From: an uncultured Clostridia bacterium | GTDB taxonomy: Bacteria > Bacillota > DTU014 | Reading direction: 5' to 3' | Assembly (NCBI GenBank): GCA_900016865.1 | Contig: FIZI01000032.1 | Span: 1 to 61,047 of the forward strand | DNA: 61,047 nt | Notes under the pieces: generated by a model | Told to the model about the DNA's origin: nothing | The model's database searches: none | What the model saw: only the letters and a program-made list of their open reading frames with translations | Position numbers and translations under genes: made by a program | Shown here: positions 1-61,047 of the stretch, in pieces | How positions within the stretch are numbered: the first letter of the stretch is position 1 | How the letters are laid out: each line of letters begins with the position of its first letter

Positions 1-295
1 AAGGTATCCGCAGAGCGCTCCAAGCTCGGTGCTTACCAGAACAGGCTGGAGCACACGATCAACAACCTCGGAGCTTCTGCTGAGAACCTGACCGCAGCGG
101 AGTCTCGAATCAGAGATCAACAACCTCGGAGCCTCTTCTGAGAACTTGACCGCAGCTGAGTCTCGAATCAGAGACGTCGACATGGCCAAGGAGATGATGG
201 AGTTCACCAGAGCCAATATCCTCAGCCAGGCTGCTCAGGCGATGTTGGCACAGGCGAACCAGCTACCTCAGGGCGTTCTCCAGCTCCTCAGATAG
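1..295 (+). pseudogene. Flagellin 3' end, partial and frameshifted
   Basis: The conserved flagellin C-terminus is readable but split between two frames. Frame 1 runs from the window edge through [19 protein letters not shown] and hits TGA at 139-141. The canonical continuation, [20 protein letters not shown] then [13 protein letters not shown] and QLLR, is in frame 2 and stops at TAG 293-295. Removing one copy of a 58-bp imperfect duplication (58-115 and 116-173) would restore one flagellin reading frame. The 5' part is outside the window. Either the gene is really broken, or the contig joins two flagellin paralogs. The helical ND1/CD1 flagellin identity is secure; the cause of the disruption is not. 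Confidence 0.85.
58..173 (+). repeat. Imperfect 58-bp tandem duplication inside flagellin
   Basis: Copy 1 is 58-115 and copy 2 is 116-173. They differ at four positions, about 93% identity. Since 58 is not a multiple of three, the duplication shifts the frame. Four differences are many for a fresh slippage event, which favours a chimera or recombination between two flagellin paralogs. Confidence 0.9.
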
Positions 296-356
296 CTTAG
301 CAGCTTAGTGACGACATGGCGATGTTGTGTTCTTGATGTGATGTAGTAGTGCTCTG

Positions 357-381
357 GGCCCCGGATCCTCCGGGGCCTTTT
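357..381 (+). terminator. Rho-independent terminator after flagellin
   Basis: A perfect 9-bp stem (GGCCCCGGA 357-365, TCCGGGGCC 369-377) with a 3-nt loop is followed by TTTT and a T-rich tail on the plus strand. It ends the flagellin transcript before the convergent sugar transporter operon. Confidence 0.85.
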
Positions 382-393
382 GCTTTCTCGCTC

Positions 394-1239
394 TTATCCA
401 CGGATCCCTATCGTGCTGATCCCCTCAGTGATGTACTTCTGGAACGCTATGAAGATTACCATGACCGGGATCAGGGAGAGGACAGACATGGCAAAGACTG
501 CACCCCAGTTGGTTACAGCTGACGGGTCTGCGAAGTTCCTCAATGCCAGAGAGACCGTGTGAAGTGTTGGCTTGTTGAGATAGAGCAATGGGCCTAGGAA
601 GTCATCCCACTTCCAGTAGAACGAGAAGATCGCTGATGTGATCAACGCAGGCTTTACAAGCGGCAGGATGATCCACCACAGAGTGCCGAGCTTGTTTGCT
701 CCGTCTATCTCAGCGGACTCGTCCAGCTCTGCAGGGATCCCCCGAACGAACTGCATGATGAGAAAGACGAAGAACGGGTCTGCGAGGAAGCGCGGCACGA
801 TCAGAGGTAGAAATGTGTTGATCCAGTTCAGTTTTCTAAACATGATGTACTGCGGGATCATCTGCACTTGGAATGGCAACATGAGAGTTGAGAGCATGCA
901 TATGAACCAGAACCTTTGGCCTGCAAACTTGATGCGCGCAAAGCCGTAAGCTACCAATAGAGACGACAGGACTGTTCCGATTGTGCCAAGACCTGCGATT
1001 ATGAACGAGTTGCGGAAGTAGACGCCGAAAGAAACACTGCCGTACCCGGCCCAACCGGACTTGTAGTTCTCCAGTGTGAACTTCTTCGGAATCAACGAGG
1101 TGGTATATTGAAAGATCTCTGTCTTCTCTTTGAGGGAGCTCGCCAAGAGCCATACGAGAGGATATGCCATCACGACGCCGATAGCTATGACTACTGCGTA
1201 GTGCACTACCGTCCGCCTGAGTTCGCGCCGTCTCATCAT
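394..1239 (-). CDS. Sugar ABC transporter permease, MalG/UgpE type
   Basis: Inner-membrane permease of a carbohydrate uptake (CUT1) ABC transporter, with about six hydrophobic segments. The cytoplasmic coupling loop ELDESAEIDGANKLGTLWWI contains the EAA-type motif that contacts the ATPase. Length (about 281 aa) fits the family. The ATG at 1239-1237 overlaps the upstream permease stop codon as ATGA and follows a GGGGAG ribosome site, so I prefer it to the in-frame start at 1269. It is the last gene of a three-gene operon. No ATP-binding subunit is encoded here, so a shared MsmK-like ATPase is likely. The substrate cannot be told from sequence; an oligosaccharide or glycerol-phosphate type is typical. 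Confidence 0.9.
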   Translation of the reverse strand: MMRRRELRRTVVHYAVVIAIGVVMAYPLVWLLASSLKEKTEIFQYTTSLIPKKFTLENYKSGWAGYGSVSFGVYFRNSFIIAGLGTIGTVLSSLLVAYGFARIKFAGQRFWFICMLSTLMLPFQVQMIPQYIMFRKLNWINTFLPLIVPRFLADPFFVFLIMQFVRGIPAELDESAEIDGANKLGTLWWIILPLVKPALITSAIFSFYWKWDDFLGPLLYLNKPTLHTVSLALRNFADPSAVTNWGAVFAMSVLSLIPVMVIFIAFQKYITEGISTIGIRG

Positions 1240-2141
1240 TCTCGCTCCCCCGCTTCGTAATAGACCCAAAAGGAGGACGACTTAAAGGCCAGTAAGGTGA
1301 AGAATGCTATGATTATAAGTAAGAACCAGGCCATAGCAGAAGCATATCCCATCTCGAAGTCTCTAAAGCCCTTCTGGTATACGTAGAGAGTGTAAAAGAG
1401 CGTGGTATCTAGAGGCCTGCCGCCTGTGACTATGTATGCTTGGGTGAAGATCATGAATCCGCTGATGATCTGCATAACTAGGTTGAAAAAGAGCACCGGG
1501 CTCAGCATGGGAAGCGTGATGGACACAAAACGCCTTACAGTCCCTGCTCCATCGATCTCAGCTGCCTCGTACAAGGTCTGAGGTATCTGCTTGAGCCCTG
1601 CCAGCATTATCAGCATGGGAGATCCAAACTGCCAGGCTGCAAGGACGATCAGCGTCCATATCGCGGTTTTTGGATTGCCTAGCCAGTTGGGACCAACGAC
1701 CCCTAGCATCTCTAGCAAGGCGTTTACCAATCCAGTCCTTCCGAAAATCTGTCGCCACATGACTGCGACTGCGACACTTCCACCGACAATGGAGGGAAGG
1801 TAGTAGACAGCTCTTGCGACATTGATCAACCTGCTGCTCTTTTGTAGGAGTAGAGCGAGTGCTAGTGCGGTTATTAGCCTCAGTGGTACCGCTGTGAAAA
1901 CATAGTAGAACGTGGCCTTCAAGGAACGCTTGTACCGTATGTCTTCTGTAAACATCCGCACGAAGTTCCTGAGTCCAATCCAAGTTGGAGAGCCCACTAT
2001 GTCGTATTTCGTAAACGACAAATAGAACGAAGCGATTACCGGTATGAGCGTGAAACAGAAGAACCCGATGAGCCACGGGCTAATAAACAAATAGCCAGCT
2101 ATGTTGCTAGCACGTCTTCGCCTAGAGACACTGGGTTTCAT
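1236..2141 (-). CDS. Sugar ABC transporter permease, MalF/UgpA type
   Basis: First permease of the CUT1 pair. It has a basic N-terminus (SRRRRASN) before the first membrane helix, about six helices, and the EAA loop LYEAAEIDGAGTVRRFVSIT. An open frame runs further upstream to 2258, but that extension has no membrane character. The ATG at 2141 has an AGGGG element at about 9 nt spacing, whereas the ATG at 2150 has it immediately adjacent, so 2141 is the better start. It lies 121 bp downstream of the binding-protein gene, across two stem-loops, and is translationally coupled to the second permease. Confidence 0.9.
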   Translation of the reverse strand: MKPSVSRRRRASNIAGYLFISPWLIGFFCFTLIPVIASFYLSFTKYDIVGSPTWIGLRNFVRMFTEDIRYKRSLKATFYYVFTAVPLRLITALALALLLQKSSRLINVARAVYYLPSIVGGSVAVAVMWRQIFGRTGLVNALLEMLGVVGPNWLGNPKTAIWTLIVLAAWQFGSPMLIMLAGLKQIPQTLYEAAEIDGAGTVRRFVSITLPMLSPVLFFNLVMQIISGFMIFTQAYIVTGGRPLDTTLFYTLYVYQKGFRDFEMGYASAMAWFLLIIIAFFTLLAFKSSSFWVYYEAGERE

Positions 2142-2182
2142 CAACACCATCCCCTGCGCGACTATGTGCGGGCCTATGGGGC

Positions 2183-2249
2183 CCCAGATCCCGCTATGGC
2201 ACCTCGACGAAATCTGGGACCCCTTTCTCAAACCGGCCAAACGCCGGTT
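2183..2249 (-). other. Two stem-loops between binding protein and permease genes
   Basis: Inverted repeats CCCAGAT/ATCTGGG (2183-2189 and 2212-2218) and AACCGGC/GCCGGTT (2231-2237 and 2243-2249) lie between the binding-protein stop and the first permease start. Neither has a U-tract on the transcribed (minus) strand. Such structures often protect the upstream mRNA so that the binding protein is made in excess over the permeases; that role is inferred. Confidence 0.6.
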
Positions 2250-2262
2250 GCTAGACATGTGT

Positions 2263-3546
2263 TCACTGGCTCTTCAAAATGCTGATCGCCTGAATCCTGA
2301 ACTCCTCGGCTGCTACCGCAGGATCGATGTCTCCATACAGGACTTGTTCGGACAAGATGTCGAATACGTTCTGCATTATGTTGTTGTGTCCGGGCGGATC
2401 CGGAGGATCTATCGGCGTGCTGTATTGCTCGGCTATGTCGATAAAGCGGAACATCTCCTGTTGCGCCTCTGAGAGCATAGGCAGCAATGCCTCACGCACA
2501 GCAGGCGCAATCGGAACACCGCGCTCGGCCATCAGGATCTTGTTGGCCTCGATGTCGTTGGTGAAGAAGTCTACAAAGAGCGCGGCCTCTTCGGGATGTC
2601 TAGCCTGAGACGTAACGGAGAAAAACATGGATGGCTTGAGGTAGTTGCAATACACGGCACCCGGCTTTCCTACCTGCGGCATCAGTCCAAGCTTCAGCGG
2701 CCTGCCTGCAGATGAGACGAGCGCAACTATCATGTTGCTCCATGCGAAGTCCATCGCAGCCTGCTGAGAGACGATCAACGCGTCCTCAAGGCCCATGGCT
2801 GCACGCGCAGTCTCCTCCTCGAGTGTCGGCATAGCACCGCTCCTCTGGAGATCGAGTAGCATTTCAAAGAACTCGACATACAGGCTGTCATCGTCGTATC
2901 CGAGATCGGTCTGATCTTCGTTGTAGAGCCACAGTCCGTGCCCCTTTAGCCACGTCTTGAATATGTGTTCATGCCGGAAGTTCTCGCCTGCTCCGAAGAT
3001 CCCAAGTCTGTCGTGGAGTGTCTTGCAGAGCTCAACCCACTCGTCCCAGGTGTAGAGCGTGTCGGGTATTTCGACTCCTGCCTTCTCAAATAGCTCCGGG
3101 TCAAATACCATGGCGAGGGAGTTTGTTCCGAGACTGATCGCATAGATCTTCCCGTCGATCATGCCGCCGGACAGTTGAGCTTCTGCGATCGTGGACAAAT
3201 CCAATGTGCCAGCTGCAGAAAACTCATCTAGCGGCATCAGGAGGCCCCGCTTGACCCACTCGCCCAGGTAGGCATAGTCCTGTTGCATGACGTCAGGGAG
3301 GTTTCGCCCTGCTGCCTGGGTGGTCAGGAGTGGCCAGTAGTCAGCCCATCCTGAGTACTCGGGGAGCACCTTGATGTGTGGGTATTTCTGTTCGAAGAGC
3401 TCAATTGCTTTGAGAGTCCGGTCGTGCCTGTCCTGTGAACCCCACCATGCGACTCGGAGTTCGATCTGATCTGTAGCATGCGCTGCCAGAGAGAACACTG
3501 TCAAAACAATCAGAACAAGTACCACTGTCTTGCGCGCTTGACTCAT
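2263..3546 (-). CDS. Extracellular sugar-binding protein (family 1)
   Basis: Solute-binding protein of the CUT1 transporter. The ATG at 3546 follows GGAGGG at normal spacing and opens a Sec signal peptide (MSQARKTVVLVLIVLTVFSL, then AAHA) with a type I cleavage site. The mature domain begins ELRVAWWGSQ, typical of family 1 binding proteins, and full length is 427 aa. There is no cysteine near the cleavage site, so it is not a lipoprotein; that is unusual for a monoderm Firmicute. Two permease genes follow. The in-frame start at 3594 lies before the ribosome site and would spoil the signal peptide. Confidence 0.92.
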   Translation of the reverse strand: MSQARKTVVLVLIVLTVFSLAAHATDQIELRVAWWGSQDRHDRTLKAIELFEQKYPHIKVLPEYSGWADYWPLLTTQAAGRNLPDVMQQDYAYLGEWVKRGLLMPLDEFSAAGTLDLSTIAEAQLSGGMIDGKIYAISLGTNSLAMVFDPELFEKAGVEIPDTLYTWDEWVELCKTLHDRLGIFGAGENFRHEHIFKTWLKGHGLWLYNEDQTDLGYDDDSLYVEFFEMLLDLQRSGAMPTLEEETARAAMGLEDALIVSQQAAMDFAWSNMIVALVSSAGRPLKLGLMPQVGKPGAVYCNYLKPSMFFSVTSQARHPEEAALFVDFFTNDIEANKILMAERGVPIAPAVREALLPMLSEAQQEMFRFIDIAEQYSTPIDPPDPPGHNNIMQNVFDILSEQVLYGDIDPAVAAEEFRIQAISILKSQ

Positions 3547-3722
3547 CTCGAACCCTCCTACTAGTCCCGCCAGTGCGCGGGTTTGTTCACTCAAGAGTTT
3601 AAACAGGCAGTCTGTAAAACCCTCCGTTTAACAGCAGCGAGCCTCAAGTCAGAGCAAGATTCTTATACAGACCGCAAGATTGCTCGAGGTTGGAGCGCTT
3701 TTCTACGTCCGAAATGGCTCTG

Positions 3723-3738
3723 TGGTACGATTTGTGCA
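3723..3738 (+). promoter_or_regulatory. Sigma-54-like promoter upstream of flaG-fliD
   Basis: TGGTACG-ATTT-GTGCA matches the -24/-12 consensus TGGCACG-N4-TTGCA at all but two positions, and GG and GC have the required 10-nt spacing. Predicted start is near 3749. The rest of the 380-bp gap between the divergent transporter and flaG holds the repeat and the sigma-28-like site listed next. No convincing sigma-70 promoter for the minus-strand transporter was found; TATAAG near 3669-3674 (minus) is a weak -10 candidate. Confidence 0.55.
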
Positions 3739-3747
3739 TAAGCCCGG

Positions 3748-3788
3748 TTCAGGTATCAATTCGTGAATAAGAGCAATTCAGGTATCAA
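3748..3788 (+). repeat. Direct repeat upstream of flaG
   Basis: The 12-mer TTCAGGTATCAA occurs at 3748-3759 and 3777-3788, 29 bp apart, with further flanking similarity (ATAAG before, TCG after). It lies between the sigma-54-like and sigma-28-like promoters and could bind a regulator. Function is unknown. Confidence 0.6.
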
Positions 3789-3812
3789 CTCGGCGGACTT
3801 TCTGTCCGATAT
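3785..3812 (+). promoter_or_regulatory. Sigma-28 (FliA/SigD)-like promoter for flaG-fliD
   Basis: TCAA (3785-3788), a 16-nt spacer, then TCCGATAT (3805-3812) closely resembles the SigD consensus TAAA-N15-GCCGATAT. It is correctly placed for a late flagellar operon, and fliA itself is at 35859. Confidence 0.6.
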
Positions 3813-3926
3813 AGATAGTGAATACAGATGCATCTCCACTTCGGACAGACTGTCGGTTCAGCAGCTTAGAGCATTTCAAGAGGCTACACAACAGACAGTG
3901 TCTGGTCCACATAGGGGGTAGTCGCA

Positions 3927-4286
3927 ATGCGGGTTGGAACATTGCCGTTTCAGCAGACAGCGTTGAGCACCGGCGCTCACGAGGAACAGCGCGTTCAACG
4001 CCCTGCTGTCGCCGATACTCCACACATACTTGCAGGCGGCCCGTGCCAGGCAGGCGAAATCACTGGCGAGGTGGCAAGGGCTGCAGCAGATGCAGCAAAC
4101 AAGATACTTGGAGTATTCGGGACTACCGTTGAGTTTACTGTTCACGAGGAAACAGGTTTTGAAATCCTTCAGATCATTGACACGAGGACCAACACGGTCC
4201 TGAGGGAGATGCCTCCCCACGAGATTCTGGACATGATAGCCCGGATGTGGGAAGCAATCGGTGTTTTCGTAGACAAGACCGCGTAG
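3927..4286 (+). CDS. flaG: FlaG family flagellar protein
   Basis: The C-terminal half carries the FlaG pattern: FTVHEETGF, then IDTRTNTVLREMPPHEIL, and a final G-x-F-V-D. FlaG proteins are small and usually encoded just before fliD; loss affects filament length in several bacteria. The N-terminal 45 residues are low complexity. The ATG follows a GGGG element. It is the first gene of the flaG-fliD-orf-fliS-orf unit, which ends at the hairpin at 7165, and has tandem sigma-54-like and sigma-28-like promoters upstream. Confidence 0.85.
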   Translation: MRVGTLPFQQTALSTGAHEEQRVQRPAVADTPHILAGGPCQAGEITGEVARAAADAANKILGVFGTTVEFTVHEETGFEILQIIDTRTNTVLREMPPHEILDMIARMWEAIGVFVDKTA

Positions 4287-4322
4287 CGCTTTTTGAGATC
4301 CTTATGATGAGGAGTGACTGAC

Positions 4323-5885
4323 TTGTCTTCAAGTAACCTGCGCATCGGAGGGCTGGTTTCGGGCCTTGACACTGACCAGATCATCAAGGACCTTGTCAAA
4401 GCCCAGCGCTTGAAGCTGTCCGGTTACCAACAAAACAAGACCATACTTGAGTGGAAACAACAGGATTACCGCAGCATAAACAACCTCCTTCGCAGACTCC
4501 GTGACGTTACTTCTGATCTGCGGCTGCAAGGCACATACCTCCGCAAGGTGGCTGTGAGCAGCCAGGAATCAGTTGTCACGGCCACGGGAGGTACGACCGG
4601 TGAAGGGGTATATAGCATCGTAGTTACTAGGCTGGCGACTTCTGCAACTAAAGTCGGAAGGAGCTTGTCTGCGGATCCTACAGCCAAGATCGACACGTCG
4701 GCAAGCTTGTGGTCTCAGCGTGACCTTTTTGCCGACGGGACCGATGCCGACACAGATACATCGGTGAACTTCGAATGGGGCTCTGAAGGAGATACTTTCA
4801 GTTTCTCAATCAATGGTGAGGAGTTCACATTCGCTAACACGGTCACTCTCGATAGGATCTTTGCCGAGGTCAGTGCAAATGAGAATGCCAAAGTCACAAT
4901 GATGTACGACTCGTTTACTGACAGAGTCGTTATTACCACAAAGAGCACCGGCGACAACAGGCCCGGCGATGAGATAGTCATCGACGACCCTTCAGGTTTT
5001 CTCAATGGGCTCTTGCAGTTCTCTGGAGCGGTCGAGACTGGTGGAGAAAACGCACAGTTCTCAATAAACGGGCTGGCCACCGAACGGACCACCAACACCT
5101 TTGTGTTCAACGGCGTAACATTTACTCTACAGGGGGTCTCGCCCGACCCGCTCCAACCTGCAAGAGTCACTGTGAGCACTGACACCGACGGGATCTACAA
5201 CATGATCAGCGAATGGGTCGAGTTGTACAACAGCACGATTGAGTCTATATACGAAAAGCTCAATGAGAAGAGATATCCTGACTACAAGCCGCTGACCGAT
5301 GAGCAAATCGAGAGCGAACAGCTCACGGACAAGCAGATTGACAAGTGGGAAGAGAAAGCCCGCAGCGGCCTGCTCAAGAACGACAGGCTGATCTCCGGCG
5401 AGATGACTAAGATCCGAATGGCCGTCTACAGGATAGTCAAAGGCATTGAGGACGGCTACAGGTCTCTAGCAGACATAGGGATCAAGACTGGTGAGTACGA
5501 GGAAAACGGGAAGCTGTACATAGACGAGGATGCTCTGAGAAAGGCAATCGAGTCTAATCCTGAGCAGGTTATGACCCTGTTTACTCACAGCAGTGGGAAC
5601 GAAGACGAGATGGGTATTGCCAGGAGGCTGTACTACACACTCGTCGATGCTGTGGACCGCATCACTGACATGGCAGGCTCCGATGGCGACCTTGGAGACT
5701 CAAGCTTTATCGGCGAGCAGATCCGGTCAGTCAACAAGATGATTAGCAGAGAAGAGGACCGGCTGCAGAGGTTGGAGGACCGTTATTGGAGACAGTTCAC
5801 AGCACTTGAGAGACTGGTAAGTCAGTTGAACGCCCAGAGCAGTTGGCTGCTCAGTATGTTCAACACGTATGGTGGCAATCAGTAG
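4323..5885 (+). CDS. fliD: Flagellar filament cap protein FliD
   Basis: FliD (HAP2) caps the growing filament and folds incoming flagellin. The N-terminus LRIGGLVSGLDTDQIIKDLV is the family signature. The D2-D3 region is in the middle, and the C-terminal helical part has IGIKTGEYEENGKLYIDEDA and ends in a coiled coil. Length of about 520 aa is normal. The TTG at 4323 has GAGGAG with 8-nt spacing. A GTG at 4314 in frame sits on top of that ribosome site, so TTG is preferred. It is followed closely by a small gene and fliS, the usual late-gene order. Confidence 0.93.
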   Translation: MSSSNLRIGGLVSGLDTDQIIKDLVKAQRLKLSGYQQNKTILEWKQQDYRSINNLLRRLRDVTSDLRLQGTYLRKVAVSSQESVVTATGGTTGEGVYSIVVTRLATSATKVGRSLSADPTAKIDTSASLWSQRDLFADGTDADTDTSVNFEWGSEGDTFSFSINGEEFTFANTVTLDRIFAEVSANENAKVTMMYDSFTDRVVITTKSTGDNRPGDEIVIDDPSGFLNGLLQFSGAVETGGENAQFSINGLATERTTNTFVFNGVTFTLQGVSPDPLQPARVTVSTDTDGIYNMISEWVELYNSTIESIYEKLNEKRYPDYKPLTDEQIESEQLTDKQIDKWEEKARSGLLKNDRLISGEMTKIRMAVYRIVKGIEDGYRSLADIGIKTGEYEENGKLYIDEDALRKAIESNPEQVMTLFTHSSGNEDEMGIARRLYYTLVDAVDRITDMAGSDGDLGDSSFIGEQIRSVNKMISREEDRLQRLEDRYWRQFTALERLVSQLNAQSSWLLSMFNTYGGNQ

Positions 5886-5915
5886 ATGAGTCTAGGGGTT
5901 TTGGGGGTATGAGCT

Positions 5916-6395
5916 TTGCCCGAGTGCCGCAGCGACACCGAACATATGGATATGCGACTGCGACTCTTCCGAGAGATGCTGGCTGTGACTCGAGATCTCG
6001 ATGATGCGCTTACGATCGAGGAGGTTACCTCGGACAACCTCAGCATCATAGACTTGCTGGTCGAGGCCAGGGAGTCTCTCATCTCCCGGATCAATGAGCT
6101 CGACGCCCGGGCAACGAGCCAGCAGTCCTCAGTCAGCTGCAGCGTTAGCGGGGAGGCTATAGGTACCGGAGCCGGTGATGTCAGTAATGCATCTCTAGAC
6201 GGTGAATCGAGCGAGATCAGGGACGTCTTGCAGGAATTGATGGTACTGCAGAAACAGATCGATGCCAAGCTGAAGCGGCACAAAGCGAGAGCTCAACAAC
6301 GTATTGGAGAAATCCGCAAACGTAGGGCCAGCGTTTCCGGCTACTACGACAAACTCGTTGCCAGCCGGCCTCGCTATGTGGATACGAGGAAGTGA
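5916..6395 (+). CDS. Small coiled-coil protein in the fliD-fliS interval
   Basis: No firm family recognised. The 159-aa product is charged and helical, with a Ser/Gly-rich break near residues 70-95 and a basic C-terminus (KRHKARAQQRIGEIRKRR). It lies between fliD and fliS, where many genomes encode FliT-type chaperones or FliS partners, so a secretion chaperone is plausible. A TTG start at 5916 follows a GGGGGT stretch; an ATG at 5946 is the alternative. It has no membrane segment or signal peptide. Confidence 0.65.
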   Translation: MPECRSDTEHMDMRLRLFREMLAVTRDLDDALTIEEVTSDNLSIIDLLVEARESLISRINELDARATSQQSSVSCSVSGEAIGTGAGDVSNASLDGESSEIRDVLQELMVLQKQIDAKLKRHKARAQQRIGEIRKRRASVSGYYDKLVASRPRYVDTRK

Positions 6396-6419
6396 ATACA
6401 GCAAAGGTGGGGATATCAA

Positions 6420-6848
6420 GTGGCTATTGCCAATCCGTATGAGGCCTATCGCAGAACCCAGATACAGACTGCTAGCAGAGGAGAGCTTCTCTTGATGCTC
6501 TATGACGGGGCAATCAAGTTTGCAAACCAAGCGAAGAAGGCCATAGAAGACGGAGAAGTTGCCCATGCTCACCTGCGGCTGACTCGAGTGCAGGATATTG
6601 TGGCAGAATTGTCTGCTACACTTGACCATGACAGCAGTCCGGATATAGCCGACGGCCTGGCCAAGCTGTATGACTACATGATGCACCTGCTGGTGCAGGC
6701 AAACATCAAGAAGGACACAGAACCTCTTGATCAAGTGATCTCCATGTTGCTGGAGCTCAGAGAGACATGGAGACAGGTCGTCAGAGAAGGCGGTGGAGCC
6801 ACAGGGCGCGCGGAAGCTGTGACCGTATCATCTGCAGCGAACTCGTAG
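6420..6848 (+). CDS. fliS: Flagellin export chaperone FliS
   Basis: FliS binds the flagellin C-terminus and prevents premature polymerisation before export. Family signatures are NPYEAYRRTQIQTASRGELL at the N-terminus, LMLYDGAIKFANQAKKAIE, and the end of the four-helix bundle near LLELRETWRQVV. It has 142 aa, with a GTG start and a GGTGGGG element upstream. An extra Gly/Ala-rich tail of about 20 residues follows the bundle. Its position after fliD is standard. Confidence 0.95.
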   Translation: MAIANPYEAYRRTQIQTASRGELLLMLYDGAIKFANQAKKAIEDGEVAHAHLRLTRVQDIVAELSATLDHDSSPDIADGLAKLYDYMMHLLVQANIKKDTEPLDQVISMLLELRETWRQVVREGGGATGRAEAVTVSSAANS

Positions 6849-6905
6849 CCTAGCCAAGGTCATCCTTAGAGGTACAGCATATCCTTCTTAGAGGGGGTTG
6901 GGCAT

Positions 6906-7181
6906 TTGTCCCGCGATGAGATCGTCAGACGGATGGAAAGCAAGTACAGGGACGAACTCGACCTCTATCGTGTGTTGCACGGCGTTTGCCTCGAGCAGCA
7001 CCGTGCGGCCAAGAACGGACAGATGGAAGAAGTAGTCCGTCTCTCGCAGGTCAAGAGCGACCTGATGAAGCAAATAAGCGCTCTAGAATCCGAAATCCAA
7101 GCGCTCAGGTCTGAGCTTCGTCGTATTGATTCCAACCTACCGCAAAGACACGGGCAACATAGACTGAAGGGACTAGCTTAG
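6906..7181 (+). CDS. FlgN/FliT-like small helical flagellar protein
   Basis: A 91-aa all-helical, highly charged product with a TTG start after GAGGGGG. Length, helical hairpin character and placement after fliS suggest an export chaperone (FliT- or FlgN-like) or a filament-gene accessory protein; sequence identity is too weak to choose. It is the last gene of the flaG operon, and its TAG stop is inside the terminator stem. Confidence 0.6.
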   Translation: MSRDEIVRRMESKYRDELDLYRVLHGVCLEQHRAAKNGQMEEVVRLSQVKSDLMKQISALESEIQALRSELRRIDSNLPQRHGQHRLKGLA

Positions 7182-7196
7182 TCCCTTCACTTTCTT
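7165..7196 (+). terminator. Terminator of the flaG-fliD-fliS operon
   Basis: A perfect 11-bp stem, TGAAGGGACTA (7165-7175) and TAGTCCCTTCA (7179-7189), with a GCT loop, followed by a pyrimidine-rich tail. The stop codon of the preceding gene (7179-7181) lies in the right arm. Confidence 0.8.
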
Positions 7197-7272
7197 CACA
7201 CTCGGCACTCCTTCCTTGCATGAACTTGTCAGGTCCCATCTCGAGCCACCGTAGGCGTAGTCCAGCGATTAG

Positions 7273-7286
7273 AGGATAGCTATCCT
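7273..7286. promoter_or_regulatory. 14-bp palindrome upstream of flgR-like gene
   Basis: AGGATAGCTATCCT is a perfect palindrome about 50 bp upstream of the sigma-54-like element. It could be an operator; no binding protein can be named. Nothing else stands out between 7197 and 7336. Confidence 0.4.
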
Positions 7287-7336
7287 TTCCATCGAAGTGT
7301 TATAGGAAGAAACGATACTACTGGATAATCGCTTGG

Positions 7337-7353
7337 TAGGTACTGGTTTTGCC
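7337..7353 (+). promoter_or_regulatory. Weak sigma-54-like element upstream of flgR-like gene
   Basis: TAGGTAC-TGGT-TTTGC has GG and GC at the required 10-nt spacing and keeps the A-C pair and TTGC, but misses several consensus bases. If real, the regulator would be autoactivated. It is the weakest of the sigma-54-type sites in this window. Confidence 0.3.
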
Positions 7354-7429
7354 TGACCTTTTTTCTGAATGGAGGATAGAGGACAGCCTACGGTTCCTGT
7401 TGGCGAAGAATATGGGAGTGATGTAAGTC

Positions 7430-8695
7430 ATGGCAGCAGAGGAGCCAACTGTTAGGATGCTCATTGTTGATGACGAGCCAAACATGCGAAAGGTGCTGGC
7501 TGACGTCTTTGCCGATGAAGGAATGTCGGTTGACGTCACAGCAGACGGCCTTACAGCGGTCTCGCTCATCAACCAGAACTCGTACGATGTAGCTATAGTC
7601 GATCTCAAGTTGCCCGACATATCCGGGATCGACGTGATCAAAGAGATCCGCAGGCGCAATCTATCTACAATTATCTTGATGATCACAGCGTATTCGACCG
7701 TAGATACTGCCATCGAAGCGATGAAGCTCGGAGCGTATGATTATGTGACCAAGCCTTTTAAGGTCGAAAGGCTTAAGGAGATCATCAATGACGCTGTCGC
7801 CGGATCGAGAAACAGGACGATTGCCGCTGCCGGTGCTGATGGCGAGGGCTTTGACGGAGTAGTCGGACGTTCTCCGCAGGTCCGGCAGGTGTTTGAGATG
7901 ATCACAGACATAGCTCCAACAAACGCCACTGTCCTGATCTACGGAGAGAGCGGAACAGGCAAAGAGCTGCTCGCCAAGTACATACACAAGCGGAGCCTCA
8001 GGGCCCGCAAGCCGTTTATTAAGGTCAACTGCGCAGCCATACCCGAGACGCTGCTCGAGAGCGAGCTGTTCGGGCATGAAAAGGGCGCGTTTACCAATGC
8101 CGTTGCAAGGAAGCCCGGGCGGTTTGAGCTCGCTGACGGCGGGTCCATCTTCCTCGATGAGATCGGCGAGATGAGTCCGGCGATGCAATCTAAGCTCCTA
8201 AGGGTCGTGCAGGAGAAAGAGTTCGAGAGAGTAGGCGGCACACAGACGATCAAGGTGGATGTCAGGATCATCGCAGCTACGAACCGCAATCTGATGGAAG
8301 CCATGAGAGAAGGCAAGTTCAGAGAAGACCTGTACTACAGGCTGGCGGTGGTTCCGATAATGCTGCCGCCTCTGCGCGATAGGCGAGAGGACATTGAGGA
8401 GCTGGCAATGTCATTCTTGAGAAGGTACGCAGAGGAGACCGCCAAACCAGTGACCGGCTTTTCCAAAGAAGCGATGCAGGCTCTTCAGTCCTACGATTGG
8501 CCCGGAAACATCAGAGAGCTGCAGAATTGCATAGAACGGGCTGTTATTCTTTCAAAGGGCGAGGAAATCCAGTCAAAGGACCTCTATCTCAGCCACCGTC
8601 CGATTAATGCACCGCCTGATGACTCACAAGAGGTGGCAGCCGAAGAACTGCGAACTTCTAACCTGGAGGCTGCATCTGCTGCAGAAGATTCCTAG
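7430..8695 (+). CDS. NtrC-family response regulator without DNA-binding domain (FlgR-like)
   Basis: Sigma-54 activator with two of the usual three domains. The receiver (residues 8-125) has acidic VDDE, phospho-acceptor D58 in VDLKLP, and TKPF. The AAA+ domain (about 150-385) has Walker A GESGTGKE from G172, Walker [12 protein letters not shown] and the R-finger region. The sigma-54 contact loop reads GAFTNA (219-224) rather than GAFTGA; the essential Thr is kept. After the [10 protein letters not shown] motif there are only about 60 polar residues and no Fis-type helix-turn-helix. Known NtrC relatives lacking that domain, such as FlgR of Helicobacter and Campylobacter, activate sigma-54 from solution and control flagella. 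A histidine kinase gene follows, and sigma-54-type promoters lie downstream. The role is inferred from architecture and context. Confidence 0.9.
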
Positions 8696-8800
8696 TCGCA
8701 CCGAAAGCCGTGACAGCAGCTCGCCCAAGGAGCGGCAGTCTACGGCCGTATTTCACCTGTGCTCACCTGGTCGAGTGGGCGCATCTATGGAGGCTTGCGG

Positions 8801-10675
8801 ATGCTCCAGAGAGTCATTGCGCGGATTAGGTTGGCCGGACCTGTTGTCAGTGTGATACTATTAGCGGCGCTGTCGTTGATTTTCGTCATACCTTCCCTGA
8901 TTCTACTGCCACAGGGAATCAAGCTGCCCGTTGTCGCTGCCTTCCTTGCTCTGAGTGCAGTGACAATGACGGTTGTAGCCTGCATCATGGCTGCAGCCCG
9001 TGAGCGTTCGGAGGAGGCGGCTCAAAGCCTGAGGGTAAGGCTAGACCAGGTGCAACGCTTTGCAGACGACCTCATAGAGAGTGATACAGTCTTTCAAAAT
9101 GACCTCATCGAGATCAATACCCGCCTCAACCAGCGCATAGTGAGGCTTCTCCGTCTGCTTGAAGTGAGCAAGCGGATTGTCAGCACTTACAACCCGGAGA
9201 CTGTCGTACAGCAGATAGTTGACACCGTATCTGAGACAGTGGGGTACGGCTTTGCTGTGTTGGAGATCAACGATCCTCGTATAGGTGGGCACGGGTCAAG
9301 GGTAGTGTGCGAATCCGGCAGAGCAGACGTAGACATCGGTGGCAAGCAACAATTCGAGTTATCTGCTCCGCTGGAAGTGGGCGGGGTGAAAATCGGAACG
9401 CTGCGCCTAGTCACCAGCAAAGTCAACACGGGGACTCCCGAAGACATACAGACGCTCTCAACTTTGGCTACGTACGCTGCTATCGCTCTTGAAAACGCTC
9501 GCTTGTACACTGCTCTCACCTGTGTCAATAAGGACCTTTCAGCTCTAAACAATTACAACGAAGACATAGTTGAGTCAGTTGCAGGCGGTTTGATCGTCTT
9601 GGATCGGTCGCTCAAGGTGTTGACCTGGAATACCGGGATGGAGCAGATCAGCAAGGTCGAGCGCGACCAAGCTCTCGGAAGGAATCTGTTTGATTTGTTC
9701 TCCGACCGTGAGGACAGCCAACTCAGAGAACGGATAGCTGAAACTCTGGCAGACGGACAACCAAGAGAAATACGCAACTACACGTTCAGCACTCCTGCAG
9801 GCAACGAGTTCATTGGCTACGTCAAGGTATCACGGCTGCGCGCGAGCAAGGACGAAGTCAGCGGAGTCATCTTGAGTATCGAGGACGTCACAGAGAAAGC
9901 GAGAATGGGAGAGCAGCTGCGGCGCATGGAGAGGATGCGCACAGTCGGTGAGTTTGCTGCAGGAATGGCTCACGAGATCAACAATCCCATCGGCATTGTA
10001 TCAGCGTGTGCAGAGTATCTGGCTGCGAGAGCCGAGGCAAATGAGATTGACAGAGAGAGGTTTGTCAGTCGCTTAAGGATAATCCAAGAGGAAGCGCTCA
10101 GGTGTTCTGCGATTGTCAGGAAGCTCTTGGTGTTCGCGAGGCAGTCCAAGCTCGAGCGCTCGAGCGTCAACCTCACTTCGCTGGTATCGGACGCGATGCT
10201 CCTCGTATCGCCTCGTGCAAACAAGGAGCAGATCGAGGTATCGCTGTTGCTTGAGGACATTCCCAATGTCATCGGCGATGAGCAGCAGCTCAAACAGGTC
10301 TTTCTCAATCTCGTCCTGAACGCTCTCGAAGCAAGTAAGCCTGGTGAGCGCATCTGTGTCAGCACCAGATTTTTAGAGCGAAGAGAGGGTGACCCCGCAG
10401 TGATCAGGCAGTTCTTGTCTACGGGATCTGCAGGTATTCTGGGATATGTGGAGGTAAGCGTATCGGATGAGGGCCCGGGTATCAGTGAGGGGGACATAAA
10501 CCGGGTTTTCAACCCGTTCTTTACGACCAAGCCGGAGGGGACAGGTCTTGGCCTTGCGATCTCGCACAGCATAATCGAGAGTCACGGCGGGCAGATACTG
10601 GTATGCAATAACCCATCGGGCAAAGGATGTACTGTCACAGTGAGGCTTCCGGTGGTCGCGTCGGAAATCGAGTGA
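8801..10675 (+). CDS. Membrane-anchored GAF-PAS histidine kinase (FlgS-like)
   Basis: Likely cognate kinase of the regulator upstream. Two transmembrane helices (about residues 12-37 and 43-63) are joined by only a few residues, so there is no extracytoplasmic sensor. Then come a coiled coil, a GAF domain (about 125-240), a PAS domain (about 260-370), HisKA with MAHEINNPIG (phospho-acceptor H391), and HATPase with the N box LVLNALEA, G1 DEGPGIS and G2 GTGLGLAIS. The ATG at 8801 has GGAGG at 7 nt; an open frame extends to 8759 without a ribosome site. Sensing must be cytoplasmic or intramembrane, as for FlgS, which monitors the flagellar export apparatus in epsilonproteobacteria. That parallel is inference. 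Confidence 0.9.
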   Translation: MLQRVIARIRLAGPVVSVILLAALSLIFVIPSLILLPQGIKLPVVAAFLALSAVTMTVVACIMAAARERSEEAAQSLRVRLDQVQRFADDLIESDTVFQNDLIEINTRLNQRIVRLLRLLEVSKRIVSTYNPETVVQQIVDTVSETVGYGFAVLEINDPRIGGHGSRVVCESGRADVDIGGKQQFELSAPLEVGGVKIGTLRLVTSKVNTGTPEDIQTLSTLATYAAIALENARLYTALTCVNKDLSALNNYNEDIVESVAGGLIVLDRSLKVLTWNTGMEQISKVERDQALGRNLFDLFSDREDSQLRERIAETLADGQPREIRNYTFSTPAGNEFIGYVKVSRLRASKDEVSGVILSIEDVTEKARMGEQLRRMERMRTVGEFAAGMAHEINNPIGIVSACAEYLAARAEANEIDRERFVSRLRIIQEEALRCSAIVRKLLVFARQSKLERSSVNLTSLVSDAMLLVSPRANKEQIEVSLLLEDIPNVIGDEQQLKQVFLNLVLNALEASKPGERICVSTRFLERREGDPAVIRQFLSTGSAGILGYVEVSVSDEGPGISEGDINRVFNPFFTTKPEGTGLGLAISHSIIESHGGQILVCNNPSGKGCTVTVRLPVVASEIE

Positions 10676-10720
10676 CACCGAAGCTGCAATCAGAGGCATG
10701 TAGCGCCACGTAGCGAGTGG

Positions 10721-10746
10721 GATATCTCGCCGTGATGCGAGATATC
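10721..10746. promoter_or_regulatory. 10-bp perfect inverted repeat upstream of flgB promoter
   Basis: GATATCTCGC (10721-10730) and GCGAGATATC (10737-10746) are separated by 6 nt, about 65 bp upstream of the flgB -24 element. There is no U-tract, so a terminator is unlikely. The position suits an upstream activating or repressing site. The adjacent regulator lacks a DNA-binding domain, so another protein would have to bind it. Confidence 0.5.
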
Positions 10747-10777
10747 TGTACAATCGGACGAAGAGCTGCAAAGGTAG

Positions 10778-10805
10778 GGCCTTGCGCAAGCAAGGCCTTC
10801 TTGTA
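10778..10805 (+). terminator. Terminator of the two-component operon
   Basis: A perfect 8-bp stem GGCCTTGC (10778-10785) and GCAAGGCC (10790-10797) with a GCAA tetraloop, followed by TTCTTGT. It insulates flgB from the kinase gene and leaves the sigma-54-type promoter immediately downstream as the flgB promoter. Confidence 0.8.
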
Positions 10806-10811
10806 CTCATG

Positions 10812-10827
10812 TGGCACGAGTCTTGCA
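10812..10827 (+). promoter_or_regulatory. Consensus sigma-54 promoter of flgB operon
   Basis: TGGCACG-AGTC-TTGCA matches the sigma-54 -24/-12 consensus at every defined position with correct spacing. It lies just after a terminator and 40 bp before flgB. Predicted start is near 10838. Confidence 0.85.
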
Positions 10828-10867
10828 TGGATTCACAGACGACCGTTGTAACGATGAGGTGATGGCT

Positions 10868-11278
10868 GTGAATCGCACTGATCGAGTGACTCTCGACGTG
10901 CTTTCGAAGGCCCTGCAAGCAGCTTCGTTGAGGCAAGAGGCAATAGCCCAAAACCTCGCAAACGTAGATACTCCAGGCTACAAAGCTCTCGGAGTCAGCT
11001 TTGAAGAACAGCTCAGCAGAGCTCTGTCAGGGAGTGACTCAATCCAATTGAGGGTCACTCATCCGGCCCACCTGCGATCAACACCGCGATTGTCTCAGGT
11101 CAAACCTACATTGGTTCGCAGGACAGGTACAGAAGCGAGGGCGGATGGGAACAACGTGGACCCTGAGGCTGAAAACGCTGCGCTTGCAGAAAACCAGTTG
11201 TTGTACAGCCTTCTCACGCGTCTTGTGAGTGAGAAATACAGCCTATTGAGACACGCCATAAGTGAAGGGAAGCGGTAG
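10868..11278 (+). CDS. flgB: Flagellar basal-body rod protein FlgB
   Basis: Proximal rod protein assembled in the periplasm or cell wall on the MS ring. The family core is AIAQNLANVDTPGYKALGV, with ENQLLYSLLTRLVSEKYSLL at the helical C-terminus; 137 aa is usual. GTG 10868 has GAGGTG at 6-nt spacing and is preferred to ATG 10862, which abuts the ribosome site. An open frame back to 10811 would place the start inside the sigma-54 promoter and is rejected. It is the first gene of flgB-flgC-fliE-fliF-fliG-fliH-fliI. Confidence 0.93.
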   Translation: MNRTDRVTLDVLSKALQAASLRQEAIAQNLANVDTPGYKALGVSFEEQLSRALSGSDSIQLRVTHPAHLRSTPRLSQVKPTLVRRTGTEARADGNNVDPEAENAALAENQLLYSLLTRLVSEKYSLLRHAISEGKR

Positions 11279-11281
11279 TGT

Positions 11282-11761
11282 ATGGGTCTTTTTGATTCAT
11301 TCAGAATCGCTGCATCAGGCATGACTGCGCAAAGGCTGAGAATGGACGTAATAGCCGACAACGTCGCGAACGCCAACTCGACTCGGGACTCGTCAAATGA
11401 GCCTTATAGGCGCAAACTGGTCGTCTTTTCTGAAGCTCTGGACCGCGAGCTCGCATCCGGCGGCCGGTTGTCTGCCGGGAGGCTGTCAGGCAGCCTGAGG
11501 CATCAGGCGGTAGGCGTCGGCTCTCGTGGTATGAACGGAGTGAGAGTGGCCAGGATCGTTGAGGACCCGACTCCCGGCCCTATGGTCTACGATCCGGGGC
11601 ATCCACTTGCGGATGAAAACGGGTACGTGCAGATGCCCAATGTCGACATTGTCAGGGAAATGGTGGACATGATCTCAGCGTCGAGGGCCTATGAGTCAAA
11701 TGTCGCAGTCATCGAAGCTGCGAAGGCCATGTTCTTGAGAGCTCTTGAGATCGGTAGATAA
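11282..11761 (+). CDS. flgC: Flagellar basal-body rod protein FlgC
   Basis: Rod protein of the flg_bb_rod family. The N-terminus has SGMTAQRLRMDVIADNVANA and the C-terminus has the conserved MPNVDIVREMVDMISASRAY and NVAVIEAAKAM. It has 159 aa, slightly longer than the usual 140-150 because of a Gly/Arg-rich mid segment. It starts 3 bp after the flgB stop, so translation is coupled. Confidence 0.95.
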   Translation: MGLFDSFRIAASGMTAQRLRMDVIADNVANANSTRDSSNEPYRRKLVVFSEALDRELASGGRLSAGRLSGSLRHQAVGVGSRGMNGVRVARIVEDPTPGPMVYDPGHPLADENGYVQMPNVDIVREMVDMISASRAYESNVAVIEAAKAMFLRALEIGR

Positions 11762-11801
11762 CATAGAGGCTTTTTGCATAGTTGCAGGAGGTGGCGAGTG
11801 A

Positions 11802-12155
11802 ATGGCAGGCTTTGATCCGACTTCACTGATGCGGGCAGCTTCAATGGCGACCGGTAAGGTGGCGATTGAGGGACGGAGGACGCAGGGGGTCTCACTCGAC
11901 CTGAACAACACGACCAAGGTCAAGAATGATTCTCTTCCGTCGTTTAAGGAGATGCTTGCTAAAGCCCTTGACACTGTGAACGATCTCCAGATCAACGCAG
12001 ACCGTATGGCGCAAAAGGTCGCTACTGGAGAGGTAAACGACGTTCACGAAGTGCTGATGGCTGTTGAAGAGGTCAGCCTGGGGCTTCAGTTGACCATGCA
12101 GATCCGCAACAAGATTATTGAGGCCTATCAAGAGATCATGAGGATGCAGATCTAG
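11802..12155 (+). CDS. fliE: Flagellar hook-basal body protein FliE
   Basis: FliE joins the MS ring and export gate to the rod. The C-terminal half has the signature DVHEVLMAVEEVSLGLQLTM and QIRNKIIEAYQEIMRMQI; 117 aa is normal. The ATG follows GGAGGTGGCGAGTGA. It lies between flgC and fliF, the standard order. Confidence 0.94.
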   Translation: MAGFDPTSLMRAASMATGKVAIEGRRTQGVSLDLNNTTKVKNDSLPSFKEMLAKALDTVNDLQINADRMAQKVATGEVNDVHEVLMAVEEVSLGLQLTMQIRNKIIEAYQEIMRMQI

Positions 12156-12231
12156 TCTGCGCGCTTAGACTGACCTGTCGAGTGTGTTGAGTGGTCCCTG
12201 CTATGTATCTCGTCGGACGTAAGGTGAGCGT

Positions 12232-13854
12232 ATGAACGAAAGGCTAGAGCAGATGCGCAATCAGGGCCTGACCGTGTGGCAGGCTCTTGACACCCGCAAG
12301 AGGATAGCTGTAGTTGCTATTTCAGTGGCTGTCTTGATAGGTTTGCTTAGTCTGGCCGTGTTTACAGGCAAGGATGACTATGTTCCACTGTATACGGGGC
12401 TTACTACAGCAGACGCCTATGAGGTCATGGAGAGACTTAAGTCAGACGGCATACCTTACAGACTAGCTGATGAGGGAAAAACCATCCTTGTCCCGTCCCT
12501 TCAAAAGCACGAGCTTCGTCTTCAGCTTGCCAGCGAGGGCATACCTCAAGGTGGAGGCGCCGGATTTGAGCTGTTTGATACGCAGGGCTTCGGGGTTACA
12601 GAGTTTACGCAGAGAGTGAACTACAGAAGGGCGCTGGAGGGCGAACTTGCCAAGACCTTTGCAGCATTCGAACAGGTAGAGTATGCAAAGGTCATGTTGG
12701 CAATACCAGAGCCTACGCTCTACTCCGATGAGGAAGAACCAGTGACTGCTTCTGTGTCTTTGAAGCTGAAACCCGGAAGGACTCTTAGCCAGGCCCAGAT
12801 CAGGGGCATAGTGCACCTGGCTTCTGCAGCTGTCGAAGGCTTGAAACCTTCCAATGTCACGATTGTCGACACTTCTGGCAACATCCTGTGGATTGAGGAT
12901 GACAGTGAATCCGCTTTCCAGAACAGGCTCAGCGTAGCCCAGCTTGAGGCCAAAGAACGCTATGAAAAAAGCTTGCAGGCGAGTATAGAGAGTATGCTTG
13001 AGAAGGTCGTAGGTCCCGGCAATGTAGCAGTGCGGGTGAACGCCGTGTTTAACTTCGACCAGGAGCAGAGCCACAGCGAGATTCTTGAGCCTGTCATTGA
13101 CGGAGCCGGAGCGGTCATCAGCGAGCAGACGTATGCAGAGGAAACCCGGGGCCCGAGTGTTTGGGCGGAGGGTGTGCCCGGTACAGCAACCAACGTCGAT
13201 GGAGATGTGCCGATCTACCAAGCAATCACAGACGACCAATACAGCACTTCGACTAGAAGTGAGGAAATACGCAATTATGAATACTCTCGGACGGTTACCC
13301 GCGTGGAGAGAGGGCCCGGACGTATTGAGAGACTATCAGTCTCAGCCTTAATCCACTCTGCTGGGTTGACTGAAGACGATACGGAGCGCGTGAGAGCGAT
13401 TATCGCTGCTGCCGCAGGCATTGATGAATCCCGCGGGGACGAGATCGTCGTCCACACCATGGCATTTAGGCCGAGACTGTCTGATGAGGAACTCGCTCAA
13501 ATGGAGTTGGAGGCCGAGCGAGAAGCAGCGAGAGAAGCGCTGCGGCAGTATATCAAGCTGGGTGTTCCGGCGTTCCTAGGACTTATCGCTTTGATATTCG
13601 GGGCTATCGTCATCAGGACGATGCGGCGTCAAGTGTATCGTGACCTTGTGCCGGAGGGGCTAGTCGGTGAACTTGAGCTTGCAGCAGGCGAAGACGAAGC
13701 CGAAGAAGAGGAAGAGCTCCTAGGTATCCCTGATGAGGAGAAGTCGCCAGAAGAGCGGCAAAGGGAAGCGATTTTGAAGAACCTGGAGAGGATGGTGGAC
13801 GAAAATCCCGAGGAGGTAGCGCGCTTGATTCGAGGATGGCTTCTTGAGGAGTGA
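12232..13854 (+). CDS. fliF: Flagellar MS-ring protein FliF
   Basis: FliF forms the membrane ring on which rod, C-ring and export gate assemble. N-terminal transmembrane helix at about residues 25-46, the YVPLYTGLTTADAYEVMERL ring-building motif, a large extracytoplasmic region, a second helix near 450-470, and an acidic C-terminal tail ending MVDENPEEVARLIRGWLLEE that binds FliG. It has 540 aa. The gene is in the sigma-54-type flgB unit, whereas in epsilonproteobacteria fliF is usually an early gene outside the sigma-54 class. Confidence 0.95.
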   Translation: MNERLEQMRNQGLTVWQALDTRKRIAVVAISVAVLIGLLSLAVFTGKDDYVPLYTGLTTADAYEVMERLKSDGIPYRLADEGKTILVPSLQKHELRLQLASEGIPQGGGAGFELFDTQGFGVTEFTQRVNYRRALEGELAKTFAAFEQVEYAKVMLAIPEPTLYSDEEEPVTASVSLKLKPGRTLSQAQIRGIVHLASAAVEGLKPSNVTIVDTSGNILWIEDDSESAFQNRLSVAQLEAKERYEKSLQASIESMLEKVVGPGNVAVRVNAVFNFDQEQSHSEILEPVIDGAGAVISEQTYAEETRGPSVWAEGVPGTATNVDGDVPIYQAITDDQYSTSTRSEEIRNYEYSRTVTRVERGPGRIERLSVSALIHSAGLTEDDTERVRAIIAAAAGIDESRGDEIVVHTMAFRPRLSDEELAQMELEAEREAAREALRQYIKLGVPAFLGLIALIFGAIVIRTMRRQVYRDLVPEGLVGELELAAGEDEAEEEEELLGIPDEEKSPEERQREAILKNLERMVDENPEEVARLIRGWLLEE

Positions 13855-13864
13855 GGTGAGAGCT

Positions 13865-14884
13865 GTGGCGTTGAGACAAGGCAAGGGCGGTTTGACAGGC
13901 CGACAGAAGGCTGCGATTGTCTTGGTTGCACTCGGATCGGAGCTCTCGGCCAAAATCTTCTCGCACCTTGAAGACGAACAGATCGAAGAGTTGACTATGG
14001 AAATCGCAACTATGGGAAAGATCCCTACTTCGACCAGAGACGCTGTTCTTCAGGAGTTCTACCACAGCGCCCTGGCACGAGAGTACATGGCATTTGGCGG
14101 CATTGATTATGCAAAAAACGTTCTCGAAAAGGCTCTGGGTGCGCAAAAAGCCATGGAGATCATCTCCAAGCTGACGGTATCACTCAAAGCGACGCCGTTT
14201 GAGTTTGTAAGGCAGGCTACTCCTGAGCAGCTCTTGAGCTTCCTCGAAGGAGAACACCCACAGACGATCGCTCTTGTTATCGCTCACCTTGAGCCTGCTA
14301 AGGCTGCTGTCCTGCTGTCTGCACTGCCTCAGGAGCTGCAGACAGAGGTGGCGTTGCGAATGGCGATCATGGAGGGCACCAACCCGAGTGTCGTCCGAGA
14401 TGTTGAGCGTGAATTGGAGCGGCGCATGAGTTCTGCAGGCAATCAGGAGACGACTTCTGCAGGCGGGATCAAGAGCCTCGTTGACATACTCAACAACGTT
14501 GACCGCGCAACCGAGAAAGCAATACTCGAGCGCCTCGAAGAGGAAAGCCCTGCTATAGCCGAAGAGGTCTCCAAGATGCTGTTTGTGTTCGAAGACATCA
14601 TATTGCTGGACGACAGAGCCGTTCAGCTCGTGCTGCGCGACATAGACCAAAAGGACCTGGCGCTGGCATTGAAGGTCGCAAGCGACGACGTCAAGGAAAA
14701 GATGTTCAAGAACATGTCGGAGCGAGCCGCGACGATGTTGAGGGAAGATATTGAGTTCATGGGGCCCGTAAGGCTGAGAAACGTAGAGGAGGCGCAGCAG
14801 CGCATAGTAGCGACGATCAGGCGGCTTGAAGAAGCGGGCGAGATTGTGGTGTCTCGCGGTCAGGGAGATGAGATCGTTGTCTAA
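13865..14884 (+). CDS. fliG: Flagellar motor switch protein FliG
   Basis: Rotor protein that links the FliF ring to FliM and interacts with MotA. It has the three FliG domains in order: LTGRQKAAIVLVALGSELSA at the start, EHPQTIALVIAHLEPAKAAV in the middle domain, and FEDIILLDDRAVQLVLRDID with charged torque residues in the C-terminal domain. The GTG at 13865 has GAGGTG at 6-nt spacing; a TTG frame from 13844 overlapping fliF is less likely. It has 339 aa, the normal size. Confidence 0.95.
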   Translation: MALRQGKGGLTGRQKAAIVLVALGSELSAKIFSHLEDEQIEELTMEIATMGKIPTSTRDAVLQEFYHSALAREYMAFGGIDYAKNVLEKALGAQKAMEIISKLTVSLKATPFEFVRQATPEQLLSFLEGEHPQTIALVIAHLEPAKAAVLLSALPQELQTEVALRMAIMEGTNPSVVRDVERELERRMSSAGNQETTSAGGIKSLVDILNNVDRATEKAILERLEEESPAIAEEVSKMLFVFEDIILLDDRAVQLVLRDIDQKDLALALKVASDDVKEKMFKNMSERAATMLREDIEFMGPVRLRNVEEAQQRIVATIRRLEEAGEIVVSRGQGDEIVV

Positions 14885-15641
14885 CATACTGAAGGCTAGC
14901 CACTACCTAGAGACTGACCTAAGGGCAATGGGCGTGAAGGTGCTCAGGAGTTCTTTGCGGCAGGCGGCAGAGGCTAGTATGTTCGAGACTCCTCCAGGCT
15001 TGACACTGGAGGAGTGGCGTGACCGCGTGGCTCAGATTGAGGCGGAGGCGCTGGAAAAAGCCAGCGCAATCACAAAACGTGCGGAGGCACAAGCACAAGA
15101 AACCATGGCCTTTGCGCGAGAGGCGGGGTACAGAGAAGGCTATTCCAAAGGATACGAAGAGGGATATGCCAAGGGGGAGCTGGAGGCAAAGACCCACTAT
15201 CAACGAGAGTGGGATACTCGGCTAGAGCAGCTGGCTACCGTCTTGGACGAAATATTGCGCTTCAGGTCTATTCTGGTGGATCGGTACAAATCCGACATCG
15301 TCCAGCTCGTCATAGAGATGGCACAAATGGTGACCTGCGCTCAGATAGACAAGGATGACACCACCGTGCTAAGGGTCATCGAAGCGTGCCTGCGCAAAGC
15401 CAGCTCACCGACGACCCTGACGATCAGGGTCAATTTGTCTGACCTGCCGGTCGTCGTCGATGCGAAACGCGACCTGGAGGCGAAATACCCGACCCTCGAG
15501 TCAATAGAGGTCGTGGATGACCCCTCTGTAGAGCGAGGCGGGTGTTTGATAGAGACAGATTCCGGGTTTCTGGACGGCAGGATAGGTCAGCAGTTTCAGC
15601 GTGTCGCAGAGGCTTTCAACGACTCTGTGCAGGAGGGCTGA
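14877..15641 (+). CDS. fliH: Flagellar assembly protein FliH
   Basis: Cytoplasmic regulator of the export ATPase FliI; it tethers FliI to the C-ring. The family GxxxG/Y-rich helix is visible as EAGYREGYSKGYEEGYAKG, preceded by an Ala/Glu coiled coil, with the conserved C-terminal DPSVERGGCLIETDSGFLDG. The TTG at 14877 has GGAG at 9 nt; the ATG at 14868 is also in frame but touches the ribosome site. It overlaps the end of fliG by about 8 bp and precedes fliI by 1 bp. Confidence 0.9.
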   Translation: MSNILKASHYLETDLRAMGVKVLRSSLRQAAEASMFETPPGLTLEEWRDRVAQIEAEALEKASAITKRAEAQAQETMAFAREAGYREGYSKGYEEGYAKGELEAKTHYQREWDTRLEQLATVLDEILRFRSILVDRYKSDIVQLVIEMAQMVTCAQIDKDDTTVLRVIEACLRKASSPTTLTIRVNLSDLPVVVDAKRDLEAKYPTLESIEVVDDPSVERGGCLIETDSGFLDGRIGQQFQRVAEAFNDSVQEG

Positions 15642-15642
15642 G

Positions 15643-16983
15643 ATGGACAGCCTGATAGACCTCTTGGAGGCAAATCCACTAGACCTGGAAAAAAGCATAG
15701 CTGCAATCCGCAGGACCGATCCCATAACTGCAAATGGACGGGTCAAGCAGATCATTGGCCTCACTATCGAGTCTGCGGGTCCCGAGGCGCAGATAGGGGA
15801 GTACTGCGAGATCAGGTCAAGGCACCGTAGAGAGCCTGTCGGCGCAGAAGTGGTGGGGTTTAGGGGCGATCGGGTCTTGCTGATGCCTCTTGGAGAGATG
15901 GACGGCGTAGGGCCTGGCAGTGAGGTGGTTGCTTCTGGGCATTCGCTTAGAGTCCCTGTAGGGCCGGGCCTGCTAGGCCGAGTGCTAGACGGCCTGGGGC
16001 GGCCTATTGACGGAAAGGAAGCACCCGAAGCGGAAGCCTTCTACCCCGTGACAAACGCCCCGCCGCCACCGCTTGCGAGAAAGCGAATAACTCAGCATCT
16101 TGGCCTTGGAGTGCGTGCAATCGACGGTCTCTTGACTATTGGCCGCGGCCAGAGGATAGGCGTTTTCTCAGGCAGCGGGGTCGGCAAGAGCACTCTCATG
16201 GGCATCATCGCCAGAAACACCGAGGCCGACGTCAACGTTGTCGCCCTGATCGGCGAGAGAGGCCGTGAAGTGCGCGATTTCCTCGAGCGCGATCTCGGCG
16301 AAGACGGGTTGGCACGCTCGGTAGTAGTAGTTGCGACATCGGATCAGCCGGCCCTAGTCAGGCTCAAGGGCGCTTCTGTCGCTACGGCTATTGCCGAGTA
16401 CTTCAGAGACCAGGGCAAAGACGTGATGCTGATGATGGACTCAGTCACTAGGTTTGCGATGGCCCAGAGGGAAGTCGGGCTGGCCATAGGCGAACCTCCC
16501 GCAACCCGGGGATATACCCCGTCTGTCTTTGCTCAGCTTCCCAAGCTTCTCGAAAGATCGGGGACGTCGGATAGGGGAAGCATCACCGGCCTGTACACAG
16601 TGCTCGTTGACGGGGACGATATGAACGAGCCCATAGCAGACGCTACCAGGGGTATCCTGGATGGGCATATCATTCTGTCTCGTAAGCTGGCTGCGAGAAA
16701 CCATTACCCTGCCATCGACATCAACTCGAGCCTCAGTCGTCTGATGGTTGAAATCACAGATGATGACCATCAGCGCGCAGCATCAGTGCTAAGAGAGATC
16801 TTGTCTGTGTACTCCGAAGCTGAGGACCTGATCAACATAGGAGCTTACAACCGCGGCAGCAATCCAAAGATAGACTTCGCCATAGACAAGATAGATGCTG
16901 TAAACGGCTTCTTGAGGCAGGGGATAAATGAGCGGTCGACGTTTGAGGAAGCCGTTGCGATGCTAAAGGAAATAGTCAGTTGA
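15643..16983 (+). CDS. fliI: Flagellum-specific ATPase FliI
   Basis: Hexameric ATPase of the type III export apparatus, F1-beta-like. Walker A is GSGVGKST (from G177). Also present are ALIGERGREVRDF, Walker B DVMLMMDSVTRFAMAQREVG, and the LDGHIILSRKLA region. The ATG at 15643 follows AGGAGG. It has 446 aa, the normal size. It is the last gene of the flgB unit; a new sigma-54-type promoter follows. Confidence 0.96.
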   Translation: MDSLIDLLEANPLDLEKSIAAIRRTDPITANGRVKQIIGLTIESAGPEAQIGEYCEIRSRHRREPVGAEVVGFRGDRVLLMPLGEMDGVGPGSEVVASGHSLRVPVGPGLLGRVLDGLGRPIDGKEAPEAEAFYPVTNAPPPPLARKRITQHLGLGVRAIDGLLTIGRGQRIGVFSGSGVGKSTLMGIIARNTEADVNVVALIGERGREVRDFLERDLGEDGLARSVVVVATSDQPALVRLKGASVATAIAEYFRDQGKDVMLMMDSVTRFAMAQREVGLAIGEPPATRGYTPSVFAQLPKLLERSGTSDRGSITGLYTVLVDGDDMNEPIADATRGILDGHIILSRKLAARNHYPAIDINSSLSRLMVEITDDDHQRAASVLREILSVYSEAEDLINIGAYNRGSNPKIDFAIDKIDAVNGFLRQGINERSTFEEAVAMLKEIVS

Positions 16984-17004
16984 GCGTGCGTTCTCAAGAG
17001 TTGT

Positions 17005-17021
17005 TTGGCTCAGTTCTTGCA
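17005..17021 (+). promoter_or_regulatory. Sigma-54-type promoter before fliJ
   Basis: TTGGCTC-AGTTC-TTGCA contains GG and GC with the required 10-nt spacing and keeps TTGGC and TTGCA intact; it misses the consensus at two inner positions of the -24 box. It occupies the 86-bp gap between fliI and fliJ. Predicted start is near 17032. Confidence 0.7.
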
Positions 17022-17069
17022 TAGATCAGTCTGACGTAGAGTCTCCAACCGGGGAGGCGGAGCTCCAGT

Positions 17070-17540
17070 ATGGCGCGATTTAGATTTCGACTTCAGACTC
17101 TCTTGGACCACAGATTGCGTAAAGAAGACGAGCTAAAGCGCGGTCTCGGCGAGATTCAGAGAGCGATCATGCGTGAGCAGCAAGCCCTGGAACAGCTTGA
17201 GAGAGGCCTAAGGGAGGCGGCTGCCAGGCACGCACAGTTTGCCGCAGAGACAGTTGATGTTGAGAAGGAGCAGCTGTTCCGGAACTTCTACTCGTATCTG
17301 TGCTTGCGGATAGAGGACAAGCAGGAAACGATTTGCGAGCTAAACGAGAAGCTCGACGCTCAGCGCGACCGCGTCGTAGAGGCTATGCGCGAGCGGAAGA
17401 CAGTGGAGAGCCTGCGAGATAGGAAGTTTGAGGAGTTCCGGTTGAACGAGCTTAGGAAAGAACAAGCATTTCTCGATGACTTAGCCACGACAAGATACGT
17501 TGTTAACCACCTCATTGAGGGTTCGGAGTCAGCACGATAG
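17070..17540 (+). CDS. fliJ: Flagellar export protein FliJ
   Basis: Coiled-coil stalk of the export ATPase, which also recycles chaperones. MARFRFRLQTLLDHRLRKED is the typical FliJ N-terminus (F-x-F-x-L-x-x-L-L-x-x-R), and the whole 156-aa chain is charged and helical. The ATG follows GGGGAGGCGG. It lies after fliI, as usual, but here it begins a new sigma-54-type unit that runs to fliP. Confidence 0.92.
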   Translation: MARFRFRLQTLLDHRLRKEDELKRGLGEIQRAIMREQQALEQLERGLREAAARHAQFAAETVDVEKEQLFRNFYSYLCLRIEDKQETICELNEKLDAQRDRVVEAMRERKTVESLRDRKFEEFRLNELRKEQAFLDDLATTRYVVNHLIEGSESAR

Positions 17541-17575
17541 ACGTTAGCCTTATGGGAAAGGAGGTGAACAAACAC

Positions 17576-19990
17576 TTGAGTACCAACTCGATGCCGCAGT
17601 TGCTGACCTCTGTCAATGTGTTAGGCGTTGAGCAGGCCGCTACCGGGTCGACCTTCGATGGAGCCACGGCGCCATCTCACGCCGCGCAGGCGGAATTCGA
17701 CGCCGAATTGGCTCAGGCTCTACTGGCTCAATCTGCCGGAGCAGCCGGATCGGAAGCTCGCAAGGAGGTTCAGTCAGTGCCTGCAGGTACACAGTCTAAC
17801 GACTTCGCCGAGCCAGATAGCGCAGGTGAACGGCCAATCCAGCGGTCAGAGAAGCGTGCAGCTCAGTTGATCGATGAGGCGTATGCCTGCGAGCAGGGGG
17901 CGGGCCTAAACAGCATACTGTCAGCAGCTAGTGCCTCTACTGTCCACGGCGTCCTTCAGGAGATCTTGGAGCATTCAGGGAGCGAGCAAGCCTTTGAGCT
18001 GGTTGGATCTGTTGAGAGCCCTCTCGAGGCGTCGGGCCCCGCGGTGATAAGCCCGGCTATGGGCCAGGCTGCGTCCATTGGCAGCCCTGTGCAGGGGGTT
18101 GGCCACGGCCAACCTGACCGAATGCAGGAAGCGCAAGGCGGCGACAGCCAGTTCGGCATCCCAGCTATGGGTGAGGAGGCCGGACTCACTGCACTTGATG
18201 GGCTCGGACCTGGACCGGCGGCTCTAGGGACGGTAGGAGGCTCAACCGAGCAGGGGACATTGATGGATGGCTCATTTGGGATCAACGCCGAGTCTCCAAT
18301 GACCGACGGCCCGGTTGGTATTGACCAGCGTCAAAGCAGCGTCGGCACATGGATCAGGCAAAAGGACTCGTCTGGCCTCGCTCAGACCACGCCCAACACT
18401 GAAGAAACAGCCCTATCTGAACGTGGATCAGGACTTGAGCGAGTCGGCGTTGCTCGCCGATCTGCGGGCCAGCTGCAGCGGCGTGGACAGGCAACAAGCG
18501 GCAGAGCAGTGAGCCGAGGGGCGGCTGGCAGTAACCGCGCGTCGCTCAACGGCGGCATTAGGATACCGAATGGGCGGTCATACGTCGGCGGCCGCGAGCA
18601 GGTGTCGTCTCAATCCCAAGGGCTGCATGAGACCATTGATCCATCAGACCTGCCGGGCAGGATCGGGCATTCGCATCGACCGGGCGCCTCAGTCCACAGA
18701 CCCGGACCAACTGCTCATAGCTTGCAGTCGATAGTCGGCACTGGAGTCGAGCACCATGTGAGAGTTGACAACAGGCCGATCAACGTGCAGTACGTGCTCT
18801 CCGAGGCAGTCGGGAGCCAGAGCAGCGCGCTCTCGGACCTCCAAGAGAGCGTCGTAGAGAGCGTTGCGGACCAGGATTGGATCCAGGAGTTGGTGCGGGA
18901 CGCCTACGGGGTGTTGAACTCCCGGCCGATTGGCGAGTCGGAGATCAGCGGTCCAACCGAGAGCGCTCAAGGCTTTAGCAGTCAAGGCGTAGCTGCCGCT
19001 AACAGACCTGTCCAGACGCTTGGCACGGTCGGTACGGCCGGTGACGGGACCGACACGAGCGCAGCGCTCGACATGATCGGTACGGCCGGTGACGGGACCG
19101 ACACGAGCGCAGCGCTCGACATGATCGGTACGGCCAGTGACGAGGCAGGCACTAGCGCAGGGTTTGGAGACGGTCCACATTCTGCCACAGTAGGGCTCAC
19201 TGCGTCTCCAGAGGGAATCCCTCCTGAGAAGTGGGACGGAGTAGCTGTGATCAGGCAGAGTGACGCGGCTGCGGCCCAACAAAGGCGACCAGTGTCGAGT
19301 CAGGGCAGGGGAGCACCCGCCGTAGAACTCGGCGAGGCTGCCAAAATCGAGCGCAGCCAGGCGATTGCCAGGCAGCGCGAAGCAACGGCCAATCATCAAG
19401 CACCCGGTATCTCGGACCAAGCCGGCACTGCAGAGATCAAGGCACAGAGTTTGGAACAACCGGCTGCCCAGCCTACTCAGTTGGATGAGCCGATCAGCTC
19501 GCGTTCAGTCATTGACCAGATCGTTGAGAAAATCGACATAGAGACCGGAGCTGTAAGGCAGAAGGTGATCATCGGTCTTGAACCTGAGAGCCTGGGTAGA
19601 GTGGAGGTCCGACTCGAGGTGGAGCGAGGTAGAGTTGTAGCTGGCTTTGCAGCAGAGACTGCGGAAACAAGAAGGATCCTTAGATTGTCTGCAGACAAGC
19701 TTGTCGACGCACTCAAAGCCCAAGGACTTGATGTCACAGCGATACGAGTCGCAGTGAGCCCGCCGGCACAGTCGGAGTTGGCTCACAACGATTTGCGTAG
19801 CGAGTTTGCCCAAAGCCAGTCTGGAAACATGAGCGATTCCAACTCGCACACAGCCGGATTTGGCCAGTCGGGGCAGCGTGACCACGGCAGGCCGTACAGC
19901 TTCTACGAGGCACAGCCCAACCTGCCTTGGAACGGGTATGGCGAGGACACGATGAACGCTGAACTTGGACGGTTGGAGTTGAGAGCGTGA
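17576..19990 (+). CDS. fliK: Flagellar hook-length control protein FliK, very large
   Basis: Secreted molecular ruler that stops hook growth and switches export specificity. Only the C-terminal Flg_hook domain is conserved: KVIIGLEPESLGRVEVRLEV, then VAGFAAETAETRRILRL and LVDALKAQGLDVTAIRV. The first 600 or so residues are low-complexity Gly/Ser/Ala/Gln-rich, with a tandem repeat at 19031-19163. At about 805 aa it is roughly twice the usual size. A strong AAAGGAGGTG lies 9 nt before TTG 17576; an ATG at 17552 precedes that site. It is placed between fliJ and flgD as in other Bacillota. Confidence 0.9.
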   Translation: MSTNSMPQLLTSVNVLGVEQAATGSTFDGATAPSHAAQAEFDAELAQALLAQSAGAAGSEARKEVQSVPAGTQSNDFAEPDSAGERPIQRSEKRAAQLIDEAYACEQGAGLNSILSAASASTVHGVLQEILEHSGSEQAFELVGSVESPLEASGPAVISPAMGQAASIGSPVQGVGHGQPDRMQEAQGGDSQFGIPAMGEEAGLTALDGLGPGPAALGTVGGSTEQGTLMDGSFGINAESPMTDGPVGIDQRQSSVGTWIRQKDSSGLAQTTPNTEETALSERGSGLERVGVARRSAGQLQRRGQATSGRAVSRGAAGSNRASLNGGIRIPNGRSYVGGREQVSSQSQGLHETIDPSDLPGRIGHSHRPGASVHRPGPTAHSLQSIVGTGVEHHVRVDNRPINVQYVLSEAVGSQSSALSDLQESVVESVADQDWIQELVRDAYGVLNSRPIGESEISGPTESAQGFSSQGVAAANRPVQTLGTVGTAGDGTDTSAALDMIGTAGDGTDTSAALDMIGTASDEAGTSAGFGDGPHSATVGLTASPEGIPPEKWDGVAVIRQSDAAAAQQRRPVSSQGRGAPAVELGEAAKIERSQAIARQREATANHQAPGISDQAGTAEIKAQSLEQPAAQPTQLDEPISSRSVIDQIVEKIDIETGAVRQKVIIGLEPESLGRVEVRLEVERGRVVAGFAAETAETRRILRLSADKLVDALKAQGLDVTAIRVAVSPPAQSELAHNDLRSEFAQSQSGNMSDSNSHTAGFGQSGQRDHGRPYSFYEAQPNLPWNGYGEDTMNAELGRLELRA
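19031..19163 (+). repeat. 48-bp tandem repeat in fliK
   Basis: A 48-bp unit (16 residues, GTAGDGTDTSAALDMI) at 19031-19078 is repeated exactly at 19079-19126, followed by a degenerate third copy to about 19163. Exact identity of the first two copies points to recent in-frame expansion, which would change ruler length by 16 residues per unit. Confidence 0.9.
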
Positions 19991-20028
19991 CGCGACCAGT
20001 GACTGAATCTAGAGGAGGAGGTGACTAG

Positions 20029-20466
20029 ATGCCTTTGCACACAACAGCAGTGAACCAACCCAATACCTACTACAGCAGCAGCCCTCAGCGAGCAGAGCGG
20101 ACCAAGAACGAGCTTGGCAAGAACGACTTCCTGCAGTTGCTGGTGGTGGAGCTTAGAAATCAGGATATCTTCGCAGCTGCAGACAACAAGGAGTTCATGG
20201 GGCAGCTCGCTCAGTTCTCGGCCCTGGAGCAGATGCAAAACGTTGCATCCGGCCTTGAAAAGCTGGCATCCGCGCAGATGATGATTCACGGTTCGACACT
20301 CCTTGGCCGAACGGTTGAGGGGAGATCGATGGACGATCCGTCGGTCATTGTATCGGGCGAGGTTACTGAGGTCAGCTTTGGTAGCGAAGGCGTAGTCGTC
20401 TCAGTTGACGGGTCCTGGGTCAGGTTGTCCGACATAATCAGATTGAAGGCGACTGCAGATGCATGA
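20029..20466 (+). CDS. flgD: Flagellar hook scaffold protein FlgD
   Basis: FlgD caps the growing hook. The conserved N-terminal half is visible: LGKNDFLQLLVVELRNQDIF and the FMGQLAQFSALEQMQNV motif. The product is short (145 aa), like Bacillus FlgD, and lacks the full Ig/FnIII domains of proteobacterial FlgD, keeping only a short GRTVEG-type beta segment. The ATG follows GGAGGAGGTG. It is in the canonical fliK-flgD-orf-flgE order. Confidence 0.93.
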   Translation: MPLHTTAVNQPNTYYSSSPQRAERTKNELGKNDFLQLLVVELRNQDIFAAADNKEFMGQLAQFSALEQMQNVASGLEKLASAQMMIHGSTLLGRTVEGRSMDDPSVIVSGEVTEVSFGSEGVVVSVDGSWVRLSDIIRLKATADA

Positions 20467-20495
20467 AGACATGTTGCTACAAGAGGTGACTGAGT

Positions 20496-20903
20496 ATGGT
20501 GGGTAAGCACTTAGATATACACCATCATCTGTCAGCGATTAGGCCACAGCCAGTCACCAGGCGACCAACGGAAGTCAAACAGAGCGGTAGAGGAAGTGCG
20601 GCACCAGAGGTATCGTTTGCGGACGTTCTCAAGCAACAGACTGCGGCAATGCCGCTCAAGTTCTCCGCTCACGCAGAGCAGCGTATGAGAGATCGCAATA
20701 TCCGCTTGTCAGACGTGGAGCTGGCGAGGCTTCGCGACGCGGTGGATAGAGCAAGAGCCAAAGGTGCACGAGAGTCCTTGGTGATGATGGACAACGCTGC
20801 GTTTGTGGTCAGTGTAAGGAACCAAACGGTAATCACGGCTGTGGACCGAGAGAGCATGAAGCAGAACGTCTTTACGAACATTGATTCGGCAGTGATTGCC
20901 TAG
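20496..20903 (+). CDS. Flagellar operon protein, TIGR02530 type
   Basis: Small cytoplasmic protein of the uncharacterised family found between flgD and flgE in Bacillota. Recognised by SFADVLKQQ, then LKFSAHAEQRMRDRNIRLSD, RAKGARESLVMMDNAAFVVS and the C-terminal NVFTNIDSAVIA. It has 135 aa with a variable basic N-terminus. The role is not established; the position suggests hook assembly or export. The start follows an AGAGGTGACTG element. Confidence 0.85.
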   Translation: MVGKHLDIHHHLSAIRPQPVTRRPTEVKQSGRGSAAPEVSFADVLKQQTAAMPLKFSAHAEQRMRDRNIRLSDVELARLRDAVDRARAKGARESLVMMDNAAFVVSVRNQTVITAVDRESMKQNVFTNIDSAVIA

Positions 20904-20913
20904 TGGCTGCGAG

Positions 20914-20989
20914 TGCCACGGATGCTGTGGCATAGGGGCAGGACCTCACAGAGGATGCCCCGTGGGTTCTGACTGATCGATGAACCCAC
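20914..20989 (+). other. Three consecutive stem-loops before flgE
   Basis: TGCCAC/GTGGCA (20914-20932), GGGGCA/TGCCCC (20935-20961) and GTGGGTTC/GAACCCAC (20962-20989) are perfect stems packed end to end in the flgD-orf to flgE gap, ending about 12 bp before the flgE ribosome site. There is no U-tract. They could be an mRNA processing or stabilising element that raises hook-protein output, or a translational control region. Confidence 0.55.
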
Positions 20990-21018
20990 AACAGCAACCA
21001 AAGGAGGTCGAATTGACA

Positions 21019-22725
21019 ATGCTGCGTTCGTTGTTTGCTGGAGTGACCGGCTCCAGGAGCCACCAGTCCAGGATGGACGTTATCGGCAACAACATTGCGA
21101 ACGTGAACACGATAGGCTACAAGAGTGCTCGAATGACCTTTCAGGAGGCGTTTGCCCAGACGATCAGGTCGGGATCTAGGCCGAGCGAAAATATCGGAGG
21201 CACCAACCCTGCTCAGATTGGTCTCGGCAATATGATCAGAAGCATTGACGTCGACATGACTCAAGGCGGCCTGGAGAGCACTGAAAAACTGACTGACATG
21301 GCCATTGACGGTGACGGGTTCTTCGTGCTGAGCGATGGCGAGGCTACGAAGTATACCAGAGACGGATCGTTTACCTTGGACGGCGAAGGATACCTGGTTG
21401 CCCCGGGCTCGGGGTACAAGGTGATGGGCTGGATGGCAACCGACGGTAAGATCGACAAGTCGGAGTCTCTCAAGGCAATCCGCATCCAGCTGGGCGAGAG
21501 CATGACTGCGCAGGCAACAGACATGGTCCGCTACAGAGGCAACCTTAACGCCGAATCCTCGGGCCTCTTTGACCTAGAGGCGTTGGGCATAGGCGCCGAA
21601 GTGGCCCGAATGCTGCATGATGCAGCCAAGGCCGCGGCGGAAACCGCGAACAACCGTTCGGACGTAGCCACGGGCGTGGAAAGTAGGGAGACCAGCATTA
21701 ACACTGACATCAGCGCTCTACTCACTGCGGCCAATAACGCTGCGTCGAGCTCAGGTGCAACTGCAACACATGTAGTGGCCGCGATCCGGCAGGACGCTAC
21801 TGTGACGGACCCAGACCTGCGGAACGCAGTGGCTGACGCCTGCGACAGGGTGGCTAGTGCTATACCCGGCGCTACTGCACAGGATGTCATATCTGCTCTT
21901 GAGCGGATCCAGAACACTGTTGCGACTGTGACAGCTAGGGCCACAGAAGCGGCGCAGGAGGCGGCAGCCGATGACAGCGCTACTCCCGCAGATGTCAGAG
22001 ACGCTGTTGGAGACGTTCTCGACAGCACAAACGTGTTGCTAGCCAGCGCCCAGGCAGCTCCGTCAGAGTGGTCTACTCAGACGGAAATATACGATTCGCA
22101 AGGCGTCAAGCACGAGCTCCACTTGGTGTTTACCAAAGTGGACGACAACCGTTGGGTATGGAGGGCGGTGAGCCCTGGTGCGACTGGTGAAGGAACTGTC
22201 ATATTCAGAGCCGATGGGACAGTCGATCGAGACTACATGTCTCAGCAGGTCGTTGTTGATCCTGCCAATGGCGCTGCTCTCATCAACGCGACTCTAGATT
22301 TCAGCAACATAACCCAGTTTGGCGCGGGCTCTTCGGTGGCTGATGCGTTTGTGACCGGATTCCCGTCAGGAACACTTGAGTCGTTCAAGATTGATCCCGA
22401 TGGTACAATTACAGGGATATATTCGAACCAACAGAATGAGATACTCGGACAGATTGTCTTGGCCAAGTTTACCAACCCTGCAGGGTTGAGTCGTGACGGC
22501 AACAACCTGTATACCGAAACCGCCAACTCAGGTACGGCGAATATAGGCTCAGCAGCAGAATCAGGCAGAGGCAAGATCATGAGCGGACAGGTTGAGATGT
22601 CCAACGTAGACCTGGCAAGGGAGTTCACAGACATGATTATCACCCTGAGAGGCTTCCAGGCCAACGCCAGGCTTATCACGACAGCCGAGGAGATGCTCCA
22701 AGAACTGATTCAGCTGAAGCGTTAG
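21019..22725 (+). CDS. flgE: Flagellar hook protein FlgE with large helical insertion
   Basis: Hook subunit. Terminal D0/D1 parts are standard: HQSRMDVIGNNIANVNTIGY, then EKLTDMAIDGDGFFVLSDGE, and at the end SNVDLAREFTDMIITLRGFQ. Between YRGNLNAESSG and TEIYDSQGVKHELHLVF there are about 170 extra residues (roughly 180-349), rich in Ala, Asp and Thr and predicted helical. Total is 569 aa, against about 400 or fewer for many FlgE. Hook outer domains are normally beta-rich. GGAGG is 10 nt before ATG 21019 and closer to TTG 21013; either start is possible. Three stem-loops precede it. Confidence 0.93.
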   Translation: MLRSLFAGVTGSRSHQSRMDVIGNNIANVNTIGYKSARMTFQEAFAQTIRSGSRPSENIGGTNPAQIGLGNMIRSIDVDMTQGGLESTEKLTDMAIDGDGFFVLSDGEATKYTRDGSFTLDGEGYLVAPGSGYKVMGWMATDGKIDKSESLKAIRIQLGESMTAQATDMVRYRGNLNAESSGLFDLEALGIGAEVARMLHDAAKAAAETANNRSDVATGVESRETSINTDISALLTAANNAASSSGATATHVVAAIRQDATVTDPDLRNAVADACDRVASAIPGATAQDVISALERIQNTVATVTARATEAAQEAAADDSATPADVRDAVGDVLDSTNVLLASAQAAPSEWSTQTEIYDSQGVKHELHLVFTKVDDNRWVWRAVSPGATGEGTVIFRADGTVDRDYMSQQVVVDPANGAALINATLDFSNITQFGAGSSVADAFVTGFPSGTLESFKIDPDGTITGIYSNQQNEILGQIVLAKFTNPAGLSRDGNNLYTETANSGTANIGSAAESGRGKIMSGQVEMSNVDLAREFTDMIITLRGFQANARLITTAEEMLQELIQLKR

Positions 22726-22744
22726 CCTGCGATCTGCGGAAAAC

Positions 22745-22793
22745 GGAGGCGTCTGTCCAGCACCTAGTTTTTGGCGCTGTTTGTGGCGCCTCC
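22745..22793 (+). other. Alternative stem-loops between flgE and flbD
   Basis: GGAGGCG (22745-22751) can pair with CGCCTCC (22787-22793), while GGCGC (22773-22777) can pair with the overlapping GCGCC (22786-22790). The two pairings exclude each other. This could be an attenuator or a processing site lowering expression downstream of the abundant hook mRNA. No clear U-tract follows. Confidence 0.4.
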
Positions 22794-22862
22794 TGCCGCC
22801 AGTGTGAAGCCGGGTCGAATGGGTGTCAACTTCTTTGTTCTGCTGAGCGAGGGGGAGCGAAC

Positions 22863-23048
22863 GTGATCGAGCTTACCCGCTTAAACGGGACGACCATTGT
22901 TATCAACTCGGACCTTATAGAGACTGTGGAGGAGACTCCTGATACTGTCGTGACTCTCACAATCGGCACCAAGTATGTTGTCCAGGAGAGCTCTAGGGAC
23001 ATCGTTGACAAGGTCGTCGAGTTTCGCCGAAGGATCATGCGTCCATAG
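22863..23048 (+). CDS. flbD: FlbD family flagellar protein
   Basis: A 61-aa protein matching the small FlbD family of Bacillota and spirochaetes: MIELTRLNGTTIVINSDLIE at the start and TIGTKYVVQES in the middle. It is found between flgE and motA/fliL in many operons; the function is unknown. It is not the Caulobacter sigma-54 regulator of the same name. GTG start after GAGGGGGAGC. Confidence 0.9.
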   Translation: MIELTRLNGTTIVINSDLIETVEETPDTVVTLTIGTKYVVQESSRDIVDKVVEFRRRIMRP

Positions 23049-23067
23049 GAGACAGTGGGGTGTTTGA

Positions 23068-23883
23068 ATGGACATTTCTACGATTGTCGGAGCAATAGGT
23101 GGCTTGTTTTTGCTTGCGAAAGCGATGACGTCCGAGAGTGCTGTCGCAGAGGGCTTTTTCCAGTGGGAGTCGATTATGATCACCTGCGGCGGCACAGTGT
23201 GTGCTATCCTGATAGCTTACACGTTCGATGAACTCAAGATGATTCCGCGGGCAGTCGTAAAGGCATTGAGAAGGCAGGACTATTCTGCAGACGACACGCT
23301 GGACTCCCTGGTTCGCCTAGCCGAAAAAGCTCGCAGAGAAGGCCTGTTGGCTCTGGAAGACGACTTGGTTGAGATAGACGACCCCTTTTTGAGAAAGGGC
23401 ATACAGCTCGTTGTGGACGGCACCGATCACAATATGGTCAGAGATGCCCTTGAGACAGATCTCAACTACATGGAGGCTAGGCATGCCCGTTGCCGCTCAG
23501 TGTTTGAGACCGCAGCTTCGCTTGCCCCTGCATTCGGCATGATCGGAACCCTTATTGGCCTTATACAGATGCTGGGAAGACTGGACGACCCATCGACTGT
23601 AGGTCCGGGTATGGCAACCGCGCTTCTCACCACACTGTATGGTGCTCTCATGTCTTATTTGATACTTACTCCGATCGCCAGGAAGCTTCAGATCAACAGC
23701 AAGAAGGAGATCCTCATCAAGGAAATGATGCTGGAGGGAATACTCTCGATCCTATCAGGCCAGAACCCGAGGATAATCCAAGAGAAGCTGAAGTCATTCT
23801 TGGCTCCCGAGCAGCAGGAAGCTGTTGAAGCCAGACGAGAGGCTGCCGACAGCCCAGCCATATCGACTGTTCGTGCAAGATAA
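23068..23883 (+). CDS. motA: Flagellar motor stator protein MotA
   Basis: Stator subunit of the ion channel. Four membrane segments are visible (about 5-22, 32-50, 150-175 and 185-205). The conserved cytoplasmic loop has RREGLLALED and the torque region, and the third helix region has APAFGMIGTLIGLIQML. ATG follows a GGGGTG element. It has 271 aa, with a charged C-terminal tail. motB follows after 25 bp. Confidence 0.95.
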   Translation: MDISTIVGAIGGLFLLAKAMTSESAVAEGFFQWESIMITCGGTVCAILIAYTFDELKMIPRAVVKALRRQDYSADDTLDSLVRLAEKARREGLLALEDDLVEIDDPFLRKGIQLVVDGTDHNMVRDALETDLNYMEARHARCRSVFETAASLAPAFGMIGTLIGLIQMLGRLDDPSTVGPGMATALLTTLYGALMSYLILTPIARKLQINSKKEILIKEMMLEGILSILSGQNPRIIQEKLKSFLAPEQQEAVEARREAADSPAISTVRAR

Positions 23884-23908
23884 GATGCCAAGAAGGGAGC
23901 GGTGAAGA

Positions 23909-24715
23909 GTGGGAAGAAGGCGCGAGCCCGAAGAATCGGACGGTTCGGGCAATTGGATGACTACATACTCGGACTTAATGAGCTTGCTCCTGTGCTTCTT
24001 TGTCTTGCTCTTTGCGTACTCCTCTCTCGATACAGCGAAGTTCAAGGCTGTTATTCAGTCACTGAGAGGGGCATTGGGTATTCTGGACGGCGGCCCAGCT
24101 TTGCTCGATGACAGTCTGCTGCCGGTCGAACCTGATCCTGTACACGACGACTACCCGACTGACAGAAGCCTGCAGATTGCCAGTATTGCGACAAAGATCA
24201 GCGCGTTATTGGAAGAAAGCGGAATAGACGCGGAGGTCGAAGTCGCTGTCGACTACCGTCGTGGAGTTGTCATCAGGTTTAGAGAAGCGGTGTTGTTTGA
24301 CTTTGCAAAGGCAGAGATCAAGCCCGAGTCCAAACCGCTGTTGCTTAGGATTGCGGATATTTTGCAAGAGATACCCAATGACCTGGTCATTGAGGGGCAC
24401 ACGGACAACATACCCGTTAAGCCGAATAGCGAGTTTGAGTCAAACTGGGATCTGTCAACCAAGAGGGCTGTTCGCGTGCTGAGTTTTCTCCTCGAAGAGG
24501 CAGGAGTTGGCCCTCCGGAGAGGCTGTCTGCATCAGGCTACGGTGAATACAGGCCGATTGTAGCAAATGACAGCGAGCAGAACAGAGCCCTCAATCGCAG
24601 AGTCGATATAGTCATCTTGGTGCCTCCGGATTCGGGTGATGCGGGATTTCCCGAGGTCCCGGCGCAGACTGCCGTTGAGGACGGGCAAGAGATAGGTGGG
24701 GTGGTTTCGTCATGA
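23909..24715 (+). CDS. motB: Flagellar motor stator protein MotB
   Basis: Peptidoglycan-anchored stator subunit. The single N-terminal helix has the ion-binding Asp (D22) in NWMTTYSDLMSLLLCFFVLL. The C-terminal OmpA-like domain binds peptidoglycan, with VIEGHTDNIPV and NWDLSTKRAVRVLSFL. GTG start with GGGAG upstream; 268 aa. It overlaps fliL by four bases (ATGA). Proton versus sodium coupling cannot be decided from this sequence alone. Confidence 0.95.
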   Translation: MGRRREPEESDGSGNWMTTYSDLMSLLLCFFVLLFAYSSLDTAKFKAVIQSLRGALGILDGGPALLDDSLLPVEPDPVHDDYPTDRSLQIASIATKISALLEESGIDAEVEVAVDYRRGVVIRFREAVLFDFAKAEIKPESKPLLLRIADILQEIPNDLVIEGHTDNIPVKPNSEFESNWDLSTKRAVRVLSFLLEEAGVGPPERLSASGYGEYRPIVANDSEQNRALNRRVDIVILVPPDSGDAGFPEVPAQTAVEDGQEIGGVVSS

Positions 24716-25209
24716 CACAGAGATTCAGCGCACGCAGTGCTGCCGATGCTCCTGCACAACAACAGGCTGGGTGGCTCTCCGGAAGGCGGTTTAGGCTGTT
24801 GGTGCTGTTGACAATCGCCATAGGGATGGTTGCCGGCTACTTCTTTGCTGCAGGCGGCGGGCTTGCCAACATCGCGAAGAAATTCGAAAAGCCCCTGGTA
24901 ACGGAGATCGGGCCGATTGTGACCCTCGACCCGTTCGTCGTAAACCTTGCAGGAAGCAGAGGCGAGAGGTATCTCAAGACTACACTTTCCTTAGAGCTGA
25001 GAAGCGAAAGTGCGGTCAAAGCGGTGGAGCCTCTCAATGCATCGATGAGGGACGCCATTATCGGGATCTTGTGCTCGCAGACTTTGGATGATCTCGAGAC
25101 GGCTGGCGCAAAGCAAGCCTTAAAGACTCAGATCGTCAACAAACTCAATGAGGTAATAGGGTCTCCGCTTGTCCTGAACGTGTACTACCAAGACTTCGTA
25201 ATGCAGTAG
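24712..25209 (+). CDS. fliL: Flagellar basal body-associated protein FliL
   Basis: Single-pass membrane protein that surrounds and stabilises stators. Basic N-terminus, helix at about residues 28-46, then the stomatin-like extracytoplasmic domain with VTLDPFVVNLAGSRGERYLK and the C-terminal VLNVYYQDFVMQ. It has 165 aa. It is translationally coupled to motB by ATGA overlap. Confidence 0.93.
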   Translation: MTQRFSARSAADAPAQQQAGWLSGRRFRLLVLLTIAIGMVAGYFFAAGGGLANIAKKFEKPLVTEIGPIVTLDPFVVNLAGSRGERYLKTTLSLELRSESAVKAVEPLNASMRDAIIGILCSQTLDDLETAGAKQALKTQIVNKLNEVIGSPLVLNVYYQDFVMQ

Positions 25210-25257
25210 GCTCCGTTGCTGCGCTGTTAATGGAGTGGAGCCAGAGGTGAGTATCGA

Positions 25258-26277
25258 GTGTCGGATGTACTGACGCAAGAGGAAATAAATGCGCTTTTGA
25301 GTGCCTACGGAAAGGACCAGCCTGAAGAAGTGGTGGAGGTCGCAGTTACTGCTCCAGGCCCTGACGGCGCGCCTGTCAAGATCAACAAGCCTGTCAAGAC
25401 CTGGGACTACCGAAGGCCCGAGAGGTTTTCGAAGGATCAAATCCGCACGCTTCAGATGTTGCATGAGACATACGCCAGGTACGCATCTACGACCCTGTCG
25501 GTGTTAATGCGAATGCCCGTGAAATTCAGTCTGGTTGGCATAGAGCAGGCGACCTACGATGAATTCCTGACAACCTTGCCTAACCCGTCTGTGATCTACA
25601 TATTTAGAATGCCTCCGCTGGAGGGATCGGCTATCCTGGAGGTCAACGCGGGTATTACGTTTTGTATGGTCGACAGGCTGCTGGGCGGCCCAGGCAAGGC
25701 CAGAATGCGAGTCAGAGAACTGACTGACATAGAACAGACGCTCATGAGGACAGTCACAGATCGGTTGCTTGCGGACCTGGGCGCCTCTTGGGCGCAGTTG
25801 GCTGAGATTCATCCGGAATACGAGGACTACGAGACGAATCCGCAGTTTGCTCAGATCGTGCCTCCGCACGACCCTGTCATATTGTTCGCATTTGAAATCA
25901 AGATGGGTGACACCTTCGGCAGCCTAAACATGTGCATTCCATACTCTGTGATTCAGCCGATCACTGGGAGACTCAGCGCCCAGCGTTGGTTCATGGAGTC
26001 CCCGCGCAAGGGAACGTCCAGACGCAGCCAATTGGAAGGCAAGGTGCTAGGACAGGTGGAAGTCCCGATCAGAGTTGAGCTTGGAGAGTGTGAGGCGACG
26101 ATGCGCGAAGTCCTAGACCTTGAGGTAGGCGACATTGTCAAGCTAGACAGTCACGTGGGGGACGAGCTCACATTGTACATCGGCGGGATTCCTAAGTTTC
26201 GCTGCGTGCCTGGAGCCGAAGGGAAACAGTTGGCAGTTCAGATAACTCAGCTGATTGGCTCAGAGGAGGTGGAATGA
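25258..26277 (+). CDS. fliM: Flagellar motor switch protein FliM
   Basis: C-ring switch protein. The N-terminal [15 protein letters not shown] is the CheY-P binding peptide, which implies a chemotaxis input encoded elsewhere. The middle CheC-like domain has [20 protein letters not shown], with the C-terminal SpoA-like domain after it. GTG start after AGAGGTGAG; 339 aa. It overlaps fliN as ATGA. Confidence 0.96.
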
Positions 26278-26873
26278 TGGCTGACGATACGATCAGACAA
26301 GAAGGGGCTCAAGAAGAGATGCAAGAATCAGTTGACAACTCGAGCGGAGGCGTCGATACCTCGGCCATCGTTGAACAGATCAGTAGCGAACTCGAGGAGC
26401 TAGAAGATGAACAGATCGAATGGACGGAGGATATGATGCCGAAGTTTGAGACGCCTGTAATGCCTGGGCAAGGCCAGGCTAGTGCTGAAGACGCCAAAGA
26501 GGAGGATGAGGAGGCAGAGACGACACCCGCTGATTCGGCAGTAGCCAAAGATCAATCGACCGCAGATGTCAAGACAGTGCGGTTTGCTCAGTTTGCTCCC
26601 AGTCCAAAGGGTGGCGCTTTAGGCAATCTCGATCTTCTTCTCGACGTCAAGATGCCTCTGGCAGTTGAGCTCGGCAGGACTCGCATGCTGATTCGAGATA
26701 TTCTCGAGCTCGGCCCGGGTTCTGTGATTGAGCTGGACAAGGCTGCTGGGGAACCCGTTGACTTGCTGGTGAACGGGAAACTTATCGCCCGTGGAGAAGT
26801 AGTCGTAATCGATGAGAGTTTCGGACTGCGCATCACTGAGATAGTCGGTTCGGCTTCGGAGGTGGCCAAGTGA
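26274..26873 (+). CDS. fliN: Flagellar motor switch protein FliN with acidic N-terminal extension
   Basis: C-ring protein. The C-terminal 80 residues are the SpoA domain ([20 protein letters not shown], then [20 protein letters not shown]). The N-terminal 100 residues are very acidic and low complexity, unlike the CheC phosphatase domain of Bacillus FliY, so this is FliN-like rather than FliY. ATG at 26274 or 26277; the second is better spaced from GGAGG. It overlaps fliM and fliO. Confidence 0.93.
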
Positions 26874-27604
26874 CCGAGAGTGTAACCGACGCTGTTGCCG
26901 AAGGCGGCCTTGACCTAGGATATGGGAGCGGTGTTGACTTGGCATCGATGGTGCTTACCCTCGCCAAATACGCGCTGGTGACCTTTATAGTGCTCTTGAT
27001 TTTTTGGTTTTTCGTGCAGTTTCTCAAGAGGGCGGTTGATTCTGCAGGATACAAGAGCGGTAGAGGGCGCATAACGGTGGTAGAAACGGCGCGTCTATAT
27101 GGAGACAAGGCTCTCCATATTGTGAGGGTCGACGACAAAGAGGTCTTGATTGGCTCATCAAAGGAAACGCTTACCTACCTGTGCGACTTGGATGTGCCTG
27201 CAGGAGACCTCTCTCCCGCAATGGAGCGAGAGGCACAGGCTCCTGCGGGCGCCGGAGAGTTGAGAGCCGTAGACGTACAGACTGCCGATCCTTTGGAGAG
27301 GTCAACGCCGCGCCTTGGCAAAACCCTTGACAGCTGGCTGAATCGCCTCAGCAGCGCCGCATCCAATGGCATCGCCCGTGTCCTAAAGGCAAGACGGGAT
27401 ATGAGACCAGATACGCAGCCGGACGAGGCTGCCATTTTGCGGGATGAGGCACAGCGGATCAGGCACGGCCTGTCTCCGTTCCACGAGGTCCTCAACAAGG
27501 AAGTAGCTGCCGGTGAAGAGGCCGAGTCAAGTGGGCGTGAAGCCAGCCTAAAGAGGCTTAGGTCCTTGGCTGCTAGGTCGGAGAGACGTGATGTTGATGA
27601 GTAA
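26870..27604 (+). CDS. fliO: Flagellar biosynthesis protein FliO
   Basis: Small membrane protein that helps assemble the FliP ring of the export gate. One helix (about residues 27-52), then the conserved cytoplasmic [20 protein letters not shown] and [10 protein letters not shown] motifs. A polar C-terminal region of about 130 residues is not conserved. The GTG start overlaps the fliN stop as GTGA, and the end overlaps fliP. 244 aa. Confidence 0.9.
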
Positions 27605-28373
27605 GTCAAGGCAGACCCTGCGGTCAGCTGCGCTGACTGCACTTACTGTTGCAGTCGTACTTGGTCTTGTTTGGTGCAGTGCGGAAGCTCAAACCATTCC
27701 AATTCCTACTATCACAATCGGAGTCGACGAAGCAGATGAACCAGGTGAGGTCAGTCTGGCACTGGAGATTCTGTTCCTCTTGACTATACTGTCTTTGGCG
27801 CCTGCAATCCTGATCCTTCTGACTTCGTTTACTCGAACGGTAATAGTGCTGTCGCTCGTGAGAAACGCGATAGGCACTCAGCAGGTCCCGCCCAATCAAG
27901 TGATTATTGGACTGGCGCTGATTCTTACATTTTTCGTCATGACGCCTACGTGGAATGCGGTGTATTCGGAGGCGCTTCAGCCATATCTGAACTTGGAAAT
28001 CAGCAGAGAAGAAGCTTTCGAGCGTGCTCTGTCGCCTGTCAGGGATTTTATGTTCCGCCAAGCCAATGAGAACGACATAGGCCTGTTTGTATCTCTGGCA
28101 GGGATCGAGCGCCCGAGAAACCAGGACGACGTGCCTACAAGCGTGTTGATCCCCGCGTTTGTCTTGGGTGAACTCAAGAAGGCGTTCCAGATGGGCTTTG
28201 TCATATATCTGCCATTCCTCGTTATAGACATAGTGGTTTCCAGCACTCTCATGTCAATGGGAATGATGATGCTCCCGCCTGTAATGATATCGCTGCCGTT
28301 CAAACTGCTTCTCTTTGTGCTGGTGGATGGATGGCATCTTGTGGTCGAATCGCTAGTAGCTAGTTTCATGTAG
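27591..28373 (+). CDS. fliP: Flagellar export gate protein FliP
   Basis: Core export-gate protein. It has a cleavable signal peptide (up to about CSAEAQ), then [40 protein letters not shown] and the late motif [20 protein letters not shown]. About 260 aa. ATG 27591 has GGAGAG at good spacing; GTG 27588 and ATG 27597 are alternatives. It is the last gene of the fliJ unit, and a 210-bp gap with a perfect sigma-54 consensus follows before fliQ. Confidence 0.95.
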
Positions 28374-28445
28374 CGGCATCCAGAACCGCCTCAATCTGTC
28401 AATACAGCCTCAATATGCACATTTCTATGCCGGAGCCTTCTGTGA

Positions 28446-28461
28446 TGGCACGCTAATTGCA
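28446..28461 (+). promoter_or_regulatory. Consensus sigma-54 promoter of fliQ operon
   Basis: TGGCACG-CTAA-TTGCA matches the -24/-12 consensus at every defined position with correct spacing. It lies in the 210-bp gap between fliP and fliQ, about 123 bp before the fliQ start; predicted transcription start is near 28472. No terminator was seen after fliP. The fliP-fliQ-fliR genes are usually contiguous, so a promoter inside the block is noteworthy. Confidence 0.85.
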
Positions 28462-28583
28462 TGTTACACGATTCGGTGAGATCCAAGCCGCTCAACCGGG
28501 TGCGCCTTGTAGTGGCCGCTGGCCGCGACACCTCTATTTCAGCACCCTGAGCTTGCACATCCCGTGAAGGAGTCCAGGTCGAG

Positions 28584-28853
28584 ATGTCTCAGACTCTTGT
28601 CATTGAGCTAGGTAGGGCAACGCTTCTGCTGGCAGTCAAGTTGGCAGCCCCTATGCTGGGCTTTGGTCTGTTGGTAGGGCTACTCGTGAGCATATTTCAG
28701 GCTGCAACTCAGATCCAGGAGATGACCCTCACTTTTATTCCAAAGATCTTGGCAGTCTTCGTAGCTCTGGCTGTGTTTGGCCCGTGGATGCTGCAAAACC
28801 TAGTGTCGTTTGCTGCGTCGATATTCAGCAATCTCGGCAGATTCGCACAATGA
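28584..28853 (+). CDS. fliQ: Flagellar export gate protein FliQ
   Basis: Two-helix export-gate component of 89 aa. Signature GLLVGLLVSIFQAATQIQEM, then TLTFIPKILAVFVALAVFGP. The ATG follows AAGGAG. It is first in the last sigma-54-type unit and overlaps fliR by ATGA at 28850. Confidence 0.96.
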   Translation: MSQTLVIELGRATLLLAVKLAAPMLGFGLLVGLLVSIFQAATQIQEMTLTFIPKILAVFVALAVFGPWMLQNLVSFAASIFSNLGRFAQ

Positions 28854-29635
28854 ATGCTCTCAATCTGACTCACGAAGGGTTTGCGGTTTTTTTCCTGGTC
28901 CTGGCGAGGTGTAGCGGCATATTTGGGTTTTCACCCGTGTTGAGCGGCATGCAGATTCCTATGCAGGTCAAGATCGGGCTGTCGTTCTTCATCGCCGTTA
29001 CGACCTTTCAAGTGGTGATCGCCACCTCGAGCTACACAGTCCCGGATAACGTCTTTGAGTATGCGTTGGCTGTTGCAGCCGAGTTGTTCGTTGGCCTGTG
29101 CATAGGGTTTGTCACTGCGCTTGTGATGACATGTGTTCAGGTAGCGGGGACAGTCATTGACTTTGAGATGGGGTTTGGAATGGTCAATGTCGTTGACCCT
29201 TTGTCAAACGTTCAGACCACAGTGATGGGACAGTTGTACATCATATTGGCGACGCTCTTGTTCATTGTCATGAGAGGTGACCATGTGGTCATTCGTGCAG
29301 TAGTGGGCAGCTATGCAGTAGTGCCGCTGTCCGGGACCGCTATTGGTGCAAGTACGATGTACAGTTTTTGGGATCTGCTAGCAAGAGCCTTTATTACATC
29401 GTTCAAGATCGGCGGGCCGATAATCGCATCGTTGTTTCTTGCGACCATAGGGCTGGGCATCGTAGCTAGGACTGTTCCACAGATGAACGTCTTGATGGTA
29501 GGGTTTCCTTTGAAGATAGGAATCGGGCTGCTGGCTGCCACTGCAGCAGTCCCGTTTGTGGTTGCGGTTCTCAGGCGCCTCTATGGGGAACTGCCTGGCG
29601 AGATCATGGTCATTGTGAGAACGCTGGGTGGCTGA
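28850..29635 (+). CDS. fliR: Flagellar export gate protein FliR
   Basis: Polytopic export-gate protein that completes the FliPQR channel. About six helices, with LVLARCSGIFGFSPVLSG and GFVTALVMTCVQVAGTVIDF visible. The ATG overlaps the fliQ stop; an in-frame extension back to 28784 would lie inside fliQ and is rejected. 261 aa. Confidence 0.95.
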   Translation: MNALNLTHEGFAVFFLVLARCSGIFGFSPVLSGMQIPMQVKIGLSFFIAVTTFQVVIATSSYTVPDNVFEYALAVAAELFVGLCIGFVTALVMTCVQVAGTVIDFEMGFGMVNVVDPLSNVQTTVMGQLYIILATLLFIVMRGDHVVIRAVVGSYAVVPLSGTAIGASTMYSFWDLLARAFITSFKIGGPIIASLFLATIGLGIVARTVPQMNVLMVGFPLKIGIGLLAATAAVPFVVAVLRRLYGELPGEIMVIVRTLGG

Positions 29636-29697
29636 TAGTGTTGTTGGTTAGTAGTGGGTGGTAGGTAGATCCGCATTGCATTCGCAGGGGGAGTGAA

Positions 29698-30753
29698 ATG
29701 GCGACACAGGAACGCACGGAAGCCGCAACGCCAAGGCGTCGCGAACAAGCCCGACGCCGCGGGCAGGTCGCCAAGAGTGTTGAGCTGACTTCTGCAGCGG
29801 TGCTAATAGTTGCTTTTGTCGCTCTGCGCGTGTGCTCGCAGTATATGTATGGCCGACTCGGCAACTTGATGGCCAGTGCGATCAGTCGGTCAGCTACCAT
29901 TTCTCCCTCAGCGAATGAGCTCTACACTTACCTCGTTGAGACAGGGCTGAACATCCTGCTCATACTGGCGCCCGTCGTGTTGGCAGTTGGTGTCATTGGG
30001 TTTGCAATGACCTCTGTCCAGGTAGGCTTCGTCCTCTCCGGAGAGCCTTTGGTGCCCAACCTGGCAAGGCTGAACCCAATCGCTGGCCTGTCACGGATGG
30101 TATCAGCTCGGGCATTCGTTGAGCTGCTCAAGGCTATTATCAAAGTCGTTGCTGTAGGATATGTGGGGTACAAAGCTATAGCGGGAGAGTATGAGAACCT
30201 TTTCGGTATGGCCGACATGAGCGTCGGTCAAATGGTTGTGTATGTTGGCAGGCTGACCTTTAATGTCGGGATCAGGACGGGCTTGGTCCTCCTGGTGCTG
30301 GGAATAGGCGACTACGCATTTCAGAGGTATGAATTTGAAAAGAGCATCAGGATGACCAAGGAAGAAATCAAACAAGAAGCCAAGGAATACGATGGCGACC
30401 CGCTGATTCGATCAAGAATTCGTGCCAAGCAGCGCCAGTTGTCGATGTCTCGTATGATGCAGGCTGTCGAAAAGGCAGATGTAGTCGTAACCAACCCGAC
30501 GCACTACGCGGTTGCATTGGCTTATGACCAGGCTGAAATGGATGCACCGACTGTGGTGGCAAAGGGCAAGGACTTGATCGCTGAGCGGATCAAGGAGGTC
30601 GCAAGACAACACGGCGTGCAGGTTGTGGAGAATAAAGCTCTGGCGCAAGCGCTCTACAAGAGTGTGGAAATCGGACAACAGATACCCGTTGAGCTATACA
30701 AAGCAGTAGCAGAGGTGCTTGCATACGTCTACAGGCTTGAAAACAGGCTGTAA
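29698..30753 (+). CDS. flhB: Flagellar export switch protein FlhB
   Basis: Export-gate protein that switches substrate class from rod and hook to filament. N-terminal basic segment EAATPRRREQARRRGQVAKS, four helices, then the cytoplasmic domain with the self-cleavage motif NPTH (N266-P267). FliK acts through this domain. 351 aa; the ATG follows GGGGGAG. Confidence 0.96.
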   Translation: MATQERTEAATPRRREQARRRGQVAKSVELTSAAVLIVAFVALRVCSQYMYGRLGNLMASAISRSATISPSANELYTYLVETGLNILLILAPVVLAVGVIGFAMTSVQVGFVLSGEPLVPNLARLNPIAGLSRMVSARAFVELLKAIIKVVAVGYVGYKAIAGEYENLFGMADMSVGQMVVYVGRLTFNVGIRTGLVLLVLGIGDYAFQRYEFEKSIRMTKEEIKQEAKEYDGDPLIRSRIRAKQRQLSMSRMMQAVEKADVVVTNPTHYAVALAYDQAEMDAPTVVAKGKDLIAERIKEVARQHGVQVVENKALAQALYKSVEIGQQIPVELYKAVAEVLAYVYRLENRL

Positions 30754-30813
30754 CAGGACGGCACCCTCCTATGGAGTAGTCGGTGCAAGCCTCTGAGACA
30801 AAGGAGAACCAAT

Positions 30814-32907
30814 ATGGCGGACGCGACTCGAGCAGTTTCTTTGAGCAGATTTGTCAAGTACAGCGACATACTGATGGCGGGAGTAGTTGTTCTGGTTGTT
30901 GTCATGATGGTTATCCCGCTACCTGCAGCGCTGCTGGATATCTTGTTGGCAGTCAACATCACAATCAGTCTGACAGTGCTGTTGGTCACCTTGTACGTTG
31001 TTGAGCCTCTTGATTTCTCCGTGTTTCCATCGCTGCTACTTGTTACAACGCTGTTCAGACTCGCACTCAATGTGTCTTCTACACGGTTGATTTTGTTGCA
31101 TGGATACGCTGGCCAGATCATTGAGAGTTTTGGCAACTTCGTAGTAGGCGGCAATTTCGTGGTGGGCTTAGTGATCTTCACCATTCTTGTCATAATACAA
31201 TTTGTGGTAATCACGAACGGCGCTGGACGTGTTGCCGAAGTGGCTGCGAGGTTTACGCTGGATGCGATGCCTGGTAAGCAGATGAGCATAGACGCAGACC
31301 TCAACGCCGGGCTTATAGACGAAGAGGAGGCGAGGCGGCGCCGCAGACTGATTGAAAAAGAAGCAGACTTCTACGGTGCTATGGACGGTGCCAGCAAGTT
31401 TGTCAAGGGCGATGCGATAGCAGGTATTATCATTACGCTGATCAACATCATAGGCGGGATTGCTGTTGGCGCCCTTATGCACGGCCTCAGCGTCCAAGAG
31501 GCGGCTCAGCGGTACGCACTGCTTACAGTCGGGGACGGCCTGGTCACGCAGATCCCAGCCCTGCTGATCTCCACTGCAACTGGAGTGGTCGTGACGCGGG
31601 CGGCTTCAGACTCAAACCTCGGCGCGGACTTCACTGCGCAGATGCTGGCACAGCCTCGAAGCTTGGCAATAGCTGCGGTCGTGCTGTTGTTCCTTGGGAT
31701 GGTTCCGGGGTTGCCCTTCCTTCCGTTCTTGATACTCTCGTTGGTGACCGGCGCTATCGCATATGTGGTAACCAAGGCTGCCAAGGAAGAGCAAGCCAGG
31801 ATGGAGGCTGAAGAGGCGGCAAAACGACAGGCGGCAGTACAAGAGTCAGTCAGGCCTAGTGACATAGCCGCTTCACTTGCTGTCGAGCCTTTCGAGGTGG
31901 AGATAGGGTACGGCCTGATACCGATGGTCGACCGCGGGCAGGGCGGTGACCTCCTTGACAGGATCACTATGGTCAGGAGGCGGATCGCTGCTGAGCTGGG
32001 GCTTTTGGTTGCGCCAATCCGCATCCGTGACAACCTGGAACTTGGGCCAAACGAGTATGTGGCCAAGATAAGAGGAAATGAAGTCGCGAGGGCAGAAATC
32101 TATCCCGACCGCTATCTGGCAATGGACTCAGGCGCCGTGACTGAGAAGGTCGACGGGTTGCAGACAGTCGAGCCCGCATTTGGTTTGCCCGCCATCTGGG
32201 TGACTGAGGCAGATAGAGATCGTGCGGAGCTCGCCGGTTACACTGTAGTGGACCCGGCGTCTGTTGCAACGACCCATCTGGCCGAGATCATAAAGCGCCA
32301 TGCACCCGAGCTGCTTGGAAGGCAGGACGTCAAGGAGATGATCGACTCCGTACGCGAGTCCCATCCTGCAGTTGTCGAGGACGTCGTGCCTGAGCTGCTC
32401 ACCATTGGCGAGGTACAGAAGGTACTTCAAAACCTTCTCAGAGAGCGCGTCCCGATCAGAGACGTAGTGACTATCCTCGAGACCCTGGGCGATTATGCCC
32501 GCAGCGTTCGCAATGTGGATGTGCTTTCCGAATACTGTAGACAAGCCCTGGCGCGGACCATTTGTCGCCAGTACCAGGGCGATGATGGCTCAATAAGCGC
32601 AATCACGATCAGTCCTAGCCTAGAGCAGATGATTGCAGACGCTATCGAGGAGACCGATCAGGGCTCCTACCTAGCCCTAGATCCCACTGCAGTGCAGAGG
32701 TTCTTTGACAGCTTGTCTCAGCAGATAGCGAAATCTGCAATGCTCAGCTCCCAGCCGATCGTGCTGACGAGCGCTGTAGTCAGACTGCATGTCAAGCGTT
32801 TGACCGAACGGGCGATTCCGGGTCTAGTCGTGCTGTCTTACAACGAGATCGTTCCGGACGTCAAGGTGAGATCAGTAGGGATGGTGAGCTTACCTGATGA
32901 GGCTTAA
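30814..32907 (+). CDS. flhA: Flagellar export gate protein FlhA
   Basis: Largest export-gate component; its cytoplasmic nonamer docks chaperone-substrate complexes. Eight predicted helices in the first 330 residues with the FHIPEP-family segment FLIALNVSSTRLIL-like (here LFRLALNVSSTRLILLHGYA) and ERDFYGAMDGASKFVKGDA-like (here EADFYGAMDGASKFVKGDA). The C-terminal domain has YGLIPMVDRGQGGDLLDRI. 697 aa; ATG after AAGGAG. It overlaps flhF. Confidence 0.96.
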   Translation: MADATRAVSLSRFVKYSDILMAGVVVLVVVMMVIPLPAALLDILLAVNITISLTVLLVTLYVVEPLDFSVFPSLLLVTTLFRLALNVSSTRLILLHGYAGQIIESFGNFVVGGNFVVGLVIFTILVIIQFVVITNGAGRVAEVAARFTLDAMPGKQMSIDADLNAGLIDEEEARRRRRLIEKEADFYGAMDGASKFVKGDAIAGIIITLINIIGGIAVGALMHGLSVQEAAQRYALLTVGDGLVTQIPALLISTATGVVVTRAASDSNLGADFTAQMLAQPRSLAIAAVVLLFLGMVPGLPFLPFLILSLVTGAIAYVVTKAAKEEQARMEAEEAAKRQAAVQESVRPSDIAASLAVEPFEVEIGYGLIPMVDRGQGGDLLDRITMVRRRIAAELGLLVAPIRIRDNLELGPNEYVAKIRGNEVARAEIYPDRYLAMDSGAVTEKVDGLQTVEPAFGLPAIWVTEADRDRAELAGYTVVDPASVATTHLAEIIKRHAPELLGRQDVKEMIDSVRESHPAVVEDVVPELLTIGEVQKVLQNLLRERVPIRDVVTILETLGDYARSVRNVDVLSEYCRQALARTICRQYQGDDGSISAITISPSLEQMIADAIEETDQGSYLALDPTAVQRFFDSLSQQIAKSAMLSSQPIVLTSAVVRLHVKRLTERAIPGLVVLSYNEIVPDVKVRSVGMVSLPDEA

Positions 32908-34096
32908 GCGTATTACAGCGCCGACCATGCAAGAAGCGTTGGAGCGCGTCAAACGCGAACTAGGCCCTGATGCAGTTATCATAGGATCAAAGACTGTACG
33001 CTCCGGAGGTTTGTTTGGGTTTTTTGGCAAGCCCAAGGTAGAAGTCACCGCTGCAGTTGATCCAGCTCCGGAGGCAGCTAGGGAACCTCTTGACTTGAAA
33101 TCACGCGAACCAAGCACCTATACTCAGCCTGTGATCACCGCTCCCGAACTGCAGGAAATATACAGAGAGCTGCAAGGGATGCGCAGAGAAGTAGCAGCTT
33201 TGGTTGACGGCACGAGAGTGAAGTCAGACCGGGTCCCGCTTAGCGGAGCTTTGCTCTCTGTTTTTCGCAGGTTGGTAGACAACGATATCGAAGAAGAGAC
33301 TGCCCGGATACTAGTCGAAGAAGTTGCAGGTGATCTTCGTCAGAGGGAGCACGATGACTTGGCGAAGGTTCATGCCATGCTGGTCAACAAGGTCGAAAGG
33401 CTGATCCCCGTTGCACAGGAGACTAAGTTTGACAAGGATGGCCCCAAAGTCATAGCCATGGTGGGGCCTACGGGTGTCGGCAAGACAACGACTATCGCAA
33501 AACTGGCGGCCGTGTACGCTCTGTCTCGCAAGAAGCGGGTTGCGCTCATAACCGCCGACACCTACAGGATCGCTGCTATAGAACAGCTCAGGACATATAG
33601 CGATATCATAGGTGTTCCGTTGACAGTCGTGTACTCTCCAGAAGAGGTCCAACTAGCGATCCAAGAGCACAGGGATGCCGACTTGATTCTCTTGGACACT
33701 GCAGGGCGAAACCCCAGGAACCCTGCAAGAATGCTCGAGTTGCGAGGAGTTATCAGAGCAGCTCAACCTAACGAAGTGCACCTAGTGATAAGTGCTACGA
33801 CAAAGAACAGAGATGCGATCGAAATCGTCGATAGGTTTGAGCAGGTCAGGTTTGACCGGCTCCTTATCACGAAGCTGGACGAAAGTTCGACATACGGGAT
33901 GATACTCAACGCTCTTGTGAGGGCACAGCGCCCGCTGTCATATGTAGGTACAGGGCAGGATGTCCCTGAGGATCTTGAGTACGCTTCGGCGAGCAAGCTG
34001 GCACACATGATTGTAGGTGACTGGGGAAGCCCTCTTGAGCTGGACACCACACATGATACTGAACAGCATGTTGGCTACGAACATCCTCGTTCTTAG
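32897..34096 (+). CDS. flhF: SRP-type GTPase FlhF
   Basis: Signal-recognition-like GTPase that sets where and how many flagella form. Short N-terminal basic domain (MQEALERVKRELGPDAVIIG), NG domain with P-loop [20 protein letters not shown], then ITADTYRIAAIEQL and LLDTAGRNPRNPARMLEL. 399 aa; overlaps the flhA end by 11 bp. With flhG it suggests controlled flagellar number or placement. Confidence 0.95.
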   Translation: MRLKRITAPTMQEALERVKRELGPDAVIIGSKTVRSGGLFGFFGKPKVEVTAAVDPAPEAAREPLDLKSREPSTYTQPVITAPELQEIYRELQGMRREVAALVDGTRVKSDRVPLSGALLSVFRRLVDNDIEEETARILVEEVAGDLRQREHDDLAKVHAMLVNKVERLIPVAQETKFDKDGPKVIAMVGPTGVGKTTTIAKLAAVYALSRKKRVALITADTYRIAAIEQLRTYSDIIGVPLTVVYSPEEVQLAIQEHRDADLILLDTAGRNPRNPARMLELRGVIRAAQPNEVHLVISATTKNRDAIEIVDRFEQVRFDRLLITKLDESSTYGMILNALVRAQRPLSYVGTGQDVPEDLEYASASKLAHMIVGDWGSPLELDTTHDTEQHVGYEHPRS

Positions 34097-34116
34097 GGCT
34101 TGCGGAGGTGCGATAC

Positions 34117-35079
34117 ATGGCGGATCAAGCGTATAGACTTCGGAAGCTCGCAGAGCTCGCCGGCAGATCGGACTCCGCACTGGCAGACCGTAGAGCTGGA
34201 GTGGAAAGGGACATTGCTGCTGACAGGCAGATGAGGACCAGTTCCAGTGGGCTCAGGCGGACTCGAGTTATGGCGATTACCAGCGGCAAGGGTGGGGTAG
34301 GCAAGACCAACATCGTCGCCAATCTTGCCATATCATTGTCTGAGGCTGGAATGCGGGTGCTGGTTGTAGATGCAGACCTAGGCCTTGCAAATGTCGATGT
34401 GTTGCTCGGCTTGTACCCGCGGTACAACCTTGGTCACGTCGTGCAGGGGCAGAAGTCTCTTGAAGAAGTGATCATCAATGGCCCTGCAGGTATTCGAATC
34501 ATTCCCGGTGCCTCGGGCCTGCAGGATCTAGCGCAAATGGATGCTGGGCGGAGACATGCCCTTCTCTCAGACTTGGTGTCACTGGAGGAACAGGCGGATC
34601 TAGTGTTGATTGACACAGGAGCGGGCCTGTCGAGTAGCGTCATGGACTTTGTAGTGTCGTCTGATGAGGCGGTGATTGTGACGACGCCGGAGCCGACAGC
34701 AATCGCTGATGCATATGCGATGATAAAGGTGCTGTCGCAGACTGACTCAGATGTGTACATCCGACTCTTGGTCAACCAAGCCCGCAGTGAGTCAGAGGCA
34801 GAACAAGTAGCAGATCAGATTCTGTCTGTAGCTCGGAGATTTCTCAACGTGCACGTGGACAACCTTGGTTATGTGCTTGTGGACGTGGCTGTCCAAAGGT
34901 CGGTCAGGGCGCAAAAGCCGTTCGTCCTCCTGTATCCTCATTCATCGGCCTCAGAGTGCATAAGGGCCGCGGCCAGACGCCTGGTGACCGGCAGGTCGAG
35001 CCCTGTTGCGCCCAGTGGAATCGCCGGGTTTATCAGGCGAATGCTGTCTGCAATCGGAGGGCGATATGTTGAGTCTTGA
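34117..35079 (+). CDS. flhG: MinD-like ATPase FlhG (YlxH)
   Basis: Partner of FlhF limiting flagellar number. The N-terminal DQAYRLRKLAEL is the FlhF-activating helix. Deviant Walker A SGKGGVGKTN, DADLGLANVDVLLGL and VLIDTGAGLSSSVMDFV define the MinD fold; a membrane-binding amphipathic C-terminus (FIRRMLSAIGGRYV) is likely. ATG 34117 has GGAGGTG at 6 nt. 320 aa. In polar flagellates, FlhG restrains the sigma-54 activator FleQ; no FleQ is present here. Confidence 0.94.
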   Translation: MADQAYRLRKLAELAGRSDSALADRRAGVERDIAADRQMRTSSSGLRRTRVMAITSGKGGVGKTNIVANLAISLSEAGMRVLVVDADLGLANVDVLLGLYPRYNLGHVVQGQKSLEEVIINGPAGIRIIPGASGLQDLAQMDAGRRHALLSDLVSLEEQADLVLIDTGAGLSSSVMDFVVSSDEAVIVTTPEPTAIADAYAMIKVLSQTDSDVYIRLLVNQARSESEAEQVADQILSVARRFLNVHVDNLGYVLVDVAVQRSVRAQKPFVLLYPHSSASECIRAAARRLVTGRSSPVAPSGIAGFIRRMLSAIGGRYVES

Positions 35080-35833
35080 GCGCTATCTCCCTATCTTAGA
35101 TCAGAAAGTAGAGCTTCAAGTGCCTGAGTTGCATGAGACTCGTGTGTACCTGACCAAGGTGGAGGACATCTCAGAGGATTTCATTACTGTCATTTGTCCC
35201 ATTAGCAGCGGAGAGGTTGTTCCATTGAGAGCTGGGCAGCGGGTGACTGTCACATATGTGACAGGAGAGGGCCTGTTTTCGTTTGACACGGGGATTCTCG
35301 AGAGGTTCGCCGGGCAGGTGCCCAGACTCAAGCTCGCTCGGCCTGACGAAATAGTGAGGGCACAGAGGCGTCACCACAAGCGCATAGAAGCGAGATTTCC
35401 CGTAAGATATGCTCTGATCGAATCTGACGCGATCGAAATGGGTCCTGGCACGCTGGACTTCAAACAGGCAGAATGTGTGGACATCAGCTCCGGGGGAATG
35501 CGAGTCAGACTTGTCGACGTTGTCGTTGGAATCAGACTTGGAACATACGTCCAACTAAGGTTTAGCATTCCTACAGAGGATAGGCGGGATTTTGACTTGA
35601 TGGCTCAGGTAGTGCGGATAGAGGACTTCGGCAGAGCGAAAGCGCCAGCTCTCGACGCCATAGACACCGAATCAGGGCCGAGAGATAGCGTCGAGGAGGT
35701 TGCAGACCCCAAACGCAACTACCGAGTAGCTTTTCGGTTTGTCGGCATTAGCCTAAGTGACCAGGACTCGATTATGAAGTTTGTGTTTGACAGGGAACGA
35801 GAACTCATTGAACGCGGAGTAATTGGCCGTTAG
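35066..35833 (+). CDS. PilZ-domain flagellar brake protein, YcgR type
   Basis: Cyclic-di-GMP receptor. N-terminal YcgR-like (PilZN) beta domain, then PilZ with the ligand motifs RRHHKR (RxxxR) and DISSGG (D-x-S-x-x-G). Homologous YcgR/YpfA proteins bind FliG or MotA and slow the motor when cyclic-di-GMP is high. The ATG at 35066 has GGAGGG at 5 nt and overlaps flhG by 14 bp. 255 aa. The insertion of about 30 residues before the last strand is not conserved. Confidence 0.9.
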   Translation: MLSLERYLPILDQKVELQVPELHETRVYLTKVEDISEDFITVICPISSGEVVPLRAGQRVTVTYVTGEGLFSFDTGILERFAGQVPRLKLARPDEIVRAQRRHHKRIEARFPVRYALIESDAIEMGPGTLDFKQAECVDISSGGMRVRLVDVVVGIRLGTYVQLRFSIPTEDRRDFDLMAQVVRIEDFGRAKAPALDAIDTESGPRDSVEEVADPKRNYRVAFRFVGISLSDQDSIMKFVFDRERELIERGVIGR

Positions 35834-35858
35834 CTCTTGAGTCCGGAGGCGTGGTGCT

Positions 35859-36629
35859 TTGGCTACTCTTGACGAGACGTGGAGAGCATATAGAGAAACG
35901 GGCGACCGTTCCTGTAGAGAGAGGCTGGTGCTGAACTACATCGGCCTCGTCAAGACCGTTATAGGCCGTTTGAGTGTCAGGCGGCTCCCAGGTACGGAGT
36001 ACGACGACCTGGTGAGCAACGGTATTATTGGGCTGATGGATGCTATTGACAGGTTTGACCCGTCCAAAGGCGCTAGATTTGAGGTGTACGCGGCAGCAAG
36101 GATCAGAGGTGCTATTCTCGATGCGTGCAGGAAAGACGACTGGGTCCCAAGGAGTGTTAGGCAAGCTTCGAGGCAGCTCGAACGCGTGTATTCGGTAGTC
36201 GAGAACCGCTTGGGCAGATCTGCCACGGATTGGGAAATAGCGAGTGAAATGGGCTTGTCGATTGAGGAGTTTGACAAGATGCTGCAGGACATCGAAGCGT
36301 CGCACCTCATGTCGCTCGACGAGCGAGTGCCTGGGACAGACCAGGACGACTCAATGACAGTTGCCGACCGGATTGAGGATACGTCCGTCCCTGCGCCGGA
36401 AGAGCTAGTCGCCGAGTCGAGCGCTATCGAGATATTAGCGGAGGCGATTGATCGTCTTCCGGAAAGGGAGCGGCTGGTAATATCGCTGTACTACCAAGAC
36501 GGGCTCACTCTGAGGGAGATCGGCGAGGTCCTGGGAGTAACCGAATCGCGTGTTTCGCAACTGCATGCCAAAGCCATTCTCAGGCTCAGGGGCAGGTTGA
36601 CTAGGGCACGAGCACAGCATGCGATATGA
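35859..36629 (+). CDS. fliA: RNA polymerase sigma-28 factor FliA/SigD
   Basis: Sigma factor for late flagellar genes. Region 2 has LVLNYIGLVKTVIGRL and EYDDLVSNGIIGLMDAIDRF; region 3 has DWVPRSVRQASRQLERVYSV; region 4 has ERERLVISLYYQDGLTLREI and VTESRVSQLHAKAILRLRGR. TTG start with GGAGG at 8 nt; 256 aa. Placed near the end of the sigma-54-type fliQ unit, it would be made only after that class is active. No anti-sigma FlgM is in the window. Confidence 0.95.
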   Translation: MATLDETWRAYRETGDRSCRERLVLNYIGLVKTVIGRLSVRRLPGTEYDDLVSNGIIGLMDAIDRFDPSKGARFEVYAAARIRGAILDACRKDDWVPRSVRQASRQLERVYSVVENRLGRSATDWEIASEMGLSIEEFDKMLQDIEASHLMSLDERVPGTDQDDSMTVADRIEDTSVPAPEELVAESSAIEILAEAIDRLPERERLVISLYYQDGLTLREIGEVLGVTESRVSQLHAKAILRLRGRLTRARAQHAI

Positions 36630-36661
36630 ACTGATCTGGAGACTTCGGATGCCCTCAAGGG

Positions 36662-36994
36662 GTGGTGGCAGTGCGTCCGATCGACTTGCAGGGAATCGTC
36701 ACAAAGACCCAGGATATCGAGCGCCTGCATCGCGTCCAACAGCATCATCCTGTGCTGTCGCAGGAGCAGTTTTCAGAAAGGCTTCGCAGAGAGGCGGAGG
36801 CGAATCTAAGGCGTGTTCGGTTTATTGAGGAGTCTCCTGTAGCGGGAATACGTGAGAGGAGAGACGAGGGCAAGCAGAGACAGCATGCGAGCGAAAGGGA
36901 ACGCCAAGACAGCAGGCCAGACAGAGGGGATGAAGCTTTGGGCTGTCAGCCGGGCGATCAGCTTAAGGGCCGGCATATCGACGTCAAGGCGTAG
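36662..36994 (+). CDS. Small hydrophilic protein between fliA and swrB-like gene
   Basis: No named function recognised. 110 aa. The N-terminal VRPIDLQGIVTKTQDIERLH is reminiscent of small unannotated proteins after fliA in other Bacillota flagellar operons. The rest is charged and very Arg/Asp/Gln-rich with no hydrophobic core, so it is probably disordered. GTG starts at 36662 or 36671. The gene is tightly placed between fliA and the next gene, supporting that it is real. Confidence 0.6.
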   Translation: MVAVRPIDLQGIVTKTQDIERLHRVQQHHPVLSQEQFSERLRREAEANLRRVRFIEESPVAGIRERRDEGKQRQHASERERQDSRPDRGDEALGCQPGDQLKGRHIDVKA

Positions 36995-37015
36995 CCCCAT
37001 GGAGGGTGAGGTTGA

Positions 37016-37588
37016 TTGGAACTGGTATTACGAGTCCTAGAGGCACTGCTGGTATCAGTCGCCGGTGTAATAGTTGTGGTTTACGCGGCTCGGCACTTCG
37101 TGTCGTCAAGCGGGCGGCTGAACAGACATCACAGCGAAGTTGCATATGAGCAAGAGCGCGAGCAGGCTAGAGCTGAGTTCCTCGGCGCTTTGAGAGATAC
37201 GGCCAGTGGGATTGCAAATGACCTCGAGGCCAAGGCGTTATCTATGCGAGATCTCCTGAGGGAGGCAGACGAGACGATTGCAACCTTGGCCGAGTTGTTG
37301 GCCAGGTCAGAAAACGTGTACCGAGGCGCCGCAGCATCCGATGTCAGCACCCGGAATCAAGAGCGCCCGAGTGAAGGCCGGCAGCAGGAGAAGAGGATGG
37401 AACGTGATGTTCAGCGCAAACAGGCACCAAGTCGCAGGCCGCGTGCGGAGCAAACAAAGCGCTCGACAACGTATCGAGAGGTCCATGCACTGGCCGAGGA
37501 AGGAAAACGGCCCGAAGAGATCGCAAAGCAGCTCGGCCTTGGAACAGGAGAGGTACTGCTCGTCCTAGGCCTGTCAAGAAAAGCATAA
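37016..37588 (+). CDS. SwrB-like membrane protein (DUF6115-type C-terminus)
   Basis: One N-terminal helix (residues 5-25), a coiled coil (about 40-100), a polar Arg/Gln-rich linker, and a C-terminal helix-turn-helix-like motif YREVHALAEEGKRPEEIAKQ followed by LGLGTGEVLLVLGL. The same layout and position, directly downstream of the flagellar sigma gene, is seen in Bacillus SwrB, which promotes switch/export assembly and SigD activity. TTG start; 190 aa. The assignment rests on architecture and synteny more than identity. Confidence 0.7.
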   Translation: MELVLRVLEALLVSVAGVIVVVYAARHFVSSSGRLNRHHSEVAYEQEREQARAEFLGALRDTASGIANDLEAKALSMRDLLREADETIATLAELLARSENVYRGAAASDVSTRNQERPSEGRQQEKRMERDVQRKQAPSRRPRAEQTKRSTTYREVHALAEEGKRPEEIAKQLGLGTGEVLLVLGLSRKA

Positions 37589-37630
37589 CGTTGGCTTTAT
37601 GAGACGAATCCCTCCAATTGGGTGATGTTG

Positions 37631-37666
37631 GGGCTGGCGGTAGCACAAAGTGCTCATTGCCAGCCC
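37631..37666 (+). other. Compound hairpin after the flagellar cluster
   Basis: GGGCTGGC (37631-37638) pairs with GCCAGCCC (37659-37666), enclosing AGCAC-AAA-GTGCT (37642-37654). There is no U-tract. The right arm overlaps the -35 box of the next promoter, so this may serve as operator DNA, as an end for the flagellar mRNA, or both. Confidence 0.6.
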
Positions 37667-37685
37667 TAGTCATATCCAGTATAAT
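37657..37685 (+). promoter_or_regulatory. Sigma-70 promoter of amino-acid transporter
   Basis: TTGCCA (37657-37662), 17-nt spacer, TATAAT (37680-37685). Near-consensus vegetative promoter 57 bp before the binding-protein start. Confidence 0.8.
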
Positions 37686-37741
37686 TGTACGCAGTTTGTG
37701 CATTATTCTAATACCGCGTAGTTGAGGAGGGCGTGTGATTG

Positions 37742-38500
37742 ATGAGGAAATCTTCTATACTCTTGGTATCTATGCTGTTAGTCATGATGATTGCCATGTC
37801 GGCGACGATTGTTGCTGCGAAAGAGGTTATACGTGTTGCTATCGAGCCCTTTTATCCTCCGTTTGAGCAGATGGATCCCGACGAGACGATATGGGGATTT
37901 GACGTCGACCTCATCAAAGCAGTTGTTGAGGAGATGGGTGCAGAAATCCAGATTTACAACGTCGGTTGGGAGGGCTTGATACCAGGGATCCAGAACGGCT
38001 CCTACGACTTGCTCATCTCTGCGATGACGATCACTCCGGAGAGGGCTCTTCAGATCGACTTCAGCGACTGGTACTTCGACTCCAGACAAGCGATTTTGGT
38101 GCGCCAGGGCGATACGAGAATCAGCTGTCAGGCTGATCTTATCGGCAGACAGATAGGTGTCCAGCAGGGGACCACTGGCGACTTCGCAGTAAGAGAGCTC
38201 GAAGGAATCAATGAAGACAAGGACGTCCGCGGGTTCCCGACAGCCCCTGAAGCCATCATGGAACTGATGACCGGAGGCGTGGATGCAGTAGTCTTGGATT
38301 GGCCCGTTGCCGTATACTACAAGGACATGTTCCCAGGGTTCGAAATAGTCGGTGACCCTGACGAGTGGGAGCCGGAGTACTTCGGCATTGGCATGAAGAA
38401 GGGGCGCACAGATCTCCTCGAGCGTGTCAATGCTGCTCTTGCGGCTTTGAGAGAGAGCGGTAAGTATCAGGAGATATACGACAAGTACTTCGCTCTGTAG
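37742..38500 (+). CDS. Polar amino-acid ABC transporter binding protein
   Basis: Family 3 solute-binding protein (GlnH/ArtJ type). Signal peptide of about 26 residues ending TIVAA, without a lipobox cysteine. Mature start is EVIRVAIEPFYPPFEQMDPD, then GFDVDLIKAVVEEMG and DLLISAMTITPERALQIDFS, the classic ligand-pocket motifs. 253 aa. ATG 37742 (a TTG lies one codon before). Permease and ATPase genes follow. The exact amino acid cannot be stated. Confidence 0.93.
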   Translation: MRKSSILLVSMLLVMMIAMSATIVAAKEVIRVAIEPFYPPFEQMDPDETIWGFDVDLIKAVVEEMGAEIQIYNVGWEGLIPGIQNGSYDLLISAMTITPERALQIDFSDWYFDSRQAILVRQGDTRISCQADLIGRQIGVQQGTTGDFAVRELEGINEDKDVRGFPTAPEAIMELMTGGVDAVVLDWPVAVYYKDMFPGFEIVGDPDEWEPEYFGIGMKKGRTDLLERVNAALAALRESGKYQEIYDKYFAL

Positions 38501-38540
38501 CTATCGATCTATCTTGTGAGTTATTGGGTGTGCAATGAGC

Positions 38541-38580
38541 ATCTGCGTAGCATCTTGTCCTTTATAGGTGCTACGCAGAT
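38541..38580 (+). other. 12-bp stem-loop between binding protein and permease
   Basis: ATCTGCGTAGCA (38541-38552) and TGCTACGCAGAT (38569-38580) form a perfect 12-bp stem. A T-rich but broken tail follows. It is likely a partial terminator or mRNA-stabilising element giving excess binding protein. The remaining bases of the 115-bp gap hold the permease ribosome site. Confidence 0.75.
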
Positions 38581-38615
38581 TGCTTTGTTGTCTCCTCAGG
38601 AGGTGAGGAAGCAAC

Positions 38616-39299
38616 GTGATTGCTTCAACGTTGAGATTTCTGTGGGAGAACAAGATGTTTCTCCTAGCAGGTGCTTGGACTACCGTACAGCTTACAGCAG
38701 TATCTGTTGCCCTTGGAACCGTGATAGGAACAGTCGTTGGAATCGGCCGCATTAGCAAAAACAAGGTTATCAGTTTGGCTGCAGCTGCATACGCTGACTT
38801 CCTGAGGGGAACTCCGCTGCTTGTGCAGATCTTCCTTGTCCACCACGGCTTGCCGGCTGTTGTCAGCCGATACGTTCCCGGGTTTCATATCACTCCGTTC
38901 ATATCGGCAATCACTGCTCTCAGCATCAACAGCGGGGCGTATGTATCAGAGATAGTGCGTGCAGGTATACAGTCGATAGACAAGGGGCAGATGGAAGCTG
39001 GGCGGTCCTTGGGGATGACGTACTGGCAGACCATGCGCCACATAATCCTTCCGCAAGCTTTTCGGAGGGTTGTCCCGCCTCTTGGAAATGAGTTCATCGC
39101 GTTGCTTAAGGATTCTTCACTGGTATTTGCCATCGGGTACAATGAGCTGATGACCAGGGGAAGGCTCTTGATGACTAAATACTTCATGTTCTTTGAGACT
39201 TGGGTAGCAGTCGCCATCATATATCTTTGCATGACCATGGCTGTGAGCAGGTTGGTCCGGTTCATTGAGAGGAGGATGGCTGTCGATGATCAGAGTTGA
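38616..39299 (+). CDS. Polar amino-acid ABC transporter permease
   Basis: HisM/GlnP-type permease, about five helices. It has [20 protein letters not shown] and the coupling loop [20 protein letters not shown] followed by [18 protein letters not shown] start with AGGAGGTGAG at 8 nt; 227 aa. It overlaps the ATPase gene by 14 bp. Confidence 0.94.
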
Positions 39300-40017
39300 A
39301 AACCTGCACAAATACTTCGGGAAGTTGCACGTCCTCAGAGGTGTGACCAACCACGTCAGCCGGGGCGAGGTCGTCGTGATCATAGGGCCAAGCGGATCAG
39401 GCAAGAGCACGTTTCTTCGCTGCCTCAATCTGCTTGAGATGCCAAACGAGGGCGACATATACATCGAAGGAGTCAATGTAGTCAATCACGGGGCAAACCG
39501 CGTAGACATTAACAAAGTGCGTGCAGAAGTTGGAATGGTGTTTCAAAGCTTCAACCTTTTCCCGCATATGAATGTCCTAAGAAACATCACGCTTGCTCCC
39601 GTCTTGGTCAAGGGGATTTCCGAGGATCAAGCCCTGAAAGAAGCACTTGCTCTGCTGGAGAGGGTAGGCTTGAGTGAAAAGGCGGAGGCGTACCCGTCTC
39701 AGCTGTCAGGCGGTCAGCAGCAGCGAGTTGCCATTGCGAGGGCGCTTGCGATGAGGCCAAAGGTGATGCTATTTGATGAGCCTACATCAGCACTTGATCC
39801 GGAAATGATCGGAGAAGTGCTCGATGTTATGAAAGACCTAGTCAGCGACGGTATGACGATGGTGGTCGTCACTCACGAAATGGGATTTGCACGAGAGGTC
39901 GCTGATAGGGTGCTCTTCATGGACGGCGGAGTCATCGTGGAGGAGAATACCCCTTCTGAGCTCTTTTCAAATCCGCAGAATCCGAGAACAAAGGCTTTTC
40001 TTAGCAAGATACTCTAG
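39286..40017 (+). CDS. glnQ: Polar amino-acid ABC transporter ATPase
   Basis: ATP-binding subunit of the GlnQ/HisP type. Walker [11 protein letters not shown]-loop [11 protein letters not shown], signature LSGGQQQR, Walker [16 protein letters not shown]-loop [17 protein letters not shown] 39286 follows GGAGG at about 10 nt; the frame extends upstream to 39265 without support. 243 aa. Its 3' end overlaps the convergent EamA gene by 17 bp. The symbol denotes the family, not proven glutamine specificity. Confidence 0.94.
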
Positions 40018-40933
40018 GCTCAGGCTCGCGGGCTTCGGAGAGGTTTACTGTGACCACGCCTGCAAAGATCAAGAGCCCGCCTGCGAGTGTCTGCAGTGTA
40101 GGGGCTTCTCTAAGAAACGCGAATGCAAACACCGCGGAGAATACAGGCTCCATGGAGTATATGATTGCAGTGTCTACAGAAGAAGTCACTCTCTGGGCCA
40201 GCGTTTGAATCACGAGAGCCACCGACGTTGCGAATATACCGCAATAGAGGGCTGCTGCGAGCGCACGGGCAGAAATCTCATAGGGACGCATTGAAACGCC
40301 CCGAGCTTGGGTCAAGATAAGAGTGACTAGACAAAGGACCGCAGCCTGAACCAGCGCAACCTCGACAGGGTCGACGTGTCTTGCATAGACCTCCGTGACT
40401 ACGATATGCAGGCCGAAGAACACTGCGCAGATAAGGGTGAGCAAATCGCCCCGGGCTATAGTGAGTCGTCCTGACACAGAGATCGTCAGCAGGCCGACAG
40501 TTGCCAACGCGATGCCTATAAGGCTGTGCCTGGCAGGTATTCTGCGATTGAGTATTGAGTACATCAGTCCGACGAACACCACGTTCATCCCCGTGATGAA
40601 GCCGGACGCAGTAGCCGTGGTGTACCGCAGGCCTTCAGTTTGCGTTACATACCCAATCGCGAAGATGAGCCCGAGGATGATCCCGGGCCGTAGAGCTCTG
40701 GTCAGAGTCAATCGGTATGCCTCTGGGCGATTGCGGCTGCTCAAGAGCCTCACGGCGCTCAGCAGTGCGAGAGTCGCAAGAGCCGCAGCGAAGCGTACAA
40801 ATAAGAACAGCATCGGGTCAACATCTGTCAAAGCGACTTTGGTGATGCTAAACGTCGATCCCCATATGACAGCCGTGATAAGTAGTCCTACATTAGCAGC
40901 AAGTCTCTTGTTCACTCCGTCACATTTCGTCAT
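40001..40933 (-). CDS. EamA/DMT family exporter
   Basis: Drug/metabolite transporter with two five-helix EamA repeats, about ten helices. Typical motifs: [17 protein letters not shown] near the N-terminus, [16 protein letters not shown] ending repeat one, and [20 protein letters not shown] in repeat two. The substrate is unknown; relatives export amino acids or metabolites. ATG 40933 chosen over GTG 40960, as neither has a strong ribosome site. About 310 aa. Convergent with glnQ, and divergent from the alcohol dehydrogenase across about 130 bp in which I see no strong promoter. Confidence 0.9.
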
Positions 40934-41066
40934 AGCTAGGCGGTTTCCTTCAGGATACACCGGGTGAACATAGGAGGGTTTGGCTTGTCGTCAACGAAAA
41001 GCATAGGATATCCGTCGCCCGTTTTGGGTGCGGTTGTCGTAACGTCAATCCGGAGGTAGAAATCCC

Positions 41067-42227
41067 ATGTTTACGATGAGATATCCTAGGCGGGTCATCT
41101 CAGGAGCCAACAGCCTTGATCATCTACCTACAGAGCTAAAGGACCTTTGCAGAGGAGTTTTGATCGTCTCCGGTTCGTCCAGCCTGCGGCATAGCGGTGT
41201 GTTGTCGAGAGTCGAGTCTAGCTTGAGGGACGCAGGCCTAGACGTTTCTTTGTTTGACAAAGTGGAGCGCGAGCCATCTGTGTCTACAGTAGATAGCTGT
41301 ATACAGCACTTGAGGCAGTTTCAGAGTGTTGTCGACGGCCCGGTAGTAGTCGTAGGCATAGGGGGTGGAAGTGCGCTTGATGTAGCCAAGGCGACAGCCG
41401 GCCTCGTCAACGAGTCTGTCAGCACCTTGGATGTTTTCAGGGGTCATGGCGTCACCACAAAGGGAGTACCCTTCGTCGCTATACCCACCACTGCAGGGTC
41501 AGGGTCTGAGGCGACCAACAACGCCGTCTTGACAGACGTCGAGCGCGGGATAAAGGCGAGTATCCGTAGTGACAGCTTCATTGCTGATCTGATAATACTA
41601 GATCCGGTTCTGACTCTGACACTGCCCAACGACGTGACAGCCGCTTCGGGCATGGATTCGCTTACACAGGCAATCGAAGGCTACACTTCGATACACGCCA
41701 ATGAGCTGACAAGGCCGTTGAGCAGAGAGGCTGTCAGACTGGTGGCGAGGAACCTGTATAGGGCATATGTGGCTGGCGATGATATCTCCGCAAGGGATGC
41801 GCTGCTCAAAGCGAGTTTCATGGGCGCGGTGGCCTTTGGCAGCTGCAGGCTGGGAGCTGTACACGGCATTGCACACCCCGTCGGTGCTCGCTACAAGGTC
41901 GCGCATGGCGTTGTATGCGCGATACTCCTTCCTCATGTGATGAGGTTTAACATGAAGGAGTGCATGGACGACTATGCGACGCTCGCTGCAGATATCAGGG
42001 CTACAAACAGGAGGGCGTCTACTAAGGTCCTTGCTGCCAGCCTGATCGGGTTTGTGGAGGAGCTCAATGACAAGATGGGTATTCCACGCAAGCTCAAAGA
42101 AGTGGGATTAGTTGAACAAGACATCGAAGCCATTGCAGAGGAGAGCATGCCCTCCGGATCTCTTGCGGCAAATCGCCCCAAGGCGCAGAAGGAGGATGTG
42201 ATGAGCATACTTCAGGCAAATCTGTAG
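41067..42227 (+). CDS. Iron-type (group III) alcohol dehydrogenase
   Basis: NAD(P)-dependent dehydrogenase fold. GIGGGSALDVAKATAGL binds the cofactor, followed by IPTTAGSGSEATNNAVLTD. Metal site: Asp in SGMDSLTQAIEGYTS, and His in AVHGIAHPVGARYKVAHGVV. The second usual His (LTHA) is Gln, a variant I recall from some subfamilies. 386 aa; ATG after GGAGG. It is a single gene between divergent and convergent neighbours; the substrate is unknown. Confidence 0.9.
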   Translation: MFTMRYPRRVISGANSLDHLPTELKDLCRGVLIVSGSSSLRHSGVLSRVESSLRDAGLDVSLFDKVEREPSVSTVDSCIQHLRQFQSVVDGPVVVVGIGGGSALDVAKATAGLVNESVSTLDVFRGHGVTTKGVPFVAIPTTAGSGSEATNNAVLTDVERGIKASIRSDSFIADLIILDPVLTLTLPNDVTAASGMDSLTQAIEGYTSIHANELTRPLSREAVRLVARNLYRAYVAGDDISARDALLKASFMGAVAFGSCRLGAVHGIAHPVGARYKVAHGVVCAILLPHVMRFNMKECMDDYATLAADIRATNRRASTKVLAASLIGFVEELNDKMGIPRKLKEVGLVEQDIEAIAEESMPSGSLAANRPKAQKEDVMSILQANL

Positions 42228-42258
42228 GCAGTAAAGCCACTACCGCTTGTTGCAATTC

Positions 42259-43140
42259 TTACAAGTCGTCTTCTCGCACCTCTGCAAACCCTTTGCCGAG
42301 CACCTCGGAGGTGTCTGTCACAGTCATAAACGCCCCGGGGTCCAGCTCGGCGACTATGTCTTTTAGCTTGGCGACTTGAGTCAAAGACACAGTGGTGACA
42401 ATAACGCGGGTGTTGCTGCCGCTGAATGCTCCCTGGCCCTGCAGTAGAGTGACGCCTCTGCCGATTCGCTGCATTATGGCCTGGGCGAGCTCTTCGTGTC
42501 GGCTTGACACTATTGTTATGGTCTTCGAGGTAATGAAACCGAGCTGCACCTTGTCTATCAGCCTTGACGACAGGTACATGGCGATTAGCGTATAGCCGAT
42601 AAGCTTGATGTCAAAGAGCAGTATGCCAATAAACAGCGGTATAGCGTTTAGCACAAAGCCACTACTGCCCAGGCTGAATGAGTATGTCCGGTTGAGCACC
42701 AGAGCGATGATGTCGGTCCCCCCAGCAGACCCGCGGCCTCTGAAGATCAGGCCATAGCCTATTCCGTTCAGGGCGCCTCCAAACAACGCAGAAAGTAGCA
42801 GGTCATCCACAACAGGCTTGTCCGGTTGTATGAGCAGTCCCCAACAGAACAGAAAAAGCGTGAAGCTGAGGATGCCAACCAGACTTCTCAACATATATCC
42901 TCTATGGAGCTGACGAAGCCCAAGATAGAAGATCGGTATGTTCATGACTAGCACGCTCAGGGTAATAGGGATTCCGAGAGAATACTCAAGCATCAAAGCC
43001 AAGCCCGATACTCCACCTGACAGGAGGCCGGCAGGCTGGACAAATAGTCTGATCGACAGACTTGCTAAGAGACTGCCGATCACGATCAGAAGCAAGCGAT
43101 CTCTTCGGAGGCTTCGGCTGATGAGCCCACTGTTGACCAT
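42259..43140 (-). CDS. YitT family membrane protein (DUF161 + DUF2179)
   Basis: About six helices in the first 210 residues with VQPAGLLSGGVSGLALMLEY and FRGRGSAGGTDIIALVL, then the cytoplasmic DUF2179 domain (TITIVSSRHEELAQAIMQR, with RVIVTTVSLTQVAKLK). Widespread in Bacillota; transport role suspected but not established. ATG 43140 has GGAG at 10 nt; TTG 43146 is possible. 293 aa. Confidence 0.92.
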   Translation of the reverse strand: MVNSGLISRSLRRDRLLLIVIGSLLASLSIRLFVQPAGLLSGGVSGLALMLEYSLGIPITLSVLVMNIPIFYLGLRQLHRGYMLRSLVGILSFTLFLFCWGLLIQPDKPVVDDLLLSALFGGALNGIGYGLIFRGRGSAGGTDIIALVLNRTYSFSLGSSGFVLNAIPLFIGILLFDIKLIGYTLIAMYLSSRLIDKVQLGFITSKTITIVSSRHEELAQAIMQRIGRGVTLLQGQGAFSGSNTRVIVTTVSLTQVAKLKDIVAELDPGAFMTVTDTSEVLGKGFAEVREDDL

Positions 43141-43235
43141 GTGCAAACCGCTCCTATGACGACACTAAGGGTTGTCCAGGTTTGGACTTCTACGCATATT
43201 GCCGGGTATCCTTCTGGGATTGGCGGCTTGAAATG

Positions 43236-44534
43236 TCAACTACCGACTAGGCGAGACCTAAAAATTCCAGTCAGTCCGGATTCCTTGACTCTCGTTTGAA
43301 TAGCGGCAATATCGACAGTGTATAGGCCTTGCTTGACTGCATGCTGGAAGTATACGGACCCGGAGAAAGTGTACTTGTTCTGCAAGGAGCGGTTTTCCTT
43401 CAAGTCATTTGCCACGTATTCCAAGAAATCGCCGCACATCAGGCTTGTTGGAAGCTGCAGCAACTCTGCCCGCAACCCTACTCGAACCGCGTTGTGCCCT
43501 GCGAGCATCCCTGTAAGTATGGCTTCAGTATGTCCAACGACCAAGCCTACCTTTTCTCCTGCACAGAAGAGATTGTTTAGTCCGATGACCCTCAGGGCTT
43601 TGTCGTGTGGAGTTATCAAGTTGAACCTCACTGAGTTTCCGATGCCAGCTGAGTACGGATCTATGTACTTGGCCTTGGCCAGGCCTGGAATCGACCTTAG
43701 CAATTCCAGCGGCAGGTATGAAACCATAACCTTTGCCGCACCGTTATGAAGCACTACGAGGTTGTCGTAAAAGGCCTTGCTGGAGTACTGCTGACACGAC
43801 TTCTCGTGCGGAAGAACATCTATCTGCACGGTTTTGGGAAGAGGGATCTCCACGTGGCCCAAGGCCTGCAATTCAGATGCTATGTCTGATGCAAGACTCT
43901 CTTTGAGGACTTCGACTGACCCGGAGGTAGCTGCAGTAAGGCCTGCCGGGGCCTCGTTTACTCCGGTTGAGCGCGTTGGGCTGATACGTGGGCCAAACGT
44001 GGGGCACCTGAGAACACACATGACACAGCCGGATCGATGGGTTCGGCAGTTGGCTGCGGGGCCTGCGGTTCCAGTTGCATCGATGTACGCGTGGCCTTCA
44101 ACGACTTCGCCGTATTGCAGATGTGCGCGTGTGACCCAGCCCGCTTCTTGGGTAAAGCCTATGCATGTTGACCGAAGCCGTAGATCAATGTCCATTGCAG
44201 CGATCAGTTCTCGTATGGTCGGCTCGATGCGCGTCACATCGTAGAGAGATGCATGCTTGTGCCCCGGGAAACTGATTCCCTCATGGAGGACACAGGACTC
44301 CATAGCTCCAAGCAGGAGGTCGGCTCCCATGGCGCGCAACTCCTCTAGTGCAGTGAACCTCCCGTTGTTCTTGATAATGCCGCCGACCAGCCCCGTGCCT
44401 AGTATCATGTCAGTTCGCTCGAGCAAGGTTACACGGGCTCCGGCAGCGGCTGCTGATACAGCAGCTGCACATCCTGCCCATCCTGCACCTATGACTACTA
44501 CGTGTGGTCTGGCAATGCTGCGGATGTGCCTCAT
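43236..44534 (-). CDS. FAD-dependent oxidoreductase with CxxCxxxC motif
   Basis: The N-terminal Rossmann motif VVVIGAGWAGCAAAVSAAAA binds FAD, then a GTGLVGGIIKNN segment resembles FAD_oxidored/GidA-like proteins. A cysteine cluster C-x2-C-x3-C lies in SGCVMCVLRCPTFGPR, which might bind a metal cluster or act in redox. The C-terminal GLNNLFCAGEKVGLVVGHTE closes the FAD site. 432 aa. It begins 12 bp after dpaA in the same direction, so the two are probably co-transcribed. The substrate is unknown. Relationship to TrmFO is only at fold level. Confidence 0.8.
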   Translation of the reverse strand: MRHIRSIARPHVVVIGAGWAGCAAAVSAAAAGARVTLLERTDMILGTGLVGGIIKNNGRFTALEELRAMGADLLLGAMESCVLHEGISFPGHKHASLYDVTRIEPTIRELIAAMDIDLRLRSTCIGFTQEAGWVTRAHLQYGEVVEGHAYIDATGTAGPAANCRTHRSGCVMCVLRCPTFGPRISPTRSTGVNEAPAGLTAATSGSVEVLKESLASDIASELQALGHVEIPLPKTVQIDVLPHEKSCQQYSSKAFYDNLVVLHNGAAKVMVSYLPLELLRSIPGLAKAKYIDPYSAGIGNSVRFNLITPHDKALRVIGLNNLFCAGEKVGLVVGHTEAILTGMLAGHNAVRVGLRAELLQLPTSLMCGDFLEYVANDLKENRSLQNKYTFSGSVYFQHAVKQGLYTVDIAAIQTRVKESGLTGIFRSRLVGS

Positions 44535-44546
44535 AGTGTCACTTCC

Positions 44547-45434
44547 TCACGACAGCGATTCGAGGGACTCGTGCACCAGCCTGGGTATGACTGAGGCCAG
44601 AATCTCGCCAGCTGTCCGGGGAGCCACTAGTCCAGGAAGCCCGGGTGCCAGAATCGCCTTGATGCCTTCCGCCTTTGCAGATTCGAAGTCTGTTCCGCCC
44701 GGAGGCGACGCGAGGTCGATTATGACTGCCGTCTTCTTGACAACTCTCATTAGCTTGGCGTCCAGCACTAGTGATGGAACGGTGTTGAAGATCAAGTCAA
44801 ACACAGGCAACTCGCAGGCCAGATCGTCAAAGTGGATTGGACTAAACCCCAAGGCTCTCCCGCGGGCCAGGTCGGATCGCTTCCTCGCTGCTATCGACAC
44901 GTTGGAGTGCATCGAGAGCAGAGTCGATGCCAGCGTTAGCCCAGTCCTGCCCATGCCCAATACGATGGATGCCGATCCGTGGATGGTGAAATCCGTGTTT
45001 TCCATGGCTATTTGGATGGCACCTTCGGCCGAAGGTATGGAGTTGAGGATAGCGAGTTCATCGTCACGCATTGACTCAACGACGAGTGCCCCTGCAAGCG
45101 CTGCTGCTTTGCTGACCGCCTCGTTGGCTGTGCCTATGACAAGGACCTTGAGTTTTGAGGTTCTTGAAAGGACCGCTGTAAGGTCGATGGGGACAGTTGA
45201 CTTCCGGAGGACACCTTGCGGGTCGGTACCTGTCACAGGGCATACCAGGACATCCGCATCTTTGACTGCGTCCTCGAGATCATTGACCATCGCTCTGCCT
45301 GGCAACTCATCGATCTGCGGGACTCCACACACCTTGACGTCGTAATCGCACTTCAGCAGTGAATGGGCGAAATGCGCATCTCGCTTGTCACCGCCGAGTA
45401 TACACCACTTGAGTTGTTTCAGCTTCGAGTACAT
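44547..45434 (-). CDS. dpaA: Dipicolinate synthase subunit A
   Basis: Oxidoreductase of the spore dipicolinic-acid pathway (acts after dihydrodipicolinate synthase in the mother cell). N-terminal WCILGGDKRDAHFAHSLLK, then a NAD(P) site SIVLGMGRTGLTLASTLL and the late segment VIIDLASPPGGTDFESAKAE, characteristic of SpoVFA/DpaA. About 295 aa from ATG 45434 (GAGGTGG upstream); the frame extends back to 45506 into the carboxypeptidase gene end. The flavoprotein subunit dpaB is not adjacent. Presence suggests a spore former. Confidence 0.85.
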   Translation of the reverse strand: MYSKLKQLKWCILGGDKRDAHFAHSLLKCDYDVKVCGVPQIDELPGRAMVNDLEDAVKDADVLVCPVTGTDPQGVLRKSTVPIDLTAVLSRTSKLKVLVIGTANEAVSKAAALAGALVVESMRDDELAILNSIPSAEGAIQIAMENTDFTIHGSASIVLGMGRTGLTLASTLLSMHSNVSIAARKRSDLARGRALGFSPIHFDDLACELPVFDLIFNTVPSLVLDAKLMRVVKKTAVIIDLASPPGGTDFESAKAEGIKAILAPGLPGLVAPRTAGEILASVIPRLVHESLESLS

Positions 45435-45454
45435 GTGCTCACATACCACCTCTC

Positions 45455-46663
45455 TTAGAACCTGTCGAAAAGGATTCCGACCAGCCCTCTTCTTCGGACT
45501 GACCACCCCGCTACTAGATTCGCCGACCCTATGTCAACGCCATCGATTTGCGCCACCAACTCGCCGATCTTGGACCCCATTCTGACAGGAGCACGTATCG
45601 CATCCGGTAGATCGACAACCAGTTGCACCAGCCCTTCGTGTTCTCGCCTCACAGTAACGAGCAAGTCGTCTTCGGCCACTGCCGCGACACTCTGAGAGCT
45701 GCCGCTCTCAACCGCGACTTCGGCTACGACATCCCCCCGGCTTGCGAGCAGTTTGCGCACAAACGACGAAAACCCGTATTCGAGGAGCCGCTGTGCGTCA
45801 GACCATCTAGACCCGCTGGCCAAGACCACCGCGATCAGCTGCCATGAATCGCGTGTCGCAGACGCGATCAGGCATTGCCCAGCAGCAGTTGTAGTGCCGG
45901 TCTTTACGCCGTCCGCTCCTGGAAGGCTCCACAGCAACTTGTTGGTATTGTGTATCGGCTGCACCCTGCCATCCTCATATCTCATTGTGTCTGAGGCCGT
46001 AGAAGTGATTGCGAGAAACTCGGGGTACGTCATCGCATGTCGGGTCATCATTGCCAAGTCGTAGGCAGTGGAGTAATGGTTCACTGCGGTGAGCCCATGA
46101 GGGTTGCGGAACGAAGTGTTGTACGCACCAATCTGGCGAGCCCTCAGCGTCATCATCTCTGCAAACCTACTGGTGCTACCCGCGATGTGTTCGGCGATCG
46201 CAACGCTGCCATCGTTGCCGGAAACCAGCATCATGCCCTTGATGAGTTCAGAGAGGGCAAGGCGGTCTCCGGGGCGGAGGTCTAAAGACGAACCGTGTGT
46301 CCAAGCTGCTCTGCTGCTAACAGTGACAATGTCGTCGGGCTTGCCTAGTTCTAGAGCTAAAATGGCAGTCATCACCTTTGTCGTGCTTGCGGGGTCTCGC
46401 CTCTGGTGTTCGTTTTTTCCATATAGAATAGTCCCTGTCGTTGTGTCCATCAGTACAGCGGCCTTGGCGGTCACTGTGATGCCCTGTTGGTAGTCGTCGA
46501 CGTACACTGCAGCGGGTGGGTAGGAGGAATGGCTAAAGACCTCGAGTGTGTCTCCAATGGGCCTCCGATTTTGGCTTGTTGCTATCGCAAGTCCTATACC
46601 TGCGAATAGGCAGGCCACTGCTACGACCGCTGCAATCGCGCGATCACGGCGTCCGAGTCGCAT
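45455..46663 (-). CDS. D-alanyl-D-alanine carboxypeptidase (PBP5/DacF family)
   Basis: Peptidoglycan carboxypeptidase removing the terminal D-Ala of stem peptides outside the membrane. N-terminal membrane anchor or signal (about residues 8-29), then SxxK as STTK in RRDPASTTKVMTAILALELG, SxN as SGN in GMMLVSGNDGSVAIAEHIAG, and KTG in ADGVKTGTTTAAGQCLIASA. A C-terminal beta domain follows. 402 aa. Directly upstream of dpaA, so it may act in spore cortex maturation like DacF; inferred from context. Confidence 0.92.
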   Translation of the reverse strand: MRLGRRDRAIAAVVAVACLFAGIGLAIATSQNRRPIGDTLEVFSHSSYPPAAVYVDDYQQGITVTAKAAVLMDTTTGTILYGKNEHQRRDPASTTKVMTAILALELGKPDDIVTVSSRAAWTHGSSLDLRPGDRLALSELIKGMMLVSGNDGSVAIAEHIAGSTSRFAEMMTLRARQIGAYNTSFRNPHGLTAVNHYSTAYDLAMMTRHAMTYPEFLAITSTASDTMRYEDGRVQPIHNTNKLLWSLPGADGVKTGTTTAAGQCLIASATRDSWQLIAVVLASGSRWSDAQRLLEYGFSSFVRKLLASRGDVVAEVAVESGSSQSVAAVAEDDLLVTVRREHEGLVQLVVDLPDAIRAPVRMGSKIGELVAQIDGVDIGSANLVAGWSVRRRGLVGILFDRF

Positions 46664-46812
46664 TCGATCCTAGGTTACCCTCCTCTGCAGCAGGGATCTC
46701 AATGCCTGCATGTGCCGACCATAAGACACTTTATTCACTCAGACGGACGTTAAGAACAGCGTGCGTGGTCCGGTGAAGCTGTGGAGGAGGCCATAGATCA
46801 GTCCCCAACGGT

Positions 46813-46841
46813 TTGGCTAAGCATTGGCAGTATGATATAAT
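46813..46841 (+). promoter_or_regulatory. Sigma-70 promoter of glycosyltransferase gene
   Basis: TTGGCT (46813-46818), 17-nt spacer, TATAAT (46836-46841). The leader to the TTG start at 46946 is about 100 nt with only a weak hairpin (GCGG/CCGC). The rest of the gap back to 46663 shows nothing clear. Confidence 0.75.
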
Positions 46842-46945
46842 CGTGGCGAAACAACTCGGGACAAGGCCTGCAATTGCCGGGTTACACTGGGATGGCAGTC
46901 TTGCCGTATAGCGGAGAGGGCACCCGCTCTGTGGAGGGTGGCTTT

Positions 46946-48097
46946 TTGAACATTGCGATTTTCACTGACAGCTATAAACCATACGTGAGTGGGGTTGTCA
47001 ACTCCATAAACACTTTTAACCGTGAGCTGCGCAGATTGGGGCACACCTGCTATGTATTTGCTCCGGGCTACCCGGGATATGTAGATGATGAGCCGGGGAT
47101 ATTCCGGTTTCGTTCGATCAAGGCACCTACCAACCCGGATTTCCGCCTCGCTGTACCGTTGTCGCTATCTGTTGTTAAGCGCCTGCGCAGTCTGAAGGTA
47201 GATGTGATCCACACCCACTCGCCGTTTCTCTTGGGAGGATTGGGAGCCCGCTGTGCACACAAGCTGGGCCTGCCATTAGTCTTTACCTATCACACGCTGT
47301 ACGAGGAATACGTCCATTATTCGCCTGTTGCACGCGGACTAGCCAAGCGACTCATGCGCAAGATCAGCAGAGATTACTGCAACAAATGCGACATCGTGAT
47401 CACGCCCACACAGGTAATCCGAGACCTGCTGCTGCAATACAGCGTGCAGACAGAGATTGTTGTCAATCCTACGGGCATTGACTTGAGTCAGTACGAGAAC
47501 CTTGATCGGAACTGGCTGCGCCTGAAGTACGGCATTCCCGCAGACCACCGGATTTTGCTGTTTGCGGGGAGGCTGGGTGAGGAGAAGAACGTCCGCTTCC
47601 TGTTGCGCGCGTTTGCAATGATTGCAGAAGGAAACCCTAAGACCACTTTGGTGTTGGTAGGAGGCGGTCCTTTGAGAGAGGAGCTCGAACGGCTTGCCGA
47701 CGATACAGGGTTGGCTTCACGCGTGGTCTTTACCGGGCCGATGCCGCCAAGTGACATGCCTAAAGCATACGCAGGCGGTGATATCTTCGTATTCGCATCC
47801 AAGACTGATACGCAGGGAATGGTCATCACCGAGGCCATGGCCGCCGGACTGCCTGTTGTGGCAGTACGGGCCTATGGGGCCGCGAACATGGTAGACGACG
47901 GAGTAAACGGCCTGCTGACAACAGACGACGAGCAAGAGTTCGCACGCGCGGTGACTTCACTGTTGACAGACACGTCTCTTCTTAACAGATTGGCTGCTCG
48001 CACTCGTGAAAAGGCCGACGAGATGTCCTCGGCTCGATGTGCGAAGAGGCTTGAAGAGGTGTATAGGTCAGCCGTAGCTTCGCGAGATCGGCAATAG
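46946..48097 (+). CDS. GT4 family glycosyltransferase
   Basis: GT-B glycosyltransferase. N-terminal NIAIFTDSYKPYVSGVVNSI and the HTHSPFLLGGLGARCAHKLG acceptor domain, then LFAGRLGEEKNVRFLLRAFA and the nucleotide-sugar E-x7-E region ITEAMAAGLPVVAVRAYGAA. It resembles diacylglycerol glucosyl- or mannosyltransferases (MgtA/UgtP-like GT4), so glycolipid synthesis is plausible but unproved. TTG 46946 has GGAGG at 8 nt; the upstream in-frame ATGs at 46874 and 46892 would add 24 or 18 unconserved residues. 383 aa. Confidence 0.88.
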   Translation: MNIAIFTDSYKPYVSGVVNSINTFNRELRRLGHTCYVFAPGYPGYVDDEPGIFRFRSIKAPTNPDFRLAVPLSLSVVKRLRSLKVDVIHTHSPFLLGGLGARCAHKLGLPLVFTYHTLYEEYVHYSPVARGLAKRLMRKISRDYCNKCDIVITPTQVIRDLLLQYSVQTEIVVNPTGIDLSQYENLDRNWLRLKYGIPADHRILLFAGRLGEEKNVRFLLRAFAMIAEGNPKTTLVLVGGGPLREELERLADDTGLASRVVFTGPMPPSDMPKAYAGGDIFVFASKTDTQGMVITEAMAAGLPVVAVRAYGAANMVDDGVNGLLTTDDEQEFARAVTSLLTDTSLLNRLAARTREKADEMSSARCAKRLEEVYRSAVASRDRQ

Positions 48098-48136
48098 CCG
48101 CTGCAGTGATTGCAGTGTGGCAGTAGAGGTGCTGCT

Positions 48137-49207
48137 ATGAAGTGCGATTTGATGGAGTTGCTACAGATAGCTGCGGACAGGAAAGCCTCAGACCTTCACC
48201 TGTCTGCAGGCAGTGGTCCATTGGTGCGGGTCAACAGCGATTTGGTCGTGTTGGAAGGATTTCCGGTGCTGAGCCCGCAAGACACAGAGAGCATCGCCAG
48301 ATCGGTCCTGACAGACACCCAGTTTCAAGAGCTGGTACAGGCAGGAGAGGTCGATCTCTCTTTCGGAGTGCCGGGTGTAGGCAGGTTTAGAGTCAGTGTG
48401 TTCAGGCAAAGAGGTACGTACGCACTGGTGGCACGGACTATTCCGTTTTCGATCAGGTCCTTCGATGAACTAGGCCTTCCATCAGATGTGCTCGCCAGTT
48501 TTTGCAGCAGGTCCAAAGGGCTAGTGCTTGTTGTCGGACCGGCAAGCAGCGGCAAGTCTACCACACTTGCTTCTATGATCGACTACATCAACAAAAACCG
48601 TTCCTGCCACATAGTCACACTGGAAGATCCCATTGAGTATCTGCATAAGCACGACAAGTCAGTGATAAACCAGAGAGAGATTGGCACTGATACGCGTTCA
48701 TTTGCGTCGGGGCTGCGCGCGTGCCTCAGGCAGGATCCAGACGTGATCCTCGTTGGTGAGATGCCTGATCTGGAGACTATCTCAACAGTGATCCAGGCTG
48801 CCGAGGCCGGCCACCTGGTGTTTGCAACTCTCCATACCAGCGACTGCGCGCAGACAGTGGACCGCATCATTGACGCGTTCCCTCCGCATCACCAGCAGCA
48901 GGTTAGAGTTCAGCTCTCTCTTGCTCTGGAGGGGATCATCTCTCAACAGCTCCTGCCGACTGTGGACAAAGCTTCCCGGGTGTTGGCAGCTGAGATTTTG
49001 GTCGTCAATTCCGCAGTTCGCAGCTTGATTCGTGAGGGAAAGACGCATCAGATCCAATCAATCATTCAGACCGGCGGCCGGTACGGCATGCAGGCAATGG
49101 ACTCGGCGCTGATAGATTTGGTCCAGGAGGGCAAGGTTTCGGCTGAAGAGGCTCTGCTCAGAGCGTCGAATCCAGACGAGCTTAAGCGCCACATACGAAT
49201 GACGTAG
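48137..49207 (+). CDS. pilT: PilT-type twitching ATPase
   Basis: Hexameric ATPase for type IV pilus retraction. KASDLHLSAGSGPLVRVNSD at the N-terminus, Walker A GPASSGKST, Asp box TLEDPIEYLH, Walker B region DPDVILVGEMPDLETI, His box GHLVFATLHTSDCAQTVDRI. In Walker B the usual GEMRDLET has Pro in place of Arg. 356 aa; ATG 48137 with GAGGTG at 5 nt. No other pilus gene is nearby, as is common for pilT. It is followed by a terminator. Confidence 0.92.
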   Translation: MKCDLMELLQIAADRKASDLHLSAGSGPLVRVNSDLVVLEGFPVLSPQDTESIARSVLTDTQFQELVQAGEVDLSFGVPGVGRFRVSVFRQRGTYALVARTIPFSIRSFDELGLPSDVLASFCSRSKGLVLVVGPASSGKSTTLASMIDYINKNRSCHIVTLEDPIEYLHKHDKSVINQREIGTDTRSFASGLRACLRQDPDVILVGEMPDLETISTVIQAAEAGHLVFATLHTSDCAQTVDRIIDAFPPHHQQQVRVQLSLALEGIISQQLLPTVDKASRVLAAEILVVNSAVRSLIREGKTHQIQSIIQTGGRYGMQAMDSALIDLVQEGKVSAEEALLRASNPDELKRHIRMT

Positions 49208-49305
49208 TGCGGCTCCATCCGGAAGGTCAGGCTATTGCAGGAGTGGTGCACGCTTCGGTGTTGCCGATGAGTTAGCGATTCTGCAGAAATCCCCAATGGT
49301 TAATA

Positions 49306-49329
49306 GGTGGGCGTATGCCCGCCCTTTTT
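49306..49329 (+). terminator. Terminator after pilT
   Basis: 7-bp stem GGTGGGC (49306-49312) and GCCCGCC (49317-49323, one G-T pair), GTAT loop, then CTTTTT. A second small perfect hairpin, CCAATCT/AGATTGG, is at 49344-49361. From 49362 to 49490 I see nothing assignable. Confidence 0.85.
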
Positions 49330-49491
49330 GTCCTGAACAGGCTCCAATCTAGGGAGATTGGCAATATCTTAGAGGAGTATCATCTAGGTGGCTAGTCGCG
49401 AGGCAACCAGAGAATTTGTGAGTCTAGTCACTCTCTTTCGGCTCACTTGGACCTGAGTGGGCAGAATCAGCAAAACAGAACTATGGATATG

Positions 49492-49522
49492 TTGACCAGG
49501 TTCGTCTGGTGTGTGATATAAT
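49492..49522 (+). promoter_or_regulatory. Vegetative promoter of ctsR operon
   Basis: TTGACC (49492-49497) and TATAAT (49517-49522) with a 19-nt spacer, slightly long. The CtsR box lies just downstream, in a position to block elongation or initiation. Confidence 0.6.
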
Positions 49523-49531
49523 ACCGGTGAA

Positions 49532-49548
49532 GGTCAGAATAAGTCAAA
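49532..49548 (+). promoter_or_regulatory. CtsR operator
   Basis: GGTCAGA-ATA-AGTCAAA matches the CtsR heptad direct repeat (GGTCAAA-N3-GGTCAAA) with the correct 3-nt spacing. It lies directly after the -10 box and upstream of ctsR, as expected for autoregulation of ctsR-mcsA-mcsB-clpC. Confidence 0.85.
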
Positions 49549-49626
49549 GGATCTTCGGCTAGTCTGCCTCTTGGTTCGCATTGACGATCAATATTGCGGC
49601 AAGCTGAGTACGAAGTGGGTGATAAC

Positions 49627-50112
49627 GTGGCTAATCTGGCTGACTACATCGAACAACATCTGAGGCGCCTGCTAGATCTGGCTGAAGGCGGGGCTATCGA
49701 GATCCAGAGACGTGACTTGGCGGACAAGTTCAACTGTGTGCCCTCCCAGATAAACTATGTAATAAGCACGAGGTTTACTGCAGAACGAGGTTTTGTTGTC
49801 GAGAGCCGTAGGGGCGAGGGTGGCTACATCAGGATATTCCGTACGCATCTGGATACATCGACTCACCCATTCGGGTTCGTCAACAGTGTGGTAGGCGACT
49901 CGGTCTCTGATCAGGAGATGGGGGACGTGCTATTTCGCCTGAAGGACTTAGGCATAATCGATAGACGAGACGAGTTGCTTATTAAGGGAATCGTGCGCCA
50001 GCAGAGTGAAGATCTACGCGGAAGAAGCGCTTCCTTGGTGCGGGCGAGGATTCTTAGAGCCGTACTTGCGACGCTGTTGAGCGTGCGGCGTGAATGTGAG
50101 GAAGATATGTAG
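49627..50112 (+). CDS. ctsR: Transcriptional repressor CtsR
   Basis: Class III heat-shock repressor. Winged-helix domain with EIQRRDLADKFNCVPSQINY and the glycine-rich wing ESRRGEGGYIRIF; C-terminal four-helix domain that McsB and ClpC act on. GTG 49627 gives the usual start (VANLADYIEQHLRRLL) and 161 aa, near family length; TTG 49594 would add 11 residues. Autoregulated through the box at 49532. Confidence 0.95.
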   Translation: MANLADYIEQHLRRLLDLAEGGAIEIQRRDLADKFNCVPSQINYVISTRFTAERGFVVESRRGEGGYIRIFRTHLDTSTHPFGFVNSVVGDSVSDQEMGDVLFRLKDLGIIDRRDELLIKGIVRQQSEDLRGRSASLVRARILRAVLATLLSVRRECEEDM

Positions 50113-50164
50113 CGACCGGGTAACGCCGGATGTCCCTTTAGGGCAGTTGTCCGATTGCGGTAGA

Positions 50165-50190
50165 GCTCGTCTTGCACTAATAGGACGAGC
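50165..50190 (+). other. Hairpin before mcsA ribosome site
   Basis: GCTCGTC (50165-50171) and GACGAGC (50184-50190) form a perfect 7-bp stem with a 12-nt loop immediately upstream of the AGGAGG of mcsA. It may set the ctsR/mcsA translation ratio. Confidence 0.5.
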
Positions 50191-50207
50191 AGGAGGTGTT
50201 TTGCGAG

Positions 50208-50744
50208 TTGTTGTGTGAGGAGTGTGGAAAAAGGCCGGCAAGTGTTCACGTTACCAAGATCGTCAATAACCAGAAGATGCAGCAACGTTTGTGTCAGGAG
50301 TGCGCCAGGACCAAATGGGAAGATATGGGGTTCTTTGTTCAGCCTCATTTGACCATGCAGAGCCTCTTGTCCGGGTTGCTGTCTTCAGCAGGTGGTGCCC
50401 AGATTGGGTCTTCTCCTGCAATCCAGGCTAGGTGCAGCAACTGCGGGCTTCCATTCCGAGAGTTCGCTAGGACCGGCTTCCTCGGTTGCGGACACTGCTA
50501 CCAGCAGTTTGACGAACAGTTGAGGCCTATCTACAAGCGGATTCACGGAGATACGGAGCACAAAGGCAAGGTCCCGCTTCGCTGTGGAGGCCGAGCGAGG
50601 GTTACTAGAGAGATCGAATCACTTCGCAAGGAACTGCAGGAGTGCATACGAGTAGAGAACTACGAGCGCGCGGCCGTGTTGCGCGACAGGATCAAAGCAC
50701 TGCAGGATGGCCTGGCATCTTCGGAGGAGAACGGGGGATCTTAG
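50208..50744 (+). CDS. mcsA: McsB activator protein McsA
   Basis: Zinc-binding adaptor of the arginine kinase McsB. Two zinc knuckle pairs are visible, CEECGKRP...CQEC at the N-terminus and CSNCG...CGHCY in the middle, then a UVR motif (IRVENYERAAVLRDRIKAL) at the C-terminus that binds ClpC. TTG 50208 yields MLCEECGKRP, matching the family start; AGGAGG is about 11 nt upstream. 178 aa. Confidence 0.93.
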   Translation: MLCEECGKRPASVHVTKIVNNQKMQQRLCQECARTKWEDMGFFVQPHLTMQSLLSGLLSSAGGAQIGSSPAIQARCSNCGLPFREFARTGFLGCGHCYQQFDEQLRPIYKRIHGDTEHKGKVPLRCGGRARVTREIESLRKELQECIRVENYERAAVLRDRIKALQDGLASSEENGGS

Positions 50745-51827
50745 ATGTCATTGAGAGATATGATGAGGCGTCATATTAGCGGTTGGATGAGCTTGGACGG
50801 CCCGGAATCAGACGTGGTGTTGAGTTCTCGGATTCGACTCGCACGCAACCTGCGAGGCTGCAAGTTTCCGCCTCGGTCAACGGATGCCGAGAACAAGGAC
50901 GTTCTAGCTAAGGTGGAACAGGTAGTAGTGCAGTTGATTGAGTCGCGGACGCCCCTGTTCAAGGATGGCAGATGGGTCCGGATCTCCGAGCTGTCGCCGA
51001 TCGAGCGTCAGGTGTTGGTGGAACGACATCTTGTCAGTCCCCAGTACGTGCAGGAAGTTCATGCCAGAGCGGTGTTTATCAGTGCGGATGAGACTATATC
51101 TGTGATGGTGAACGAAGAAGACCACCTGCGCATTCAAACCATGAACGCAGGGCTTCGACTGACTGACTCACTCTCTCTGGCAAGCCAGGTTGACGACATA
51201 CTGGAGGATTCACTCGACTACGAGTACTCCGAGAGGCTTGGCTACATCACTACCTGTCCAACAAATGTCGGGACCGGTATGAGGGCATCTGTCATGCTGC
51301 ATTTGCCTGCCTTAGCTCTCGCTAATCGGCTGCAGGGTATACTACAGGCGATGTCGCGGGTTGGTTTGGTAGTGAGGGGATTGTACGGAGAGGGAACGGA
51401 CTCTGTTGGCAATATAGTGCAGTTGTCGAATCACGTATCACTCGGGTGCTCTGAAGAGGAGATCGTTGACAATCTGTCGGCGATGACACTTCAACTGATA
51501 AACCAAGAGCGTTCTGCAAGAGAAGCACTGGCCAGGGACCTCAGAATCAAGTTGGAGGACAAGATCCATCGATCGTACGGGATTCTGACTACCGCTCGGA
51601 TGCTGAGCTCCCATGAAACTATGGGGCTGCTGTCAGATGTCAAGCTTGGTATAGATCTGGGTATGCTTGAGGGAGTAGATCCAAGCGCCTTTACAGAGCT
51701 ATTGGTCCTGACAAGACCGGCACATCTGCAAGAGTTCATAGGAACAGAGCTCACATCAGAGGAGCGGGATGTGCGTAGGGCAGACCTGGTTAGAGAACGC
51801 TTAAAGATAGACCGGCAAAAGGAGTAG
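50745..51827 (+). CDS. mcsB: Protein arginine kinase McsB
   Basis: Phosphagen-kinase-fold enzyme that phosphorylates arginines and so marks proteins for ClpCP. Motifs: DVVLSSRIRLARNLRGCKFP, GYITTCPTNVGTGMRASVML with the catalytic Cys, and RGLYGEGTDSVGNIVQLSNH. 360 aa. The ATG directly abuts the mcsA stop codon. Confidence 0.96.
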   Translation: MSLRDMMRRHISGWMSLDGPESDVVLSSRIRLARNLRGCKFPPRSTDAENKDVLAKVEQVVVQLIESRTPLFKDGRWVRISELSPIERQVLVERHLVSPQYVQEVHARAVFISADETISVMVNEEDHLRIQTMNAGLRLTDSLSLASQVDDILEDSLDYEYSERLGYITTCPTNVGTGMRASVMLHLPALALANRLQGILQAMSRVGLVVRGLYGEGTDSVGNIVQLSNHVSLGCSEEEIVDNLSAMTLQLINQERSAREALARDLRIKLEDKIHRSYGILTTARMLSSHETMGLLSDVKLGIDLGMLEGVDPSAFTELLVLTRPAHLQEFIGTELTSEERDVRRADLVRERLKIDRQKE

Positions 51828-51833
51828 ATTGCC

Positions 51834-54317
51834 ATGTTCTTTGATTCGTTCACTGAAAGAGCCAAGAGGGTATTGGATATATCGGCTGAAGAAGCCCGGG
51901 CACTGGGACATGAGTTGGTGGGAACCGAGCATATTCTGCTCGGGCTGGTGCGAGAGGGAACCGGTGTTGCTGCGAAGGTTCTCAGCGCTTTGAACGTTCA
52001 GGCCGATCGAATACGTGAGGAAGTAGTGAGGCTGGTAGGCAGAGGACAGCCGTTGAACGTCACTCGCATTGGACTCACGCCTAGGGGAAAGCGTGTGCTC
52101 GATCTGGCGTTCCAGGAGTCGAGAGTCCGGGGTGACGGATATATCGGCACGGAGCATATCCTCCTTGGCCTGATCAAAGAAGGTGAGGGCGTTGCCGCCC
52201 AAGTGCTCAAGAGCATGGGCGTTGACGCTGAAGCAGTAGTTCGAGAGATATCCAAAATCGTTGGATCCCCCGCAGCCGTGGGAGAGGCGAAGACTCAGAA
52301 GAAGGCCAGGGGTTCGACTCCGACGCTCAACCAGTTTGGCAGAGATTTGACTGAGGAAGCCAGAGAAGGCAAACTCGACCCGGTGATCGGCCGCAGGGAT
52401 GAGATAGACCGGGTCATCCAGGTTCTTAGCCGGAGGACAAAAAACAACCCGGTGTTGATCGGCGAACCCGGTGTGGGCAAGACAGCGATAGCCGAAGGGC
52501 TGGCACAGAAGATCGTAGCAGGCGATGTTCCTGAGACTCTGTTGGACAAGCGGGTGCATACGCTTGACCTCGGCTCACTCGTGGCAGGCACCAAGTTCAG
52601 AGGCGAGTTTGAGGAGAGGCTCAAGCGAGTCGTGGAGGAGATTCGTCAGTCACAAGACGTGATCTTGTTCATCGACGAGATGCACACTCTCGTTGGAGCA
52701 GGCGCCGCAGAAGGTGCGATAGACGCGGCGAACATCCTCAAGCCTGCATTGGCTAGAGGTGAACTGCAGTGTATAGGTGCTACAACTCTCGATGAGTATC
52801 GCAAACACGTTGAAAAGGACGCGGCCTTAGAGCGCAGATTCCAGCCCATAATTGTAGGCGAGCCAACAGTCGAAGAAACGATCCAAATACTCAAAGGTTT
52901 GCGCGATAAGTACGAGGCTCATCACAGGGTCAAGATCACCGATGATGCCATTAGGGCAGCTGCCAAGCTGTCGGACAGATATATATCGGACAGGTTCCTG
53001 CCGGACAAGGCTATTGACCTGATAGACGAGACATCCGCTCGCGTCCGGCTTGAGACCATCATGGCGCCTGACGGGATCAAGAAGCTTACGGATGAGCTGG
53101 AGAAGGTGAGGTCCGAGAAGGAGTCCTGCATCAAGAACCAGGAATTCGAGAAGGCGGCAGTACTCAGAGACAGAGAACAGGAGATAAACAGGCAGATAGA
53201 GGCTGAGAAGAAGGAGTGGAAAGCCAAGAGCGCGGCGGAGGACGCTATCGTCACCGCAGAGGCCATTGCAGAAACAGTGGCCAAGTGGACCGGTGTGCCT
53301 GTAACAAAGATCGCGCAGGAGGAGAGCGAGAGGCTTCTCAACCTTGAAAGCGAGCTCCACAAGAGAGTCATCGGGCAGGACGAGGCCATTGGAGCAGTGT
53401 CACGCGCTGTCCGGAGGTCAAGGGCTGGCCTAAAGGATCCGAAACGCCCGGTTGGCTCGTTCATGTTCCTTGGACCTACGGGGGTTGGCAAGACAGAACT
53501 CAGCAGGGCGCTGGCTGAAACCTTGTTTGGCGACGAGGATGCGCTGATCACTCTCGACATGTCCGAGTATATGGAAAGGCATTCTTTATCCAGGTTGGTG
53601 GGCGCTCCCCCGGGGTACGTGGGATACGAAGAGGCTGGACAGCTAACAGAGAGGGTTCGCCGACGCCCGTATTCAGTCGTGCTCTTTGATGAGATAGAAA
53701 AGGCCCATCCGGAGGTGTTTAACATCCTGCTTCAGGTCCTCGAGGATGGCAGGCTTACCGACTCGCAGGGCCGGACTGTCGACTTCCGCAATACAGTCAT
53801 AATCATGACATCCAACGTCGGTGCGAGCCTTATCGACAAGGATGCGGGCCTTGGTTTCAGACCGACAGGCGATACTCAGGCTTCGTACGAGCGCATGAAA
53901 GAGCGTGTCCTCGAGGCAATGAAGCGAACGTTTAGGCCTGAGTTTCTAAATAGGGTTGACGAAATCGTAGTGTTCCACGCATTGGAAAGGGAGCATTTGA
54001 GGCAGATCGTTGACCTGATGCTCAACAGGGTGTCGAGACAGCTGCTGGAGCGCAGAATCACGATAGAAGTCACCGAGGCGGCCAAGGACAAACTAGTAGA
54101 CGAGGGTTACAGCCGTGAATTCGGTGCCCGTCCTCTCAGACGAGCTATTCAGAAGTTGGTCGAAGACCGGATGTCAGAGGAGCTTCTGAGCGGGCGCATC
54201 AAAGAAGGCGACAGCGTAGTGGTAGACGTGAAGGATGGGGAGTTCGTCATTACTCCGAGCGGACGCGAAGAGGAGAACGACGAGGAGCCTGTTGCTCGAG
54301 CATCCGATGAAGACTAA
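51834..54317 (+). CDS. clpC: AAA+ unfoldase ClpC
   Basis: Hexameric unfoldase that feeds ClpP. N domain (two Clp_N repeats, [20 protein letters not shown] and [20 protein letters not shown]), AAA-1 with [16 protein letters not shown], a coiled-coil M domain with a UVR motif ([18 protein letters not shown]), AAA-2 with [16 protein letters not shown], and C-terminal D2 domain. 827 aa. Last gene of the CtsR operon, with a terminator after it. Confidence 0.97.
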
Positions 54318-54362
54318 CGGCCCAAGCACAGCTTTAGCAGATTGAGACAAACGTTGGTGCAG

Positions 54363-54417
54363 GCCCCTGGGACATGCGCTGTGGCAGTCTGCCCGCTGTG
54401 CCCCGGGGGCTTTGTTG
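54363..54417 (+). terminator. Terminator of ctsR-clpC operon
   Basis: GCCCCTGGG (54363-54371) pairs with CCCGGGGGC (54402-54410, one T-G pair), enclosing an inner GGCAG-T-CTGCC hairpin, followed by TTTGTTGTG. Confidence 0.75.
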
Positions 54418-54480
54418 TGACCGACGCATGCCAATCGGGCGGGCGTTCGCTGTATTGACGCTATAGTCGAAGGTGCGCAG

Positions 54481-54509
54481 TTGTAAACGGCAGTGCGGCT
54501 TGCTATAAT
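54481..54509 (+). promoter_or_regulatory. Sigma-70 promoter of radA-disA
   Basis: TTGTAA (54481-54486), 17-nt spacer, TATAAT (54504-54509), 41 bp before the radA start. No CtsR box was found here. Confidence 0.75.
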
Positions 54510-54549
54510 ATTACTGTGGTAGGGTCGATAGGTTTGTTGGGGAGACCGA

Positions 54550-55941
54550 ATGAGCAAGTTCAAGACGCACTATATATGCACGGAGTGTGGGTACGAGTCC
54601 CCGAGGTGGTTGGGCAGATGCCCTGACTGCGAATCGTGGAATACCCTGGTTGAGGAAAGGCTTCCTGACAAGAAAGGCCCCTTGCGTTCGAGGTATGTTG
54701 ATCCGGCCTTTTGGGGCAGGGACAGCGATACCCCCATACCAATAGGCAAAGTCGGCCTTTCAGAGGAGATGCGTCGCTCGACCGGGATCCGTGAGTTTGA
54801 TCGCGTCCTCGGCGGCGGGTTGGTGGATGGATCGCTAGTCTTGGTAGGCGGTGAACCGGGTATCGGCAAGTCAACGTTGATACTTCAGGCAGCGTACCAA
54901 GTGGCACGGACAGGTGCCACTGTTTTGTACGTGTCAGGTGAGGAGTCACTGAGCCAGATTAGGATGCGTGCAGAGCGCATCAACGCGATTGACGACAATC
55001 TCCTTGTGATGTCAGAACCAAGCCTAGATCCTTTGAGAGAACACATCTCTGCGGCTCCCCCGTCTTTGTTGGTTATTGATTCCATCCAGACACTTTATGA
55101 CCCTCACATCTCTTCTGCTCCTGGCAGTGTTTCACAGGTCAGAGAAGTCACTTCACAGCTTCTGCAGATGTGCAAACAGCGTGGGATTGCAGCCTTCATC
55201 ATTGGACATGTGACGAAGTCAGGTGCGATCGCGGGCCCGAGAGTCCTCGAACACATGGTGGATACTGTGGTTTACTTCGAGGGTGACCGAAATCATGCTT
55301 ATCGGGTGTTGAGGGCTGTCAAGAACAGATTTGGTTCTACCAATGAGGTCGGCATTTTTGAAATGGGCGAACACGGTTTGGTCGGCGTCGATGACGCCTC
55401 AGCGCTCTTTCTGTCGAACGATACGCAATCTGTTCCCGGTTCTGCGATTACCGCCAGTATAGAAGGAAACCGTCCAATCCTTGTCGAGATGCAGGCACTG
55501 GTTATTGGCAGCGGTTTCGGGACTCCCAGGCGCACAGTCACTGGTGTCGATTACAACAGAACAGCCATAATCCTCGCTGTGTTGGAGAAACGTGCAGGCC
55601 TCTGCTTCGAGAATCACGATGTCTACGTGAGCGTGGCTGGAGGCGTTCGCATCCCGGAGCCTGCGTCGGATTTGGCCATTGCGCTTGCATTGGCGTCAAG
55701 CTTCAAGAACCGTCCTGTAATTCAAGGAACGGTGGCTATTGGCGAGGTCGGGCTTGCAGGGGAACTCAGAGCTGTAAGCAGGCCAGAACTGAGGATTGCA
55801 GAGGCGTCTAGGATGGGTTTCACTCGGATCCTTGTGCCAACAAGAAACGCCGAGAGGATCACATCCAAGCCTCAGCCGGAGATCGAGTTGGTTCCAGTAT
55901 CAAGTATAGAAGAAGCGTTGTTAGTGGGGGTTGAGGGGTGA
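54550..55941 (+). CDS. radA: DNA repair protein RadA/Sms
   Basis: Branch-migration helicase in recombination. N-terminal C4 zinc finger CTECGYESPRWLGRCPDC, RecA-like core with Walker A GGEPGIGKST, RadA motif KNRFGSTNEVGIFEM, and a C-terminal Lon-like domain (SVAGGVRIPEPASDLAIALA). 463 aa. Overlaps disA; radA-disA pairing is typical for Bacillota. Confidence 0.96.
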   Translation: MSKFKTHYICTECGYESPRWLGRCPDCESWNTLVEERLPDKKGPLRSRYVDPAFWGRDSDTPIPIGKVGLSEEMRRSTGIREFDRVLGGGLVDGSLVLVGGEPGIGKSTLILQAAYQVARTGATVLYVSGEESLSQIRMRAERINAIDDNLLVMSEPSLDPLREHISAAPPSLLVIDSIQTLYDPHISSAPGSVSQVREVTSQLLQMCKQRGIAAFIIGHVTKSGAIAGPRVLEHMVDTVVYFEGDRNHAYRVLRAVKNRFGSTNEVGIFEMGEHGLVGVDDASALFLSNDTQSVPGSAITASIEGNRPILVEMQALVIGSGFGTPRRTVTGVDYNRTAIILAVLEKRAGLCFENHDVYVSVAGGVRIPEPASDLAIALALASSFKNRPVIQGTVAIGEVGLAGELRAVSRPELRIAEASRMGFTRILVPTRNAERITSKPQPEIELVPVSSIEEALLVGVEG

Positions 55942-55949
55942 GAGCTGTA

Positions 55950-57032
55950 ATGCCAAGGAACACCAAGCAACAAGAGGACCCGTTGAGGGCGATGATAAAG
56001 CGCGTTGCTCCGGGAACGCCTATCTACGACGGGCTTGAGAACATCATCAGGGCTCGGACAGGAGCACTGATAGTCATAGGCGATTCCGAGAAGGTTCTCT
56101 CGCTCTGCAATGGCGGGTTTAGGCTTGACACCGAGTTTGACCCCTCTAGTCTCTATGAGCTGGCCAAGATGGACGGCGCCATAGTGTTGAGCAGCGACAT
56201 GAAGCGGATCGTGTACGCGAACACTCAGCTAATACCCGACCCCGACATACCTTCTTCGGAGACCGGAACAAGACACCGCACTGCTCAGCGCATGGCCAAG
56301 CAGACTGGCGAGTTGGTTGTCGCCATCTCTCAGAAGCGTAACGTCATAACATTGTACAAGGATAACTACAAATACGTGATGCATGACATTGGTGTAGTCT
56401 TGGCAAAAGCAAATCAGGCACTTCAGACTCTGGAGAACTACAAGAGTGTCCTAGACCGGGTTTTGTCTAACCTGAGCGTGCTTGAATTTGAGGATGTAGT
56501 GACTCTATTTGAGGTGGTTGTGGCAATACAGAGGATGGAGATGGTTAGAAGGGTAGCGGACGAGATCGAGCGCTACATTTGTGAGTTGGGGACTGAAGGC
56601 CGCCTCGTAAAGATGCAGCTAGAGGAACTTATGGTGGACGTTGAGGATGAAGGCCTTTATGTCATAAGCGACTACATGGTAGAGTCCAAAGACCGGACAC
56701 CCGAGAGCATAAGCGAGGAGATCTCTGAGTGGTCGTCAGAGGATCTGTTCGACCTCGCGTTCATCGGTCGGGCTCTAGGCCATGTTGGAAGTATGAATAC
56801 ACTGGATATTCCAGCTCGACCTCGGGGCTATAGAGTTCTTTCCAAAATCCCTAGGCTGCCGTACGCAGTCATCGAAAACCTCGTCGCGCGATTTGGAGAT
56901 CTGCAATCCATACTGCGTGCCAGCATCGAAGAATTGGACGAAGTGGAAGGCATAGGCGAGGTGCGCGCCAAGGCGATCAAAGAGGGCCTCAGGAGACTGC
57001 GTCAGCAGCTGTTACTTGACAGACATATCTAG
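55950..57032 (+). CDS. disA: DNA-integrity scanning diadenylate cyclase DisA
   Basis: Makes cyclic-di-AMP and scans DNA for branched structures. DAC domain motifs DGA (MDGAIVLSSDMKRIVYAN) and RHR (SSETGTRHRTAQRMAKQT), a helical spine, then a C-terminal helix-hairpin-helix DNA-binding domain (IARFGDLQ-like and DEVEGIGEVRAKAIKEGL). ATG 55950 with GAGGGGTGAG upstream; GTG 55938 is in frame and overlaps the radA stop. 360 aa. Confidence 0.95.
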   Translation: MPRNTKQQEDPLRAMIKRVAPGTPIYDGLENIIRARTGALIVIGDSEKVLSLCNGGFRLDTEFDPSSLYELAKMDGAIVLSSDMKRIVYANTQLIPDPDIPSSETGTRHRTAQRMAKQTGELVVAISQKRNVITLYKDNYKYVMHDIGVVLAKANQALQTLENYKSVLDRVLSNLSVLEFEDVVTLFEVVVAIQRMEMVRRVADEIERYICELGTEGRLVKMQLEELMVDVEDEGLYVISDYMVESKDRTPESISEEISEWSSEDLFDLAFIGRALGHVGSMNTLDIPARPRGYRVLSKIPRLPYAVIENLVARFGDLQSILRASIEELDEVEGIGEVRAKAIKEGLRRLRQQLLLDRHI

Positions 57033-57061
57033 GTACTGGCGACCATGTCATCCTCGTCCAA

Positions 57062-57090
57062 TTGAATCCAATGTAAATTCGTGTTACAAT
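57062..57090 (+). promoter_or_regulatory. Sigma-70 promoter of carD
   Basis: TTGAAT (57062-57067), 17-nt spacer, TACAAT (57085-57090). A TATAAT at 57094-57099 lacks a matched -35 element. Confidence 0.65.
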
Positions 57091-57134
57091 CAATATAATG
57101 CGGAAATAATGTGGTTTGCTTGGAGGTTGCTTGG

Positions 57135-57611
57135 ATGTTCAAGGTAGGCGACAAGGTCGTGTATCCAATGCACGGAGCCGGCGTCATTGAGTCTATAGAA
57201 GAAAGAGAAGTGCTTGGATCGAAGCACAAGTACTATGTTATGAGACTTCCTATGGGTGACCTAAAGGTCATGATTCCTACAGACAACGTTGAGGAGATCG
57301 GTGTCAGAGAAATCATCAGCGATGACATGGTGGACGAAGTATTTGATGTCTTAAGAGGCGAAAAGACCAAAATGTCCTCCAACTGGAATAAGCGCTACAG
57401 AGCGAATCTCGAGAAGATACGCAGCGGCAATATACTTGAGGTTGCTGAAGTCGTCCGTAACCTATCTATTCGAGATCGGGAAAAGGGGTTGTCCAGCGGT
57501 GAGAAGAAGATGCTGGACAATGCTCGCCAGATCCTCGTCAGCGAACTCGTCCTTGCTATGGATAGTGATGAAGAGTCAGTGTCAGCAGAGATAGAAGAGG
57601 CCCTCCAGTAG
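57135..57611 (+). CDS. carD: CarD/CdnL-type transcription regulator
   Basis: RNA-polymerase-binding factor that stabilises open complexes. N-terminal Tudor-like RID domain (MFKVGDKVVYPMHGAGVIES and KYYVMRLPMGDLKVMIP), then a helical DNA-binding domain with LSIRDREKGLSSGEKKML. ATG 57135 has GGAGG at 8 nt. 158 aa. Located between disA and yacL as in many Bacillota. Confidence 0.94.
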   Translation: MFKVGDKVVYPMHGAGVIESIEEREVLGSKHKYYVMRLPMGDLKVMIPTDNVEEIGVREIISDDMVDEVFDVLRGEKTKMSSNWNKRYRANLEKIRSGNILEVAEVVRNLSIRDREKGLSSGEKKMLDNARQILVSELVLAMDSDEESVSAEIEEALQ

Positions 57612-57616
57612 CGGCA

Positions 57617-57641
57617 ACCGTTGGAATCCAGCGGTGTTTTT
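57617..57641 (+). terminator. Terminator after carD
   Basis: 8-bp stem ACCGTTGG (57617-57624) and CCAGCGGT (57628-57635, one G-T pair), 3-nt loop, then GTTTTTG. Confidence 0.85.
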
Positions 57642-57698
57642 GTTAGTGAATAGCCGATAGGCTCATGCAGTAGTACTACAAAGGAGGGAGGTGAATGC

Positions 57699-58895
57699 GT
57701 GTTAAGCAAGCTAATCCATTTGCTTTTTTTGGTAGGCGGGATGGCTTTTGGCCGTCAACTCTATTTTATGCTACCGAATATCGGTTACTTGGACTCCGTA
57801 CAGGAAGGCACATCGTTTCTGCTCGTCGGGATGATTGTCTTAGGGGGAGTCATTGGCCTACTAGTCGCCCCGGTACTGGTCAGGTTCCTTTCAAGGGTGT
57901 CTCGCAGACCCGCTACAGGTTACCGGGGAATCTCTACCAGTGGACTGGTCGTCGGTCTCTTTGGCTTGATCATCGGCTTGTTGATCGCCTTGTTGTTAGC
58001 CCCAACTCTGGGACAGATTCCTGTCATAGGTGTTCAGCTTCAGATAGTGAGTACTGTATTTCTTGGCCTTGCCGGGGTGTTGATTGCCTTGGCTCGCAAA
58101 GACGATCTTCTCAGTCTGCTATCACTGCACTCAAGGGGCTCGGACAGGTCTGCGTCGTTCCTGCGGGTAAGGAGGCGGCCGCCTCTGAACGACAAAGTGT
58201 CGTATAAGATACTCGACACCAGCGTGATCATTGACGGTAGGATCGCAGACATATGCAAGACCGGATTTGTCGAAGGGGTCCTCGTGGTTCCGAGGTTCGT
58301 CCTTGAGGAACTGCAGCACATTGCCGATTCATCCGATGTACTTAAGCGTAACAGAGGCAGACGCGGGTTGGATATACTAAGGGCAATGCAGAAGGACCCG
58401 CATGTGGTGATCCAGATTTCTGATCAGGACTACGATGATCTGTCCGAGGTTGACAGCAAGCTAGTGCGTATGGCAGTCGAGATGGACGCCAAGATCGTGA
58501 CTAATGACTACAACCTCAACAAAGTTGCAGATCTTCAGGGAGTAAGGGTTCTCAATGTCAATGAGCTTGCCAATTCGGTCAAGCCCGTGGTACTGCCTGG
58601 AGAAGAGATGGTCGTCCACGTGATCAAGGATGGCAAGGAGTCTGGACAGGGTGTGGCGTATTTAGACGATGGGACGATGATAGTGGTCGATGGTGGCAAG
58701 CAATTCTTGGGCGAGCATGTAGACGTGCTGGTAACAAGTGTGCTGCAGACCGCAGCCGGGCGGATGATTTTCGCAAAGCCCAAGCAGGCCGAGGAGCGCG
58801 AGACGCGACGCAACGGCAGGTACACCAGGTACCGTTCTAGCCGCAACGGCCGCGATCATCGCAGCAACCATGCAAAGATGGAGAGAGTACTGTAG
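57699..58895 (+). CDS. PIN/TRAM domain membrane protein (YacL type)
   Basis: Four membrane segments in the first 130 residues, a PIN nuclease-fold domain (YKILDTSVIIDGRIADICKT, VVPRFVLEELQHIADSSDVL, IVTNDYNLNKVADLQGV with the acidic site residues), and a C-terminal TRAM domain (GEEMVVHVIKDGKESGQGVA). A basic Arg/Asn-rich tail ends the 398-aa chain. GTG start after AAAGGAGGGAG. Conserved between carD and ispD in Bacillota; the RNA target is not known. Confidence 0.93.
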   Translation: MLSKLIHLLFLVGGMAFGRQLYFMLPNIGYLDSVQEGTSFLLVGMIVLGGVIGLLVAPVLVRFLSRVSRRPATGYRGISTSGLVVGLFGLIIGLLIALLLAPTLGQIPVIGVQLQIVSTVFLGLAGVLIALARKDDLLSLLSLHSRGSDRSASFLRVRRRPPLNDKVSYKILDTSVIIDGRIADICKTGFVEGVLVVPRFVLEELQHIADSSDVLKRNRGRRGLDILRAMQKDPHVVIQISDQDYDDLSEVDSKLVRMAVEMDAKIVTNDYNLNKVADLQGVRVLNVNELANSVKPVVLPGEEMVVHVIKDGKESGQGVAYLDDGTMIVVDGGKQFLGEHVDVLVTSVLQTAAGRMIFAKPKQAEERETRRNGRYTRYRSSRNGRDHRSNHAKMERVL

Positions 58896-58939
58896 GAGCC
58901 AGTAGGCTGTAACTGGACCGTTAGTCGGAGTGGTTTTGG

Positions 58940-59737
58940 ATGCATGTGGCAGCGATTGTGCCTGCTGCCGGTAGAGGGCGAAGGATGGGTATGGGTCAAA
59001 GCAAGGCGTTCCTGCCGCTTCAGGGAAAGCCTGTTTTGGCCCACACCCTACATGTCTTGGGCATGTGTGAGTCTATAGATGAGATAGTCGTAGCCGTTGG
59101 GGAGCAAGATCTCGACCTGTGCGGCCGTGAGCTGAGCAGTAGGGTGAATGCAGATCGTCTCCGGGTTGTTGCGGGTGGATCGACGCGGCAGGAGTCTGTC
59201 TGGAACTGCCTATTGGCTGCGAGTCCTGACGTTGATCTGTATCTGGTTCATGACGCTGTACGTCCCCTGGTTACACATCAGATTATCGAATCTGTCATAT
59301 CGCTCGCCAGCGAGACTGGTGCTGCGGTGGCTGCTGTTCCCTCAAAGGATACTGTCCGTCTTTCCCGCGACGGCAAATTTTTCTGTTCTACGCCGGAACG
59401 GTCTACTGTATGGATTATCCAAACACCTCAGGTTTTTTCCGCCGAACTACTCGTGAAGGCTCATGAGGCTGCGGCTCGGGATGGGTACGTCGGAACGGAC
59501 GATGCTGCTCTTGTAGAAAGACTGGGCGTACGAGTTGCGGTAGCATCAGGCAGTTACGAAAACATCAAGATCACAACCAGAGAGGACCTTGCACTCGTAG
59601 AGGCGATCCTAAAATTGCGAAAGGAAGATGAGAGTCGTGCTGGTGCGCGAAATGATGCAGGTCAACCCCGCCACAATCCATCCCTCCGCTACGCTGAGGG
59701 AAGCCGTAGCGACCATGCGGTCGGAGCGTCAGAGTAG
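58940..59737 (+). CDS. ispD: 2-C-methyl-D-erythritol 4-phosphate cytidylyltransferase IspD
   Basis: MEP-pathway enzyme making CDP-methylerythritol for isoprenoids. CTP-binding loop VPAAGRGRRMGMGQSKAFLP, then GGSTRQESVWNCL, LVHDAVRPLV and VGTDDAALVERLG, and the end motif YENIKITTREDLALVEAIL. The usual protein stops near 'LRKE'; here about 38 hydrophilic residues continue and overlap the next gene by about 100 bp. ispF is not adjacent. 265 aa; ATG after CGGAG. Confidence 0.94.
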   Translation: MHVAAIVPAAGRGRRMGMGQSKAFLPLQGKPVLAHTLHVLGMCESIDEIVVAVGEQDLDLCGRELSSRVNADRLRVVAGGSTRQESVWNCLLAASPDVDLYLVHDAVRPLVTHQIIESVISLASETGAAVAAVPSKDTVRLSRDGKFFCSTPERSTVWIIQTPQVFSAELLVKAHEAAARDGYVGTDDAALVERLGVRVAVASGSYENIKITTREDLALVEAILKLRKEDESRAGARNDAGQPRHNPSLRYAEGSRSDHAVGASE

Positions 59738-60404
59738 GCTTGTCGTCTGCGATGGAGGCGAGATCGTCGGAATCCTAGTGGACAGTGACATCCTAAGAGC
59801 TGATGATTTGGATCGCCTGGTCAGAGACGTCATGACCACGAGTTTCCGCAAAGTCTGTCCAAACACGACGATTCGTGAGGCCGGCAATCTCATGATCGAC
59901 AACGACGTGGGCGGCTTGCCTGTGGTCACTTCAGACGGTGCTCTTGTCGGATTGCTGACTGCCAGGGATATACTTAGGGGATATCTCAGGGAAGAGAAGA
60001 CGCGTGTGTCTGTTGAGAGCGGCGCAATATACCTGGCAATGACTAGAAGCCGTGAGTACGAACATTACTGGCTGGATAGGCTCCAAGGATTCGGGTACAA
60101 GGCTGCTGTCACTCAAGTGGGAACCAGCGCGGAGTTGCTGGCGCTCAAGCTCCGCGAGAGCATGATAGCTGCGTCAGTGGCTCGGGGAGTGGTGCAGGAG
60201 GTGTCTCGTGAGAAAATCGCCCTTTCAAATGCAGTTAGAGACGCCTACGCACAGCTTGCTATGAGCAACCCGGGGCTTGGCGGAGGCTTTAAGTTGGCGG
60301 CAGTCAGAGGCGACGGCCGGATTTCTGTTGCAATATTCGGACGATTTGGCCATGCACTTGTTGATGGTCCCGAGCAGTTGGCTGTAGGGTACAGTGTGAT
60401 CTGA
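59637..60404 (+). CDS. CBS-domain pair fused to a HutP-like domain
   Basis: Two CBS domains (REMMQVNPATIHPSATLREA..., LVRDVMTTSFRKVCPNTTIR...) fill residues 1-120; such pairs bind adenosyl ligands such as AMP, ATP, SAM or c-di-AMP. The remaining 130 residues align by eye with Bacillus HutP: GYKAAVTQVGTSAELLALKL, a helical LRESMIAASVARGVVQE, then FKLAAVRGDGRISVAIFGRF and the end LAVGYSVI. The HutP metal-binding His residues are replaced (ESHALYH becomes EKIALSN; His138 becomes Pro or neighbour). GTG 59637 has AAGGAAG at 9 nt; ATG 59628 is in frame. It overlaps ispD. A ligand-sensing RNA-binding role is speculative. Confidence 0.75.
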   Translation: MLVREMMQVNPATIHPSATLREAVATMRSERQSRLVVCDGGEIVGILVDSDILRADDLDRLVRDVMTTSFRKVCPNTTIREAGNLMIDNDVGGLPVVTSDGALVGLLTARDILRGYLREEKTRVSVESGAIYLAMTRSREYEHYWLDRLQGFGYKAAVTQVGTSAELLALKLRESMIAASVARGVVQEVSREKIALSNAVRDAYAQLAMSNPGLGGGFKLAAVRGDGRISVAIFGRFGHALVDGPEQLAVGYSVI

Positions 60405-60428
60405 GATCTTACTGGAGGTATCGGGACC

Positions 60429-60764
60429 TTGAAGGCATTGTTTCATAAGGTAAGCGCGTTTATTCCAGGCCTCGGCCAGGCGCTGAGAGGCAGGCGTTTG
60501 AGGGGATTGGTTTTTTTCCTTGCTACAATACCACCCTTGGCCGTGGCTGCGTTGTTTTATTGCATGCACATGTACCAGCCTGCGATCGTCGCTTTTGGCC
60601 CTATTGACGAGCATCTGAGGAGGCTCGGTTCAATACGGTTGAGGTACGTGCTTGCAACTGTGCCGTCCTTAACTGTCTGGATAGCCAGCGTAGTCGACTG
60701 CTGGTTCGCAGACAGAGGCGGCGCTGCAACTGAGTCTCGGGTAATGGGCATACTCCATGATTGA
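60429..60764 (+). CDS. Small two-helix membrane protein
   Basis: 111 aa with SAFIPGLGQALRGRRLRGLV at the N-terminus, a pattern of small PGLGQ/TM2-like membrane proteins, then two hydrophobic segments (about 27-47 and 73-92). TTG start with GGAGG at about 10 nt. Function unknown. Lies between the CBS-HutP gene and a murA-like gene, same strand, so likely one transcript. Confidence 0.65.
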   Translation: MKALFHKVSAFIPGLGQALRGRRLRGLVFFLATIPPLAVAALFYCMHMYQPAIVAFGPIDEHLRRLGSIRLRYVLATVPSLTVWIASVVDCWFADRGGAATESRVMGILHD

Positions 60765-60796
60765 GATGCCCGAACCTAGGCGCGGGAGGCTTGTTT

Positions 60797-61047
60797 GTGG
60801 CTAAGCTTGTAATAGAAGGCAGAACACGCTTGAGTGGAGAATACTACCTAAGCGGCTCAAAGAACAGTAGCCTGTCTACAATGGTTGCAGCGGCACTGTC
60901 AGACGATACTGTGATTCTAGACAATATTCCGGCAAACACAGATGTCTTGACGCTTGCACGAATACTCCAAGACCTCGGTGTGGATGTACGCAGATTGGGC
61001 GAGAACACCTATGAGATTAGCGGCCGCGAGATTTCAGTTCCAATCGC
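60797..61047 (+). CDS. murA: UDP-GlcNAc 1-carboxyvinyltransferase-like, 5' part
   Basis: First enzyme of peptidoglycan precursor synthesis (EPSP synthase fold). The N-terminus reads VAKLVIEGRTRLSGEYYLSG, then SKNSSLSTMVAAALSDDTVI and LDNIPANTDVLTLARILQDL with LGVDV. Serine replaces the usual GAKNAAL alanines (here GSKNSSL), so it may be a second MurA-type paralog. GTG start with GGGAGG at 7 nt. The catalytic Cys loop lies beyond the window end; 83 codons are present. Confidence 0.8.
   Translation, partial: MAKLVIEGRTRLSGEYYLSGSKNSSLSTMVAAALSDDTVILDNIPANTDVLTLARILQDLGVDVRRLGENTYEISGREISVPI

Follow-up and report, generated by a model that had tools for sequence, protein, structure and literature searches.

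A predicted all-helical insertion within domain D2 of the flagellar hook protein FlgE in a class of the phylum Bacillota

The hook protein FlgE encoded in the window (the whole stretch of DNA that was analysed, 61,047 nucleotides long, from an uncultured Clostridia bacterium of the class DTU014) carries within its domain D2 an insert of about 170 residues, which is predicted to form an all-alpha bundle of six helices and which is restricted to this class within our sample of 398 genomes of the phylum. In the reading that we regard as probable, this insert is a class-specific all-alpha D3 domain, placed after the first strand of D2, that forms an outer shell of the hook and serves to stiffen or protect it. 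The features on which this work is based are as follows.

21019..22725, + strand: flgE, hook protein, 568 aa from the likely start, consisting of the D0-D1-D2 core and the insert
21550..22066, + strand: helical insert (D3-like) inside D2, codons 191-362 of the longest ORF
21550..21645, + strand: predicted helix 1 (191-222), from the single-sequence model; residues 204-222 are helical in the full-length run too
21655..21744, + strand: predicted helix 2 (226-255), insert model and full-length run
21763..21789, + strand: predicted short helix 3 (262-270), insert model and full-length run
21811..21861, + strand: predicted helix 4 (278-294), insert model and full-length run
21877..21966, + strand: predicted helix 5 (300-329), insert model and full-length run
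21985..22056, + strand: predicted helix 6 (336-359), insert model and full-length run
21754..21786, + strand: repeat motif copy 1, GATATHVVAAI (codons 259-269), at the start of a helix
21868..21900, + strand: repeat motif copy 2, GATAQDVISAL (codons 297-307)
21976..22008, + strand: repeat motif copy 3, SATPADVRDAV (codons 333-343)
22051..22359, + strand: remainder of D2 (FlgE_D2), profile positions 16-141 of 142

The longest ORF in this region extends from 20980 to 22725 on the + strand (581 aa), and the residue and codon numbers used in this work follow this ORF. The start of FlgE is likely the ATG at 21019, giving a protein of 568 aa, because a ribosome-binding site (AAAGGAGGT, at 21000-21008) precedes it. 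All four Pfam domains of a hook protein score above their cut-offs, viz. Flg_bb_rod (the N-terminal rod/hook D0 motif; 30.2 bits, cut-off 20.7), the FlgE/F/G D1 domain (45.2 bits, cut-off 27), FlgE_D2 (47.6 bits, cut-off 22.7) and Flg_bbr_C (the C-terminal D0; 58.5 bits, cut-off 23), and the same is true of TIGR03506 (296 bits, cut-off 70.25). The cut-offs of the full-length NCBIfam FlgE equivalogs are missed, the best of these being NF004241 (385.9 bits vs 469); as these models cover the whole protein, both the insert and the distance of the lineage count against the score. The identification of this ORF as FlgE is thus decided by the domain tests and by gene order. The Flg_hook, FlgD, TIGR02530 and FlbD profiles confirm a flagellar neighbourhood containing fliK, flgD, flgE and flbD, with FliK, FlgD and the TIGR02530 protein upstream of flgE, and FlbD downstream of it, followed farther along by FliM and a FliN-type protein; MotA, MotB and FliL, named by eye from their ORFs, lie in between. 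FliK of Salmonella is about half as long as the 812-aa FliK found here, in which a 48-base tandem repeat (19029-19160, 2.8 copies, 92% match) falls in the variable ruler region. Elsewhere in the window (3927-4286 and 4314-7181), a FlaG-like ORF, assigned by eye, is followed by FliD, a weakly FliT-like ORF, FliS and a weakly FlgN/FliT-like ORF, and a sigma-54-type response regulator with a PAS histidine kinase is located downstream of this group and ahead of the basal-body genes.

The first-pass annotation had described an Ala/Asp/Thr-rich stretch with strong helical periodicity between two canonical FlgE motifs, and both parts of this description are borne out. The stretch (21556-22066, codons 193-362) lies between RGNLN and WSTQTEIYDSQG. 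Of its 170 residues, 43 are Ala, with Asp and Thr contributing 16 each, and the insert is acidic, with a net charge of -15. The match to FlgE_D2 begins only at codon 358, at profile position 16, so that the insert is within D2, behind its first strand; this profile match and an alignment to Campylobacter FlgE place it between the first strand and the remainder of D2. For residues 200-355 the hydrophobic moment at 100 degrees has a z of 3.1, a value reached by 3 of 500 shuffles, vs 0.5 for the same residues at 170 degrees, and within the predicted helices the z rises to 3.6 (0 of 2000 shuffles). Three other stretches of FlgE show no helical signal at 100 degrees (z of -0.7, -0.2 and -0.3), and none is seen in the comparison stretches of ten relatives, for which z at 100 degrees ranges from -1.9 to 1.4. 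The only Cys of the protein, residue 288, is in predicted helix 4.

The structure of codons 187-372 (186 residues) was predicted with AlphaFold2 from the single sequence, with no alignment. The best of the five models (pLDDT 89.4, pTM 0.84; range of pLDDT for all five 75.8 to 89.4) consists of six helices and contains no strand of three or more residues; the insert is thus predicted to be an all-alpha bundle rather than a normal D2 domain. The model of full-length FlgE, made from a two-sequence input, is poor (pLDDT 45.7) and was used for the helices of the insert alone; it repeats the helix boundaries, with block means of roughly 57-85 over the insert, and gives strands in the flanking D2, after residue 362. 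Ala-rich stretches are often predicted as helical, the input here was a single sequence, and the corresponding insert of the sister genus described below contains still more Ala (52 of 170 residues). These considerations could suggest that the insert is a flexible Ala-rich linker, or a low-complexity expansion, which AlphaFold over-predicts as helices. However, the model is confident and compact, the amphipathic periodicity exceeds that of shuffles of the same composition, and the hydrophobic faces are common to the two genera, and we consider such an origin of the prediction highly improbable.

Two genomes from two genera, viz. the window genome and a sister, represent the class in our sample. 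In the FlgE of the sister the insert is present at the same place, which rules out an assembly oddity as its source; 62 of 168 aligned residues are identical (37%), with 3 gap columns, and the alignment score of 227 is to be compared with 45 +/- 12 (maximum 79) for shuffles. The sister supports the helical fold less strongly than does the window sequence itself: its helical moment is weaker (z 2.2 at 100 degrees and 2.0 at 170 degrees; z 1.9, 62 of 2000 shuffles, within the predicted helices), and the moment of the conservation pattern alone has a z of 1.7 (110 of 2000 shuffles). The hydrophobic faces of helices 1-6 differ between the genera by 4, 43, 23, 51, 5 and 4 degrees, so that all six agree within 51 degrees and three within 5 degrees. 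Between the two genera no part of FlgE has changed faster than the insert, the remaining three stretches being 74%, 63% and 88% identical. Its pN is 0.46 vs a pS of 0.75, and no omega is given because the synonymous sites are saturated in both the insert and D2. The low conservation (37% vs 63-88% elsewhere) is what would be expected if the insert were a dispensable surface decoration, i.e. an exposed helical domain bearing no mechanical load and evolving under weak constraint or to escape phages or grazers, and for the outer domains D3/D4 of Campylobacter variability has been proposed in PMC5097172 to represent antigenic variation. However, the length of the insert, the phases of its helices and the repeated motifs considered next are all kept in both genera, and because of this its fold appears to be constrained; an interpretation as mere decoration therefore seems to us rather unlikely.

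The insert of the window has an internal repeat of about 36 residues. Its autocorrelation peaks at a lag of 36 (z 4.4), a value reached for the best lag by 1 of 500 shuffles, and in the sister the best lag is 72, which is not significant (124 of 500 shuffles reach the value). A motif, [GST]AT-x-x-D-V-x-x-A, opens the units at 259, 297 and 333, i.e. at spacings of 38 and 36 residues, and the sister carries counterparts of all three copies at the same three places. Among 261 ORFs of the examined loci no other contains this motif, a count that does not constitute an independent test as the pattern was drawn from the six copies. Further, helices start at 191, 226, 262, 300 and 336, with spacings of 35, 36, 38 and 36 residues. 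We read these regularities as a probable, though not proven, sign that tandem copies of a helix-turn unit, about 36 residues long, account for at least part of the growth of the insert.

A search with the insert as query finds it in the FlgE of 2 of the 398 phylum genomes, which are the two members of the class; the FlgE_D2 domain is present in 225 of the 398. The insert is thus not common in the FlgE of Bacillota, and within this sample it is restricted to the class. Six weak matches from outside the class (four DnaK, one protein of the penicillin-binding type and one long surface-type protein) and two more in a second search (resembling thiolase and alanyl-tRNA synthetase) were rejected as matches of composition; these proteins were named by eye and none of them is FlgE. 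For comparison we used 88 distinct FlgE-like proteins of at least 330 residues, from among the matches listed, many of which were chosen for their length (52 of the 88 have at least 470 aa). Apart from the class members, none of these 88 proteins from the matches listed has a comparable Ala-rich segment: the peak Ala fraction in any 100-residue window reaches 0.34 and 0.29 in the two members of the class but does not exceed 0.17 in the remainder, as determined for 100 of the 113 ORFs in which both ends are present (counting duplicates; the 13 with fewer than 30 residues between the ends were left out). In other long FlgE proteins of the phylum the extra length likewise lies between the N-terminal half and the D2/C-terminal half. 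However, their insertions are called beta-type from composition and propensity, whereas the insert of the class is Ala-rich and predicted to be helical. By a crude helix propensity score, one of these proteins (L018; 546 aa, halophile-like and acidic, with a different insert) scores above both class members, and another, L023, which is also acidic, scores just under them. From their sequences we judge both to be acidic rather than helical; the L018 protein may hold a short helical part.

Searches for related families gave no match to the insert at a meaningful score. With Foldseek, the insert model has no match at E <= 0.001 either in the PDB or among viral models; a phage protein whose name refers to flagellar basal-body/hook proteins, at rank 4 of the viral list (E 0.29, TM 0.40), was taken as chance. 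The best VIA-align Z of 8.1 falls inside the background range given for helical models. When a profile built from both inserts was run against PDB sequences, the best matches were HasA-type haemophores, at E 0.033 or worse; the matches of the insert to ApoLp-III (E 0.04) and PspA (E 0.19) are far under their own cut-offs, and a PHROGs search with the insert gave no match. These results bear upon the view that the bundle is a binding or adhesive domain, which recognises a ligand or a component of the envelope or of a sheath instead of neighbouring hook subunits. Such a domain would be surface-exposed if it is placed like the known D3 domains, and functional domains inserted in flagellin, namely a metallopeptidase, are reported in PMC5595980. 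However, in addition to the lack of a meaningful family match, or of a fold match at the above threshold, the composition of the insert shows no aromatic-rich or metal-like site, and we consider a binding function improbable. The suggestion of the first-pass annotation that the insert makes contact with a sheath is likewise unsupported, as nothing was found that points to a sheath.

Hooks are already known to carry outer domains inserted in D2, and due to this it is the fold alone that is unusual here, not the presence of an extra domain. In the alignment with Campylobacter FlgE (5jxl), codon 191 falls opposite residue 180, and the two chains come back into register at the YDS motif; between these points Campylobacter FlgE has its D3/D4. 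According to PMC5069557, the Campylobacter D2 consists of two segments surrounding D3/D4, and D3 of Caulobacter, 145 residues long, is inserted as one segment at almost the same position and folds differently. The D3-D4 of Campylobacter jejuni (PMC5069557, PMC5097172; PDB 5jxl) resembles the insert in gene family, in its site in D2 and in lengthening FlgE. However, it comprises about 386 residues, forming an alpha/beta barrel and an antiparallel beta domain, whereas the insert comprises about 170 residues and is predicted to be all helix; no sequence relation between the two was detected. Similarly, the Caulobacter crescentus D3 occupies the same place relative to D2 and is close to the insert in size, but it is described in PMC5069557 as a half-barrel of strands with short helices, whereas the insert has no predicted sheet. 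The insert model thus matches neither of these D3 folds (beta half-barrel or alpha/beta barrel), in accordance with the initial impression that the insert is unlike the beta-rich D2/D3 domains of known hooks. The position of the insertion is therefore conventional, at a known hot spot in D2, and it is the helical content, as predicted from the sequence, which differs from the domains described. A literature search covering titles and the openings of abstracts, with subscription journals mostly outside its range, found no all-helical outer domain of FlgE.

By analogy with these domains, the insert would project from the hook surface and lie at an outer radius. A Salmonella strain whose FlgE carries the Campylobacter D3/D4 at the corresponding place is fully motile according to the abstract of PMC5069557, and according to its Discussion the same strain swims less well than the wild type; the hook diameters given are 180 A for Salmonella and 245 A for Caulobacter. 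In Campylobacter, D3/D4 provide additional contacts both inside a protofilament and from one protofilament to the next; their deletion results in poorly motile cells, of which more than 90% have short flagellar stubs, with many broken flagella (PMC5097172). A stiffening role of the insert would follow by analogy from this case, the Campylobacter analogue being of unrelated fold. In the mechanism that we propose, FlgE would be exported unfolded and D0-D1-D2 would build the normal hook tube, while the helical bundle would fold outside and sit at larger radius. The Ala-rich, acidic helices of low bulk (net charge -15) should unfold easily for export; with up to 32 residues and a rise of 1.5 A for each, they would reach lengths of about 48 A and could stand outside the tube. 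About 120 copies would then form an outer shell, in which extra contacts between neighbours may stiffen or protect the hook, as the Campylobacter D3/D4 do. Such a hook would be wider than that of Salmonella and perhaps near that of Caulobacter, whose D3 is of similar size. The domain itself would have arisen at least partly by tandem copying of the unit of about 36 residues.

The surroundings of this hook can be considered from the remaining flagellar genes. FlgI is present in both class genomes, which implies a P ring and hence a second membrane, beyond which the hook would lie. In one locus (L127, 12091-13954) FlgI is accompanied by a FlgH-like ORF, assigned by eye; the two genes together suggest P and L rings and hence a double membrane in the lineage. 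Flagellin_N, matches to which normally include FlgL, is found in 322 of the 398 phylum genomes and in neither of the two class genomes; 9 of the 225 FlgE_D2-positive genomes are, by eye, missing among the Flagellin_N positives. The absence from the class should not be interpreted as showing a flagellin-less flagellum, i.e. a hook without a filament. FlgL and flagellin genes usually follow flgK, and the break in both class assemblies falls within the 3' end of flgK, at position 1 of contig C39 for the window genome and position 1 of contig C124 for the sister (loci L127 and L129). Further, FliD, FliS (in the window genome) and FlgK are present despite the absence of Flagellin_N. The absence is thus probably a shared assembly gap.

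Hook proteins are known to differ from species to species in the size and fold of their outer domains, of which, to our knowledge, few have been described. An all-helical domain at the D2 site would mean that this site accepts any fold, and with a helical D3 one could test cleanly whether such domains act by their shape or merely by the contacts which they add. We put forward as a tentative possibility, to which we give clearly less credence than to the shell domain as such, that a double-membraned class wraps its hook in an all-alpha shell, the domain having been born within FlgE by copying of a helix of about 36 residues and not by capture of a foreign domain. If this is true, outer domains of axial proteins can arise in place, and if the origin from a repeat is right, the insert would also be a case in which the growth of a new domain within an essential structural protein can still be read.

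Follow-up and report, generated by a model that had tools for sequence, protein, structure and literature searches.

The window, by which we mean the whole 61,047-nucleotide stretch of DNA analysed here, carries near its 3′ end a gene whose product joins a pair of CBS repeats to a HutP-like domain (hereafter CBS-HutP). The features of this region are listed below, with residues numbered from the ATG at 59628.

58940-59737, + strand: ispD, the conserved upstream neighbour (Pfam IspD, E=4e-65; synteny)
59637-60404, + strand: CBS-CBS-HutP gene, 255 aa from GTG (ORF list, Pfam, start from relatives)
59637-59993, + strand: CBS pair (Bateman module), residues 4-122 (Pfam CBS, E=2e-28; Foldseek)
59778-59789, + strand: position of the CBS1 ribose motif, V51-D-S-D54 (alignment; T/S-x-x-D in most relatives, V here)
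59958-59969, + strand: CBS2 ribose motif, T111-A-R-D114 (alignment)
60015-60401, + strand: HutP-fold domain, residues 130-258 (PF09021; AlphaFold and Foldseek to 1VEA; 77% mean family identity)
60216-60218, + strand: I197, counterpart of HutP H73 (alignments)
60228-60230, + strand: N201, counterpart of HutP H77 (alignments)
60369-60371, + strand: P248, counterpart of HutP H138 (alignments)
60761-61047, + strand: 5′ part of a murA-like gene that runs off the window (cluster membership, synteny)

The CBS-HutP reading frame (59628/59637-60404) is stop-free throughout, as the preliminary description of this DNA had reported, and could begin either at ATG 59628, giving 258 aa, or at GTG 59637, giving 255 aa. 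The GTG is the better supported start: the closest relative opens with MLVREMM, which corresponds to VLVREMM in the window. The 3′ end of ispD and the start of CBS-HutP overlap by ~100 nt (59637-59737) in different frames, and overlaps of 26-83 nt between the two genes are seen again in relatives. Between CBS-HutP and murA, the window also encodes a small predicted protein of 111 aa (60429-60764) for which Pfam returned no confident match; only the window and its closest relative have a short extra ORF at this place.

HutP is usually regarded as a narrow histidine-specific antiterminator. It forms a hexamer and requires both L-histidine and Mg2+ for binding to clusters of NAG repeats (PMC7430163). 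By both profile and fold, the CBS-HutP protein belongs to the HutP domain family. PF09021 matches residues 130-254 along profile positions 2-124 of 128 with 94.4 bits (cut-off 25; E=8e-27), while the Pfam CBS match of the same ORF, in two stretches, reaches 98.9 bits (E=2e-28). An AlphaFold model of the isolated HutP domain, built from an input of 52 aligned HutP-type domains, was obtained with a pLDDT of 91.7 and a pTM of 0.87, and its eight best PDB matches in Foldseek are all HutP, led by 1VEA (E=5e-9, TM 0.82) and then 4OK9, 1WPV, 1WMQ and 4H4L; the first match after these eight is much weaker (E=5.8e-3). Fold comparison thereby recovered HutP where sequence-only searches of PDB chains, using the HutP part and profiles of two histidine-less clades, did not. 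The preliminary description had suggested that the C-terminal part follows HutP over its full length and had named profile and structure comparison as the check; both comparisons match, and the lack of any HutP match, which it had named as counter-evidence, did not occur. Similarity to Bacillus HutP (PF09021; 1VEA, 1WMQ, 1WPV, 4OK9) extends to the whole-domain fold, the profile, the same C-terminal end and equivalents of G130, A131, G135, E139 and G144, whereas the fused CBS pair, the missing metal histidines, the loss of several further residues and the absence of a hut operon set CBS-HutP apart.

We confirmed the B. subtilis HutP sequence against PDB chains and anchored the register of the histidine alignment with canonical HutP from a hut operon (L127) and with a stand-alone clade in which all three metal histidines are retained (L120-L123, L125; see below). 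The metal ligands of HutP, which we take to be H73, H77 and H138, are replaced in the window protein by I197, N201 and P248, and this pattern is common to its 43 aligned relatives, where the first position is I, M, S or L, the second is N in 38/43, and the third is P in 38, T in 4 and H in 1. The earlier impression that the residues binding Mg2+ and L-histidine had been replaced therefore holds across the family. Nor does CBS-HutP retain counterparts of E55, T56, T99, T128 and E137, presumably the positions through which HutP contacts UAG/NAG RNA, and the counterpart of R88 is also lost in the alignment. The same presumed contact residues are lost in a stand-alone HutP-like clade linked to aro and trp genes, and mostly lost in the three-histidine clade. 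Having tested the metal site, the operon and the contact residues and found none of them as in HutP, we conclude that CBS-HutP does not belong to the histidine-dependent hut antiterminators. With these contact residues gone, the protein may have ceased to bind RNA; working like HutP, as a ligand-gated RNA binder, is a possible mode of action.

A motif scan of GTDB species genomes recovered 45 CBS-HutP loci, all in Bacillota, with carriers in Natroniella, Orenia, Halanaerobacter, Halonatronum, Halanaerobium, Candidatus Frackibacter and many uncultured genomes; in a phylum-wide sample of 398 genomes, ~35 have the fusion. CBS-fused HutP domains form one clade in a HutP-domain tree (support 99/97), comprising Halanaerobiales and uncultured Bacillota. 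In nearly every locus with callable neighbours, the gene lies directly 3′ of ispD or ispD-ispF and 5′ of either murA, in the family branch that includes the window, or gltX, in the others, and the wider cluster reads clpC-radA-(disA)-carD-yacL-ispD...cysS-thyX-rlmB-sigH. The survey of such proteins and their neighbours that had been recommended at the outset thus returns a single clade at a fixed ispD locus. A stray fusion or an assembly artefact can be rejected, since dozens of genomes show the identical architecture at the identical place. In ~20 loci, including L038, L040, L051, L055 and L057, a conserved protein of ~132 aa is encoded on the opposite strand between disA/radA and carD. Our searches of an open-access collection of papers turned up no account of CBS-HutP proteins, which by that measure are an undescribed, conserved bacterial family.

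The search also recovered other branches of the HutP fold, along with the canonical HutP of L127 as a positive control. A second stand-alone clade of ~138 aa, without the metal histidines, lies directly before an aroH-like chorismate mutase gene or trp genes in many Bacillota (L131:4998-5468; L132:5097-5516; L133:5119-5541; L134:5254-5670; L135:5007-5423), and the window's own genome encodes one on another contig (L044:8879-9409). This clade looks like an undescribed aro/trp regulator. It shares the fold family and the histidine loss with CBS-HutP and is nearer to it by profile than Bacillus HutP is (E=1e-11 vs 1e-4), but it has no CBS pair and occupies another locus. A third clade keeps all three metal histidines, and its neighbours are not hut genes but genes for transporters, CoA-transferases or nitrogenase (L120:4388-4843; L121:4347-4838; L122:4212-4709; L123:4123-4590; L125:3720-4187); L126, near this clade, has lost them.

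The CBS pair retains the features expected of a nucleotide sensor to differing degrees in its two repeats. The [T/S]-x-x-D ribose motif of CBS2 is canonical in the window and nearly invariant among the 43 relatives (T/S in 43/43, D in 42/43), while that of CBS1 has T/S in 34/43 and D in 43/43 and reads V-x-x-D in the window. Foldseek places the AMP/ADP/ATP-binding AcuB among the nearest structures of the CBS part, and Methanosarcina SriA/SriB/SriD ribosome complexes are also among its matches. A nucleotide in place of the amino-acid signal is plausible, because the ribose motifs are kept.

The two parts of the protein are under very different constraint. Mean pairwise identity within the family is 77% for the HutP domain (minimum 62%) versus 42% for the CBS part, in which the ribose motifs are nevertheless conserved in both repeats, and the corresponding dN values against the closest relative are 0.048 and 0.158; synonymous sites are saturated, so these values are given without dN/dS. 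In the same loci, and for nearly every pair, conservation of the HutP domain exceeds that of IspD/F, YacL, RadA, CarD, DisA, GltX, CysS, RlmB, ThyX, SigH and ClpC; for SigH this holds in 385/435 pairs compared. As the locus scan itself used HutP-domain motifs, we repeated the measurement on an independent, HMM-found set of 30 proteins, some of which lack the scan motifs, and again obtained 77%; motif-picking bias was therefore rejected as the source of the high conservation. A partner or ligand site that does not vary would account for this constraint, and we infer it to be a better fit than a drifting, co-evolving mRNA leader because the HutP domain is so highly identical and exceeds all tested operon neighbours.

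Comparison of the intervals between CBS-HutP and gltX/murA, which range from ~10 nt (a ribosome-binding site only) to >100 nt, revealed no shared RNA element, and a conserved cis RNA target beside the gene was accordingly rejected. An Rfam search of the window gave no match. In 4/6 relatives examined, Rfam identified T-boxes between gltX and cysE/cysS, which indicates that cysE/cysS are already regulated. The idea of a nucleotide-responsive RNA regulator, advanced in the preliminary description, consequently stands in part: a CBS pair with ribose motifs is there, the HutP RNA-contact residues are lost, and the search for a local RNA target was negative. A role for CBS-HutP as an RNA regulator is therefore putative.

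The domain make-up, the fold, the histidine loss, the ribose motifs, the single clade, the fixed locus and the extreme conservation of the HutP domain lead us to favour, with about an even chance of being right, a nucleotide-gated HutP-fold factor that acts on an invariant RNA or ribonucleoprotein. Here the CBS pair would stand in for the L-histidine/Mg2+ switch of a HutP-superfamily regulator, binding an adenosyl nucleotide that signals energy or adenylate status, with AMP/ADP/ATP the likeliest ligands. It would gate a putative oligomer of the HutP-fold domain, which may in turn bind an RNA or ribonucleoprotein partner that is nearly unchanged between species. A more specific version, in which the factor is adenylate-gated and serves a universal target in Bacillota such as the ribosome, tRNA or a transcription complex, is possible but doubtful.

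Archaea offer examples of CBS modules attached to RNA- or ribosome-binding parts, and these precedents, together with the Sri complexes among the Foldseek matches, support the favoured reading. The archaeal ribosome hibernation factors HibA, with four CBS repeats and an HPF/RaiA domain, and Dri, with two CBS modules, show this arrangement, and HibA binds AMP > ADP > ATP, with a Kd of 12 uM for AMP (PMC13324472). CBS-HutP resembles them in attaching a CBS module to a part that is putatively RNA- or ribosome-binding, but the likeness is one of analogy only, since the effector domains are not homologous and HibA and Dri are archaeal. The reading is weakened in that AMP and ATP had no clear effect on the binding of HibA to the ribosome (PMC13324472), that the presumed RNA-contact residues of HutP are lost, that the gene has no conserved RNA element next to it, and that the whole-protein AlphaFold model (pTM 0.54) gives a domain arrangement of low confidence.

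Among the alternatives, the one that survives best, although we consider it rather unlikely, is that the HutP-fold domain no longer binds RNA but is a protein- or metabolite-binding oligomerisation domain through which the CBS pair regulates IspD/IspF, GltX or another protein. The loss of the HutP RNA-contact residues and the fixed place beside ispD/ispDF would be consistent with such a function, for which DarB, whose CBS pair regulates Rel and can act through protein contacts alone (PMC9848473), provides a model. However, the obvious clients are far less conserved in the same loci (identity of 0.43 for IspD and 0.54 for GltX) than the HutP domain (about 0.78), and the 3′ gene alternates between gltX and murA.

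An antiterminator controlled by c-di-AMP and acting on mRNA leaders, as originally proposed from the nearness of disA, seems improbable to us. In its favour, c-di-AMP is bound by some CBS pairs, DAC-domain proteins are encoded in 16/17 CBS-HutP carriers tested, and disA, in the window as in most loci, belongs to the cluster that holds the fusion. Against this, seven clusters that retain CBS-HutP have no disA (most of their genomes encode another DAC protein), and the one carrier without a DAC domain, G253, is 90% complete. Given that disA is a standing member of the old clpC-radA-disA-carD-yacL-ispD cluster, we rejected its proximity as evidence for c-di-AMP. The model of the c-di-AMP receptor CbpB (NF041630) scores 24.8 bits, far below its cut-off of 125, and DarB/CbpB, while sharing the CBS pair, lack an effector domain. 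Position 35, opposite the c-di-AMP-stacking Y45 of DarB, is a non-aromatic I/N/Q/T in one weak alignment, with a second method giving a different register. The leaders that such an antiterminator would need are likewise not apparent, as no conserved one lies nearby and cysE/cysS are already under T-box control in the relatives noted above.

CBS-HutP is not tied to histidine catabolism: no hut genes were found in CBS-HutP clusters, and urocanase occurs in 19/34 carriers. Histidine is an unlikely signal, because 15/34 carriers in all, the window's genome among them, lack urocanase. A HutP that still responds to histidine or metal through displaced ligands, such as H242 (invariant in 43/43 relatives) or D205 at the position of HutP E81, is very improbable, with all three metal ligands replaced and urocanase missing from 14 carriers besides the window's genome.

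Taken as a whole, the HutP fold appears to define a superfamily of several branches, and the histidine/metal site is retained in only some of these. The CBS-HutP branch combines a nucleotide-sensor (CBS) fusion with a constant position amid housekeeping genes, and its HutP domain surpasses the neighbouring ClpC and SigH in conservation; so strong a constraint on a protein that has gone unstudied argues for a partner that is both important and invariant. Being small and found in culturable Halanaerobiales, the protein is directly testable. If the more specific version of the favoured reading is true, an adenylate-gated factor with a universal RNA or ribonucleoprotein target would be a bacterial counterpart, in logic, of the CBS-containing hibernation factors of archaea, and the HutP fold would have gained a new use.
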